64,000 nt of DNA from Trissonchulus latispiculum (Eukaryota; Nematoda; Enoplea; Enoplida; Ironidae). The position numbers and the translations under genes were made by a program. Below are positions 1-64,000 of this stretch, piece by piece. Within the stretch, counting starts at the first letter, position 1. Every line of letters begins with the position of its first letter. Location: the NCBI GenBank assembly GCA_030248195.1, contig JASAND010012613.1, positions 1 through 64,000 on the forward strand, given 5' to 3'. A model generated the notes under the pieces. It made no database searches, was not told the DNA's origin, and was given only the letters and a program-made list of their open reading frames with translations.

Positions 1-1386
1 TGTGAGTATTGTGTGAATGTGATACTATTGACTAAATGCAAATAGGAAACAGATGCGGTGAATGTGTATGTCTGATGGTGTTGTGCTCCATGTAAGCTCC
101 CGTGGAGTTACGGGCATTGAGGAAGCACAAGTAGCTATTCAAACTCGGATAATAGGCAGGAGAATTATATAGTAGGGAGTTAGAAGCAGTCTAGCAAAGT
201 GTGCAAGTGCGATTGAGTAAAATAGTAGCAGGAATGAGGTCAAAATATGAGTAACCTGAATATACGTAAAAATATGCAAATGAGGTAATAATCTTGGGCC
301 TAGGGTCAAGGGGACCCCGGATTAGGTCCTAACCATCAGATAATACCCAGGAAGTCCTCGATTCGCCCGCGTAGGTAACTTCATGAAATTGGACGGGCGA
401 ATCGCAACAAAAGGACACAGCACTTAATCGAATTACTCAACGATGCTCGTATTTCACTTGAACTTCCAATCTCCTGTATTTTCGGTTAAAATTACCTAGG
501 AATACGTAAGGAATTAGTTAAGCAAATATTGTTATTAATTGTTGTAATTGTGATGTTCCCTGCCCGAAAAGTATGATTATTATTGTTCTTATTTGTCATG
601 GGTAATGCCGTAATCTTCATGCCCACCAAAAGTGAGGGTTCCAAAACCGCCAACTGGGAACGACATCACGTTTAACGGTTCAACGTTTGTTAGGTTTAGT
701 TACCAAAAAATGGTCTCAAAATTGATAAAATGGGTTCAGTTGGTTGTGTTGGTTGTTTCGATTATGGGTTTTGGTTGATGATTCGAGTTATTGGGGTTAA
801 ATAGACAACTGGTCAGCGTCTTGAACGGCAGCATGCAGGAAACAATAATAACCCCGAAATAACAAGCACATTACTTAGTTACGTACGATTAGTGGTTAAT
901 GAATATTAGACTATCTTCCAATAACAGTAAAATCGACGTTTATGCACAAGTTCTCTGTTGAGTATGGAAATCATGGTTTCGAATCAATTTATGCAGGAAA
1001 TGGGTATTTCCTGCGGTTTAGGATCAGAAACCGTCCTAAACCAACCAAAATTACGTTCATGGTATTGATTCTGTGCAATAGCTAAATTATGAAGGTTATC
1101 GTGATTCTGGACGCTGCAAAGGCAGAATGTACATTACAGAAATGCGTTTTAGTTACAATTTCCTGCATAATAGTGCAGGAAATTGCTCAAAAATATTACA
1201 TTCTGCACGCGTTATTCTTTAAAGTCGGAGATAACATAAAAGCCTTCAAAATTTCACACTAAAATCAGCAAGTTTTAAACGTTTCAACTAATTCATGATG
1301 ATAAGTTCATGCTCAAGATCTGAAAGCCAAAAGAGTGAATAATGGTTGCTGGGTTCGATTCCCGCACCATAACTGTATAATTAATG
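1..1386. other. non-coding stretch, no gene seen
   Basis: AT-rich sequence without a convincing open frame. A single tRNA B-box-like string (GGTTCGATTCCCGC, about 1350-1363) is present, but no matching A box or cloverleaf lies upstream. Confidence 0.6.
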
Positions 1387-1408
1387 GGTTTTAACCCATT
1401 TGATTCAG
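1387..1408 (+). repeat. 22-bp inverted repeat, left arm
   Basis: This 22-bp block is the exact reverse complement of 6264-6285. It lies in a self-complementary context (ATGGGTTTTAACCCAT). The two arms enclose about 4.9 kb of non-coding, microsatellite-rich DNA with no recognisable transposase or reverse transcriptase. They could be the remains of element ends, but this is not shown. Confidence 0.5.
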
Positions 1409-4954
<3,546 letters not shown>

Positions 4955-5485
4955 AGTAGCCGGTTTTAGTTTCAGTTTGAGTTTCAGTTTCAGTTTCAGT
5001 CGGTGGTTCGAAATAATTTCAGTTTCAGTTTCAGTTTCAATCGGCGGACCAAAATAGTTTCAGTTTTGGTTGAAGTTTCAGTCGGCAAAGTAAAATAATT
5101 TCAGTTTCAGTTTTAGTTTCAGTCGGAGTTTCACTTTCAGTTTCAGTTCGCTTTAATAACAACGGTTTCCAGCTCTCTGAGTTAATATAAAGCACAATTT
5201 AATGTTTATTCAGCCTCTCTTACAGCAATGTTAACAGAATCGAAGCTCAAAACCCTAAAAATTTCAATATTTAAGGAAAGACTGAAACTAGTTTCAGTCC
5301 GAGTTTCAGTCTTTTACCCAATATAGTTTCAGTTTCAGTTTCAGTCGGCTGCCTAAAAATGTTTCAGTTTCAGTTTCAGTTTCAGGTCTCTTCTCAAAAT
5401 AGTTTCAGTTTCAGTTTCAGTGACTGAAACTGAAACCTGTACAAACTGAAACCTAGTTTCAGTTTCAGTTTCAGTGACTGAAACA
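4955..5485 (+). repeat. GTTTCA hexamer minisatellite
   Basis: Imperfect runs of GTTTCA, with spacer variants such as GTCGGC, over about 530 bp. They include short inverted stretches (TGAAAC) near 5430-5480 that could form hairpins. Non-coding. Confidence 0.85.
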
Positions 5486-5995
5486 TCAATTAACAAACAG
5501 TACTCGTTTCTTAGACTGCGAATCACTTCGCAGTCATACTATGGTTTGGTTTTCGGGGTCGAGGGGGGAAGGTTCCCTATATGCTCGACATATGTACCTG
5601 AAATGTGTGCACAAGAACGCCCGCTCCCGGGCACGAATAGCTACCAGCAATACGCACCAGCGTAAAACTAGTAACTACTCTGCCTTCTTTTAAAGAAGAC
5701 GACCTTTAACTTTAACACTTTGAATAAAAATTAGAGAGAGAGAGAATTTGGTTGAGTTTGGAAGAAAGAGTGAAAGTGAAAGCCACAACAGAGCAGCAAT
5801 TTTGGACAAGCAAACAGTGTTTTCATTTTTTCAGAACAGCAAATTTGAAAGTTAGCAGATTCGAATCAGGATTTTCTTTTCTTTGCGAGAATCTACTGAA
5901 CATCCAATCCATCAGTACCCGCTTATGACAATCCTACAGTTCTTGAGGTGCGCCCCTAAGATAGAGAATGGCTCTCAACAGAGAATCTAAAGTTC

Positions 5996-6157
5996 ATGAG
6001 AAAACTCAGTAAACTGACGTTTGGCGACCGATTGATCCGGACAGAGCAGCGGTTGACAGAAGATCTGGAGAGAGAGACCAGCGAAATCCGGGGATTCTCA
6101 CACTGGATGGCAGAGCAGGAAAGAGACCGGGGAGCAGCTGATGCCCGGGAGCAGTGA
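5996..6157 (+). pseudogene. short charged, coiled-coil-like reading frame
   Basis: A 53-codon frame rich in E, R, D and K (it contains ERETSEIRG and AEQERDRGA). Its composition suggests a helical or coiled-coil segment. Beyond the TGA the same charged composition continues in frame for about 28 codons to a second stop, so this may be the remnant of a longer protein. No family is recognised. It could equally be chance composition, since no start context, introns or poly(A) signal support it. Confidence 0.2.
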
Positions 6158-6263
6158 AGCAAGCGAGAGTCCGAGATCCGCGAAACCACGGAACACGGAA
6201 CAGCAGAGAATCGAGAAGAACGGCGAGGCAAAAGCACAGATTAGAGGCCCGAGCTCGCTAGAA

Positions 6264-6285
6264 CTGAATCAAATGGGTTAAAACC
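6264..6285 (-). repeat. 22-bp inverted repeat, right arm
   Basis: Exact reverse complement of 1387-1408. A second related string (GGTTTTAACCCGGATTCAG) follows at once, giving a local stem around 6277-6307. Confidence 0.5.
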
Positions 6286-8230
6286 TTGTCGGTTTTAACC
6301 CGGATTCAGCAGTATTAACTGGATTTCAGGAAATTGGTGGAATTGAGTGTGTTTTAGAATCGGAACCTAGACAATATCAATTGCTAGGACTGTCGGACAA
6401 AGCTAACTAGGATTTAAAAGATTCAGAAATGGTCAAAGAGTTAGATAAAACTATAATGGTCTAAACTCAAGGTAAAAACCCGTTTTGGAAACTTGACATC
6501 ACACACTCACTCAAACTCAGAGGAGGGGACCTGTGAATAAACCATAAAATTGATGCTGCAAAATTGAAGGGGTTAAAACAAGATGAACAAATCTCAACCT
6601 CAAATTTATGACGAACGGATTTCAATTTCATAAATTGTTAACAAAGGTACAACTACAATTACAAAACCAGAATTAATAACAAAACAAAACCTCTACACTG
6701 GTTTGACATTGAATTTTGTGCCTTTTTGATTCCAATTTCAAAAGAAAACGAAACTGTATAGTTCTCTACTTTGACCAAACGATTACAAATTTTTCTACAA
6801 CTTCTGATTCATACTAACTTACAATTCGTACGTAAGCAAACAAGCAGAATCAAATACAAACAATTAGAAATACTAAGCTAGTGAATGCAAGCTTAGTTAT
6901 TTACATGTTCAAGAATTACCATCTTATTTTGTCCGTGTGTTTTCTTTTCAGGAGATAATTTCCGCTCGAAAGCTTTGTAGGGCTTCTTGGACTAGAGATA
7001 TGCTGGCTAAAATGTTCAAAAGATGGAACAACCGTCCACATTAGTTGAAGCGGACCCAGCCAGCAACAACTAGCTCTAATTTAGTTTAATACGATTATGG
7101 AAACCGCCTCTAGGCTTTGCCGTCAGTGTGACTTTTAGTTGAAAGGCTTGTACGACTAAATTCGCACGTTCTCTTATAGCTAACTATCTTCTAGACACAA
7201 ACTGTTTTAATAAACCCGATTCAACGACCGTAGCTACCGCAGTAGCGCATTATTTACATCATATCCACAATAGGTTTCATCATCAAGTAATCGAGCAAAA
7301 ACTCCCTTTTACGCTATTTTCTAAGAATCTTCTGAGGAACACTAACTCCAATTTCTGAGGCTTCCAGAATTCTAAACTCTTTATTTTTTCATTTTCTTTA
7401 CACGGTAATACGGTAACACGACAATATGGTAATAAAAATTAGAAACCTTAACCGATTTTCTTCGTTCTTTCGTCATTCTGCGTGTTTTCAGATGTGAAAT
7501 TTTTCCGAAAGAAAGAAATTTTTGGCGCGCATATTTCAAAGAAAAACCTCGATAAACCTATACTTTGAAATTCTGAAAATTTTTCAAAATTTTAAATTTT
7601 ATAAAAATTTGCCTCTCATCATAGCAATTCAGAAAGTATATAATATTATGGGTCTCAGATGCATATTAAATGCAGTATCAGTGATCATAATTTGTAAACA
7701 CATTTCTGTGTCAGACTTTAGGTAGAACCTGACTGAACGGCCGGCCATGCAAAGAAATTCAATGAACATCTACAACCTCTCAACAACCTCTACAACCTAC
7801 AACCGCAGTGTACCAAATTGCGATTATGTAGATAATTTGTAACTCTTTGCCAAGTAGCGAGCATGGCCATTTCCGGACTGAAAGTATTAGTTGCATTAAT
7901 TAACACTAAAAAGCTGCAGAAGTTTGTCCTAAAATATAGAGACAAAAGGCAATGGATCTGCTGACAAAGATGCGCACAGCGTTTGTTTTTATTTTTTATA
8001 AGATGCACACAGCTTGAATTTGCTCTTCAACGCTGGTACGCTGCTGGTGCTTGTAGCTGATTCAGTATTGCCATATGATACCCCAGTTCTCGCATTTTCA
8101 AATTAACAAACAATCAATTTCTGCAATAATTGTGGATATTTGTAAAAAGGAATTTAAGTAAGGATATTTCAGCTAGTCCAACTACTGTTGCTATGGCTAA
8201 TATATAGCTGATATACAAAAATGTATTTTC
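6286..8230. other. non-coding upstream of the receptor gene
   Basis: No supported gene. The last bases (TGTATTTTCAG, ending about 8231) look like a 3' splice site just before the receptor start codon. An upstream 5'-UTR exon may therefore exist in this interval, but I cannot place it. Confidence 0.5.
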
Positions 8231-8242
8231 AGGAAAGTAATT

Positions 8243-9828
8243 ATGGCGATACATTTTATAGTATTTATTATTCTAATTTACATTAATACCTTTGCCGAAA
8301 CATGTGAAATTCGATCTGAGCCTGGTATATCAAGAATTTTCAGGTATGTTTCAAACAAATCAAAACATTTAGCTGACAGATGTAATCTGCACTGCGTCTC
8401 ATAATAATGTTGAAACAGGACAACAAAGTTTTACAAATTGAGCAGCAACCTCCACACTGAGTTAGAAATAAGATATACGAGATAATCACGCACTTAGGTA
8501 GGCTGCTTTCTGCAAGTAAGCCAGTAAGATTATATTGTACCAATTTCATGTATAATGTTACGTTTCACATGCTTCATTATGTTTATTTTAGGAGCAATAC
8601 CTCCTGTTCCCAAGAAATTAGAAAGCAAGTGGTTGGGTGCAACCAAGAACTTCAGAAATACGAAAATTATGACTTCCATCAGCATTTTTACACACAGTTC
8701 CTCCCGGAAGCTGTAGCCAATAATTACTCAGAATATCAAGTGTCGAGTGTTACGAAAGGATGGTGCCTGCTGATGAAGTACGAGTTTACAAGTTTCTACA
8801 AAATCGTGGACATGGTGTTGGGAGTTATATTTCCTGTGCTTGGGCTGATTAGTTGGCCACTGACAGTGATAGTACTGAGAGACTTAGAGTTTGCAACGGA
8901 CATTAATTTCTTTTATCATCTTGCTATTGCAACATGCGACGTGCTGGGTATGTTGCCATTGCTAATTGTTGGAATTCATCACCATGTGTTGCGCCTAAGA
9001 TTTGTTACCATGTTTTACAATTGGTTATATCTAGTTAGATGGAACTTTTCAGGCATATTTACCACTTTAAGTAATTTGTTACTTGTGTCTGTTTCACTGC
9101 AACGAGTCACTGCACTATGGTTTCCCTTACACTATAGCACTGTTGCAACGAAAACAGTGTTTGGCTTATCACTACTGTTTGGCATATTATTTTCTTCGAT
9201 CACACTCCTGCCGTTGGTTGTTTTCGACATTGAGTTTCATGGTTACATAGAAGAGCTGGGAGAGTATCGGTTACATTCCTCAGAGTTTCGTAGATCTAGT
9301 CTAGCCACTGGCCTTCTCATGACAAATACCATCGGATTTGTCATATCAGGTTTTATTTTGTTTCTAGCCACACTAATTGTCATACTAGGTGTGGTCAGAA
9401 CGTCTGCAAAGATAAAGCCAGCTGACACTGTTAACACTGACGACAGAAAAATTTACAGCACATCAATAATGTTGCTCGCAATAAGCATACCGTGGCTCGC
9501 ATTTGTAGTCTGTAATTTCGGCTACCGCTATCTCCATGCAGTCAAAGGAAGTCGAAGAGCCGTTAGATATAACTTAGGCTACTATATTAACAACTTCAGT
9601 TATATAGACTTGACTAAACAGATGGAAGGTGAACACCTTGAAATGTTCATGAGGTTGATCAGCCAAAGTATGTATATTGTCAATCATTCCAGCAATTTTT
9701 ATTTGTACATGCTTTTTCATCATAGGTTTAGATCTGCTTTTGTGAGGAAATTTTTCGGGCCTAATTCTCTGTTTGTATCCAAGAAAACGTTTTCTAAAGT
9801 AAGCTCAAAGCAACCGACCAACCACTGA
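8243..9828 (+). CDS. rhodopsin-like peptide GPCR, two exons (8243-8343, 8592-9828)
   Basis: Predicted 445-residue seven-transmembrane receptor acting at the cell surface, probably sensing a neuropeptide or similar ligand through G proteins. Exon 1 encodes a hydrophobic signal peptide (MAIHFIVFIILIYINTFA). It ends CAG|GTATGT and joins at TTTTAG|GAGC with the frame conserved, so this start is preferred to the in-exon ATG at 8548. TM helices lie roughly at 104-129, 139-161, 177-204, 222-244, 273-302, 321-344 and 387-409. TM3 ends QRVTALWFPL where family A receptors usually have E/DRY, and TM7 reads NHSSNFYLY instead of NPxxY, a pattern recalling FMRFamide-type receptors. The N-terminal ectodomain is Cys-containing. 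This is the only clearly intact host gene here. The family call is firm; the ligand is inference. Confidence 0.85.
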
Positions 9829-10129
9829 ATTCCAGGTATGGAATATTTGTATTGGACATTACAAACCATTACTAATTGCACCGCTCAGCTCTTTGCCACA
9901 CTCTTTGGATTTAGAGCAATTGTGTTTTACCTAGTTATACGGCAATCACATTGATTCCAATTGAGACTCTGCAGAAGACTGCGACCACCCAAACGGGACG
10001 CTCTCTTCAGAAACGGTGAAACTCTGACATTCGGCCCCACTCAATGATTAGTCCCCGTTCGGACCCTCCTAAAATGTACATACGAGTTTTAGACAATTCA
10101 AACTGGGAGCTTTTACTTTATGGTCGCAG

Positions 10130-10452
10130 CAAGAGAACACAATACATAAGAGTATGACAGCAGTCATACTCTATGTCCTATAAGCGTGAAACATCCTCTG
10201 CACGCTAGAGGCTGGCCCTCCCGTAAATTGGACCCTTCACTTCAAAGAAATTTGGCCTCTATGTATGTGTTCTGAAGCTCGAAACAGAAACAAAACTCGC
10301 TTGCGTTTTTGGTCACTTTTTGAAGGGGTCACCTGGGGCCCAATTTGAGGAGGGGGGGTCAGCCGTTAGTGTGCAAGTGTGCAGAGGGTGGGTCACGCTT
10401 ACAATACATAGAGTATGACTGCTGTCATACTCTTGTGTATTATGTACTCTTG
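10130..10452. mobile_element. MITE with hairpin TIRs (copy 1)
   Basis: A 323-bp non-autonomous element with inverted ends CAAGAG...CTCTTG. Each end carries a subterminal hairpin (AGAGTATGAC/GTCATACTCT). It is flanked by a perfect 7-bp direct repeat GTCGCAG (10123-10129 and 10453-10459). It shares ends, hairpin layout and a GGGGCCCAATTTG-type core with the element at 20539-20951. It probably lies inside the 3' UTR of the receptor gene. Confidence 0.85.
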
Positions 10453-10510
10453 GTCGCAGTAATGGAATGCCGCCAACCGCATTGTGGTTAACTATTTCTT
10501 TTAGAAATGT

Positions 10511-10745
10511 ATTCAATTCTAACACGCGGTCAAACCAGTTTCAGTAAATTAACACTTGTATAAGCATGGTTTGCTTAGATCATGTGCACATTCTGAGAAT
10601 TGCGCGAGATATTAGTTTAGACCGGGTGAAAGCTTTCTTGTTAAAAAGTTGCCATGGATCGTGTTATTTCAGTAACAATTGTTCGCTTTAACTTAGATTT
10701 GTTTCCTCTTCAATGATATTTTGTTGAATTAATAAAAATTGTTTT
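10511..10745. repeat. duplicated block A, copy 1
   Basis: Closely matches 12088-12320 over about 230 bp with scattered substitutions. In copy 2, block A is directly followed by block B. Here about 1 kb intervenes before block B starts at about 11736. Confidence 0.85.
10731..10736 (+). terminator. candidate poly(A) signal
   Basis: AATAAA about 900 bp after the receptor stop codon on the same strand. It would put the MITE at 10130 inside the 3' UTR. Block A copy 2 has AATTTAAA at the same place, so the signal is not conserved. Confidence 0.35.
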
Positions 10746-11735
10746 TCTGGTGCCAGCATGACGGTTTCTGTAATTTCCGTTTATAGTTGTTTTCATTTGA
10801 TATTTCTTGATTACTACTGATCCAGTTTCAAGGCCTCTTAGCTTTCACTACAGTAAGTATTTACATATGATTGGCTAGGGTGATCAAAGTCGAGTCAGAC
10901 ATGCATACAGTGACATGACCTTCAGTCTTCTAGTTAATTTAGTTTGAGATATGGTACCGAAACTTCTACAGCAGTAATATCTCGTCAGTACAAGTGCTGC
11001 GCTTCAGTTGAAGTTGGTGAAGTTAGATATTAGCCAACAATTTATTATTCATTGACAGTACCAATCTGATTGCTTTCTTGGAACTGTTTATCAGCATTTG
11101 TAATTCTTTGATAGCCCATACTTGTAATGTCATTATTGTAAACTATTAGAATTATTGTTTATAATTGTTGTAAGTTGTTGCGGGATACAAGATTTGCTTT
11201 AACGAATTTACTGCGTCGACAGGGTGCAACCACGCAATTCTGCAAACAGCCAAGCGATTTTGCACATTTTCAGAATTTGAAAAAGTACTGACTAATGTAC
11301 AATTCATTGATATTTTTTCAATTTGTATAATATTGTTGTGGCCTATTTCTTACAAAGAAAATTTTTGTCGAATTCGAGATCTCGCCCGGTTCAGAAATTC
11401 TGTCTATATAGTGATTTGGTTAAAATAGCCTGCTTCATAGCCACCTTTTTAACGGACTTCATCTCCACGCATTCATCAACGAATGTTAAAGGACGAAGAA
11501 TTTGTTTAATGTTACTGTAACTGCAAAGCAAGTAGTTAACATAGTCTTGAAATATCCGCCACCGCCACCCTCCTTGTTGCCTTTTCCTCTTATATTTCCC
11601 CAAAACTTACTCTTCCCTATGCTATTACACATCTGTATTTAAGTCCTATTGCAGAGCTAAATAGGTAGTTCCTGATTACCTCTGCTCTTTGGGTAGAGCT
11701 ACATAATTAGTTCTTCAATGCTTGCTGTATCTTGC
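10746..11735. other. non-coding; possible insertion between duplicated blocks
   Basis: No supported gene. The paralogous copy downstream has blocks A and B directly adjoining, so this stretch may be an insertion into copy 1, or may have been lost from copy 2. Confidence 0.4.
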
Positions 11736-12650
11736 TGCTGTTTGAACGACAAGTTAAAGTTAGAACTGTAGCGAAGAAACTGCAATCAAGCGGCATACTG
11801 AATGCAACACAGCGATAAATGCAGAAACACTACAATACCTTTATCTGATTTGAGTTTAATTAACCAGTGTCCAAACTTACCGAAAAATTACTAAATGCTT
11901 TGCTGTTCATATTTCTTCAACTGTCTTCAGATATTTGAATGACAAGTATTCTCACCCAATCCGAATATTGGAATTGCTTGCTTTGGACATTTCAAGACGA
12001 TCAGCAAAGTACAAGAAGTTCAGACTAGCCCATTTAACGCTTTACTGTACAAATTTAGGCCCTTCATCAGGCATTACGCCAGAACACATTAAATTCTAAC
12101 ACGCGGCCAAACCAGTTTCACTAAATTAACACTTATGTGAGCATGGTTTGCTTAGATCGTGTGCACATTTTGAGAATTGCGCGGGATATTAGTTCAGACT
12201 GGGTGAAAACTTTATTGTTAAGAAGTAGCCATGGATCGTGTTATTGGAGTAACAATTATTCGCTTTAACTTAGATTTGTTTACTCTTCTATGATATTTTG
12301 TTGAATTAATTTAAATCGTACTGCTGTTTGAACGACAAGTTAAAATTAGAACTGTAGCAAAGAAACTGCAATCAAGCGGCATACTGAATGCAACACAGCG
12401 ATATATGCAGAAACACTGCGATACCTTTATCTGATTTGAGTTTAATTAACCAGTGTCCAAACCTACCGAAAAATTACTTAACGTTTTGCTGTTCATGTTT
12501 CTTCAACTGTCTTCAGATATCTGAATGACAAGTATTCTCACCCAATCCGAATATTGGAATAGCTTGCTTTGGACATTTCAAGACGATCAGCAAAGTACAA
12601 GAAGTTCAGACTAACCCATTTAACTCCTTACTTACGCCCTTCATCAGAAC
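11736..12650. repeat. tandem duplication: block B1, block A2, block B2
   Basis: B1 (about 11736-12075) and B2 (about 12322-12648) are nearly identical over about 330 bp and flank A2 (12088-12320), giving A1-[1 kb]-B1-A2-B2 overall. No coding potential. Confidence 0.85.
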
Positions 12651-12654
12651 ACAG

Positions 12655-12862
12655 ACTCCTGTTGCCTTCCCTCCGCAGTGGTACCCATTTACCGACCAGT
12701 TAAGGATAGACAGCTGGGTTGGCTGGTACCCACAGCGAACCAATATGTGCTTAGTCCCTTGCTTAGTCAAGGGGATTTGTGAAAGCTTTGTGTCAGCGGG
12801 GGCTCGAACCTAGGACCGTCAGATCTTTAGACGCCTTACCACTTGGCCAAATTGAATCTTAA
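12655..12862 (-). mobile_element. tRNA-derived SINE
   Basis: On the minus strand an A-box-like TGGCCAAGTGGTAAGGCG (about 12832-12849) is followed at normal tRNA spacing by the B box GGTTCGAGCCCC (about 12799-12810). The body then carries GGGTACC and AGCTGGGT strings of the sort seen in several animal SINE families. No acceptor stem closes, so this is a SINE head rather than a functional tRNA gene. Confidence 0.6.
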
Positions 12863-13640
12863 ATTTTTATGTTTGAATATTTTTCAAGCGAGATTGCATA
12901 CACACATTAATTGTCCAACTCCATACTACATCAAAGTCTATGCCATTCCTCCTCATCCAGGCAGAATATAGTGCTGTCGTTTGGAGGGAACCTCGTCCGA
13001 ACTTTCTTCGCTCTGTTCACTGCTTTTGGTGAGCTCTTCGTCTGTCGCCATTTCGTAACCTGATGCTCCCATAATTCGTCTTGATTCGCCATTAATAGAA
13101 TAAATTCGGGAACTTGACCTTCAACCTAAAATTAAAATGAAATAGTATAACGAACTCTCAGTTCAAGAACTAGTCTACTGACTGAAATAGAGATTCAATT
13201 ATCGGCATATTGACAGCGTTCTCCCTGAAATTGTCGCCAGGGGAATGACACTGCGAGCTTGCTCAACCAAGGCCTGCGTTCAAGCAAGACATCTATTCTG
13301 ATTATGAAAGCCAGTCGATTGTTTTCAATGAATGCCACACGTTATGTACAGCTTAGTCATTGGCTAGCTGTCCACTAGCAATGAGATTATGATTAGCAGA
13401 GTGTATGCTGATCGACGTTTGTAAACTTGAGAATTGTGCTCGTTAACATACACGTTTACAAACACTAAGACCCTGGGTTTCCTGTGCTTACATCAGCTGA
13501 ACTTGGAATCAAATAACTGGTTATTACTTCTTCTTCAATTTTAACTTCTCATAGCACATGTAAAGGTATTTTCCTAATGTTCGAAATTTTGTCTCTTTAG
13601 TATGCAATTTAAGAACCCTTATTCGGTATGAACTTAATGA
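12863..13640. other. non-coding, nothing recognised
   Basis: No open frame with splice or homology support is seen on either strand. Confidence 0.4.
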
Positions 13641-13641
13641 C

Positions 13642-13872
13642 CTAGAAACAATCTCGATTTAACTTACAACATGTTGCGTGAATGCCTGTAGACCTGTAGA
13701 AGTGTCTGCAGCACCAAGCAAGTCCATTATCCGCCCCTTCCAGCATTGTGTTGATGGGCACTGCACCAACATAGTCTGCCAAATTGGTGTGGCAGACTAC
13801 GCACATTGGTTCCTTCGGAGGAGAAGGTGGGGCTGGTGTTGGAGATGTGGGTGGGGTTACTAAGTCCACCAA
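13642..13872 (-). CDS. possible exon with RING-like cysteine pair
   Basis: A minus-strand open frame with a proline/threonine-rich lead, then EPMCVVCHTNLADYV. This resembles the first half of C3HC4 RING fingers of the CxxC...PCxH...CxxC kind, which usually sit at the C-terminus of E3 ubiquitin ligases. The second half of a RING is not convincing in the same frame; a downstream exon would have to supply it after a donor near GTTG|GTGCAG. No family is assigned with confidence, and the frame may be a chance opening. Confidence 0.22.
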   Translation of the reverse strand: MVDLVTPPTSPTPAPPSPPKEPMCVVCHTNLADYVGAVPINTMLEGADNGLAWCCRHFYRSTGIHATCCKLNRDCF

Positions 13873-14290
13873 ATCCGAGTAGTCCTGGTTTTCTTTCTAC
13901 TAACGTTCTAAACGACGGTTTGCTCGTAGATGATATTAACCAGAGCAGTCTCCTAGACGATGGCCACGTCTGCGTTACATGGAATCAAGGCAGTAGCACT
14001 TGATAAGGTCACAAGTATCAGTACGAAATCTACAGAAATGAGAAGATTTAATAGTGGACAGTATTAATGCAGTTCTGCTGAAAATGGTTCCTACTAGTTT
14101 ATCTCGCAATTAGTGCTACTTTGACTGTGCATATTCATTTATGGATTATTTTGCTTAATCATTTAATATTGCTAGGAACCCATAAACCCATATTGCTATA
14201 ATTCCGTAATGTGCAATATTTTATTGCTTTCATTACGATACGCGGCAAGATGAAAGAAAAGGAAATGCTAATGGATACATAAGTGGATAG

Positions 14291-14359
<69 letters not shown>

Positions 14360-15243
14360 GGTATCCACTTATGGAAATATATAGCTGCGCGCTCCGCTAT
14401 ATAGCTAACTAGTTTTGTCGTCCAGTCAAATGGGCACCATACAAAGACATTATAAGGTTATATTGCTCCATCCATTACTCCCTTGTTTTGATTCTTAATA
14501 AGGTGCAGACTTTACATTGATTTACGTTACGTAACATTGCACAACTCAGTAATCGATTGTATGTTAAAAGGACTTGAAACAATGTGTGTAAATTGTTAGT
14601 TTAAATTTTGTTTTTTACATTTTACATTTTATTCTATGAGCTCACAAATCAAACACTAGTAAAATACAAACAATCTAATATAATACTGTTAAAAACTAGT
14701 AATTCTGGTGCCCATCTCTTCCCAGAAGTTTATGCAAAATAATGCACACGCTAAAGTAGTGTGCTTGTTTTTAAGGACTTTGGCTTAGGGCTATGAGTCA
14801 TCTAAGTAAACACGGAACTAGTTTGTCTAGACAATCTTAAGATTATGTCAATTCAGTTGCTATTATTCTGCGTTAGAGTACAGTCGGCCTGTAGGCCAGT
14901 ATTTCTATTTTCTATATGCTATGCGCTTCCTTTATTGATTTGCCTATATTGCCTTATTAAAATAGTAAGTTTCATTATTAAGTCACGACTTCTTTTATGG
15001 CTTCTTTTAGGAATTAGGTAGGGTTTACTAATTTATTTCATGAGCGAGTTGCACCCTTGAGAGCGACTAAAATCTGCAATCGATTCGCCTGCCAAATATC
15101 GGCTTAGTTACCGGGTAGTAAGCCGGTAGTTGATAATAATATACAATGTGCAAGCTCTTCTTCAGACAGGAAAGCGCTGATGACAAGGTCTGCCTGATCA
15201 TCATAATCACCTAAAATAAACTGAGATTTTATAGTTTTAGAGT
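13873..15243. other. non-coding; includes an (AT)n tract at about 14291-14352
   Basis: No supported gene. About 60 bp of pure AT dinucleotide repeat lies at 14291-14352, flanked by a short inverted repeat (AAGTGGATA before it and TATCCACTT after it). Confidence 0.5.
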
Positions 15244-15482
15244 GCCAACCTAGGCACAAGGTTTTACTCCTTTGTGCTTGTGCCAACTTTGGCACAAAGT
15301 TGTGCCAACTTTTGCACAAGCTGTGCCAACTTTGGCACAAGCTGTGCCAATTTTGGCACAAAGTTGTGCCAACTTTGGCACAAGCTGTGCCAACTTTGGC
15401 ACAAGCTGTGCCAATTTGGCACAAGCTGTGCCAACTTTGGCACAACTGTGTCAACTTTGGCACAAGCTGTGCCAAGGTTGAT
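15244..15482. repeat. 21-bp palindromic tandem array
   Basis: About nine units with consensus TTGGCACAAGCTGTGCCAAC plus T. Each unit is itself an inverted repeat (TTGGCACA-AGC-TGTGCCAA). Because 21 is a multiple of three, all frames stay open, producing spurious Cys/Gln/Trp/His repeat peptides on both strands. The same TGTGCCAA...TTGGCACA palindrome reappears singly at about 19109 and 30015. Confidence 0.9.
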
Positions 15483-15744
15483 ACAGCTTGACGATTCTTC
15501 ACTTTTTCATACCGTATCTGATATATGGATATATGGACATAGATGGTGGACATGGATAGTATTGTTGATGGGTGGACGGTCGCAGTAGATTTTTAGTTCG
15601 ATTTCCATCTGGAGACGGCATTTACAGATGTTACTTCAATACCAATCTTCAGTGTTTCGTGAAAACGGCATACAATATTGCCGGGGTAGGTAGGGTATGC
15701 ATGAGTATTTAGTATAGTTTGAGTTAGGTAGGGGGAAGGGAAAT

Positions 15745-16085
15745 GTATAGATCCATACTCATTACTCCCGAAAGATGGTGTAGTGCCGCATGCATTTAAA
15801 CGCATAAAGCGGCTTTCGCGGAAGCGAAAGTTTCCCGAAAGATGGTGTGATTTAGTCGAACGTATTCTCTTTTGAACACGTCGACTCATACTCGCAAAAG
15901 ATGGTGTAATGCCGCATAATGCATAAAGCGGCTTTCGTATGTGCGAAATTTTCCCGAAAGATGGTGTTATTTAGTCGAACATATTCTTTTTTTATTTCGT
16001 CGACTCATACTCACTCATACTCCCGAAAGATGGTGTGATTCAGTCGAACGTATTCTTTTTTGAATACGTCGACTCAGATACTAAA
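15745..16085. repeat. degenerate direct repeats (CCCGAAAGATGGTGT units)
   Basis: About five copies of a CCCGAAAGATGGTGT-type string alternate between a GCCGCAT...AAAGCGGCTTTCG hairpin segment and a TTAGTCGAACGTATTC...CGTCGACTCATACT segment, period about 120 bp. Non-coding. Confidence 0.7.
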
Positions 16086-17056
16086 CATTCTCAAGAAAGA
16101 TGGCTAAAGATTGAACGTATTCGACGAGAAAGCTGGTACGTGGTTAACTGGAAAGCGTTGTTCCTGTACAATTTCCGAAAGCCGCCCGGGGGCTCTCGGA
16201 GTTGTATAGAAAAACCATTCCAGTTGATTGCGAGTTTAAAATTTCGAAGTTCGAACTTTATTCGAATTGGATGTTCAAATGAAACTTTCATGCTAACTTT
16301 CGACTTAGACTTCATGCGAGTTTAATTTCATGCGAGCTTAAAATTTAATTCGAATTGGATGTTCAAATGAAACTTTAGTAAATTTTTAATTTAAATTAAA
16401 TGAATTAAATGTTACATGCTAACTTTCGACTTAAACTTTCTTTTCGTGCTACTTTATCTTTTCGTGCTAGTTTAAACTAGAATTTAATGTTATATGCTAA
16501 CTTTCGACTTAGACTTCATGCGAGTTTGATTTCATGCGAGCTTAAAATTTCGAAGTTCAGTTTTTAAAATTTTATTCAAATTTAATGTTCAAATGATACT
16601 TTTCGAATTGAATGTAAATGTTACAAAACTTTTCGAATTGAATGAAAGCCCGTTTTTAAAAGTTAGAAATGGACGTTTAAATGTTTGCATGTTTGCATGT
16701 TTAAACTTTTCAAGTACAGTTAACAATTTCGAATTTCGATTTCGAAATTAAACATCTGACAGCTTATAACTTTGTTATTTATTCGAATATTCGAATTTAA
16801 AATGTTCGTCATTCGTTATTCGTCGTCCAATATTCGAATTTAAACTGTACGTCATTCGTTATTCTTCGTCCAGGGCCGTTATTGAGGTTCTTCATTCGTT
16901 TGCCGGAATCGGGAGACGGCATTTACGCTGATGAGGATGATGATGCAGTATGCTAAGCCTGCTCAGACGAGGACAGAAGTGTGATTGAATGAGACTGGTT
17001 AAAAAATGATTGAATTGATTGAAGAGAAAAATGCAAATTAAGATGAACAGGCTCGT
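16086..17056. other. non-coding, TTCGAA-rich
   Basis: Low-complexity sequence rich in TTCGAAT and TTTAAA strings with partial repeats (ATGCTAACTTTCGACTTA occurs more than once). No gene is seen. Confidence 0.4.
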
Positions 17057-17123
17057 ATGCAAATCAGCTCGACTCGTATGCAAATCAGCTCGATATGCAA
17101 ATTAGCCCGATTGCCTATATATA
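17057..17123 (+). promoter_or_regulatory. POU-octamer cluster plus TATA-like string
   Basis: Three exact ATGCAAAT octamers (17057, 17078, 17095) spaced 17-21 bp apart are followed by TATATATA at 17116. An equivalent arrangement (ATGCAAATTAGCTCGATATG, then a TATA run) stands at about 29014-29068, ahead of the paralogous JmjC fragment. Shared position upstream of both paralogues suggests a retained promoter or a shared intronic repeat. Octamer = POU-factor site is general knowledge; function here is inference. Confidence 0.4.
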
Positions 17124-17230
17124 TCGTCGTTGGCACGATTTATCAACTGATCATTATCATCATAATCAGCATGATTATCATCATCATTCAGCATCTTGGC
17201 AACTTCTGCAGCGGCTGCATCATCGTCGTC

Positions 17231-17231
17231 G

Positions 17232-17273
<42 letters not shown>

Positions 17274-17274
17274 C
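17231..17274. repeat. (CAT)n microsatellite
   Basis: About 44 bp of CAT/ATC repeat; produces spurious poly-His, poly-Asp and poly-Ile frames. Confidence 0.9.
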
Positions 17275-17447
17275 CATCTGCCTCTTCCACTGAAGCAATG
17301 GTATCGATCTACCGATTGATTGTTTTTAGTGCTCAACTGATTGTTTTCAGTGCTCGAGTAGCCTAAAATAGAAATTATAATTTAATATTTAATTCTAATA
17401 TCTAATATTTAAACACTTGTCTTTTATATCCATATTTTTCTTTATAG

Positions 17448-18976
17448 ATTGATCGTATCCCGTTTAGTGGGAATCTTTTGGATCAGCTGAAGGCACTCCC
17501 TGAAGACATACGTTCTAAGGGAGCTGTCATCATCTACTCAGATGAATTTGAGAGGCATTCCCAGATAGAGCCTTTCATGGCCAAAAGCCAAACCGTACCC
17601 GTAAGATAGTGAGTTTTATTTATTCATTGAGTCTTACCGAGAAAGATGAGAACTTGGTTAATTTAAACAGCTGTCTGTTTGTTTTTGTCATGTTTTTGTT
17701 ATTTATGTTTGTTCTTTTTAGTACGAGCTCCAGCGCGTGGAGAAGTACGGGAGCGGCTGCTGGCAGATCAAGAATGAGGTCTACCGCGCCAAGAAGGGGA
17801 GGCCAACTGGAGGTGAAGTGCCGAAGGAGGAGGTAGCCAGGATTATGGCCCTCCCAGCGCAGGAAAGAGAGGTCAGCAGAAAAGTGGGGAAGGTGCTTAG
17901 GAAAATGCTTCCTTACGCCAAAGGCTTCGAGGCCTTTCGGGACCGCATGCCCATTGGTCCAATTAAGGTCCCCCCTCAAATATGCTGATCAGCGACAAAG
18001 TCCTGCACAAGACGAAGAGGAAGCGGGTGGCAGTCTTAACCACTGCCTTCGGTTACTGGGGGCGCGATGGAACCCACTTTCCGTTGCACTACGAGGATTG
18101 TGGCTTAATGTCACTAAACTATTGCTATTATTCCAGTGGTTAGTGCTTATCTTCAGTTTAATATCTATTGACGATTATAATTTTCTTAAATTACTTAATT
18201 TTCTTAAATTCCTAATTCTATTCTATTTTACTACGTAGTTTTGTATTTACTGTATTTTAGGTTGCATATCAAAGGTCTAGTATATAATACCAGACCTCAT
18301 GAGTATGGCGATCTTGTCAAAGATTTGCCCTGCCGTTTGCAGGAACGCAGCGTGGAACAGCAGGAAGATTTACCCGGATCTGGACCTGTTGCGGCAGAAC
18401 AACATCAGATACTATAGGTTGGAACAGCGTGTGGGAGACCTGGTGGTGACCTTCGCCAATGCCGCCCATTTCGGGCATAACGTGGCCACCAACTCCCACA
18501 CGGCTGCCAACGTTCTGTTCGAACCGTTCGCCGAAGAATCCGTCATCCTTCAGAAAGTGATGAACCGGATGATTAATGAGTGCTGCCTCAGACTGTCCTG
18601 CCAAGAAAAATGAAGGAAGGAAGAGAGGAGCTGGTGATGGGGTAAGTGTTCATGGTTTTTTGCATGCTGGAAATAAACCTCGTAGTTAGTTGGTTAGTTA
18701 CTGCTTTTGAACCAAATTTGTTGCTCTCAGCGATTTCTTGTTTTTCGATCAATCTGATCTAACTAATTGCTGGCTAACTATTTCAGATGGAAATCTGACC
18801 TCCACAACCTTGTCTATGGCAGGAAAACGGAACCGGCACGACTGGGGTTGGCGGATCATCGGCAAACGGAGGACCAGTATGCTGCTGCAACAGGAATCAC
18901 TGATGCGCCCCTTCCTGCTCTGCCCACCCCCCCCCCTTCCAAAAAGAAAGGCCGCGGCAGAAAACGAAGACTTTGA
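17448..18976 (+). pseudogene. JmjC-domain (putative histone demethylase-like) gene with frameshifts
   Basis: JmjC proteins are Fe(II)/2-oxoglutarate dioxygenases, mostly nuclear lysine demethylases. Exon 1 (17448-17600, 51 codons) joins exon 2 (from 17722) by a clean phase-0 GT-AG intron. Exon 2 carries FGYWGRDGTHFPLHYED, where HYE supplies the first two iron ligands, then SLNYCYY. After an intron (about 18150-18260) HIKGLVYN offers the 2OG-binding Lys, and QRVGDLVVTFANAAHFGHN holds the third ligand His. The last exon (about 18786-18976) ends in an AT-hook-like KKKGRGRKRRL, consistent with a nuclear protein, and AATAAA follows at 19013. One-base frameshifts interrupt it, one at a C6 run near 17970 and one near 18365. 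They are either decay or sequence error. The JmjC assignment is firm; the substrate is unknown. Confidence 0.6.
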
Positions 18977-19012
18977 ATATTTTAAGAACATTCTCATCGT
19001 TACTGTGATTGA

Positions 19013-19018
19013 ATAAAT
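19013..19018 (+). terminator. candidate poly(A) signal of the JmjC gene
   Basis: AATAAA 37 bp after the TGA that closes the basic C-terminal exon. Confidence 0.4.
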
Positions 19019-19099
19019 TTTAATTTTTTTGAGTCTTTAGTTTATATTAGTTAAATTTTAGCCTAAGCCTAAGCCTAGCTTTTAGAGATAGACATAATC

Positions 19100-20097
19100 A
19101 ACTGTTAGTGTGCCAACTGTGGCACAAAAATTAAAACCTTAGTAAAACTTACTTCTACGAGTACTGTTCTGAACGGCCAAGACCAAGACCGTCGAGTCAC
19201 CCATGTCTGGATAGCCCCAGCGGTGGGGTATCCATACCTGGTTGAATAGGCCTGATCGCCTTTGGCATGTCTGAGTAATGCTCGAAAAACGTCAAGATTT
19301 TCAGGTTTTGGGTTACAAATATCGTAATGTTTGAGTTCACCAGGCTCAGAAGCTGGCCAAACCGGACTGGCTCTTCCATTTATGGAAAGCCCACCCTAGT
19401 ATGTTTGTAAACCTGGCGGACTTGGCCGGCTCCACTGAGCTCGTACTGAATTTAACTCGATACAGTTCCCAATTTGCAAGTTGTAAGTTAAGTCTCAAAT
19501 TGAACTGTCAAAATTGTAATTTTGCGATTACTGCTCTGAACTGCCAGGACCAGTACCGCCGAGTCACCCATGTCTGGATAGTCATTGAGGTGGGACATCC
19601 ATACCTGGTTGAATCGGCCTGATCGGTTGTGGCATTTCCGAGTAATGCTCGAAAAACTTCAAAATTTCCCAACTTTGACTTACCAAAATTTGACTTTATG
19701 AGTTCGCCCGGCTCAGAAGCTGGCCAGATCAGACTGGCTCTTCCATTTATGGAATGTCTACCCTAGTATGTTAGTAAACCTGGCGGGCTTGACCAGCTCT
19801 ACTGACTTCATACTGATTTCAGCTCGATACAGTTCCAAATTTGCAAGTTGTTTTTTAAGTCTTAAGTTGACATGTCAAAATTGTATTTGTACGGTTACTG
19901 TTTTAAACAGCCAGAGTCAAGGCTGCTGGGTCACCCATGGCCGGATGACCACTGCAATGGGCTATCCATACCTGGTTGAATCAGCTTGATCTGCCTTGTC
20001 ATTTCTGACAAATGCTCGAAAAGCTTCAAAATTTCCCAACTTTGACTTACCAAAATTTGACTTTGTGAGTTCGCTCGGCTCAGAAGCTGGCCAGATC
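19100..20097. repeat. tandem repeat, about 368-bp period, about 2.7 copies
   Basis: The landmark GTCACCCATGTCTGGATAG occurs at about 19194 and 19562, and in variant form at about 19929, spaced 367-368 bp. It starts beside the palindrome TGTGCCAACTGTGGCACA (about 19109). A single copy of the same unit lies at 30014-30208. Non-coding. Confidence 0.85.
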
Positions 20098-20538
20098 TAA
20101 TCACTGTTGAATCTTCTTCAAATCTGCTGTATAAAAAAAGTTTGAACTGTTTAAAAGTGTAGCTATTGAAAAACACCGAGACTAGCTCAAGAGGTGTCAA
20201 CAGTAAAAATCTAAAGTGAGGGCAAGGTCATTTTTGGTCGTATTTCGGGATAAAGGCAATATTTTATTTTCTAATCACTGTTGAATCTTCTTCAAATCTG
20301 CTGTGTAAAAAAGTTTGAACTGTTTAAACGTGTAGTTATTGAAACACACCGAGATTAGCTCATGAGGTGGCCTCAGTAAAAATCTAGAGTGATGGCAAGG
20401 CCTTTTTTCGGCGTATTTTGCGATTGGAGCAATATTTTATTTTTGAATTGACTTCTCTCTCAGTTTTAGAAACTGTATGCATTAGTGTTTCACCTCGTTT
20501 ACTTTTCCAGTGTGCCTCAGTTTTTCACTTCCTATTAC

Positions 20539-20951
20539 CAAGAGTACATAATGATAAGAGTGTGACAAGCGTCACACTCATGCAATGAAGGCAAAAACTA
20601 TACGATGCGCGCTAACGGCTTACCCCCCCCCCACAAATTGACCCCTCTCACACCGCCCCTATATGGGTAGGTGGTCTAAACGGGGGTCGCTCACTGCTTT
20701 GCATAATTACACGCTGAAATTAACAGGGGCCCAATTTGGGGAGGGGGTGCAAGCGTGTATGCTTAACACATAGATGTACAAAATATACTAAGCGAGTGAG
20801 CGACCCTCGTTTGGAACTATGTACCCATATAGGGGCGGTGTGAGAGGGGGTCAATTTGTGGGGGGGTAAGCCGTTAGCGCGCATCGCATAGTTTTTGCCT
20901 TCATTGCATAGAGTGTGACGCTTGTCACACTCTTATCATTATGTACTCTTG
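20539..20951. mobile_element. MITE with hairpin TIRs (copy 2)
   Basis: A 413-bp element with near-perfect inverted repeats of about 150 bp. The ends are CAAGAGTACATAATG...CATTATGTACTCTTG and each arm has a subterminal hairpin (GAGTGTGAC/GTCACACTC). It is flanked by the 7-bp direct repeat CTATTAC (20532-20538, 20952-20958). A paralogous satellite unit at 22384-22390 carries a single CTATTAC with the same flanks, which is the empty site. Confidence 0.9.
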
Positions 20952-23274
20952 CTATTACCCACTGTTATTTTCATTGCTTACCAATCTACATGTTTTCCAT
21001 TTTATATGATTTATTGATGCTTTTATTCCTTTATCCCAACATTTTATAATTATTCTTGTTGGTTTTATCCCAACGTTTTAGAGTTAACCTATTGATAATT
21101 TTGGGATTGGGGTAACATTTTATTTTCTAATCACTTATGATGATTAGATTCAATCATTCTTCATATCTGTTGTGTAAAAATGTTTGAACTGTTTTAATGT
21201 GTAGCTATTGAAAACACCGAGATTAGCTCATGAGGTGTCCACAGTAAAAATCTAGAGTGAGGGCAAGATCATTTTTGGTCGTATTTCGGGATTGGGGTAA
21301 TATTCTATTTTCTAATCAGTGCTGAATCTTCTTCAAATCTGCTGTATAAAAAAGTTTGAACTGCTTAAATGTGTAGCTATTGAAAAACACCGAGATTAGC
21401 TCATGAGGTGGCCACAGTAAAAATCTAGAGTGATGGTAAGACCATTTTTCGGCGTATTTCGCGATTGGAGCAATATTTAATTTTTGAATCATTGATGAAT
21501 CTTCTCCTAACTTGCCGAGTAAAAAAGTTTGAACTGCTTAGTTGTGATGGAGATGAAGAACACCGAGATTAGCTTATGAAGGTGTCCACAGTAAAAATTT
21601 AGAGTGAGGGCTAGGACATTTTTGGTCGTATTTCGGATTAAGGTAATATTTTATTTTCTAATCACTGTTGAATCTTCTTCAAATCTGCTGTGTAAAAAAG
21701 TTTGAACTGTTTAAACGTGTAGTTATTGAAAAACACCGAGATTAGCTCATGAGGTGGCCTCAGTAAAAATCTAGAGTGATGGCAAGGCCTTTTTTCGGCG
21801 TATTTTGCGATTGGGGTAATATTTTATTTTCTAATCAGTGCAGAATCTTTTTCAAATCTGCTATGTAAAAAGATTGCACTGCTCAAATCTGTAGCTATTG
21901 AAAACCACCGAGATTGCTCAGGTTGTTTTCACCCTCGTTTAACTTCTCATTAGATTTTGTTGTTAGGCATACCTAGTTTTCCCCTGTAAGGCATATTGAT
22001 TCTTCTCCCTCGCTTTACTGTAGTTTCTCCCTCTCACAAGTTTTCCCCTGTAAGGCATATTGACTTCTCCCTCACTTATATTTACTTTCTCCCTCTCACT
22101 AGTTTTCCCCTGTAAGGCATATTGATTTCTCCCTCACTGCTTACCCCTGTTTGTGTTATTACGTCACTGACACTTGTTATTGACTTCTCCCTCACTTAGA
22201 TATACTTTCTCCCTCTCACTAGTTTTCCCCTGTAATGCATATTCATTTCTCCCTCACTGCTTACACCTGTTTGTGTTTTTACGTCACTGACACTTGTTAT
22301 TGACTTCTCTCTCAGTTTTAGAAACAGTATGCATTAGTGTTTCACCTCGATTACTTTTCCAATGTGCCTCAGTTTTTCACTTCCTATTACCCACTGTTAT
22401 TTTCATTGCTTACCAATCTACGTGTTTTCCATTTTATATGATTTATTGATGCTTTTATTCCTTTATCCCAACATTTTATAATTAATCTTGTTGGTTTTAT
22501 CCCAACGTTTTAGAGTTAACCTATTGATAATTTTGGGATTGGGGTAACATTTTATTTTCTAATCACTGATGATGATTAGATTCAATCATTCTTCAAATCT
22601 GCTGTATAAAAAAGTTTGTCCTGTTTAAATGTGTAGCTATTTAAAAACACCGAGATTAGCTCATGAGGTGTCCACAGTAAAAATGTAGAGTGAGGGCAAG
22701 GTCATTTTTGGTCGTCTTTCGGGATTAAGGTAATATTTTATTTTCTAATCACTGCTGAATCTTCTTCAAATGTGCTGTATAAAAAAGTTTGAACTGTTTA
22801 AATATGTAGCTATTGAAAAACACCGAGATTAGCTCATGAGGTGTCCACAGTAAAAATGTAGAGTGAGGGCAAGGTCATTTTTGGTCGTATTTCGGGATTA
22901 AGGTAATATTTTATTTTCTAATCACTGCTGAATCTTCTTCAAATCTGCTGTATAAAAAAGTTTGAACTGTTTAAATGTGTAGCTATTGAAAAACACCGAG
23001 ATTAGCTCATGAGGTGTCCACAGTATGAATCTCGAGTGAGGGCAAGGTCATTTTTGGTCATATTTCGGAATTGGTGGAAAATCCTACTTTCTAATCACTG
23101 TTGAATATCCTTTAAATCTGCTATGTAAAAAAGTTTGCACTGCTTAAAACTGTAGCTATTGAAAAACACCGAGATTGCTCAGGTTGTTTTCTCCCTCGTT
23201 TAACTTCTCATTAGTTTTTGTTGTTAGGCATACCTAGTTTTCCCTGTAAGGCATATTGACTTCCCCCTCACTTA

Positions 23275-23756
23275 TGGGTCCGTCAATTTTAAACTGGCAG
23301 CAGAATGGACGCATCTACTTAGAACTCGTATTCGTGCTTGCGTTTTTTAATGAGATTGAGCCGTACGCTAGTTTTCAGCACTGCGCATTCTAAATACACT
23401 GCGCTTTGCGAAGTTGAGTTTTTAAATAGAATGCGCAGCTGTTAGGACTAATGTTGTCAAGTCCTCAATAGAAATAGCAGCTGCTTATATCAAGCTTATA
23501 TATTGCTTATATAGCTTTTATAGCTTATATAGCTTATAATATATGACCAAAGTACGAATTCTACTTAAAAATGCTAGACAAATTTTTAGAAGATGCGATT
23601 TGTAAAAGATTGCGCAGTTGTGTTTATTGGTTTCTAATGAGAACAGTGGTACAGAACAAAATTGCAATGGTTAATTCTAATTAGAATAAAAAGGGCAATT
23701 GCGAAGTCTTGTTAGAATGAGTCCATTCTGCTGCCAGTTTAAGATTGACGGACCCA
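23275..23756. mobile_element. PIF/Harbinger-like MITE
   Basis: A 482-bp element with TIRs starting TGGGTCCGTCAAT and imperfect over about 38 bp. It is flanked by TTA target duplications (23272-23274, 23757-23759) and inserted into a CTCCCTCACTTA-type repeat unit. Uninterrupted versions exist nearby (about 22190 and 23870). A TTA/TAA duplication with GGG-beginning ends is typical of PIF/Harbinger. No transposase inside. Confidence 0.75.
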
Positions 23757-24268
23757 TTATATATACTTTCTCCCTCTCACTAGTTTTCCCCTGTAAGGCT
23801 TATTGATTTCCCCCTCACTACATACCCCTGTTTGTGTTATTACGTCACTGACACTTGTTATTGACTTCTCCCTCACTTATATACACTTTCTCCCTCTCAC
23901 TAGTTTTCCCCTGTAAGGCTTATTGATTTCCCCCTCACTACATACCCCTGTTTGTGTTATTACGTCACTGACACTTGTTATTGACTTCTCCCTCAGTTTT
24001 AGTAACAGTATGCAATAGTGTTTCAACTCGTTTTAATTTTCCAATGTGCCTCAGTTTTTCACTTCGCATTACCTTCACTTCGTATTACCTGGACTGTTAC
24101 TTTCATTGCTTACGAATCTACGTGTTACATACATTATCATTTATTCAACCTTTTGATCACATCCATCATCAGTTGTTTCTATCTAGAATTTTTTCTGTAC
24201 AACTTTCATGTTTGTTTTTTGTTTTAGAGTTAATTAATTGCGTTAATTAATTTTTGCTAATCGCTATC

Positions 24269-24583
24269 ATGTCATCCTGTGCTGGTGGAGGACCGAGAGC
24301 TGGAAGAAGTGCTGTAGGCGGAGTGGGTAAAGGTGGAGTTTCCCGCGGAGTGACAGGCAGAGGAGTGGGTCGAGGTGGTGGTGGAGCTGCAGACGGAGGA
24401 TTGGGTAGAGCTGGGGATGGCAGAGGAGTGGGTCGAGGAGGTGGTGGAGACATAGACGGAGGAAGTGGTAGTGGAGGAGTGGGTCGAGGTGCTGGTGGGG
24501 GTCTGGTGGAGGAAGGGTGGCGGAGGAGGTGGTGGCAACCCGAAACCGACCGGAAAGTTGCTTAAATGCCCTTTCTGTGGAGT
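24269..24583 (+). CDS. glycine/arginine-rich exon ending in CPFCG
   Basis: From ATG 24269 the frame encodes alternating Gly/Arg/Val/Ala repeats of RGVGRGGGG type for about 75 codons. A one-base frame change then leads to GGGGGGGNPKPTGKLL and KCPFCGV, where the CxxC could begin a zinc finger, just before a possible donor (GTG|GTAAAT). Low-complexity Gly/Arg-rich regions commonly bind RNA. No family is recognised and no downstream exon completing the finger is identified. It might be the 5' exon of the tyrosine-recombinase-like gene that starts about 0.8 kb downstream, but this is not shown. Confidence 0.3.
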
Positions 24584-25402
24584 GGTAAATCTTTATACGT
24601 ATATATTCATGTTTGTAAACCCGTTGATAAATTGGTGACAAAATGTGATGTGCAAACAAGTTTATATATTAGCCTATGAGGTGGTCACAGTAAAAATATG
24701 GAGTGAGGGCAAGGTCATTTTTGTAGAATTTCGGTGTGGGGGTCATATAATATTTTCTAATCACCCCAAATCTGCTGAGGAAAAAAGGTTGAACCGTTCA
24801 GATGCGTAACTGCCAAACAACACCGATATTAGCCCACGATATGGTCGCAGTAAAAATATGGATTGAGGGCAAGGTCATTTTTGTAGAATTTCGTGGTGGA
24901 GGATCATATAGCGTTTTCTAATCACTGTTAAATCTTCTCCAAATTTGCAGAGGAAAAAAGTTTGAACTGCTCAGATGTGTAGCTATTAAGAATCACCAAT
25001 ATTAGCTTATGAGGTGTCCACAGTAAAAATTTAGTGTGAGGGCTAGAACGTTTTTGTAGAATTTCGTGGTGGGGTAATATTTTGTATTTAATCACTGTTG
25101 AATATTCTTCAACTATGCTGTGTAAACACGTTTGAACTGCTCAGAAGTGTAGCTATTGAAAAACACCGAGATTAGCTCATGAGGTGTCCACAGTAAAAAT
25201 CTAGAGTGAGGGCAACGTCATTTTTGGTTGTATTTCGGGATAAAGGTAATATTTTATTTAATCACTACTGATCTTTGAACTGCTCAGATGCGTAGCTATC
25301 AAAAACACCGCTATTAGCACATGATGTGGTCACAGTAAAAACACGGAATGAGGGCAAGTTCAATTTTTTGTAAAATTTCGTGCGCTTTTTGTATAATTTA
25401 AG

Positions 25403-26719
25403 CGCTTCAAGAAAGACACCACGGAGAAGGTCGAAGCGTCAGCCCACCGAACTGGAAAGAGCCTTGCATTCTTCTGACGAAGATGAAGAAGGGCTCGATG
25501 ACATCTATGCTGCTGCTATGATGATGATGATGATGCTGATGATGATGATGACGAATCTGAAGGACGCCCAGAGGAGGAAGAGCTGGATTCGGATGAGCTA
25601 TTTGATGACGACGGTTCGCCGCCACCACCGAATACTACTGATGAATCCGGTAGTCTTCACGAACAGCAAGAAGAAGAGCTGCCCAGGGAAAAGTCTCCGC
25701 TTATTGCTGCAGCACCTGTGGATGTTGGAAAAGATCTGGATGTGGACGAGCTTGCTGACGGCAGAGAGGTGCCTATTTTCAGACTGTATGGGTCTCTCGA
25801 CAACCTGGATGCAAGAATTGTCAAAACAAAGGAAGTCATTCCACTTCAAGGCGAAGACACGGTTGTATCGAGGTCGACATCCAAGGCCCAGGCTACGAAA
25901 GCTGAGCTAAGCTGAAAGGCTTCTACGACCACCTGCTTTCCATGCACGCTAACACTGAAGCGGACCGCCGAAGAATCGAGAACGTGATGAAAGGGATTGC
26001 CTACACGAACACGAAATTCATAGCCCCAAAGGTAACTGCTGAAGAAGTGGACAGTCGCTTCAAGACCTACGCCAGCAATGAACAGAATTTCACCGATATG
26101 GTTGGATTGATGGACAGTCCCCAGGTTAAGGAAAAGCTGCAGGAAGTGATGAATAGAGAGACGGTTGGGATGGTTGCCGGCGAATCAGTGGAGTCTGATT
26201 TTCTGTTCATCAGGAACTGTCTGATATCGGGGCTGATTGTCAACAGCGTCCAGAGACCCTGCACAGCCCAGATGTTCAGAGGTGAAGAATGGGAAGTGGG
26301 AGTGTCAAAGGGATTCGTGGATGTCGACGGAAAGAAGCTGATGCTATTTTTGGTTCGCGACGTGAAGACCAAGAACAAGCAGCCCGGACAGTTCGCCATC
26401 ACGGAGGAAGAAGAACCAGTCTGGAGTCGTTACCTGAAACTCCGGAAAATACTCTTTCCTTACGGCCAGAAAGAAAAGGATTTTAGATTCTTCCGCACTA
26501 ACGAGAATCGGCAAGATGTTCGAAGCTTTCCAGCTGTCCTTCTTTACAGAGAAACGGTTCACGGCCAAGGATTATAGGCATTGGTTTACAACTCTTGCAA
26601 GGCAGTATAAAGAAGCTTGTGATGACCCCAGGGCGATCGCCATGTGTCTTGCACACAGCGAACAGACTGCCGATGCCATCTACAAGGACATGCAGCCCGT
26701 GCCCATTGGCATTACTTAG
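25403..26719 (+). pseudogene. tyrosine-recombinase-like gene, possibly Crypton-type, frameshifted
   Basis: The product would be a DNA strand-exchange enzyme of the kind that mobilises Crypton or DIRS elements. An acceptor-like site (TTTAAG) precedes a basic lead with RRRSKRQPTE. A long Asp/Glu/Pro-rich acidic stretch and a helical segment follow (KGFYDHLLSMHANTEADRR), as in a core-binding domain. The catalytic part shows NCLISGLIVNSVQRP (candidate first Arg), RDVKTKNKQPGQF (candidate Lys), a TAKDYRHWF stretch (second Arg region) and LAHSEQTADAIYKD, whose HS...Y spacing matches the terminal His and nucleophilic Tyr. At least three frame changes (about 25515, 25910, 26510) break it. The similar acidic/REVPI segment at 30.2 kb is another copy. 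The superfamily is a moderate call; the Crypton label is inference. Confidence 0.5.
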
Positions 26720-26856
26720 CATTGGCAAATAATTTTTTCGCTTTTGCATTTCCCGAGGTGCTAATGTTTCCTCTTCAATTTTTGCATATCCCCCCACTGC
26801 CATCCACACTGACTGTGCTCAATATCACAATTACTGCAAGATTTCGTCAGGTGCGG

Positions 26857-27177
26857 ATGGTTCGGCGGAAGGTCAGGATTAACGATCATTGGGGGGCTCC
26901 AGCTGACTCTTCCCTCAGTTCCAACGATGAAGACCTGGTGCTCAGGGTGATTTCCACAACCAGTGTCGTCCGGTGTGCTCTGGTTCCAGATGTTCTACCA
27001 AGTGGAGAGTGCTATATCTCATCATTTTATTGCACCTCTGGTGAGCAAATATTTTTAAAAATAAAAAAAACTGGTAGTCATGCGTATCGCTTCGGCGGCA
27101 ATAAGATTTTTTGCCCCATAAAACTCCTCCAATCTCAGAGCACCACAACGACCTGGCGCCAGCGTAATTTTTTATGA
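26857..27177 (+). CDS. hypothetical small reading frame
   Basis: A 106-codon frame beginning MVRRKVRINDHWGAP, preceded by an acceptor-like ATTTCGTCAG. The first 30 residues are charged and serine-rich; the rest contains four cysteines. No family is recognised. A GT just after codon 30 (AGG|GTGATT) could be a splice donor, in which case the remainder is intron. It starts 137 bp after the recombinase-like frame on the same strand. Confidence 0.2.
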   Translation: MVRRKVRINDHWGAPADSSLSSNDEDLVLRVISTTSVVRCALVPDVLPSGECYISSFYCTSGEQIFLKIKKTGSHAYRFGGNKIFCPIKLLQSQSTTTTWRQRNFL

Positions 27178-27412
27178 ATACACAAATGTGTTTATAATAT
27201 AAGTATGTATATGTGGACATATATATGTATGTACGGCTTGAATAGACCGTTGCTGTGTTAACTTGGTGTTAACTTTTTGAAATTTTTAACCGTCATTTCC
27301 TGCTTCCACCGGGCAAGGCTATCTCTCTCATTTCTTTACTTTGTTAGTTGTACTCCTATTGCCTTACTATATTGTTTCCTTTTGCTTTTTTTAAGGATTC
27401 AATTTGTCTCCC

Positions 27413-28646
27413 ATGGCTCATCCAACTGGTGATGGTGCCATTCTCTTGAGAAGGTCGGAACGTCAGCCGACTCGTGAGGTAAGCTTTCTGTTTCGATTTA
27501 GTTCAAATTTATTATGGGTGCAAATTAGCTCATTTCTGATCGATCTGCAGCAAGTTTTATGTTTCTAAAATTTTTAAGTTTGCCCGTCTTAGGGAGGCCA
27601 ACGGAAATGAATAAATTTGTTCCAAATTTTGCTAAAAGGTTGCGTGTAAGTTTGTGTCGCCACAGAACACCTTTTCTGGTTTCAGAAATTTTGATTTTTT
27701 AACTGTATTTAAGAAAAGTATGGTTTTTAGAAAAGATTGCGAACACATTAAAACCAAATTCTGATCTTGTCTATCTTATCAAATATTCTAATGTTGTAAA
27801 AACTCTAAACTGACTTAGATGAGTTGAAGATTTGACATCATTAATGATGCTACGAGAAATTAAATTCAAGGAATTTAAATGCGGACGATAACGGTGGTAT
27901 AAACAAGTGTTAGTGGGAACGAAATATGAGTTAGAAATAGGTACAGCATGAGTTCTGCTCTATGGTTAAATCATTCAAAACCTAATGGCGGGCGGCGTAG
28001 CCCGTGAGTTTCTGCCCGCAGCCCGACCCGGCCCGTGAACTTTGCAGGCAGCCGTGGTGCAGGCCTTTAATTCAGATACACCCAACAACACTAAAATTTT
28101 GCGTATCGGTGCATCTTAGTCTGTCGGCCTGTGTTACTGTTTGCTTAATACTGTGACGGTTGCATGACACCAAGTTGCCTGTTTGCCAATATAAAAACAT
28201 ATATGCATCGTAGCTGATTACAGCTGGAGAAACTAAACACATTGTCAACCAGTTCTGTTGTTTTAAGCTGTACAAAGGTAATTATTTTTGGCAGGTCTTA
28301 ATTAATACTTGAGGCCCATGGCATGTAAAATGAAGCGAAATATGCATAAATTTAAGTAATATTTAATTCATATTGAAACTAGTTTTTCAAATATTAGCTT
28401 TTGGGTTTTATTTATTTTAGACACCCCGTGGCTGTGGACAACAGCATTCGCTACGATGCGCGTTCCATCGAAGAGAGGCAGCGAACTCTCAATAATAGAT
28501 ACGCAGTAGCTGCAGCCAAGCGTCAGGAAGAAGGTGCTGCCAGATTGCTGAGAGTGCAGCAGCGGAGGTGTGGTCGGCGTCTGGGACTTGCCTTCTGTGG
28601 TCGGTACAGGCGTGGAGCTAAAGTTAAAGCTAAAGCTAAAGCTTAG
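27413..28646 (+). CDS. candidate two-exon gene fragment (27413-27479; 28421-28646)
   Basis: Exon 1 is short (MAHPTGDGAILLRRSERQPT, then RE) and ends at a consensus donor GAG|GTAAGC. Exon 2 follows an acceptor (TTTATTTTAG) and encodes a helical, Arg/Glu/Ala-rich segment (IEERQRTLNNRYAVAAAKRQ) ending in KAKAKA. RRSERQPT resembles the RRRSKRQPT lead of the recombinase-like gene at 25.4 kb, suggesting a shared N-terminal module. The phase of the splice does not match perfectly, so the model is tentative. It could be the 5' part of the JmjC paralogue beginning at 29125. Confidence 0.3.
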
Positions 28647-28975
28647 TCTAAAAGATCAAATCAAACAGTTAAATTTAATTTAATTTAAAATCTAATCAAA
28701 TCAAACAAAACGAAAATTTGATTTTGTTTGCAAAATCAAAGTCCTAAATGGGTATTTAATCATTAAATTAAACAATTTTATTCAATTTAATTTAATTTAA
28801 CTTAATCATATCAAGCAAAACCGAAATTTAAAGTCAAACTAAAACTAAACCTAAACCTAAAACCTGAGTCAAGTTAAGCTAGAGTTAAAAGTTAAGTTTA
28901 AAGTTTATCTGACGATGATGGATGATTGATTGGGATGGTGGCACTGAGAAACAGGCAAAATGGTTGAATTCATGA

Positions 28976-29068
28976 CCATATAAGGCGACTGGCTAGTTAT
29001 GAAACTGGTTCATATGCAAATTAGCTCGATATGTAAATTACTTTGGGATATATATATATATATATATC
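28976..29068 (+). promoter_or_regulatory. CArG box, octamer and TATA run upstream of the JmjC paralogue
   Basis: A perfect CC(A/T)6GG box (CCATATAAGG, about 28976-28985), then ATGCAAAT (about 29014) and a near-octamer ATGTAAAT, then an AT/TATA run (about 29050-29067). The layout parallels 17057-17123. Functional meaning is inferred. Confidence 0.3.
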
Positions 29069-29124
29069 GTGAATTTTCTTGAATTTGTTAAATTAGCTGA
29101 TATTGTGAATCAATTTTGTTGCAG

Positions 29125-29869
29125 GAATTTATTGATCGAGTGGTATTCAGTGGAGTTCTGCACCAGGAGTTGGTTGATCTGAAGCAGCAGATCAAGGATA
29201 AGGGGGCTGTAGCGATCTACAGTCCCGCCCGACTTTCAAACTGATTCAGGGCTACACGCCGCGTTTGTTCGTAATCAAAGTATAGAGGTACTTCCCCTCG
29301 AGTCTATTCAGCTTATGAAATTTTAACCTTGAAATTTAAATTGAAGTTAAATAATTAAATTAAATTAAAGCATTGAAAGCTTTATTAAAGCAAAATATAT
29401 ATCTTTTTAGTGGGAGTATCAGGCGGTGACTCTTTATGGTGGAGGCTTCGATCTAATGGTGACGGAGAAGTTTACGGCCATACCCGGCGGCAAATCCGAC
29501 AACTCTTCAACTAACTAGGAAGCATTTCTTGCCTCACTTGGGAGGGCCCTACCCTGGGAAAGAGAGGTGGAAGTATATGATTGCCTCCCCTGTGTTAACG
29601 GACTCTATCTCCGGCATGAATCCTTTAGCATATGCCCGTCTCTGCCGATGCCCTTACCTCCGGGAAAAAGAAACTGACCAACGAAAGTTCGTCTGAGAGG
29701 GTTGCGGGGGTCACCTACCCCCTCGGCTATTGGGGATGCCCAGGAACCCGCTTTTCAGTGGGACTCCTAGCTGGTGCTGGTGCTGGGACATCAGCTGTTC
29801 GCGAGGCTCCGTCACCTCTACAAAACCATCCGACCACCAGACGAAGAAGGCGAAGATGAAAACAATTGA
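29125..29869 (+). pseudogene. decayed paralogue of the JmjC gene
   Basis: The exon at 29125-29287 (IDRVVFSGVLHQELVDLKQQ...KGAVAIYSP) matches exon 1 of the 17.4-kb gene (IDRIPFSGNLLDQL...KGAVIIYS). The exon from 29411 (WEYQAVTLYGGGF) matches its exon 2 (YELQRVEKYGSGC). The intron sits at the same place and phase. Downstream, GVTYPLGYWGCPGTRF aligns with LTTAFGYWGRDGTHF, but the HxE iron-binding step is lost and the frame runs into an acidic tail ending GEDENN. A one-base indel is needed in the first exon and several later. This copy cannot encode an active oxygenase. Confidence 0.5.
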
Positions 29870-30013
29870 ACTGAACAATATTATATTGTTTTTGTGATGT
29901 TTTGTTATCTTAAAAGTTAATTTTGTTGACAATACGCTGCAAATAGGATTAGGATTTGATAAATAGGATTCTCAAGTTCAGTATACAATTAAAGTTTGGG
30001 AAAATAAACTTCA

Positions 30014-30208
30014 ATGTGCCAACCTTGGCACAAAAGTAAAATCAGTCTCAGATTGAAGTGTCAAAGTTGTGCTTTTGCGAATACTGTTCTGATACTGTTA
30101 ATACTTTCTGGACCAGGACTGCCAAGTCACCGATGTCTGGATAGTCATTGTGGTAGGACATCCATACCTGGTAGAATCGGCGTGATCGACTTTGGCAGTT
30201 CTGAGCTT
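30014..30208. repeat. single copy of the 19.1-kb repeat unit
   Basis: Starts with the palindrome TGTGCCAACCTTGGCACA, then matches the 19.1-kb repeat through ATGTCTGGATAG and CCATACCTGGT to TGATCGACTTTGGCA, where similarity stops abruptly. Confidence 0.75.
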
Positions 30209-30520
30209 GCCCACGGCGGGGAGGTGCCTATTTCCAGACTGTACGGGCCTCAACACAACCTCAGATACAAGAATTGCCAAAACAAAAGAAGTCATTCCAC
30301 CACAAGGCGAAGAAACGGGTATCGAAGTCAGAAAACGAAACACCCACAACCCGTCGACATCCAAGGACCAGGCTACGAAAGCTGAGCTCCAAGACCTGTT
30401 TTCGGCAGTGTCTGTTCTGCCGCTGCCCACACTACAATTCGGTCTTATGCGGACCTGATGGAGCAAAAAGGAAACATTCAAGGGAAGCAAAGGCAGCAAA
30501 GAGAAGTATGATCTGCTGCT
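30209..30520 (+). pseudogene. fragment of the tyrosine-recombinase-like gene
   Basis: The segment encoding GGEVPISRLYGP, and in another frame AKTKEVIPPQGEET and STSKDQATKAEL, matches DGREVPIFRLYGS, VKTKEVIPLQGEDT and STSKAQATKAEL of the copy at 25.7-25.9 kb. After that it diverges into a Cys-rich stretch (CFRQCLFCRCPHYNSVLC). It is joined directly to a repeat unit at about 30208, which points to rearrangement or insertion. Not a functional gene. Confidence 0.5.
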
Positions 30521-33359
30521 AGTCCTGTGCTACGGTTTGGTGAGTTTCCGATTTCCGACTCAATCGATTTCTTTGCGCAACCTCACCTTTCTAAAGGACC
30601 AGCACCAGAACGTTCTTATGCGATTGAGGAATTGTCAGCGGGCAAAAATCCAGTGCTAAAACCAATTTGTCTGTATTTGTCGTCAACAAAGTCTGTTCAT
30701 ATCTGAGTATGTGTATTTCCGTTGTTCTTTTAATCTGAGTTGTGCAAAGTCGTGCAGGATGAAAAGGAAAGTGATAGCTCTGACAACACAGACAAGATTT
30801 TGCTTGGTTTGCATAACGAGACGGAAAAGTTGCAGGGCAGCCTGCTATTGAAATATGTGGTAAACGGCTTGGGCAGAACATATCCCTGAAAGAAATGCCG
30901 TGGAGAGGATGCATTATTATTATTATTATTGCAGAGGATACGTTGCTGCATCCACTGAATTCACAAATCAGTGTGTTCACTGTAGTATTCGGCAACATTT
31001 ATCGACTCTTGCTTATTGATACACAGTTCTCTCAAGATAGTTGTAAAGCAAACATTCTATCCTATGGAAAACATATTCTTTCAACCACTTTAAGGTTGTG
31101 ATTCATTGTAGACATCAACGTTGATCCCTTATTACTCATTCATTCCTTGCAATTAACATGTCATTTTTATATCGAAGTGTAGCTAAACATTTTCTCCTCT
31201 AATGAATACGGTGAACCCCACTCTGGTGCTCGGAACTTATTTTACGGCATGTTTTAAGTAATTTAATTTTCCACATTTTTGCGGACTAAAGTAAATATTT
31301 TCGTAACGCGTCGGCCACCTCATTCGACCCCACTATCAAATAACTAGGGACCCTTTTTTATTATAATGAAACCGCTCTTCGTTATAAAGAAATTAGCTAA
31401 GATGTCTGCGCAAACAGGATTTGCCTACTTTTCCCAAAATTGGCAAGCGACCATTTTAGCTAGAAAGCAGCAATCGGGGCCACTAAAACGGGTTCCTAAA
31501 TGCTCCACAATGGCTAGGAAAAATTTGTTCATGTTTTGGCAAAAACTACATTTTTCATGATAGCAGCGTGCGGGACAGATAGCATTTATAAGATTACAAT
31601 GCCACAAATAGTCGACCTCGAGGAACCCTTCAAATTGACTCACTTAGTTTAATTTTACTGCTTTGCGTAGTTCAAGAAATGGCGGATTATATTATTTCTG
31701 CAACATGACAGGTTTTAAACGCCAAAATCAGCTATATCTCACTTGAAAAAAGCTAAAAAGGTGCTTCAAAAAGCAACAATGGAGACCACAACAAGATCTT
31801 TCGAATGACTGATCTTTCGAATGAATATCTCAGCTACTATCTAAGTTTCAAAAATCGGAAAAAAAACTGCCCTGAACGGAGACGTCGGAGTTTTGAAGCG
31901 GGACCGCGCGGGGTATTAGAATTCTAAAAGAACCTATTTTGAAATGTTTCATCAAATTTCATCTTGATTTGAACGTGAAATCATCCATGAACCAATAATA
32001 CGTGCCCAAAAGGAATCACCACCCTAAGGAAGATTTGATAGCACACAGAAGCCATTTATTGAATAATGTGTGGAAGACGATGTGCAGATTGGGTTTGATT
32101 TGCATACATCAAAATCTCGTAAATATGCAGACTTGCACAATATCAAGTTGAGTTAAAAGAATTTATTCCATCACTGTATTCATACAGAGACATTAATCGC
32201 CATGCTGACGGGATGGGATCATTATTTACTGTGCGCTGGAGCCCTTCTTGGGGACCTGTATTCTTAAGCTAATAGAGCACCAGTTCCCGTTCCTACAAAT
32301 TCTTCGCTCTAAACTACTGATGTAACCAATAAATGACAAATGAATCTATTTATGAAACCAGTTCCGCAGTTGTCAATTTCCGAATCGTTGTCTTAAATTC
32401 ACTAAAAACTCACCTAACCGGGAAACAGGATGCGTCACAACATTGACCTTAAAACGGATATATTCTTTTTCTATCAGCAGATCGTAGCAGATTAGGACGG
32501 AGAGACCATAACAGACAGAAATGTAATATTTTCTGTAAACAGCCCCCCTGTCCTCACTGTTATTTACAACAAGAAAGACTTTCTACCGTAAAACTTCCTC
32601 CCTTAGGCAAAGATGGCGGGGCTTAGCAGTTTTAAGTGACATTTGGGCCAAATCAGAGTTGGGCCAAACTAGAGTACACCGCTGTTGTTGAGGGATCAAA
32701 AGGTAGAATGTTGTAAACTATCCAATGTTATTCCAGAACTAAATAAATTTATCAGATAACATTTTACAACGATGATTTGACGTGTGTCCTTTCCGACAGC
32801 CTAATCTAATCTAATATCTAATCTAATAAACTAAGAGTGGTCAATATCTTACTGAAAAGAACTCTTTTTCTTTCAAATTGAATGTTTACCACTTTTGAAT
32901 TGAAAATTGCCATGGATAGGTTAAGTTGTGGAGATCCGATCATAAGAGGGCCCCCACGCTATCGGTACCCTTCCTTCCCTTTGCAAGCTTGTTTTCCTCT
33001 AGTATCAGTCGTAGCTGGGTGAACCTGACTAGCTTTCTAAATTGGACATCTCGCTTTCCAAGTTTCATAACATTCCAAGTGAAGTTAATCTAATAAATTA
33101 GAACGTGGACGTGTCGAATTTCTAAAGTTTGAAACTAGGAGGCTGCATTTATACTGTAGAAATAGCAATCTATCTTTAATTTTGTATCAGCCTTCTAATT
33201 AGATGATTATCTCTCCTCTAGTATGAAATTAACAGCCATTCTGATGTCTTACTTTAAAAGTCTGTTTTTGATGTCTATCTTTTGAAGATTTATTCACAAA
33301 AGCGATTAATTATGACACAGTTTATAAAAGTCAAGAAAAGGTTGGAGTTGTGGGCGCTT
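30521..33359. other. non-coding, nothing recognised
   Basis: AT-rich sequence. Short chance frames only, with no splice, repeat or family support. A TAATC pentamer patch is at about 32800-32830. Confidence 0.4.
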
Positions 33360-33638
33360 TCAGCCAATTTGATCCTCTCCAGGGTCTTCTCGTCCTGTCG
33401 GGCTGTGGCCAAGCGGGTCGTCTTCCGTTGTAATATAGTCAGGTATGTCACTCCGGCGCTCATCGGTGGAGATAAATGCCTCACTGTAGTCATCGCACAG
33501 AATCAAATACATTCTGGCTATTGTCTGCGGACCAAGAGTAGGCAAGCAGTAGGAGGAAGCTATAACGTTCAAAAATAGTACTATTGAGAAAACATTACAT
33601 GAAATAATAAAATAATTACACGGCCTAACATTACACAC
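33360..33638 (-). CDS. possible small secreted protein
   Basis: A 92-codon minus-strand frame. The first 30 residues have a hydrophobic core (VFSIVLFLNVIASSYC) with small residues after it, compatible with a signal peptide. The rest is acidic and Asp/Glu/Pro-rich (DIPDYITTEDDPLGH), with no dibasic processing sites apart from one RR. No family is recognised. It could be a secreted peptide precursor or a chance frame; no intron or poly(A) evidence helps. Confidence 0.28.
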   Translation of the reverse strand: MCNVRPCNYFIISCNVFSIVLFLNVIASSYCLPTLGPQTIARMYLILCDDYSEAFISTDERRSDIPDYITTEDDPLGHSPTGREDPGEDQIG

Positions 33639-33639
33639 A

Positions 33640-34977
33640 ATGGTTGTAACTGTTAATGAAATAAATTGAAATTTTATCTTATTTTATCTTTATTTCATCA
33701 AGTTTTGGTCGTCATAGTTCACCTTTTATTATCTAAAAGCTACGCTCACATTCCAGGGTATCAGTTTCATGTCTTATTGTTTCAGAAACCGACGAGTTGA
33801 ACTTTTTATTCCGGATAGAGCCGATTTTTCTCATGGAGCAGTCTAACGTCGAAACCAATTATTATGCCACTTGAAAATGATTCTGATTTCGTGATTGCCC
33901 ATGGCCAAAGCGTCAGACCTGCATCCAGCGATTGTGTGGCGCAATTTCACTAATTTGCTCTTGCATCTATTGCAGCACGGTTAACTAATTTTTTAAGTGT
34001 GTTTGCTATCACATGACAGCAATTAGTGATCGTATGATACTCTGAGCTTGTAAATATGTCAAGATTGTTAGAAAATACTGGATTTAGGGGCGCAATTTTT
34101 ACATATCTTAACAGAAGCACAACTATGGTATTTTTAACCGGTTTTAGACATTAAAGTGTTGAATAAGAGGTGCAAAAATTTGCTTTTTACAACCCTAGTC
34201 GAGAAAGCACGTACGTTCAAATCCAAAATTTAATAAAGAAAGCCTAAGAGTTGTTTATTCTTGCACAAACGATGAGAGCTGCAACGTCAGGAGGTTAGTT
34301 TAAAAATATGTTACAATGCGCTTGTCTGCAAGTAATCTGGGTGTTTAGTTTTCAAACATCTTCCTTTGAATCTACAGTAATGAAATTAGTATTGCAACTA
34401 TTGCTCTAGGTTTTTAATAAAAAGTCAGCAATTAGATTTAATTAAAAGAATTAAAATTATTAAACATTAATTGAAATTAATTAAAATTAACAGTAAGATT
34501 AAATTTATTAGAAATAGAAATATAATTAGACTTTAATTTGACAAATTTAGCCATTATGAATGTGGTTTGCAGTTTGCATTACTATGGTAATGACAAAAGC
34601 AAAACAAGATAAAACCAAGCTAGTGCTCTGCTTTTTTCAGTCTGTGGACCAAATAACTATTTGCTATTTAGTTTCACGCAGATTTAAGCAAACAAAGTCT
34701 TACCCGCGCTGGAAGTGCCCCTTTCTTAATTTTTGAAATTGTAACGTAAAGAAGAATACAGTTGATTTAGACAGGAAGCCTGGCACTGTTTCAGCTAAGA
34801 ATTCCCGATTTGATCTTCTTTCAGTTTCTGAAAACTGTTGTTTGCTTATCCATACTTGTCTCCCCTTTTCATGATGCGAAGAACTAAAGACAAATTTTGG
34901 TATCCATTGGAGTAAAACAGATCATGGGCAAAGATGCTTTAACAATTATTAGTTTTGCAAAGTGGTAGATAGATTAC
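33640..34977. other. non-coding, nothing recognised
   Basis: No supported gene on either strand. Confidence 0.4.
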
Positions 34978-35154
34978 CTCATATAGCCTCATTACTCTCA
35001 TATTCTCGCGAAACCACGGACAGTTGAAGTGGCCGGAATTGACTACAGCTTCACAGCAGTCATGACAAATCCAATGCTTGGCTTTGCAAGCCTTGGTGCA
35101 ACAATCACAGCCGCAATCTACATCTTTCGCTGGCGTGTTCACGTGGAGCACCTA
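34978..35154 (-). CDS. possible cysteine-rich exon
   Basis: A minus-strand open segment bounded by an acceptor-like ATTAG and a donor ATGAG|GTAATC. It encodes CGCDCCTKACKAKHWICHDC followed by CEAVVNSGHFNCPW, that is, nine cysteines and two histidines in about 35 residues, suggesting a metal-binding module. I do not recognise the domain. It could be an exon of a host gene or the remnant of a transposon zinc finger; it lies 360 bp outside the left end of the decayed Polinton. Confidence 0.3.
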
Positions 35155-35514
35155 ATGCTCGTACTGAACCTTAGATAAAGGCGAGCAAACATCACCGTAA
35201 AAGACTCCATTTTTGAATAGAATTGACTCCATTGAGACTCAGATTGTGCGCCTATTTTCAAAATTATCATGGTATGTTGAACGCGAACTGCCATATGTAC
35301 AGTGATTAATTATTTAAGCACTTGATAAGTTATTATATTATGTTTGAACTCCGAATATTGTTGATAGATGGTTTAAAACACTTTACACGGGATATGCAAT
35401 AAGAACGCTGTTTTCTACGTATAGTAAACTACGTAAAAAATGAGTACATATTTGAATTCTCCCGCAATAATAAAATGAAAAAATCAAATTGATAAGTAAC
35501 TACGAGTATGCATT

Positions 35515-35725
35515 AGTAGTAAGAAAATTAGAGTTGGACTGCAGCCTACACCGACGGCAACAGTGGGTCGAGTTGAGATATATAGGAGCAAATCTAACTC
35601 TGGACAACTTTAGCTGCTGTGGACTATGTACTCCAACTGTGTGCTGAATAAGGAACAAACCTAATTGTGGGCAACTTTAAAATCTTAGAGTACTGTGGGG
35701 TAGAGTATCTGTGAATCTAATTCCT
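35515..35725 (+). repeat. left TIR of the decayed Polinton
   Basis: Pairs with 40655-40867 on the opposite strand, at a guess 70-75 percent alike by eye, best over the outer 25 bp. Confidence 0.6.
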
Positions 35726-36689
35726 TTCAAATACGGGAATGTAATAAAATTAAAATTGGGTAACGATTATAATGTATTAGAAATTATGTGCAATAGTTTG
35801 CTACTTTGAATGGGGTATAAATTGATTTTGTCTCGAACTTAATTCAAATTTCCTCTGTGAACAGTCTTCTACACACTTAAGTTACGAAAAGTTAGTAATT
35901 TTAAATTTTAACCTTTTTGCACAAGTAAAATATAAGTAAGTAAAACAATTAGTATATATATATATATATACATATATATCTCAAATACCTTTTACACAAT
36001 AAATAGTATCTGTTAATGTTCAGAAACGTCACCTGAGCATAGTTTACGTTAGAAAAACAATACGCATTAATCACTCTCAGTTCCTTTTAAAATTGAATAT
36101 AAGGATCCATTTTTCAAGTTGTAACTTTCATTAAAAAACCAACAGAAAAGGTTTAAATGAACTAAAGAAGTCAACCAGCTTCTCGAAAATGATTTTTGAA
36201 GATCAGAATTTATTACGTTAGAATGATTTATAGCTGAACTGTTACGAATTCAAAGTGTTACGAAGTGTTACGAATTTAAAGTGTTAATTTAATCTAATTT
36301 AAATTTAATTTAAATTTAAATTTAATTTAAAGGTAAATTTAAGTGTTACGACTTTAAAGTTTTCCGTTACAATCAATTGAAAATAGTGAAAATGAACCAG
36401 AAAAGTGTATACATATTCTCCGAAAAAAACAGACTAATCACTACCTTTATTATTCCAGATTCTATAGCACTAAGACAAAGATTATTTAAAATGTTTTCAT
36501 AAAAAACATGGGGATGGCAAAGGAAGTAGCTTGCCTACATCCATGTTGCTTCTGAAATCAGAGCATGATCACGACAATAGGAAAGTTGTGCAAATCAAAA
36601 TTTTAGCACTAGATCAAGCCTATCCCAGAAATGATATATAAGATCAAGTTCAACGACCTCCAGTAAATGGACTTATTTAGGTTTTTGCA

Positions 36690-36818
36690 ATGTCACAGAT
36701 CGATAGCTTCAGTGATGATGATATTCAAATTATCTATGATTCGAAGCAAAGGGCTGCCAAATGGTTGTTTGATAAACATCAAGCCGGATTATATTCTATG
36801 AACAGTAATACCCTCTGA
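36690..36818 (+). pseudogene. small frame inside the decayed Polinton
   Basis: Encodes MSQIDSFSDDDIQIIYDSKQ and about 22 more residues before TGA, after which similar composition continues. It looks like the N-terminus of a truncated protein. The family is not recognised. Confidence 0.25.
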
Positions 36819-38060
36819 CAGAATGCTATGTCTATTGGAATCCAGGGAGCTGTGAGTCCCAGCCCTGGCCCCGATCAGGTACTAGGGGGAGCTTTGGATT
36901 GAGCAGTTTGTAGAAATGTTTTTATTTCGCTTCAATGTCACATGTATTCGGGTAAAGATGTATCGAAACTTTTTACAGTTCTTTACTTTACTTTACAGTA
37001 CTTACTTTACTTTTCAATTTTATAACAGATTAGTTTTTAGAGTAGTATGATAACATAGCTAAATCTTTTTAAGGTAAAAGTGTAACGATAATTAGAAATA
37101 GACTCGTTCCCACTACCAGTTATTCTTACGCAAAATAAGATATTTTCATGGGCAGCATTACTAAGAAATTTCATGTTTTACCTGGGAACAAAGTTTCAAT
37201 AATGGATCTATTTATTGATGTATACAACGAAATAGAAGCCAGTATCCACAGTGGCATGGACAGTGCGATGTCTAACTAAAAATTCGTTGATTTATTGTTG
37301 CGTAAATTAACCACCGTACTGCCGTTTATAATTATCTGTATATTAAAACTGGAAGGATAAAATAAAAAGACTGCAGCAGAAAAGTTTCGAATTTCTATAA
37401 CAACTTTGATTTTATTCTAAGATTAAGACAATTAAGATCTAATCTAAGATCTAAGACAATCTTTTACATCTTATTCTGCAACGATTGTCAATAATTGCTT
37501 TAATACTGCCTGATGAATAACCATAACCAGTAAACTTTAACATAAAAGAGATTGCAAGCAACTTATCGGGTAATAGTTATTGATTCGCGGTAGTGAAACC
37601 ACTGTCAGCTATTTCGAAGTCACTTAGCAAAATGGTGGTATGCAAAGACCAGCTGTTAAACTAAAAGTAACGAAACATGAAAATCATTTTCTAGCAATTT
37701 TTAATAACAGTTTAGGATTTGTCCATGAAGGAAATCTATTAAACCTGGAAGCTATGGAAATTTGAAGTCAAGGATAACCAGTTTGTTTTCTTGAAACATT
37801 GTCAAGATGTGCATTAGGAAATAATACTATAATGTTATAATGCACACATTCACATTGCAATACTGGAAAAGAAGTATAGATAAACTTTTTCACTGAATCG
37901 GTTAAGGCGTGCTCCAATGTTTCTTTTGTGGTTCGACTGCTTCCAAGGCTAAAAGTGCGCCAGCATGCTTCCTCCGTTGAGCACCCCCTCCACCAGCATC
38001 ACCACTAATCCCAGCATTATCACCTCCACCTCTTTTACAATATTTCTAGCCTTGAGCTCA

Positions 38061-38440
38061 TCAGCCATTAACTCCATAGCTCCATAATCGCTTTCCGGAC
38101 CTTTGTTTCCAAGCATAGCAACCTATCCCACTCGTCTCTATTAAAACCAAAACCAAATTTACAAGATGGTACCTTGTCCCCAGACACATTGTCCACCTTC
38201 CAGTACCGTACATGCATATTAACTTCTTACCACAACCGCTTTTTTCAGAATAAACCATTTCCAGTTACATGGCTCAACACTCTCTGACCAGTACAACTCT
38301 CTGTTTTCCATAAAAGCTTTTTCAACCATATCCTTAACCCCAACCAGCGCATCAAACCCTCTGCGATTCAGAGAAATAGCCCCATTAGATCCATCATCTA
38401 GCTTTCTCCAAAATCCAATGTTCAGAAACCAAGGGAAACT
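38061..38440 (-). pseudogene. possible PC4/p15-like double-domain remnant
   Basis: Read on the minus strand across two frames. One part gives FWRKLDDGSNGAISLNRRGF and DALVGVKDMVEKAF. The other gives YWKVDNVSGDKVPSCKFGFG followed by FNRDEWDRLL. Each recalls the PC4 (transcriptional coactivator p15) core: a beta-rich strand, a glycine turn, then a helix beginning with an aromatic/Trp residue and Leu. PC4-type proteins bind single-stranded DNA. It lies inside the decayed Polinton on the strand opposite to its polymerase. Frame changes and a stop show it is broken. The assignment rests on pattern memory only. Confidence 0.3.
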
Positions 38441-39446
38441 GTAGACGAAACAAACGGACTTTCAATTGCAAAGACCGCGCTTTGCAACGTCAACCATTAC
38501 AGAAACTGCTCTTGATGTAAAACAATTCAATATAGAGTGCTTAAGATCAAGAAGAGATGGCTTTATAGCCATCGTTTGGTCGGTAAAAATTTGTGAAAGT
38601 TGACCTATAAAAATCATTTGAAATTTTTGAACCTAGCAAACTGTCAAAGATCGACCTAGTTTCGGTAAATAATTGCAGCATTTGTTCGTGACTGATACTC
38701 ATCAGTTTTCCACACTCTTGGAAGATATGAATGGAATAAAAGATTATTTTACCTATTATTATTTATATTACTATTATTATTATTATTACCTAAAAGGCCA
38801 CCCCACAAAGAAAGAGATGGTAGTAATGAAGAGACAGAAGAGGAGACGTTGATATAAACGCTATAAACGGGGGCTATAAACGGGTCTCCAGCGTGGAGAA
38901 TCAGCCTTATTGATTATTAATTTCTGACATTTCCCTAGATTCCCTGGTTCAGAATCTGAACCCAGATGAGCTATCCATCATGTCAGCAATTTTTCCTGAT
39001 CAATCACAATTGGGACTAATAATCCGTAAGGTACCCTTATTACCCTAAGAAGACCGCCTTTCACCTCAGTTCGTATTTCATAACCAGTTGATGAAACAAC
39101 ACATATCTTACTGTGATTATAACTAATATCTGGCTGTGAATATAGCCATGCAATCAAACGTTTGTAGATCCCTTAGTGTTCAGACATTCGGTGGATATTA
39201 TGATAGTACTAGTTATTTGGTGTTTTGTTGTTGGATGATGTTTTCGAGAATTTATGGGCTTTCCACCGTCAGCATTATTTCTTGGATCCCATTTAATTAC
39301 AAAACGTTACCCAGCTATGGATGAGGTTCCTGAGTAAAGCTGAGTGATGTGAAGCTTGAACTTGTCACACACGTCAACCAGTACATGTTTTGAAGGGAAT
39401 TCGTTGAGATGTTGAGATGTTTCTGAGAACAATTTGTCGTAAGTAA

Positions 39447-40155
39447 GTGTTCAGTAATTCTGTCTTTGGAAAAACCATGGAAAATGTTAGTCGTTATGTA
39501 AATGTGGAGCTGATACATGAACAGCCTCGGTTCCGCAAACTGGTTGCCAATTCTCGTTTTGAGCGGTCAACCGCTTTTAATGAAGATTTGGCGGCAGTTA
39601 GTATGAGTCGTACGACGGGGAACCTGAATAAACCTATTTATGTTGGGTTTAGTGTACCTGAATTGTGTAAACTGCTCGCGCATGATTTCCCATTATAATT
39701 ATATGGTTTGCAAATATGATTCTGCTGTGAAGTTGCTTTTTACTGATTCTGATAGTCTTTCTTGTAACATTGAATGTGATGATGTTTATAAAGATACGAC
39801 TTTGGATTGTGAGTCGTTTGACTATCCGATCGTCCATCGTATTTTTCAGAAATAGAAGTTGATTGGTAAAATGAAGGATGAGAGTTCTGGTAGTATTATA
39901 TCTGGATTTTGTGGTTTACGTTCTGAAACGTATAGTTTTGTATGCAGTGGTGTTTATAAGAAACCTGCAATAGGTGTTAAAAAGAATGCTGTAAAAAATG
40001 CATTGTGTTGTGATAATTATGTTGAGTATTTGATAAATAAAGGTCATCGTCGAGATGTGATGGATGTGATCAGAAGTGATAAGTATCACCTATTCACCTT
40101 AACTTCAAACAAAATCAGCATATCTGTTTTCATGACAACGTTACATTTCCGATGA
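39447..40155 (+). pseudogene. family B DNA polymerase fragment (protein-primed type)
   Basis: Encodes the palm/thumb part of a viral-type DNA polymerase: NSVFGKTMENV (the KxxNSxFGK motif B region), NKPIYVGFSVPELCKL, then in a shifted frame KLLFTDSDSLSCNIE (motif C, with DSD where DTD is usual), ESFDYP, and after a stop KLIGKMKDESSG with GLRSETYSF. This order matches polymerases of Polinton and related elements. Exonuclease and motif A regions are absent. Two frame breaks make it a pseudogene. Its sequence differs clearly from the PolB of the 48-62 kb element, so the two elements belong to different lineages. Confidence 0.75.
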
Positions 40156-40654
40156 TTGATTACATCTTATTCTTCTGTGCGTTATAAACTATAATCTGTC
40201 ACTGCATAATAACAACGTTCCTATTTTAGGCAAGTAAAGACAATACTGAAGTGTTGGTTGATAGTATAAATAGTATTTACTCTGTCAATTAAAATCACTT
40301 AACTTATACTTTCGTTTTTAGAATGAATCGATTAGAAGCATTCGCCCCTCTAGCCTGGCATGACTTCCTTCCTGAATATTTAAATTTGAATGGCAGTATT
40401 TAACGCTGACCTATCGCAGTATGATTGTTGATCTATGGCACTACGATTTGAACAGTGCCCGTGAATGTGTAGTCCCTAAGAACATCGGTAAACTCCTCAT
40501 GGAAACTGATATAGCACATAACTAATCGGTTTGTCTGTTTGTCTAATTGAAAATGTTTAATTATAATTTCATAAAAATAAATATGCAATTGAAAGATAGA
40601 ATGGTAACTGTAATTTGTGAGATTGCATTTTATAATTATATAAATATCTTCACA

Positions 40655-40867
40655 CAATTGTCTACATTTGTAATATTTAGTCGACAGTAACTAAAGTCTT
40701 CAAGTCCCCCATAATTAGACTGATTTCTATTGTTCTCCACACTCGGCCCAAAGTTGGAGTACATAGTCCAGAGTAGTATACAGTCAGGTTTGCTACTATG
40801 CATCTCCGCTCGGCCTACAGTTGCCCACAGTATAGGTTGCAGCTCAACTCTTATTTTTCTTACTACT
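40655..40867 (-). repeat. right TIR of the decayed Polinton
   Basis: Inverted counterpart of 35515-35725. Confidence 0.6.
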
Positions 40868-43350
<2,483 letters not shown>

Positions 43351-43353
43351 AGT

Positions 43354-44142
43354 TTCAACAAAAATGGGGATCTACGCCCTCCGCAAGCGGATTCACATAA
43401 TCCTGCAGGAGCCACTGGAGCCAGTGTTGAGTCAAGAGAGCCAGTCAGCCAGAGCGCCACAAGTCAAGAATTCGTTATCGCCGATTTTCTCAAGGATTCC
43501 GACGGTCCTGACTTTGCCGGAGTGGATTTGGAAAGTGTTAGCCAAGCCCTCAACCAGAGCGCCACAGGGCAAGAATTCGACATGGCGGATTTTCTCAAGG
43601 ATTTGGACGATCTAAATGTTTCTCTTGTAGTTAAAGAAAATGCTGCTTCTCCTGTCAGTTACCTGCCGGCTGCCACTGCGTCTACTGATTTTAAGCAGCA
43701 AGTCTGTCGTTTTAATTGCTTAATACTAGGCATAATGCTTCCCATATGAGGCCTTCAACACCGCCTTGATTAAAAAGTGCTCTAATATGAGTGGTATGGT
43801 AATCAGCGACCTGAACTAGAATTGTTAACAAGTCTGTTTAAAGGTGCAGGAGTCTATGCCATTTTTTAACTCATGTGTCTGTAGCACCACAGGTGACCAG
43901 TGTATGGTCCAGCGCTTACATGGGAGGAAAACGCCTGTATGGTAGCAGTATTGTCCAGTTAAAATTTTGTACTAAAAATTATTTTCGTTTTAGGAAAAAA
44001 GACATCGGGCACGAATATTAACGCCTCCTTAGCCAACTCCAGGCCATTGGTGGTGAAAGTATTTGAAAACTCAAAGAAGCCGATGCACTGCGGGAAATGT
44101 GGGCAGAGTGGACATAAAAATACGTTTAGCAGACGGACTTGA
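43354..44142 (+). CDS. two-exon gene with acidic internal repeat and zinc-knuckle end
   Basis: An acceptor (TTTTTCAG) precedes a frame with two copies of an acidic module: SQSATSQEFVIADFLKDSD and NQSATGQEFDMADFLKDLD. After an intron, the exon at 43994-44142 (acceptor CGTTTTAG) encodes KKPMHCGKCGQSGHKNTFSR and a stop. The CxxCGQxGHxxxx layout is a CCHC zinc knuckle whose last Cys is replaced by Phe. Such knuckles bind nucleic acid and are common at the ends of transposase-derived proteins. The repeat resembles an activation-domain-like amphipathic motif. The donor of exon 1 is not clear, and the N-terminus lies upstream or is missing. No family is recognised. Confidence 0.35.
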
Positions 44143-45340
44143 TGCTACAACTGTCCACTGGCTTCTGATGAGTAAGACTGTTCGTTTTCGAAGCGTTAAA
44201 AGCGTTAAACATTGCAGGTTATTCCAATTGATGCCTAAATATTTGGGTCTTACTTTCGCCACACACATATTCTGTATAAAATGAGTAGAATTTAAAATTC
44301 TTCTTCCCGAAATACTTTGCTTCGCGCATATATTTCTATTTCATTCGTTTCAAATGGACAGCTACGTATGCGTGATTGTTTTCAAAAATTTCTGGTGTTT
44401 GCAACAATTATTTGTGTTGTAGGCATTACGAAAGTTTAAAGAAGGAAGGCGGAATCTGATAAACAGAAGGAGCGGAGTAAACGGGAAACGCTGTCGTCGT
44501 TATTATAACAGTTTCTGTGAATTCTGATTGAATATTGTGATTAAAAACCGTGGACAATTGAATGGAAAACTCTGTTGGTTAATTTTCATGAGCTAATCCT
44601 AAACAATATGCCTAGTGTGTCTGGTAACCAGAGAGTTTAGTATGCACTACTGAAAAAGTTCGCTGGTCTCTATTACAGTGTCTGGGTTCTATATGTGATA
44701 GATGTATAAGTTAGGGAGAAATAACCAGTCGTGCAATGGGTTGAATCGCTTTAGGTATTCTAGTTTACTGGATATAGCTGTTGTATATGTACCCACTAAG
44801 TATTAGTATTACTCACCCTATCAATGTAGTGTCTGCAAACGTCCGTTCTTCTGAAGTATTTTCATGCCACCCCTCTGCGTACTTCCCCCGGGCCTTGGGA
44901 CCCGACGTCGGCCCATCATCGGACATCTACCTACCTAAACTAGCCTACTTCCTACGTACCTAGGTACGCTACTAGTCCTGCCGTAATGTTTTTGTATTTT
45001 CATTAGTTTTTTGTGGTTTTATAGTTTTTATAATTTTTTTGGTCCCTACATACGCTAAATACATTATAAACAGGAGGTTTTCACCCCTTTTCCTTGGGGA
45101 GCCCTTAAGAGGACTGTTCTGATATAGACGCGTAAAACGTCGTAATTATGACTGAAACATATTTCTGCCCCGTCGAAATTGAGGAAGTACCAACAAGGCT
45201 CAGTTCCGAGGACGGTTAGATTAACTTTTTGATTGAAACATTTTCTGAGTTGGTCTATCATTGGTTGGTAAAGACAGGTTCCCGAAGGAGCTGCGAGACA
45301 ACAATTATGAGTGTAACCGCGATTAGGGAGGCGGGCAAAT
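44143..45340. other. non-coding, nothing recognised
   Basis: No supported gene. Confidence 0.4.
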
Positions 45341-45980
45341 TACTTTTTTTTTAAACATTTCTCAATTTTCCTAAACTTTTTGCAAAGTTTTCTCAATTTT
45401 TAATCCTGCGTCCTAACTCTTGTTAACTTTCTAAACTTGAAACTTTTTTCAAACTTGTCATAAACTTTTTCCTATCTTCTAAAACTTTTTCAAAACTTTT
45501 CCACAACTTTTCTCAACTTTTAAACTTACTTGCAAACTTGTGTAAACTTTTATCAAACTTTTCTAAAACTTCTAAACTTTTATCAAACTTTTCCAAACTT
45601 TCAAAAACTGCTTCCACAGTTTTTGCAAACTTTCACCCAACTTTTCACACCTCACCATCACCCATCTAGGAAGCTCTCACATAATCCTAGAGGTTTGAGG
45701 CTCTCAAATAATCTCTTAGAGGTTTGAGGCTCTCAAATAATCATAGCTGTACAACTGCTTAGCTAGGTATCCATAGCAACCATAGGCTCTTAAATAATCC
45801 TATAACATTAGTAGCTGAGGCTCTGCACTTCTAGCTGGCAGGCTCTCGAATAATCATACTATTACCACTATGCTGGAGGCTCTCCTATGTTAGCTAGGTT
45901 TCCATAGCAACCATTTGGAGGCTAGCAGCTAGCAGGGAGGCTCTTAAATAATCATATGAATAACATTACAGGCTAACACC
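45341..45980. repeat. AACTTTT-rich tract and AGGCTCTC(A)AATAATC minisatellite
   Basis: 45341-45650 is built of AAACTTTT/CAAACTTT variants. 45660-45980 carries about six diverged GAGGCTCT(C/T)AAATAATC units with a twice-occurring CATAGCAACCAT spacer. Confidence 0.7.
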
Positions 45981-46039
45981 GCATTGAGACTTTGAATAAT
46001 TGGACTTTTGCCAATGACAGGTGTGAAGAGTGTAATAAA

Positions 46040-46940
46040 TCACTGAAAATTTTGGGACAATAATTACGTAGGATAGGAACAAGCCAGCTGAAACATTTTA
46101 GTACTTACATGGAAACAAGATGAATAATTTCACTGCGGCAATGATTGATGTTAATAGGTTCTCTAATTAGTTAGTAGTTATTAGTTAACGTTGACTATAA
46201 TTTTGAAAATGCGGGTAAATACGTGTAATGCAAATTTTGGAATAAGAATTACGTAAGATTGGAATGAGTTATGTGAAAATTTTTTATGACGATGAATAAA
46301 GCAAACGTTTAATTTCACTGCGGCAACGAATGCGAAAAATCGGATCACTTGTTAATTAGCAATAATTAGTTAAAGTTGAGTGTAGTTTTGAAGATTTCTT
46401 TGAAAAATATGTAATGAAAATTTTGGAACAAGAATTACGTAAGATTGGAATGAGTTATGTTAAATACATTTACTGCGATGAATAAAGCACATGTATAATT
46501 TCACTGCGGGAACAGATGGGAAAAATAGGATCGCTGGTTAAATTGCAGTAATTCGTAAAATTTGACCGTAGTTTTGAAGATTTCAGTGAAAAATGTGTAA
46601 TGAAAATTTTGGAACAAGAATTTATGAAAGACTGGAACGAGTTATGCGAAATATTTTTACTGCGATGAATAAAGCGCATGCATAATTTCACTGCGGCAAC
46701 GAATGAAGTTAATCGGTTATGTTGTTAATTAGCAATAATTAGTTAAAGTTGACAGTAGTATTGAAAATTCTGGTGAAAAATGTGTAATGAAAATTTTGGA
46801 ACAAGAATTATGCAAGACTGGAGTGAGTTATGTGAAATATTTTTACTGCGATGAAAAAAGCATATGTACAATTTCACTGCGGCAACGAATGAAGTTACTC
46901 GGTGAAGTGGTTAGTTAGCAATAAACAGTTAAAGTTACAT
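46040..46940. repeat. satellite, about 185-bp period, about 5 copies
   Basis: AATTTCACTGCGG recurs at about 46127, 46310, 46498, 46684 and 46871, with AAATTTTGGAACAAGAATTA and GATGAATAAAGC strings at constant offsets. Diverged between copies. Confidence 0.85.
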
Positions 46941-48021
46941 AGAAATTTTCACGTCAATTTCATGTCAAATAAGGGATGATTACGCTTAGAGAGTATATAA
47001 CAGTACAATAATCTTGTTCTTTTAATATTCAGATGGTGCACGGTTATTTATTTTGTATTACATGTTTAATTAAAATGTAACACATTTGTTTGTTTTTTGG
47101 ATTACAAAAAATAAGTCAGACTACAGTAGGATTTCTTTTTTGTTCTCTGAAGCTGTCTTTAAAATGGATGGCTGTACGTTAATGTTTAACGTTTTCTCTC
47201 CAACTGACAGCCTGCAACTTGTAGTTTTGTTGTAATTTTGGTTTGATTAATTAGTGTGTTAAAGGGGATTGCTAGACATATGTTGTCTTGGTTGCCCTTA
47301 AGATAGCAGTTGGGGTAAAGCGGCAAATCAAATGGACTTTTTTAATAGTCCGGAAAGCTGGTAATTCCATGAAATCCTTGTGGCCGAAGCTCCGCCACTA
47401 CGCGAATTCCATGAACTACATCACCGGTGTAGCCAGTCCTCCCGGTGGGCCAAGGCATGTGGCAATTAATGCGCCACCTCTGTCCTTTGTCTTTCACCCA
47501 CTGATAGCGGGGAAAGTTGACAACTATCCTGTAGATTAGACGTAACAGCTAGGGGAGGGGAAGAAATTACAAACTTTCACCCGGGACTTTTGGGGAAAAC
47601 AATGAGCAGCTATATGGGGGTATTAAAAGACACAGGCTGCTTGCATTTTAAAATCACTAATGAAAGAAAATTTTAAAAAGTGTAATTAAACCTAAGAAGC
47701 TAGGTAGTCTATCAAAATTATATTACATCAACAAATCTTTACAGAGAAAAGGATATGCAGTTATAGCACAAACATAATGTTCATTAATTACGCATACAAC
47801 TTTAACATTATTTACAATCTTATTTCCATAACCCAATACACCTGTAGGTTCATTAAAGGATTTGAATAGTGCCACTTTGTCCTGTGACTGGGCCAAACTC
47901 CTCTGGGGATTTACAATAGTATGTACAATAGACTGTTCAATATCTCAAAGTAAAATTCGAACGCAATTCATCATTTTTTGTATTATGACAGTTAATATGC
48001 ATGTAGTCAATACGTATACAT
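46941..48021. other. non-coding flank of the large Polinton
   Basis: No gene is supported. The left boundary of the Polinton should lie here, but I find no inverted counterpart of the sequence beyond 62.6 kb. Confidence 0.4.
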
Positions 48022-48776
48022 CTATTGCGCAATACGGTCTTTTACCGTACAACAGTCCATTGGTTCGTCGTCTGTGTCCATTGGTTCTTCGCCTGTGCCC
48101 ATTGGTTCAGGCTGTTGAATGTATTGCTAGTAGAAGTCAACCAGTTTCCTCTTGGGACTTTTCCAGTATTCGTCGTTGTAGGTCACCGGCACAATCGCTA
48201 GTTCAGCGACCCTGGGTGCGTCGGTGACCAAATGTGCGTGGCGCAGGCCAATAATCGCAAGTTCTCCAAAGATCTGAGGGTAGTAGGAGTGTGACTTCTT
48301 CAGTTGCAGTAGAATTTGTTTCCTCGCTGTTTGATGATATCCTCTAGTCGCCGTAGAGTGAACTCACTGTCGTAGAGGCACTTGACTTCCAGTACCCAAG
48401 GTTCTCTTCCGTCGCTAACAATGCCGTCGGGAGAGGAGCCGAGATGTTTAGCCCAGGTAGGGACACACATGCCAATGGGATGGATGGTTGCAGTGATTCC
48501 GTAATCCGCTTTAAGCTTGTCCAGGTAGGCTTGCTTGGCGTTGTCTTCTTCTGCAATGCCGACGTGACAGGCTGCCGAAGGTGACGGTGAACAGATGAAG
48601 TTGGCAAGTTTTGCTGCAACTTCTGATGATCGGGCACTGGCTATTCTGCCAAAGTAGGATGAAGTGACTTTTTCTTTCCTCAATGACCACCAAGTTGGAC
48701 TGTTCTGCTGGCGCATAGTATCTTCGGCAATACTCTTAAACATGCCGCCGCAACCCTGCTGCTTGCTTATATACAC
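48022..48776 (-). pseudogene. YqaJ-type viral recombinase/exonuclease
   Basis: YqaJ proteins (lambda-exonuclease fold) resect double-stranded DNA ends for viral recombination. The segment to 48300 has SPTWWSLRKEKVTSSYFGRI (N-terminal YqaJ signature), EEDNAKQAYLDKL (motif I Glu), SSPDGIV (catalytic Asp117) and VLEVKC (E130-x-K132). After a one-base frameshift near 48300 the frame continues with LKKSHSYYPQIFGELAI, the conserved H.YY.Q motif, down to KLVDFY and a TAG (48127). Beyond this stop an acidic tail with three EPM repeats runs to 48022. It is the last gene of the block, 9 bp after the unknown gene upstream. Family assignment is firm; the frameshift makes the copy inactive unless it is a sequencing error. 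Confidence 0.75.
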
Positions 48777-48785
48777 CCTGACTCA

Positions 48786-49076
48786 TTAATTATTCATTAG
48801 GAAATCCATTGCTTCCTGAGGGCAGGTTCGATAACTTTTGTGAATGGATAACTTCCACAGTTGACACCCGTTTCGTCGCACAATAAACTGAGTTACTCCG
48901 ACATATCGTATCCTGTCAACAAATCTGCTTCCGTCCTGCCGTGCCTCTTGAAATGATTCAAACATTGTGCTGCTGTGGATGGTACATCGTATGCCGCACA
49001 CATCAAACTCTACTATCCAGTCGTACTCCATGCCTAGTATCCTAGTCCTACTCAAGACAACACCTCTTATTAACAT
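48786..49076 (-). CDS. hypothetical protein, 96 aa
   Basis: An intact minus-strand frame packed between the NADAR gene (9 bp) and the YqaJ gene (9 bp), which argues that it is real. The product is mixed alpha/beta in look, with RILGMEYDWIVEFDVCGIRC and a C-terminal PQEAMDFLMNN. There is no signal peptide or membrane segment. I do not recognise the family. Position among late or accessory genes gives no firm clue to function. Confidence 0.5.
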   Translation of the reverse strand: MLIRGVVLSRTRILGMEYDWIVEFDVCGIRCTIHSSTMFESFQEARQDGSRFVDRIRYVGVTQFIVRRNGCQLWKLSIHKSYRTCPQEAMDFLMNN

Positions 49077-49085
49077 CTTTTACTG

Positions 49086-49595
49086 TTAAACAATAGTTAC
49101 GCATACAGGTTGCACAGTCACAAGTTGGTCTCTAGTGTCCATCAGTATTTTTCCCATAATGTTCTCTCCGCACCAGGTAGACTCATCTTCCGCCAGTTTG
49201 TCATCAATGCCACGCCCCATGCCAATAATGGCCTGGCCTGTATTCATCAGGAACTGTCTGCATGCTGCATTTTGTCGGAATTTCTCCATAACACCTTCTC
49301 GCATGCACTGGTCCGCTCCACTCCGCCATAAAGTCTTATCGTAGTTGGAGATCTCTTTGGCAATCTCCTTTGCTTACTTGGGCGATCTCGTTGTCATGAT
49401 CTGGCGGAATGATCCAATTTTTCGGTTAAAATCGATAAATTCCTGTCTGGGTGTAAACCTGAAAGATGACTGTCGTGCAAGTGAGCTCAAGACGTCACTC
49501 CGGATGGTATAATTTTCATACGTTTGATCTGCCCTCCCACCGCAACTGCATAGTATCAATACAATACATATTACAACAACACTTGTTGCATACAT
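49086..49595 (-). pseudogene. NADAR-domain protein with probable signal peptide, one in-frame stop
   Basis: NADAR proteins act on NAD/ADP-ribose-linked substrates, and some remove ADP-ribose from nucleic acid. The C-terminal half shows the family pattern: GVMEKFRQNAACRQFLMNTG, GMGRGIDDKLAEDEST, then WCGENIMGKILMDTRDQL, the W.GxNxLGxxLMxxRxxL block. The usual EHxxQ-containing N-terminal part is missing. Instead the protein starts with a hydrophobic MYATSVVVICIVLILCSCGG, which looks like a signal peptide or membrane anchor. A single TAA (49374-49376) separates the halves without loss of frame. Other NADAR proteins I know of are intracellular, so a secreted form would be unusual. Domain call good; enzymatic activity doubtful. 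Confidence 0.65.
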
Positions 49596-49620
49596 TGCAA
49601 TTCTTATTTTACAAGTATTA

Positions 49621-50054
49621 TTACTTGTACCAAGGCAACAGCTGCTGCTTCTTACTAACTATTAGCCTGCCTATACTTTTTCTCGCTATAGCTGACTTTG
49701 GCCCTATCTCATTGATTAGCCTTGCAACTTTTGGTGCATCAAGTGGCCGTGGTAATTTAACATGGTCTGGAGAGACAAAAATATTACGAGATCAAGTATA
49801 TGTGATCAGCGTTCACCACCGCTGTACACAATTCGCTGCTATGGGTCTAGCTTTACATGACCCTTTAGGTAGTGCAACAGAACGCGTGCCTTACTACGAT
49901 AATGTTTGGGTAGCAGGTCCGCTATTTCAGTTAAAACTTCCTGATGGGGTGTTTCTATGACTAAATACTCTTGACCTGGGAGTTTTTGCTCTTGCTCATG
50001 CTGCAGTAGCTTGTGATACACTTTCTCCGGGATGACCACCATTCGCTTCGCCAT
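49621..50054 (-). pseudogene. small conserved Polinton-type protein, interrupted
   Basis: Starts MAKRMVVIPEKVYHKLLQHE at 50054, 2 bp after the stop of the preceding gene. Helical, with LLPKHYRSKARVLLHYL, to TAG at 49839-49841. The same frame continues IVYSGGER to a TGA, and after one frame change HVKLPRPLDAPKVARLINEI runs to TAA at 49621. The whole resembles an uncharacterised protein I recall next to packaging ATPases in invertebrate Polintons (VPE start, helical middle, short C-terminal basic part). Function unknown; a virion component is a reasonable guess from position. Confidence 0.45.
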
Positions 50055-50056
50055 AG

Positions 50057-50390
50057 TTATACGAAAGTTTCTAAAAACTTAAGTGCAGGTGGGATGATAA
50101 ACTTTAGTAGAGCTAGGTATCGCTTGAAAAGTCTCAATCGTTTTCGGTCTGACGTTCGCTTGCTGGCAATACTTTCCAAGTGCTTTTTACTTGCTAACCT
50201 TGCGTGTTTGCTCTGGTGACAGGGGGATAGAGCCTTTGAGAATGTTAAGGCAATTCTCTGCAAGGGCTTTTATTAAGTGTTTAGGAGCTTTGCTAAGAAT
50301 TGCACCTGCCAATGGCTTATGGGTCTCTGTTAGGACCCGCAGGAGGGTGAGACTTTTTCTCACACTGCTTGACATGGTGACCTTTTTCAT
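50057..50390 (-). pseudogene. basic helical virion-core-like protein, frameshifted
   Basis: The first frame holds SSSVRKSLTLLRVLTETHKP, SKAPKHLIKALAENCLNILK and GSIPLSPEQTRKVSK. A one-base shift then gives KKHLESIASKRTSDRKRLRL and FKRYLALLKFIIPP. The A..CLNxLxGxIPLSPxQ + Lys/Arg-rich + hydrophobic C-terminus layout is one I recall from small proteins encoded near the packaging genes of Polintons, often compared with adenoviral core proteins. About 110 residues in all. It lies between the ATPase (24 bp) and the MAKRMVV gene. Function is inferred from charge and position only. Confidence 0.45.
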
Positions 50391-50414
50391 TTACTGACAC
50401 ACTGATACCGCCAG

Positions 50415-51053
50415 TTAACTTATTCGCATGTAGACATATTGCTGTTCACCGGGAAGAATTCCCTCCATTACTCTAAACTTATGATCCGCATTTGGTTTAA
50501 GGTTAAGGAACAGGTATCCGTAGGGCTTCTGCGTTGCCTATTCAAAGGCGGCAGGTAAACTTTTTGGTTTCCCAGGAAATATTTGTTCGCTAAGGCGACC
50601 AATCATCTGTGCGTCACGCGGATTAGGAAAGATGACTAGGTAGTGTGCATTACGAGTAATTGTGCGTATGTACTTTGAGTCGTGGTACAAATTCTGCAGT
50701 AATAGAATGACGGAGCAGTTGGCATGTCTACACTTTGTTATCAACTGTGGCAACCGTTTGTCATTTTCCAGGTCTACCATGAGGTCATCCAGTACAATTA
50801 GAGTACTGCCTTCACCACTGGCAATATCTAGTAGATTTTCGTCGGGCACTCCTTGCTTAAGTTCTAGATTAGGTACGGTGCTGAGTAGGTCTTTGTAGGT
50901 GTCCTGGAACATAGAGTATAGATTGATAACTTTATCAAAAGGTTTGCCATGTAATTCCTCCTGATGGATAATCAGTTGCTTAGTAAAGTATGTCTTGCCG
51001 GAGCCAGTTGCTCCTGAGACTACCATAGTATAGGGTGCTTGCAATATCATCAT
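50415..51053 (-). CDS. FtsK/HerA-A32-type genome-packaging ATPase
   Basis: Pumps viral DNA into capsids using ATP. Walker A is GATGSGKT (residues 14-21), Walker B is LIVLDDLM (85-92), followed by a sensor-type stretch CSVILLLQNLYHDSKYIRTI and a basic RNAHYLVIFPNPRDA, all in the order seen in Polinton ATPases. A TAG (50538-50540) follows AAFE, but the frame stays open beyond it and gives the usual C-terminus (KPYGYLFLNLKP ... PGEQQYVYMRI) to TAA at 50415. One nonsense mutation is therefore the only damage. It starts 22 bp after the capsid-like gene. Family call firm. Confidence 0.85.
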
Positions 51054-51074
51054 TGGGTACAGGTATGCTCAATA

Positions 51075-52438
51075 TCAGGCCTTCTTATTACTATATCCAA
51101 CTTGGATTCCGTGTTCCATAAAAGTGGGGGGTGGCGCTGAATTCACCGCTGACCATGACATTGATGGGTATTGCGAGTGGATTTTGACAGTCAATGCGTA
51201 TCCGTAGGTTACCATGCACTTGTGGATTCCTGTACTCGCAACCACATCCGGCGTCTCTGGTGCAGTCAATGGCGAACACCGTGTAGTCGTTTAGAAACTC
51301 CTCCTTGAGATATCTAGTTGACTGCTCTCCCTGAGCACGCCCATCAGCGCATTGTGGTAAAGTCTGACATCTTCCCGAGAAGTCATTGTCAACCCGGTAG
51401 CCACTGGAATGCTGAGCTCGTTTACAAAAATGTTGAGTGAGGCTAACTGATAGTGGCTGAATTTGAATGGGTTTGAATAGATTGCGGCATTGTAGGCGCT
51501 GGAGCCAATCTGTATCATAAAGATGCGACTTGGCAATGGTCCTGTAAATACTGTCCAGTCTACATTTTGATCACCCGTGGCCACACCTTTGACACGTCCA
51601 AGATACCGTGATACAGGATAGTTGTATCCGCGACTGCCCAGTATTCCTTCGTAGTTAGATACGGCTGTTGGCATGACCTTTATTCGTGGAACATAGAGTC
51701 GTGCATCATTTATTCTGATCTTGTAGTCGCCTTTTTTGATATTGTCAAATGGGGCAAAACTGACTGGAATACGATGAAGTCTGGTGGTGATTTTCGTTAG
51801 GTTTGGAATCAGGCTGTCCAATCGCGACATGTCCGTGAGCAGTGGAAATACAAATTCAACCTCACGCGATGCTTCAATCCCACTTCGTCCAGTTGTTCTT
51901 TGCCGATAGAATAGTTGGAGTCGCTGGTGTAGTTTCCGTCGTCGTCGTTGCTGCAGTTGCCGCTGGTTTCACTGCAGGTAGTCTGAGACACCCCATGGAT
52001 TTTTGGTCCACCTGATTAGTTTCAGTAGCCATGTTTCCTTGGGATAAAATAAAAGATACTTTAGGTAGCAAAGCCAGGGATAGATTGTCTGGCCACCGGT
52101 GATGCGCCGATCACTGATGTAAACTTAAATATTGTAAACTTAAATGTAGCATAGTTGAATAGATTGCATACTGACACCATGTCGTCGTTTGCCAGGTTAG
52201 CACCATCGCCTTTTAGCACTTGGACTTTGGCATAGACATTTATGTTGTCTAACTCGATGTAGGTGTCTGTTTTATCAATGCGAATGTCTAATGGAGTAAG
52301 GTCATCCCGTTGAAGTGTAGTGTAACATGGAATTTCTGTAATTTGAGTGCTATCGACCATTAGCTGAACTTTAGGAACATAGTTATAGTCTAGGGCATCT
52401 ATACTGCAGGCTAGTTCTGTCTTTGATCGCTTGGCCAT
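51075..52438 (-). pseudogene. F54H12.2-like protein, probable major capsid protein
   Basis: The N-terminal part (52438-52061) has LDYNYVPKVQLMVDSTQI, LTPLDIRIDKTDTYIELDNI and VYAKVQVLKGDGANL. The C-terminal part (51830-51291, then 51320-51075 in a shifted frame) has DYKIRINDARLYVPRIKVMP, PLPSRIFMIQIGSSAYNAAI, NPFKFSHYQLASLNIFVNEL and CEYRNPQVHGNLRIRIDC. This two-part beta-rich protein matches the uncharacterised F54H12.2-like family of invertebrates as I recall it. Size (about 440 residues if continuous) and position before the ATPase fit a double-jelly-roll capsid protein, but that is inference. The middle (52060-51830) is scrambled in all frames, and at least three indels are present. The start ATG overlaps the stop of the basic gene. 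Confidence 0.6.
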
Positions 52439-52585
52439 TATCTGCGTCTATGTCTGATCGTACGCCTTTTCTTTAGTCTGCAGGTGCACACGTTGCGCTT
52501 CTTATTAACTTTTCCTCGTCCTCGTTTGACCGTTCTCCTTCGCACACTTTGGAAGAGCTATTGCGCGTCTACGTTTAATTGCCAT
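52438..52585 (-). pseudogene. very small arginine/lysine-rich protein (DNA-condensing type)
   Basis: Begins MAIKRRRAIALPKCAKENGQ. After a one-base frame change the rest reads VRRRTVKRGRGKVNKKRNVC and TCRLKKRRTIRHRRR before TAA. More than half of the last 36 residues are Arg or Lys. The TAA overlaps the ATG of the capsid-like gene (TAATG). Its size, charge and place between penton-like and capsid-like genes recall the small core proteins (pVII/mu type) that condense viral DNA; this parallel is inference. Confidence 0.5.
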
Positions 52586-52631
52586 AATGCGGTTTGACTA
52601 ATCTCTTTCTCTACTCACTACTGCAGTTCGC

Positions 52632-53201
52632 CTACTTATTAAATTTGAAGTGAAGTTGCAAATGAAAGAAACCGTTTTTCACTGGGGTTAAAGAGGTATC
52701 CAAAACTTCAAGACTTAGTGTATCAACAATTGATTGACTTCCAGGTGTATACTTGGTAGTGTGTGGTTCGGAAATAATTGAATTAACGGGAAGAATTTTA
52801 CTATTGATAATCTGGGGTTTTACAAAATCACAAGTTATGCACTTTACGTGTGAATTGTAGTTTATGTCAACTGGAATTTGGGTGGTGAGAATATTGGCTA
52901 GAGATGGTTCAAACGTTACTGTTTCAGGGATCACGGCTTTTGTCTGCCGGATGCTCAAATTTTCACCTGCTAATAATTTATTTAAAGCTTTCACTAATTC
53001 AGTTGCATTTTTAAACTGTCCCCCAGGAAAAGTGATAATTTTGGAGCCTGTCTTAATGTTGTTGGGTCCTACAGTCTCCTCAAAATTATACACTAAACTT
53101 TTAATTGCACCGACGCAATAATTTTCTAAGTTTAATGCGCGTGCCAATCTAATTTTTCCTTCCTCTAATCGTACACTTACGCAAACATAGAATTCCTCCA
53201 T
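52632..53201 (-). CDS. putative minor capsid / penton-like protein, 189 aa
   Basis: An intact frame starting 1 bp after the TBP-like gene. It begins EEFYVCVSVRLEEGKIRLAR. The middle has KIITFPGGQFKNATELVKAL, and the C-terminal half carries VDINYNSHVKCITCDFVKPQ, IINSKILPVNSI and LTPVKNGFFHLQLHFKF. The order YxNxxxxLxVxCDxxxPQxxxxxxLP...F...LHFxF matches, as I recall, a family of uncharacterised Polinton proteins considered minor capsid or penton-like. It is probably a beta-rich structural subunit. No catalytic motif. Family match moderate; function by position. Confidence 0.55.
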   Translation of the reverse strand: MEEFYVCVSVRLEEGKIRLARALNLENYCVGAIKSLVYNFEETVGPNNIKTGSKIITFPGGQFKNATELVKALNKLLAGENLSIRQTKAVIPETVTFEPSLANILTTQIPVDINYNSHVKCITCDFVKPQIINSKILPVNSIISEPHTTKYTPGSQSIVDTLSLEVLDTSLTPVKNGFFHLQLHFKFNK

Positions 53202-53202
53202 A

Positions 53203-53751
53203 CTATTTATTATTCATCCATAGGATGTCCTCGTTTCTTATTAATTGCACCACATGTGCTACCGTATCACACATGTCACTTTCACTAGTCGGCCCGGTTA
53301 CTACTATTTTTCCCGTGTGGCATAATACGCAAACAGTTGGATGATTTATGGTAACTCTGAGACCTGCAAAATCAGGCTCTAGCAAAATCCTGTATGTTTC
53401 GCGCAGTTTTGTTGCAATTTTGTTTACGTTTAAACGATGTTGCATATCAATCACCGCTACTACATTACGCACGCGAACACAGTCTTTGAGTGTCAAATTC
53501 AAGGTTTTTGCGCATAAATTTGTGGCTTCCTTTGCATGTTCTTGAGATTTCGCACCTGCAATTGATACATTTCCATTTCCAAAAATAAGACAGGTAACAC
53601 TTTTCTCCCACACCTGTTGCCTCCAAACCAATCCCTGAAATTTTTGAGGTTCACACTGTGCATACTGTAAATTATTTTCATATATTTCTTGTAGGTTAAG
53701 TTTCTCCTTAAAACCATTAGTGGCAATAACGTCAGTAATAACCCACTGCAT
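53203..53751 (-). CDS. TATA-binding-protein-like protein, 182 aa, intact
   Basis: TBP bends promoter DNA and nucleates transcription. The protein consists of two direct repeats and almost nothing else. Repeat 1 (about 2-82) has EPQKFQGLVWRQQ, SVTCLIFGNGNVSIAGAKS and a helix EHAKEATNLCAK. Repeat 2 (about 91-175) has VRVRNVVAVIDMQHRLNVNK, EPDFAGLRVTINHPTVCVLC and HTGKIVVTGPTSESD. These match the saddle repeats of TBP, including the F-x-G-L-x-x-R and IFxSGKxVxTGAKS signatures. Of the four DNA-intercalating Phe positions, three are kept (F38, F57, F128) and the fourth is Cys144. The gene heads the packaging/structural block directly behind a 1.2-kb repeat spacer, and the next gene begins 1 bp after its stop. 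Role in element transcription is inferred. Host capture or an ancient viral TBP are both possible. Confidence 0.8.
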   Translation of the reverse strand: MQWVITDVIATNGFKEKLNLQEIYENNLQYAQCEPQKFQGLVWRQQVWEKSVTCLIFGNGNVSIAGAKSQEHAKEATNLCAKTLNLTLKDCVRVRNVVAVIDMQHRLNVNKIATKLRETYRILLEPDFAGLRVTINHPTVCVLCHTGKIVVTGPTSESDMCDTVAHVVQLIRNEDILWMNNK

Positions 53752-54946
53752 CGTGCAACGTTCAAATGCTTACGGAAGTTTATTGGTTTGCCGCTACTTC
53801 CGAAGGAAAAGGGCAAACCCTTATTCTCGTCGTGTTATTATTATTATTATTATTATTCTTGTCCCCCCCTATTAACTCAAGCTAGGCTCAATGCCCGGAG
53901 CTGAAATTTGGTGGGTATGTGGGGGTTGGTCCCAAACCTGGCCCATTTTAATTTCATCGCTCTAGCCCCACCCAGTCGACCAGGGCAGGGAATTTAATTT
54001 TTTAAAATCGTAAGGGGGGACCAAGGCGATTCTCAAAAATGGTCGAAAACTTTTTGTCTCCGATTTCGTTGAAAAGTTGATCATAAGGTAACTCGGGGAC
54101 GTAGATTCCAAATCTGCAATCGAAATTTTTCTATCTTTTGCGGATCTCCAGATATGGCCAAAAGTTACACTGTTGGAGACCGCAAAAATGAGCAAATTGC
54201 CCAAAAACGCCTAATATCAGTGTTTTCCGAACTAGTTGGTCGAGTTGAACTGGTGGATTTGCTAGAATACCTTTTAACAGGCAGTATCAAATAACTTTTA
54301 GCAATAATTATCGTAAATCTCTTATCCCGACTGCCCTTTTATGGGCAACCATCTTGCAAAGATTGGTCAAAAATGAAAGTTGCCGAATCCTACCGATTTT
54401 GGTATCATTCGAAAGGTCTCAACGAGCTATAAAATAGTTGTAATAGGGCCAAATCCTGAAAATGTACTAATTTTGAGTTTTGACCCTCGATACGCTGATG
54501 TTGCAATAATCGACTAAAAAGAAAAGTTGTCGAATCCAGCTGCTTTTGATATCATTCGAAAGCTCTCAACGAGCTAAGAAAAAGCTGTAATAGCAATAGA
54601 GCGTGAAAATATACCAAATTCGAGTTTTGGCCCTCGATACGCTGATGTTGCAAATCGGCCAAGACTGAAAGTTGTCTGTGAGCAAATTGCCAAGAAAGGC
54701 CTAATATCAGTGCTTTTTCGAACGCGTTAGTCAAGTTGAGCTGGTGGATTTGCCAAGACGCCCTTTAAGAGGGTGTATCAAATAACCTTTAGCGATATTT
54801 AGTCAAAGATTCGTTATCCCAACTGCCCTTTTAAGGGCAACCATTTCCAGAAAAATTCCTCATCCCAACTGCCCCTTTAAGGGCAGCCATTTTCAGAAAA
54901 CAACACGGAAAATACTCTTTGTCACCGATTTGACTGAAAATCGACG
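53752..54946. repeat. internal repeat spacer splitting the element
   Basis: No gene. Contains an ATT microsatellite (about 53830-53857) and two copies of an about 160-bp unit (TCATTCGAAAG, TCTCAACGAGCTA, CCTCGATACGCTGATGTTGCAA at about 54405-54520 and 54550-54660). Around them is a longer repeat (GAGCAAATTGCC...CGCCTAATATCAGTG at about 54190 and 54680), and AACTGCCC(T)TTTAAGGGCA occurs three times. It is unlike the packed gene junctions elsewhere and may be a later insertion. Confidence 0.6.
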
Positions 54947-56060
54947 CTACAAAGTTTGCTGCCTACAGAAAGAAGCGGCGGCAAACCATTCATGCCAATT
55001 TAGCTTGTATAAGTTTTGCTCTGGTTCCCACGTGCTTGCTGACTCAGGGTAGCCTAACCACTTGACGAGCACTTCCTTGCCACGACGCTTTAGGATACGC
55101 TCTACCTTATAGGTTGTATCTTGTCCCTTAATACCTTTCTGTAGTTCTGGCTCATAAAAGGTACACACTATCTCCCCTCCCGTGCTATCCTTAATCTTAT
55201 ACACAGGATGTCTCCTACGAATGACCTGTGAAATTGCGAATACCTCTTCGGTCCAGTTTGGTTTATAACCTTTATTGAAAGCTGCTAGTTCTTTCTGAAT
55301 CCTTACTAAATCTCCCACCTTAAACTTTGGTTTCACTGATAATAAAGGATATGTTTTTTTGGGTATAGATTGGCCTTTACTAGGTGTTCGTTGTCCTTAT
55401 TCACATCAACGGGTCTAAACTTAGTGCTGCTATGCTTGGTATGATTGTATGCAGTGACAATATCTGTAGTGCATATACATATCGCCAGGGAGTTTTGTGA
55501 GTAAGATATCTATATACTTTAGGGTTCTAATGAAACGTTCTGCCACGCTAGCCTTTGTCTGCTGACTTTGTGCCGTATAGCAGTTCATTCGCTTTTCCTT
55601 ACAGTAACTTTCAAATAAAGTATTAACAAATTCCTTTCCTTTGTCCGACATTAAATTTTTAGGATGTCGCTCGTCTGTTATTTTTTAAGAGCACTTAGAA
55701 GTTCTAAGTTAGAACAGTTTCTGCCTTCTTATCCTTTACCGGCTGCGCCCGCGCCATCTTTGAGTATCCGTCAATTACAACAAAGATATACCTATAGCCA
55801 TCGTTATAGTTTGCTAGGGCACTCATGCCCGCCACATCCATCTGCCATAGGTCATCAATTCCAAACATTATGTAGCGATTTCTCTTAAACTTTCTCCTAG
55901 TTGCGGCATGCAAGCTATAGGGATCCTGCGTTTGAAGCCATTCCTTAACTACCTTTCTACTTTCACCTACCTTACGCGCTTCTCTATATAGACTGTTAAT
56001 TTAGCCTAAGCTGCCTACTCTACCTGCAGTATAGTAAATACTTTCTAGCTTAGCCTCCAT
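54947..56060 (-). pseudogene. retroviral-type integrase with chromodomain (Polinton c-integrase)
   Basis: Inserts element DNA into the host genome. The start MEAKLESIYYTAG overlaps the previous stop (TGATG). A helical lead with KEWLQTQDPYSLHAATRRKF follows. The DDE core then appears: LWQMDVAGMSALANYNDGYR (first Asp), LMSDKGKEFVNTLF (second Asp) and ASVAERFIRTLK (Glu). The tail has VTAYNHTKHSSTKFRPVDV, an SH3-like VKPKFKVGDLVRIQKEL, and a chromodomain YKVERILKRRGKEVLVKWLG + STWEPEQNL, which could steer integration to modified chromatin. An in-frame TAA near the start and about three one-base shifts (near 55690, 55460, and an A7 run near 55352) break it. Family call firm. Confidence 0.85.
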
Positions 56061-56431
56061 CACGATCCGTCCGATCGGGCCATCATTTGGATAAATTCTT
56101 CACTGCCCGTGTGCCAAATGGCGAACACCGGCTGCATGAACCTGGCACGCCAACTGATCAGCTACTGCTCGCGACTGACGTTGCCCACCGCCTGCCGTAG
56201 TTCCAGGTCGTTGTTAGTTTTGGGCCATAGGTTGATGATGCGATATTCGGGGGTGAAGAGGGGGATGCGATGACCGCTTTCCCTCTGTTGTAACTGATTC
56301 AACATGTGGAAGGCCCTCCGCCGTAAGTCTTCCTGATAAAAAAAGTTGTCAATTGTATCTTCCACACCGTCTCTACCCGGAACAGGGCAGTGAATATCTT
56401 CGGCGTTAGGTGTATATGTAAAGTTTGCCAT
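56060..56431 (-). pseudogene. hypothetical accessory protein with one in-frame stop
   Basis: Starts MANFTYTPNAEDIHCPVPGR, then EDLRRRAFHMLNQLQQRESG and EYRIINLWPKTNNDLELRQA. TAG at 56162-56164 is followed in frame by 33 more sensible codons (RARFMQPVFAIWHTGSEEFI) to TGA at 56060, which overlaps the integrase ATG. No family is recognised, and there is no signal peptide. The start codon lies 16 nt downstream of a hammerhead-ribozyme-like leader, as for the CARD gene. Confidence 0.45.
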
Positions 56432-56447
56432 AGTATCTAATCACATA

Positions 56448-56544
56448 AAGTTGTTTCGATTCCTGCCAGAGAATCTCATCGGGAGGTTTTACTAGATTTG
56501 TTACCAGGCAGGATAACAAATCTAGTGGGCTACCCAGACAACTT
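56448..56544 (-). ncRNA. hammerhead ribozyme-like motif, copy 1 (type III)
   Basis: On the minus strand: stem III AAGTTGT/ACAACTT (7 perfect pairs), cleavage triplet GTC, a long stem I hairpin capped by ACTAGATTTGTTA/TAACAAATCTAGT (13 perfect pairs), core CCGATGA (consensus CTGATGA, so one change U4 to C), stem II GATTC/GAATC with loop TCTGGCAG, and core GAAA. Sense orientation to the genes. It ends 16 nt before the ATG at 56431. The topology is complete; activity of this exact sequence is doubtful because of the core change. Confidence 0.75.
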
Positions 56545-56570
56545 TTCTCTATTCTTTACGTCATCAACAT

Positions 56571-57053
56571 TTACACATCAAGTATACATACTGGAATTGT
56601 CCAAACGTTTACTCCAAGAGTTCCTTGCCACCATGTCAATAATAAATCGTTGTCAGTTCTGAATGGATTCTTGCCCATGAAGTCTCTGACGGCACCCTGC
56701 CTTGTGCCAAAATGTCCACTTGAATCAGTACGACCGTCATGGGTGATAAGTGTCCAGGTGTAGTATTTTCTGGTGTAGTCATCTCCGGGAGGTTGTAGTA
56801 GGTAGCTGAGGTTGATCTGTCTAGTGTAGCGGAGACAGACTGTGAACAGTTTCAGTTTGTCCGAGCCGCCACGACTGATAATGTCCAGGATTTCGATCCG
56901 GGAATCAACGTTGGATCGCATTGATCGTAGTCGGTCCACTTGATATTGGCTCAATCGGCTCATTTTCACCATCTCCGGGATAATCGTTTCCACTCTCAAT
57001 TCATCAATGAAGGCAGGTGAGTTACGAGTAAGAATGTCATAATAAGTTTCCAT
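56571..57053 (-). CDS. CARD-domain protein, 160 aa
   Basis: CARDs are death-fold adaptor domains that assemble caspase or innate-immune signalling complexes. Residues about 8-85 fit: ILTRNSPAFIDELRVETIIP, EMVKMSRLSQYQVDRLRSM, and DSRIEILDIISRGGSDKLKL + FTVCLRYTRQ. This is the typical six-helix spacing with LLDIL.RRG...F...L at helix 5. The C-terminal half (DDYTRKYYTWTLITHDGR to WTIPVCILDV) is not recognised. The frame is intact. It lies between two hammerhead-like leaders, and its ATG is 16 nt after copy 2. In an element with capsid genes, a stand-alone CARD protein would plausibly act as a decoy or inhibitor of host cell-death signalling. That role is inference; the fold call is good. Confidence 0.65.
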   Translation of the reverse strand: METYYDILTRNSPAFIDELRVETIIPEMVKMSRLSQYQVDRLRSMRSNVDSRIEILDIISRGGSDKLKLFTVCLRYTRQINLSYLLQPPGDDYTRKYYTWTLITHDGRTDSSGHFGTRQGAVRDFMGKNPFRTDNDLLLTWWQGTLGVNVWTIPVCILDV

Positions 57054-57069
57054 ATCGAAAACACGAATA

Positions 57070-57160
57070 AATTGTTTCGATTCCTGCCAAAGAATCTCAT
57101 CAGGACGCTTTCAGTAATATTTCCAAATGAAAATATTACTGTGGCTACCCCTACTGTTTA
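57070..57160 (-). ncRNA. hammerhead ribozyme-like motif, copy 2 (type III)
   Basis: Consensus core CTGATGAG...GAAA with stem II GATTC/GAATC (loop TTTGGCAG), and a stem I hairpin capped by CAGTAATATTT/AAATATTACTG (11 perfect pairs). That hairpin has a different sequence from copy 1 but the same position, so the structure is conserved while the sequence changed. Cleavage triplet GTA. Stem III (AACAGT/ACAATT) has two central mismatches. It ends 16 nt before the CARD-gene ATG (57053), exactly as copy 1 does for its gene. Confidence 0.7.
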
Positions 57161-57340
57161 CAGGCCCTTGTGATGGTTGTTTTTTATTCGCATTTTTTCA
57201 ATTTTTGCATTGTCTTTTTTATATATGTATTTTCACTTTTTCACCAAGTCTATTTTTTCACTGCTTCACTGTTTTTCACCACCATCACTGTTTTTTAAAT
57301 TAGGGCCGCATATAATACACAATGTACAATAACAATGATA
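57161..57340. other. T/C-rich spacer
   Basis: Pyrimidine-rich sequence (TTTTTCACT strings) between the unknown duplicated gene and hammerhead copy 2. No gene. Confidence 0.4.
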
Positions 57341-58012
57341 TCAAATGTCTACAAGGTAGGGATATAAAAATGCGGTGGCCGGCATCTGTTGTCCGTAAAC
57401 ATCGTAATAATCCTTAAAGTCTCTTCTCTCGTCTCGAAATTCCGACATAAATGTCGCTTCTTTCAGTTCATAGGTGGGATAGGACCCCAGGTTTTTACAT
57501 GCATCTTCAAAACAGGTGTTGGTCAGGCACCAACTGGAATGACCGTTGCGCTCTTCTTTGGTAATGCGCTCAATTTCAACCAACAGCTTTTGAGCCATTG
57601 ATATACCAGTGGCGCCCATTTTTCTAATATATAGTTTGGTTCGGACGGATTCTTCTAAATGGTCAAGATCCACCGCCATCGCTTTCTCTAGGGATTCAAG
57701 GAATGCGGTTCGATATGGGACGTTGTTAATGTCCGTTTCTAAAATCATTTTCCCCACCAATTTTGAGGTGTGCCCAATGTTTTCATGTCTTTTCTCGACA
57801 AGACATCTCTCCAGGACTTCGTTTGGCAGGTCCTTCCGTGGCATGGTGAATCGCTTCTGCTCACAGGCGAACTCTTCCTAGTAACGTTTCTCCACCTCCT
57901 GCATATCGTAGTTCTTAACCTCACAGAGTTTGAGTAGTAGCTGTTGTCTGAATTCGCTGTCGTGGATATGTATCATCTTATCCGCAATCATAACCGCAAT
58001 AATAGAATTCAT
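57341..58012 (-). pseudogene. duplicated accessory gene, copy 1, one in-frame stop
   Basis: About 223 codons from MNSIIAVMIADKMIHIHDSE, with a TAG (57878-57880) after EVEKRY and an otherwise open frame. Key stretches: PRKDLPNEVLERCLVEKR, ENIGHTSKLVGKMILETDI, EIERITKEERNGHSSWCL and FMSEFRDERRDFKDYYDVY. Its paralogue lies just upstream (58362-59142) and shares EKR.EN.G.TSKLV.KM, ERNG...WCL and F..EF.D.R.D. Mostly helical, no signal peptide. The family is unknown to me. Copy 2 reads Ile where this one has the stop, so the stop is a recent lesion. A hammerhead-like leader precedes it by 69 nt, with an acceptor-like TTTTGTGTTTTAG between. Confidence 0.5.
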
Positions 58013-58081
58013 ACTGCAACTTCTAAAACACAAAAGTATATTAGCATTTGACCGTCTTGGTGTGTTGGTTGCTACTGATGT

Positions 58082-58178
58082 ATCCTGTTTCGTCCTCGCC
58101 ACAGGACTAATCAGGCAGCAAAGTCATCGAATGGTTAACTTGTAACCAGCTGCACGCGTTGACTTGGCAGGTGCGACA
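58082..58178 (-). ncRNA. hammerhead ribozyme-like motif, copy 3 (type III)
   Basis: Stem III CCTGT/ACAGG, triplet GTC, stem I with AAGTCA/TGACTT and an inner hairpin GGTTA/TAACC, core CTGATTA (consensus CTGATGA, so the catalytic G8 position is U), stem II GTCC/GGAC with loop TGTGGCGA, then GAAA. Sense to the genes. The G8 change predicts loss of activity. Confidence 0.75.
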
Positions 58179-58361
58179 GGACACACATTTTGTATTTATT
58201 TTTTTCTCAAGTCTTTCTTTTTTGAATCTTGTGACGCCCAATTTTTTGTGTGACCTTCCTGGAGATACACTAGTGCTTGATTTAAAATATTCAGCATTTT
58301 GTCTTATTTGTGCACTGTGTATTTCCATCAATGTTACAATATCAATATAAACAATATACAA

Positions 58362-59142
58362 TCAATAAACAACATCAATATCATGTACAAGTCGCACACT
58401 ATACCCCAATGCCATGTTAACTTCGGACCAAGGATTTAGGATGTCACCGAATAGTTTATCACGTCCTCTTTGCGCTCTCATATCCAATAGCTCGTGGTAA
58501 TCCCCTCTCGTATCCTGAAATTCCACCATAAATGTAGCCTTTTCCAGTTCGTAGCAAGGTTAAGTTCCCAAATTCGTGCAAGCTTCAGCGAAGCAAGTGT
58601 CTGTAGGCACCAGCCCTGTTCTCCATTACGCTCTTCCCTAACAATACCAACAATTTCATGGAGTACTTTGGTGGCTGCACGCATACCATCGACACCAATA
58701 GGGATACTGCGTCGATACAGTTCTCGCCGAACCTCCTCTTCAAACTCATCAACATTAACGTCCAATCCCTTTCGCAGTGCTGGTACAAATGGGTAATAGT
58801 CGGGCTTATAGCAATAGGGATTTTGAATGTCTGTCTGAAAGGCCATCTTTCTCACCAACTTCGACGTGCGACCAACGTTTTCTGGGCGTTTTTCCAGTAG
58901 GCATCTGTCCAAAGTCTCTTTCGGGATGTCTTTTCTGGGTTTCCTGGCCTTTGTAATTTCACACCAAACCTCTTCAATCCATCTTTTCTACAACGCATGT
59001 CGATCGTAGCCCATAAGTTCCGCCGTTCTCAGTAATAAAATATTTTGAAATATTGGGACGAATCATTATGCTCGAATCCTGGCATCTTATCAACCAAATT
59101 TGCAACCGTTCAATTATCCTTGGGAATAGGAAGTGTTGTCAT
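58362..59142 (-). pseudogene. duplicated accessory gene, copy 2, heavily broken
   Basis: A paralogue of 57341-58012. From ATG 59142, an early stop, then NLVDKMPGFEHNDSSQ (compare MIADKMIHIHDSEF), a frame change, ILLLRTAELMGYDRHAL, TAG, KRWIEEVWCEITKARKPRKD, IPKETLDRCLLEKRPENVGR and TSKLVRKM. Near the C-terminus it has IVREERNGEQGWCLQ and, after another shift, FMVEFQDTRGDYHELLDMRA down to TGA at 58362. About 40 percent identity to copy 1 by eye, so the duplication is not recent. It sits 60 nt behind hammerhead copy 4. Confidence 0.5.
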
Positions 59143-59202
59143 AATGTCTGAGGCATAAAATAATAGTTATTATATTAGTTATAAATGTTTTCGCTGATGT
59201 AT

Positions 59203-59305
59203 CCTGTTTCGTCCTCGCCACAGGACTCACCAGGCACCAAAGTCATCGAATGAGAATGGTTAACTTGTAACCAGCTTCACGCGTTGACTTGTCAGGTGCG
59301 ACAGG
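59203..59305 (-). ncRNA. hammerhead ribozyme-like motif, copy 4 (type III)
   Basis: Stem III CCTGT/ACAGG, triplet GTC, stem I base GCACC/GGTGC, then AAGTCA/TGACTT and inner hairpin TGGTTA/TAACCA, core CTGGTGA (consensus CTGATGA, one change A6 to G), stem II GTCC/GGAC with loop TGTGGCGA, then GAAA. Very close to copy 3 in sequence, but with complementary differences in stem I. Sense to the genes. Confidence 0.8.
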
Positions 59306-59585
59306 TCACACGCATATCAAAATTATTGGGCTCTAGTGGTTATTTTTTTCACTATTTCTTTATATTTTCTCAAAAATTTTTTCATATTTTTCAATTTTTT
59401 TATATTTTTAATTCTTGTAAGTGTTTGCCCATATGTACAATTCGTGTCCCTCCTAGAGATACACTTGTGCTTCATGTGTTTTTCTAACGGTTACTAATGA
59501 GTCTTGAATATTTCGATTGTTGCACTGTGTATCTCTGTATATCAGGTTACTACAAATACACGTTACTACAAACAGACACAAAATG

Positions 59586-62557
59586 TCAAATGAGGAGGGG
59601 CTTGGTTGATAGATGGTCGGGTTGGACTTGTCGTTTGATATAAAGTTAGGATAGGGCGTCTCGTTGCTGGTGGTACTGCAGGATTTGGGAATGCTTTACC
59701 ATAAATCCACGGTTAGTGCCTCCTTGGGCTTGACGGTTGTCAAGGAGGACTTCTGTAAACATGTCTTTGGTCACAGTGTTGGTGGCTCTGGAGAGGCCCT
59801 TGGTGGAAAGTTTGGTATCGGAACCATCATTCCGCCGACCCATGTAAGTTTTAGAGTTTAGGGCAATCATTCCATCTCCATGCCACTCTTGCTTAAAAAG
59901 TCCGGGGGTCTGTTGATCGTGTTCGGTTAGGGCTAGGTAGTCGCCCTTCCATTCTTCGTAAAAGTCTCTGGATTCGGGTGGTATGGCATCTTCCAGGGAA
60001 TCATGGGCAAGGGCAAATATAAATTGTCTGTGTCCATTTCCATCATTTGCCAATCTTCCCGTCGTAAACAATGATATAGGAAATCGTACAAATCCAAAAT
60101 TTTCTCCTTGGCATACTGGTAAACAAAAAACCCTATAATTGAGGGGAGTCCACATTTGATCTTTTTTTGTGCATTGAAACTTCACTCACACTGTCCACAA
60201 TTTCTTCGAGGGACTGGAATAGGGAGTCGTTGACGTATTTGGTGAGTTTCTCGTCCAGGTTATATACAATGTAGCGGTGTTTCACCAGGTCAGTGAGGGT
60301 TCTTCCGTAGTAGGAATTTCCCTGTAGTTTAAATATTTCTCCCTTGATCCTGAAGGCTGGATCACGGTCGGCTTGTCTTCGATGTTCGGCCACTTCTTCC
60401 ATCAGGTGTTGAAACGGAGTGGCTTCCTTGAATTCCACTGCTCCGTATACCCTGGTAACAATCAGGCCTCCTTTGATGTATCGTTTCAGGAGGGAGGTGC
60501 CTATAATATTTTCTGGGCATGGTAACTGCCAATCAGGCATCGCCTTGGCTGCTTCATTTGCCCTGTCTCCTTGCCATACACCTCCATGGTTTCTCCGATG
60601 TCGTTCTTGGTAACCTCCGCGTTCTTAAATATCGGAGGCATCTCGGAGTACATTTCCAGGAGGTTCCGATCGTACCAGGGCACTTGGATGTCCACCTCCA
60701 TAATCCCGAAAAACATTCCATTTTCCACGCATTCCAGTATGCTGTTTCCGTCCAAGTGGTGTTCACAATTGGCCCACATCTTCTTTGTAGGCTCTTGATA
60801 GGTGATGTTTGCAAAAGTTACACTCCGATTCTTCGATGGAGGTTACTCCACAGCCAGCCAAGGTATCAGTAATGCCTCCGTATTTCTCTGCCATACATTC
60901 ATATGCCTTTTGACTGATTTCGTCCAGGTACTGATACATTTGTATGGCAATTTCTTCAGGGTCGCCGGTGGAAACAAAACACACGGCTTCCTCGTATCCG
61001 GGGATGTTTGAGGCCAGGCTGACGCTGGCCGGCTCCAGGCTGTTCGTGAACAGGAGTTTGCTATTGCCGGGTTCCTTTGCCACGAACAAGGCTTCAAAGT
61101 CGTAGGTCACCCGGTACGGGTAATAGTCGTCATCGGGAAGGTTGAGGCCTTCCTTCCGTAGTTCCTGATGGATGGTCTTGGGAATTCCAAATCCTCCTCC
61201 AGGATAAATGTATTCTGTTCGTGCTCCGGTGCAATTTTCAATGTGTCGTTTGGTATTTCCATGGTGGTTGAACAGTCGATCACACTTTCCACGCCTCCAT
61301 GACTTGGTGTATAGTTCAAGGTCCGTGATGAGGCTGAAATGGTTCTCGAACAGGTTCACGTTTACAGTTATAGGATGGTTGTATTCCGACAACCGTACCA
61401 CCTGGGCAAATGGCTCTCTCCGTTCCGGTTGTTCGTCATCTGCTTCCTCGTCTTCCGCTGCCTCGTCCATTGGTTGGTCTTCTATTGGCTGCCCCTCATC
61501 GTCAACACCTGCCTCTTCCAGTGCAAAAGGATTTTGACGAGGAGGAGGTTCATCTGTCATCGGGATGTCATCTTCTTCCTCTGGCTCCGGTTCCTCAAGG
61601 ACTGCCAAAGGAATGATATTAGGTTCGTACACGGCGTTCATTAGTTGTTGTAGGGTTCCTTGGGGAGGCTGCTCGTCCTTTTCAATTTTCATTGGCTCCT
61701 CCTCCTCTTCTGGAACACGCATTTCGTATACATTGATGTTGACCTGGAAGCATCGTGCCAGTTCCTTCAATTGTTTCATGGTGACTCCTTTGAAAGGTTT
61801 CGTGCTGTCGCGGCCGGTCTGGCTGCTTTGTGTCAGGTCTGGTATCGAAGCCGCGGATGGCATGACTCCTCTTGATGTATGCAGGAAGGTTTACCGGCAC
61901 GCCAATGGGATGTTCGGGCATTCTGTACAGGGTCACCAAAAAGTTAGTCAGTCGCTCCACGACGTATTGGGTGGTTGGTCGTTGTTGGAGAGCCCATTCC
62001 ATAGGATCCTGGGCCTCCGTGTCTGCAATGAATCTTTCAAGTTTTTCTCGACATGAAATGAGGTGGGGTCGGTCAAAAAGGGTAGTGTTTGAAGTTCATA
62101 TCCTTTAGGCGGAAATTATACTCGCTGAGGCATTTGGGGAAAACGCGCTGGTGGGTCCGTATCCGCTTCCAGTGCTTCTGGTACATATCGTTCAGGTAAA
62201 ACGTAGGGTCGTTGGACGGGTCAACTGGGTCGGGGAGTAGGAGATCTGTGTTGTCTTCCGGTGGTCCATGCTTTTCCATTGAATGTCTCTTCAGGTTGGA
62301 TTTTCGACTGAATGGCATACCGCAATGGTGGCACTTGACTCTCTTTCCACTGTGTGATTCCTTGACGTGTCGTCGAAGGATTGCGGCGGTGACGAAGGAT
62401 CGACCACAAGTTTGGAATTGAGTGGTCACAGGGGTCACTGGGGCGGAGTGCTTCTGGCGAATATGGCGGGATAAGTTCTGAGGGATGGCAAAGGACGACG
62501 GGCAGTGAGGACATGAATATTGTTCCTCGTCACTGTCGTCATAGGGGACGAGTCGTC
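59586..62557 (-). pseudogene. family B (protein-primed type) DNA polymerase with N-terminal C2H2 fingers
   Basis: Replicates the element's linear DNA. The N-terminus has two good C2H2 fingers (CPHCPSSFAIPQNLSRHIRQ + KH; KCHHCGMPFSRKSNLKRHS + MEKH) around a degenerate one (CGRSFVTAAILRRHVKESH). A long acidic linker (about 61700-61440) and an exonuclease start YRVTYDFEALF (Exo I) follow. Next come MEVDIQVP, SEMPPIFKNAEVTKNDIGE, KLQGNSYYGRTLTDLVKHR (motif B), EMDTDNLY (motif C), TPGLFKQEWHGDGMIALNSK and, past a TAA at 59646, VQPDHLSTKPLLI to TGA at 59586. Exo II, Exo III and motif A were not found between 60900 and 60780, where the frame jumps, so an internal deletion is likely. At least four further frame shifts are present. 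The start is uncertain: an acceptor-like TTGTTTCACGTAACAG stands at 62558. Family call firm. Confidence 0.85.
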
Positions 62558-63310
62558 TGTTACGTGAAACAACAAAAAGTAAATAATAAAACTTGTAACC
62601 ATCCTCGCAGATCCACCATCTTTGCTCGTCAATCTACCTTTATCACATCAGTGTGAAAACGCTCACCGGGTCTGAAGGCTTCCTGATCTGATCTAAACTA
62701 GAACGAAGTTGTTATATGCAACTGTTAATGAAACTTGAACATTCAAAAGTCAAATGGTGCAAAGCCCGCATACTGAAAACCTCCATTAAACTAAAAACCA
62801 GGTTTGAAACAATATTCATGTAAAATCAACAAATTGACTTACTCATTTGGTTTGCCTGATTGGGATCCATGATAATATATGATCCAAAAACAACAGTAAA
62901 CAGCATTAATATATTTATCTGCAGCATTAAAACAAACAGGTTTCATAATTCCCTTTAATTGTCACAGTTTAATTCAAACACTCTTGTCAAATAAATTGTT
63001 TTAAACCGTTGAATACCTAAATAACTACAAATGGTCAACAAGTTATGCATTTTACTTACCAACAATCGTCTTCTTTTGAAGGGAGTCTTTCTGAAACAGG
63101 CAAAAAATTAAATTATACAACCATGTTATGCCATTCTCAAGTCGTTAGGTTATTATTTTCAAAATCATAATCTACATTTTCGGAAACATTCACACATAAT
63201 GAATCAGTTTACTACAAAATTGATTACTACAAGCAAATCACAACACTTACCTCCAATAAAACTGACAAATTGCTTCAAAAATCTGTCTTCAATGTCTTCT
63301 TTCCTGAAAT
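62558..63310 (-). other. cluster of splice-like sites upstream of the polymerase
   Basis: On the minus strand several short segments are framed by good splice signals. 63305-63249: TTTATTTCAG| ... GGAG|GTAAGTG, open in one frame (KEDIEDRFLKQFVSFIG). 63090-63060: TGTTTCAG| ... GTTG|GTAAGT. A donor GTAAGT is at about 62851, a donor ACCCG|GTGAGC at about 62667, and an acceptor at 62558 leads into the polymerase fingers. They may be 5' exons of the polymerase transcript or of a host gene. The phases do not all fit, so no model is proposed. Confidence 0.3.
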
Positions 63311-63694
63311 AAAAGTTAAGGTTACAACGTCTAAGAGGAACATTTGTGACAGGTTATACGCAGACGACAACAATTTCGGAATGCGTCTAACACCTGTGTA
63401 TACAATAATTCACTGTATTTTTCACAAAATATATGTCGTGGATGTTTACAAAATATTTAATGCACATTTAAATTTTCATTAAAGACAAAAATATAAGCAT
63501 GTCTAAACATATGTGAAAAATGACATAGTATTTGCAAATGTTAACAAACTGCCAGTGCGATGGAAAAATATGGAAATTTTTAAATATGGGAATAACATAA
63601 ATTTTTTCATCTTTTTGCGAAAATCAACGAAACATTTCCTGGGTAAACAACAAGACTTAAAGTTGAAGTGCTATGTAAATTTTTTTTATTTCAG
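63311..63694. other. non-coding, nothing recognised
   Basis: AT-rich. Ends in a strong polypyrimidine tract and acceptor (TTTTTTTATTTCAG). Confidence 0.4.
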
Positions 63695-63976
63695 GTATTA
63701 ATTCTGCCAATTTACGACACAAACAAAACCCGGATGACCTGCTCGGAGCTGAACAATGGGCAGCTTCTGAGATACTTGGCCCAGCAAGACAGTACTCCGG
63801 GCGCTGTTGTAATAACAGTGACTGATGGTGCTGTCTTGGCATCTAGCAGCACCCTCGGACGTCGCCCAAATTTCCGCAATGAAAACGTCCTGCGGTCAAA
63901 TACCTGGGAAGTACCTCTCTCTCTAGGATGCCTGGGGTCGTTGTGGAAAGAGTTCGAGGCACCGGTGGCCAAGTGA
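63695..63976 (+). CDS. possible terminal exon of an unrecognised host gene
   Basis: Follows a strong 3' splice site (TTTTTTTATTTCAG) and stays open for 93 codons to TGA at 63974-63976. Encodes VLILPIYDTNKTRMTCSELN, QLLRYLAQQDSTPGAVVITV and TDGAVLASSSTLGRRPNF, then EVPLSLGCLGSLWKEFEAPV. Base composition is clearly richer in G+C than the flanks, as expected of an exon. I do not recognise the family. The opposite strand is also partly open, so the strand is not certain. Confidence 0.35.
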   Translation, partial: VLILPIYDTNKTRMTCSELNNGQLLRYLAQQDSTPGAVVITVTDGAVLASSSTLGRRPNFRNENVLRSNTWEVPLSLGCLGSLWKEFEAPVAK

Positions 63977-64000
63977 AAACTGTAGCTACTTGTAAGGTGT

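Follow-up and report, generated by a model that had tools for sequence, protein, structure and literature searches.

The window, by which we mean the whole 64,000-nucleotide stretch analyzed (contig JASAND010012613.1 of the nematode Trissonchulus latispiculum), contains a damaged mobile element whose genes lie on the minus strand. Four segments with the layout of a hammerhead ribozyme (HHR) are set between its genes. The features are listed below in coordinate order.

50538..51053, minus strand: A32-type packaging ATPase (E 5e-11)
53203..53751, minus strand: TATA-binding-protein-like (TBP) gene (E 6e-29)
54947..56061 (upper limit approximate), minus strand: integrase gene, broken; chromodomain in 54947-55396
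56085..56431 (lower limit approximate), minus strand: gene D, interrupted and shortened; first ATG at 56431, about 15 nt past HHR copy 1
56447..56545, minus strand: HHR copy 1, at the junction of genes C and D; one change in the core (56476-56482); cut predicted between 56537 and 56536
56571..57053, minus strand: gene C, 160 aa, CARD-like; ATG about 14 nt past HHR copy 2
57068..57160, minus strand: HHR copy 2, at the junction of genes A and C; core at 57097-57103 intact, stem III mismatched; cut predicted between 57152 and 57151
57341..58012, minus strand: gene A, with an internal stop by our own reading; ATG about 65 nt past HHR copy 3
58078..58186, minus strand: HHR copy 3, at the junction of genes B and A; one change in the core (58108-58114); cut predicted between 58175 and 58174
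58478..59142 (limits approximate), minus strand: gene B, frame broken; ATG about 54 nt past HHR copy 4
59197..59311, minus strand: HHR copy 4, between the DNA polymerase B (PolB) region and gene B; one change in the core (59227-59233); cut predicted between 59300 and 59299
59646..62633, minus strand: PolB region, spread over several frames; a single piece has a weak Pfam match of its own (E 0.047)

Polintons are virus-like elements with a presumed kinship to the large DNA viruses of eukaryotes. The gene set found here is that of Polinton/Maverick elements and adintoviruses, with which these elements share an rve integrase, PolB, an A32-type ATPase, a weak double-jelly-roll (DJR) capsid match and, in contigs C1651 and C213, inverted repeats between the arms. 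The window itself supplies the A32 ATPase, the chromodomain and the TBP gene, and the remainder comes from relatives in the same genome. Contig C2564 has PolB and rve plus chromodomain; L076 has a DNA_pol_B_2 match (15-2156, E 4.1e-8) at the same place as the window PolB region, together with rve and chromodomain (5929-6987); and C1651 has rve above the Pfam cut-off, with DJR-like capsid and A32 matches below theirs. The window pieces tested against Pfam gave no capsid match. The best 20 of 39 database relatives of the window A32 ATPase were 49-61% identical to it. An earlier note on this DNA had called the element Polinton-type and decayed, and our analysis supports both statements. The CARD-like Pfam match of gene C lies below the Pfam cut-off in the window (E 0.0014) and above it in the C2564 relative (2.9e-7). 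By our own reading, gene B is a diverged paralogue of gene A. Neither gene A nor gene C had a match in protein searches at E ≤ 0.001. Gene A is open in C9213 and C2564, and gene D is an open frame of 175 aa in C2564.

The four segments were found where the earlier note had placed them, on the minus strand, with slightly revised limits. Each follows the order described there: a stem III strand, GTC/GTA, a stem I hairpin, a CTGATGA-like core, stem II, GAAA and a stem III strand. We scanned the whole window with an HHR descriptor (at most one core mismatch, stem II of at least 4 bp, stem III at least 6 of 8) and obtained exactly four matches, which were the four copies; 60 dinucleotide shuffles of the window gave a mean of 0.32 matches and a maximum of 2. 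Copies 1 and 2 have the base of stem I in common and carry, as had been described, unrelated distal arms, each pairing as an unbroken helix. Copies 3 and 4, said earlier to keep pairing while differing, show about 95% identity over the aligned pieces and were therefore counted as one event; copy 3 has a shorter stem I with one mismatch at its base. The minimum-energy fold of copy 3 is exactly the hammerhead, and that of copy 1 is a three-way junction with the stem I base slipped; copies 2 and 4 have other minimum-energy folds. A lesion in every copy, likewise claimed before, was confirmed as a core change in copies 1, 3 and 4 and stem III mismatches in copy 2. By predicted structure, the four segments are decayed type III HHRs.

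Comparison with intact relatives, which the earlier note had proposed as a check, showed that elements of the same genome keep the core intact where the window has its four copies. All four junctions have an intact core in C2564 and likewise in C9213, and C10480 and C20559 have an intact core at the copy-1 and copy-2 positions. C8692 carries, at the copy-1 position, a near-identical copy with the same core change as the window and, at the copy-2 position, a kept core with a damaged stem I. No HHR was recognized at the copy-1 position in C19286. Copy 3 had 32 matches in the genome, counting itself and copy 4; 5 of 19 short regions among these matches yielded no ribozyme. The L072 ribozyme was left out of the junction comparison and of the parser set described below, by our own reading, for a stem II mismatch. 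The AUG within the core, where in frame with the next gene, was also considered as a start codon and was rejected as a rule, since an open frame was seen only in some of the copies, those preceding genes C, D and A.

A pattern combining core and loops gave 538 matches in the 734-Mb assembly and 0 in the reversed control. Full type III geometry with GCC at positions 1.7-1.9 was found in 51 of the 58 matches that were read, against 0 of 2,900 shuffled flanks. The predicted loop I-loop II contact, GCC(A)/UGGC, has a single fixed register in which GCC at 1.7-1.9 faces a GGC of loop II. A mismatch in this pseudoknot, present in window copy 1 and also in copy 4, would weaken the contact there. Among 62 parsed ribozymes the core CUGAUGA...GAAA was intact in 57, and the cleavage triplet was GUA in 33 and GUC in 29. 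In 52 distinct ribozymes, which are related in sequence and whose register was picked by pairing, 92.8% of stem cells were paired, compared with 70.9% for shuffled columns (maximum 74.4%), and 13 of 16 pair positions, in three stems with stem III open, had changes on both sides. The stem parser misses window copy 2, and the pairing statistics carry L061 in a wrong register. When folded without the pseudoknot, only 25 of 53 distinct RNAs had the hammerhead as their minimum-energy fold.

As far as sequence can tell, these ribozymes are genuine type III hammerheads of a pseudoknotted subclass, present in at least two Polinton types of this genome; the Polintons carry many intact-looking HHRs that would be expected to cut themselves. 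It is quite improbable that the motifs act instead as DNA or as plain hairpins (terminators or protein-binding hairpins) that resemble hammerheads without cleaving. The stem I hairpins of the window type are indeed long and well paired, and cleavage is predicted from sequence; such a reading, however, leaves unexplained the preservation of the unpaired core, the GAAA, the NUH triplet and the loop contact amid changing stem sequences.

Outside this genome, the core-plus-loop pattern gave 39 matches in 30 contigs, of which 11 were hammerheads under strict type I geometry; the others were chance matches or failed the strict stem test. Assignment of the phage matches to type II was considered and rejected, because the 3' flank shows type I. 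All 11 have the GCCA contact at 1.7-1.10, like the Polinton HHRs. They differ in being type I, whereas the Polinton HHRs are type III and belong to a eukaryotic virus-like element, with compact copies placed after A-rich tracts. According to the accessible text of Perreault et al. 2011 (PMC3088659), prophage arrays place several hammerheads around one gene or a short block of genes, pseudoknots are common in them, and a role in cutting long transcripts into gene-length mRNAs was suggested. No relative was found in viral contigs by TBP protein search, by A32 alignment, by an exact copy-3-like core or by two type III pseudoknot patterns; these scans use few exact patterns and therefore reach only a short distance. 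A32 alignment likewise found no relative in bacterial and archaeal genomes. The earlier note was aware of no HHRs serving as gene leaders in Polintons, and among the papers listed in our literature search there was no report of ribozymes in Polinton/Maverick elements or adintoviruses.

Compared with Rfam Hammerhead_3 (RF00008), these RNAs have the same core, three-way junction and open stem III, and differ in using GUA beside GUC triplets, in the predicted GCC/GGC pseudoknot and, for the window type, in a very long stem I. We also ran the Rfam search that the earlier note had suggested. At gathering cut-offs the window had 0 matches, and at E ≤ 10 it listed copy 2 alone, misaligned, at 17.5 bits; relatives did match, below the cut-off. 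RF00008 matched 6 of 10 relative loci at 32.4-39.2 bits (best E 3.6e-5), short of its gathering score of 48.5 bits, a curated cut-off rather than a feature of the chemistry; the other 4 loci had no hammerhead match. At gathering cut-offs there were also 0 matches in 20 loci of this genome, intact relatives included, and 0 in 11 phage-type loci with evident hammerheads. Because the same search misses evident hammerheads, we did not take its silence as disproof. These results suggest that the Rfam cut-offs miss the pseudoknotted subclass, and more members may therefore be hidden in other genomes.

We then considered where the ribozymes lie. The earlier note had described them as gene leaders, and this holds for the window, where the copies lie between genes with an ATG about 14-65 nt further on, but not for the second, compact Polinton type. 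There, with neighbors called by queries for Polinton genes only, taken from the same kind of loci, 29 of 31 ribozymes had no recognized gene within 300 nt downstream and just 2 had one, whereas an upstream gene was recognized for 19 of the 31, on the same strand in 19/19, its stop lying 15-172 nt before the ribozyme in 16 of the 19; the remaining 12 had no recognized gene before them. The commonest feature of these predicted ribozymes is thus a position 3' of a gene. It is unlikely that the ribozyme serves the gene behind it as a leader, as first proposed, with self-cleavage there removing the cap and setting the 5' end of an accessory mRNA. All four window copies do precede an ATG at the distances given, as does the ribozyme in the order NADAR-HHR-A32 of L054 and L063, and among relatives the 3' leaders of copies 1 and 2 match the ribozyme roughly in conservation (0.95 and 0.88), as a leader role would also predict. 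The compact type, however, argues against it, as do the ribozymes of C1651 and C213, which face into the terminal inverted repeat.

These last two emerged from arm-versus-arm comparison of five contigs: in C1651 and C213 the ribozymes sit at the inner edge of a putative terminal inverted repeat, facing outward; C1982 differs from these in that its repeat extends inward, starting at the ribozyme; and C763 and C145, both large palindromes, show no edge. Among the first 100 matches listed there were 31 neighboring ribozyme pairs, of which 19 pointed outward, 0 inward and 12 the same way. Hammerhead cleavage leaves a 5'-OH and a cyclic phosphate, and RtcB circularizes RNA with such ends. Genes B, A and C each lie between two same-strand ribozymes in the window, C2564 and C9213, an arrangement in which two ribozymes could free the gene as a linear RNA that host RtcB ligase would close into a circular, cap-free mRNA. 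We regard this as very unlikely, given that C1651 has one outward ribozyme per arm and so could release no gene circle, and that outward pairs were the commonest neighbors among those first 100 matches.

It is more doubtful still that the ribozymes are functionless hitch-hikers, copies of a hammerhead retroelement (a retrozyme or Penelope-like element) that landed in Polintons. The genome does hold many copies, and such retroelements are a known source of hammerheads, as the accessible text of PMC6155905 describes. Penelope-like elements, Terminons and retrozymes are likewise mobile elements with hammerheads; as far as the accessible parts of PMC6431247 and PMC6155905 go, these retroelements have it either within terminal repeats or 3'-terminally and lack DNA-virus genes. 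Here, by contrast, the geometry is type III rather than the type I or minimal form expected of a retrozyme or Penelope-like element, and the recognized neighbors are Polinton genes, the only genes queried. The two Polinton types have in common a ribozyme placed on the strand that codes for Polinton genes, and the excess of outward over inward pairs (19 to 0 among the first 100 matches listed) also speaks against chance landing.

The flanks of the compact copies are A-rich upstream, with 72% A in the last 15 nt, and A[AT]TAAA occurred upstream in 14 of 23 distinct copies with long enough flanks versus downstream in 2 of 23. The long copies that lie between genes have a weaker AATAAA-like signal (7/19 upstream versus 1/19 downstream) and a less sharp A-richness; a role in 3'-end formation is therefore best argued for the compact copies. 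AATAAA is also compatible with ordinary polyadenylation, the ribozyme having another job.

The placement suggests that the elements use these predicted ribozymes to cut messages apart or to finish them. We consider it probable, though well short of certain, that pseudoknotted type III HHRs in at least two Polinton types serve in co-transcriptional 3'-end formation and in the splitting of multi-gene transcripts. The RNA would cut itself during transcription, and the upstream message would keep a 3' end just behind an encoded A-rich tail, with a 2',3'-cyclic phosphate. Where a gene follows, as at the four window junctions and at NADAR-A32 in the second type, the cut would divide a multi-gene transcript; the next message would then have the stem I hairpin at its start, bearing a 5'-OH, and its ATG would lie a few nucleotides past the ribozyme or, for genes A and B, some tens. 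At element ends, the cut would prevent read-through of messages into the terminal inverted repeat. The copies in the window are decayed members of this ribozyme set. More tentatively, Polintons may make their mRNA ends in this way, an HHR placed behind a transcription unit cutting nascent RNA past the A-rich tail so as to replace or back up host cleavage and polyadenylation and allow several genes per promoter.

Mammalian Clec2 genes contain a discontinuous type III-like hammerhead in their 3' UTR, for which a role at the polyadenylation site was suggested; it differs, within the accessible text of PMC6155905, in lying in host genes, outside mobile DNA elements, and in having a stem I of 150-1500 nt.

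Cutting and finishing of messages by ribozymes, if true, would give a eukaryotic virus-like lineage a way to form mRNA 3' ends and to express several genes together. It would parallel the phage hammerhead arrays, with a loop contact common to both. To our knowledge, most animal hammerheads have no known job. This one genome offers 538 pattern matches, and those that were read are mostly intact and lie behind a same-strand gene where one was recognized; their function can therefore be tested from transcript ends.

The minus strand of the window carries a decayed Polinton-type element comprising a PolB region, accessory genes B, A, C and D, an integrase with a chromodomain, a TBP-like gene and an A32 ATPase. 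We scanned the 64-kb window with a hammerhead descriptor (at most one core mismatch, stem II of at least 4 bp, 6 of 8 stem III pairs). Four segments matched, and no others:

56447-56545, minus strand: copy 1, type III hammerhead layout
57068-57160, minus strand: copy 2, type III hammerhead layout
58078-58186, minus strand: copy 3, type III hammerhead layout
59197-59311, minus strand: copy 4, type III hammerhead layout

The descriptor found a mean of 0.32 matches (maximum 2) in 60 dinucleotide-preserving shuffles of the window, bearing out the earlier note, which had assigned a type III layout to four sense-strand segments. A lesion was likewise present in each copy (4/4), as had been claimed. 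In the pieces that align, copies 3 and 4 share about 95% identity, and they precede the paralogues A and B at comparable places; the four copies therefore represent about two independent cases. The Rfam search suggested in that note had a mixed outcome. At Rfam cut-offs the window gave no match, and at E ≤ 10 copy 2 alone was matched, misaligned, at 17.5 bits. Among relative loci, the type III model matched 6 of 10 (32.4 to 39.2 bits, best E 3.6e-5), all below the cut-off of 48.5, and left four without a match. Copies 3 and 4 each have upstream of them a 32-nt repeat (84%; 58250-58281 and 59444-59475) that may be a promoter or 3' UTR element. The window also contains a (CA/TG)n microsatellite about 500 bp long (41412-41942). 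Gene C (56571-57053) is CARD-like, with E 2.9e-7 in its relative on contig C2564 (L076:4778-5260).

Relatives were sought in the same assembly (733.8 Mb, 21,732 contigs). Copy 1 had 11 matches, six of them long and non-self. In four of these six (C10480, C9213, C2564 and C20559) the core is intact in both the copy-1 and the copy-2 position; C8692 is 99% identical and shares the core change of copy 1, and C19286 has no recognisable ribozyme. An intact-core ribozyme occupies each of the four junctions (PolB|B, B|A, A|C and C|D) in both C2564 and C9213, so the proposed alignment with intact relatives came out in favor of the claim; the PolB|B ribozyme of C2564 has an altered loop II. Copy 3 had 32 matches, counting itself and copy 4. 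Short stretches were taken around 20 of them. One overlapped a locus already examined; among the remaining 19, 14 contained a ribozyme (13 with an intact core) and five did not. With the near-identical pair of the window and C8692 left out, identity around copies 1 and 2 (six and five sequences) was 0.72 in the upstream spacer, 0.84-1.00 in the ribozyme parts, and 0.95 (copy 1) and 0.88 (copy 2) in the 3' leader. In several copies at L075, L076 and L079, the AUG of the hammerhead core lies in the reading frame of the next gene (126 to 262 aa); in other copies it does not.

A pattern combining the core with the shared loop II (CTGATGA, T.TGGCRR, GAAAC) matched the genome 538 times (271 and 267 per strand); the reversed control gave 0 and 0. 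The 30 loci cut from this search were mostly compact, with a stem I of 16-20 nt. Three good stems together with GCC at stem I positions 1.7-1.9 were found in 51 of the 58 matches examined and in 0 of 2,900 shuffled flanks. From its sequence, this GCC is predicted to form a pseudoknot with the GGC of loop II. Across the 52 distinct ribozymes that were parsed, pairing was seen in 772 of 832 stem cells (92.8%), compared with a mean of 70.9% (maximum 74.4%) in column shuffles, a comparison that overstates independence since these are related sequences whose register was picked by pairing. Changes on both sides occurred at 13 of 16 pair positions. The hammerhead was the minimum-energy fold, pseudoknot left out, in 25 of 53 distinct RNAs.

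The same pattern matched IMG/VR 39 times on 30 contigs. Strict type I geometry was present in 11 matches from six contigs and in 0 of 780 shuffled flanks. All 11 have GCCA, which lies outside the search pattern, exactly at 1.7-1.10; they amount to about three cases, as nine share nearly the same stem I. At its cut-offs Rfam found nothing in 11 of these loci. Two to five near-identical cores in a type I-like layout lie in each of L005, L017, L018 and L023 (2, 3, 1 and 3 passing the strict geometry, respectively), with an extra U behind the core as judged by eye. L017 gave no hammerhead match even at E ≤ 10, and a twister-P1 match below cut-off (44.5 bits). L024 carries a type I copy alongside three Hammerhead_II matches below cut-off (9257-11534; 35.5, 33.0 and 26.0 bits).

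Gene context was analyzed for 31 ribozymes from 26 compact-type loci. An upstream gene was recognised for 19, always on the same strand, and for 12 none was. The stop codon lies 15-172 nt from the ribozyme in 16 of the 19, and 287, 689 and 1122 nt away in the others. These genes are mostly PolB-like or TBP, "PolB-like" denoting a 23% match to the C2564 polymerase (E 3.4e-12); two such proteins tested had no Pfam match of their own. A recognised gene within 300 nt downstream was found for only two ribozymes, both NADAR|ribozyme|A32. The 15 nt directly before stem III are 72% A in 23 distinct compact copies with long enough flanks, and A[AT]TAAA occurs upstream (within 77 nt) in 14 of these 23 versus downstream in 2; in long copies the counts are 7/19 and 1/19. 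What the copies share, as read from sequence, is a sense-strand position behind a gene; the compact ones in addition follow an A-rich stretch. This favors 3'-end formation. The ribozyme would form the 3' end of the upstream message by cutting behind the gene and, where it lies between two genes, would with that one cut give the following message its 5' end. The chemistry of hammerhead ends is established; from the observed pattern we infer that cleavage occurs, when it occurs, and what becomes of the products, including their translation. No report of hammerheads in Polintons, Mavericks or adintoviruses was found among the titles and abstract openings of the papers listed in searches of an open-access collection (preprints and most subscription papers lie outside it), which is not proof of absence.

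A second Polinton type, on C1651, encodes an integrase, TBP, NADAR and innexin above Pfam cut-offs, and a double-jelly-roll protein and A32 below them. Its L071:1624-3658 segment encodes a zinc-finger and NADAR protein (E 1.3e-36) and an innexin-like protein (E 8.6e-19). Each end of C1651 bears one outward ribozyme, 7 nt inside the inner edge of the inverted repeat, and the right-hand ribozyme of C213 lies 2 nt from that edge. This placement was not found in the three other contigs compared: C763 and C145 are large palindromes, and the 77% repeat of C1982 extends from the ribozyme towards the interior. Among the first 100 listed of the 538 pattern matches, neighbours on one contig formed 19 outward, 0 inward and 12 same-direction pairs. 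An inverted repeat unit on C145 (L074, 28000-34000), with no recognised Polinton genes, has two outward pattern matches per arm about 560 nt apart and is perhaps a non-autonomous derivative.
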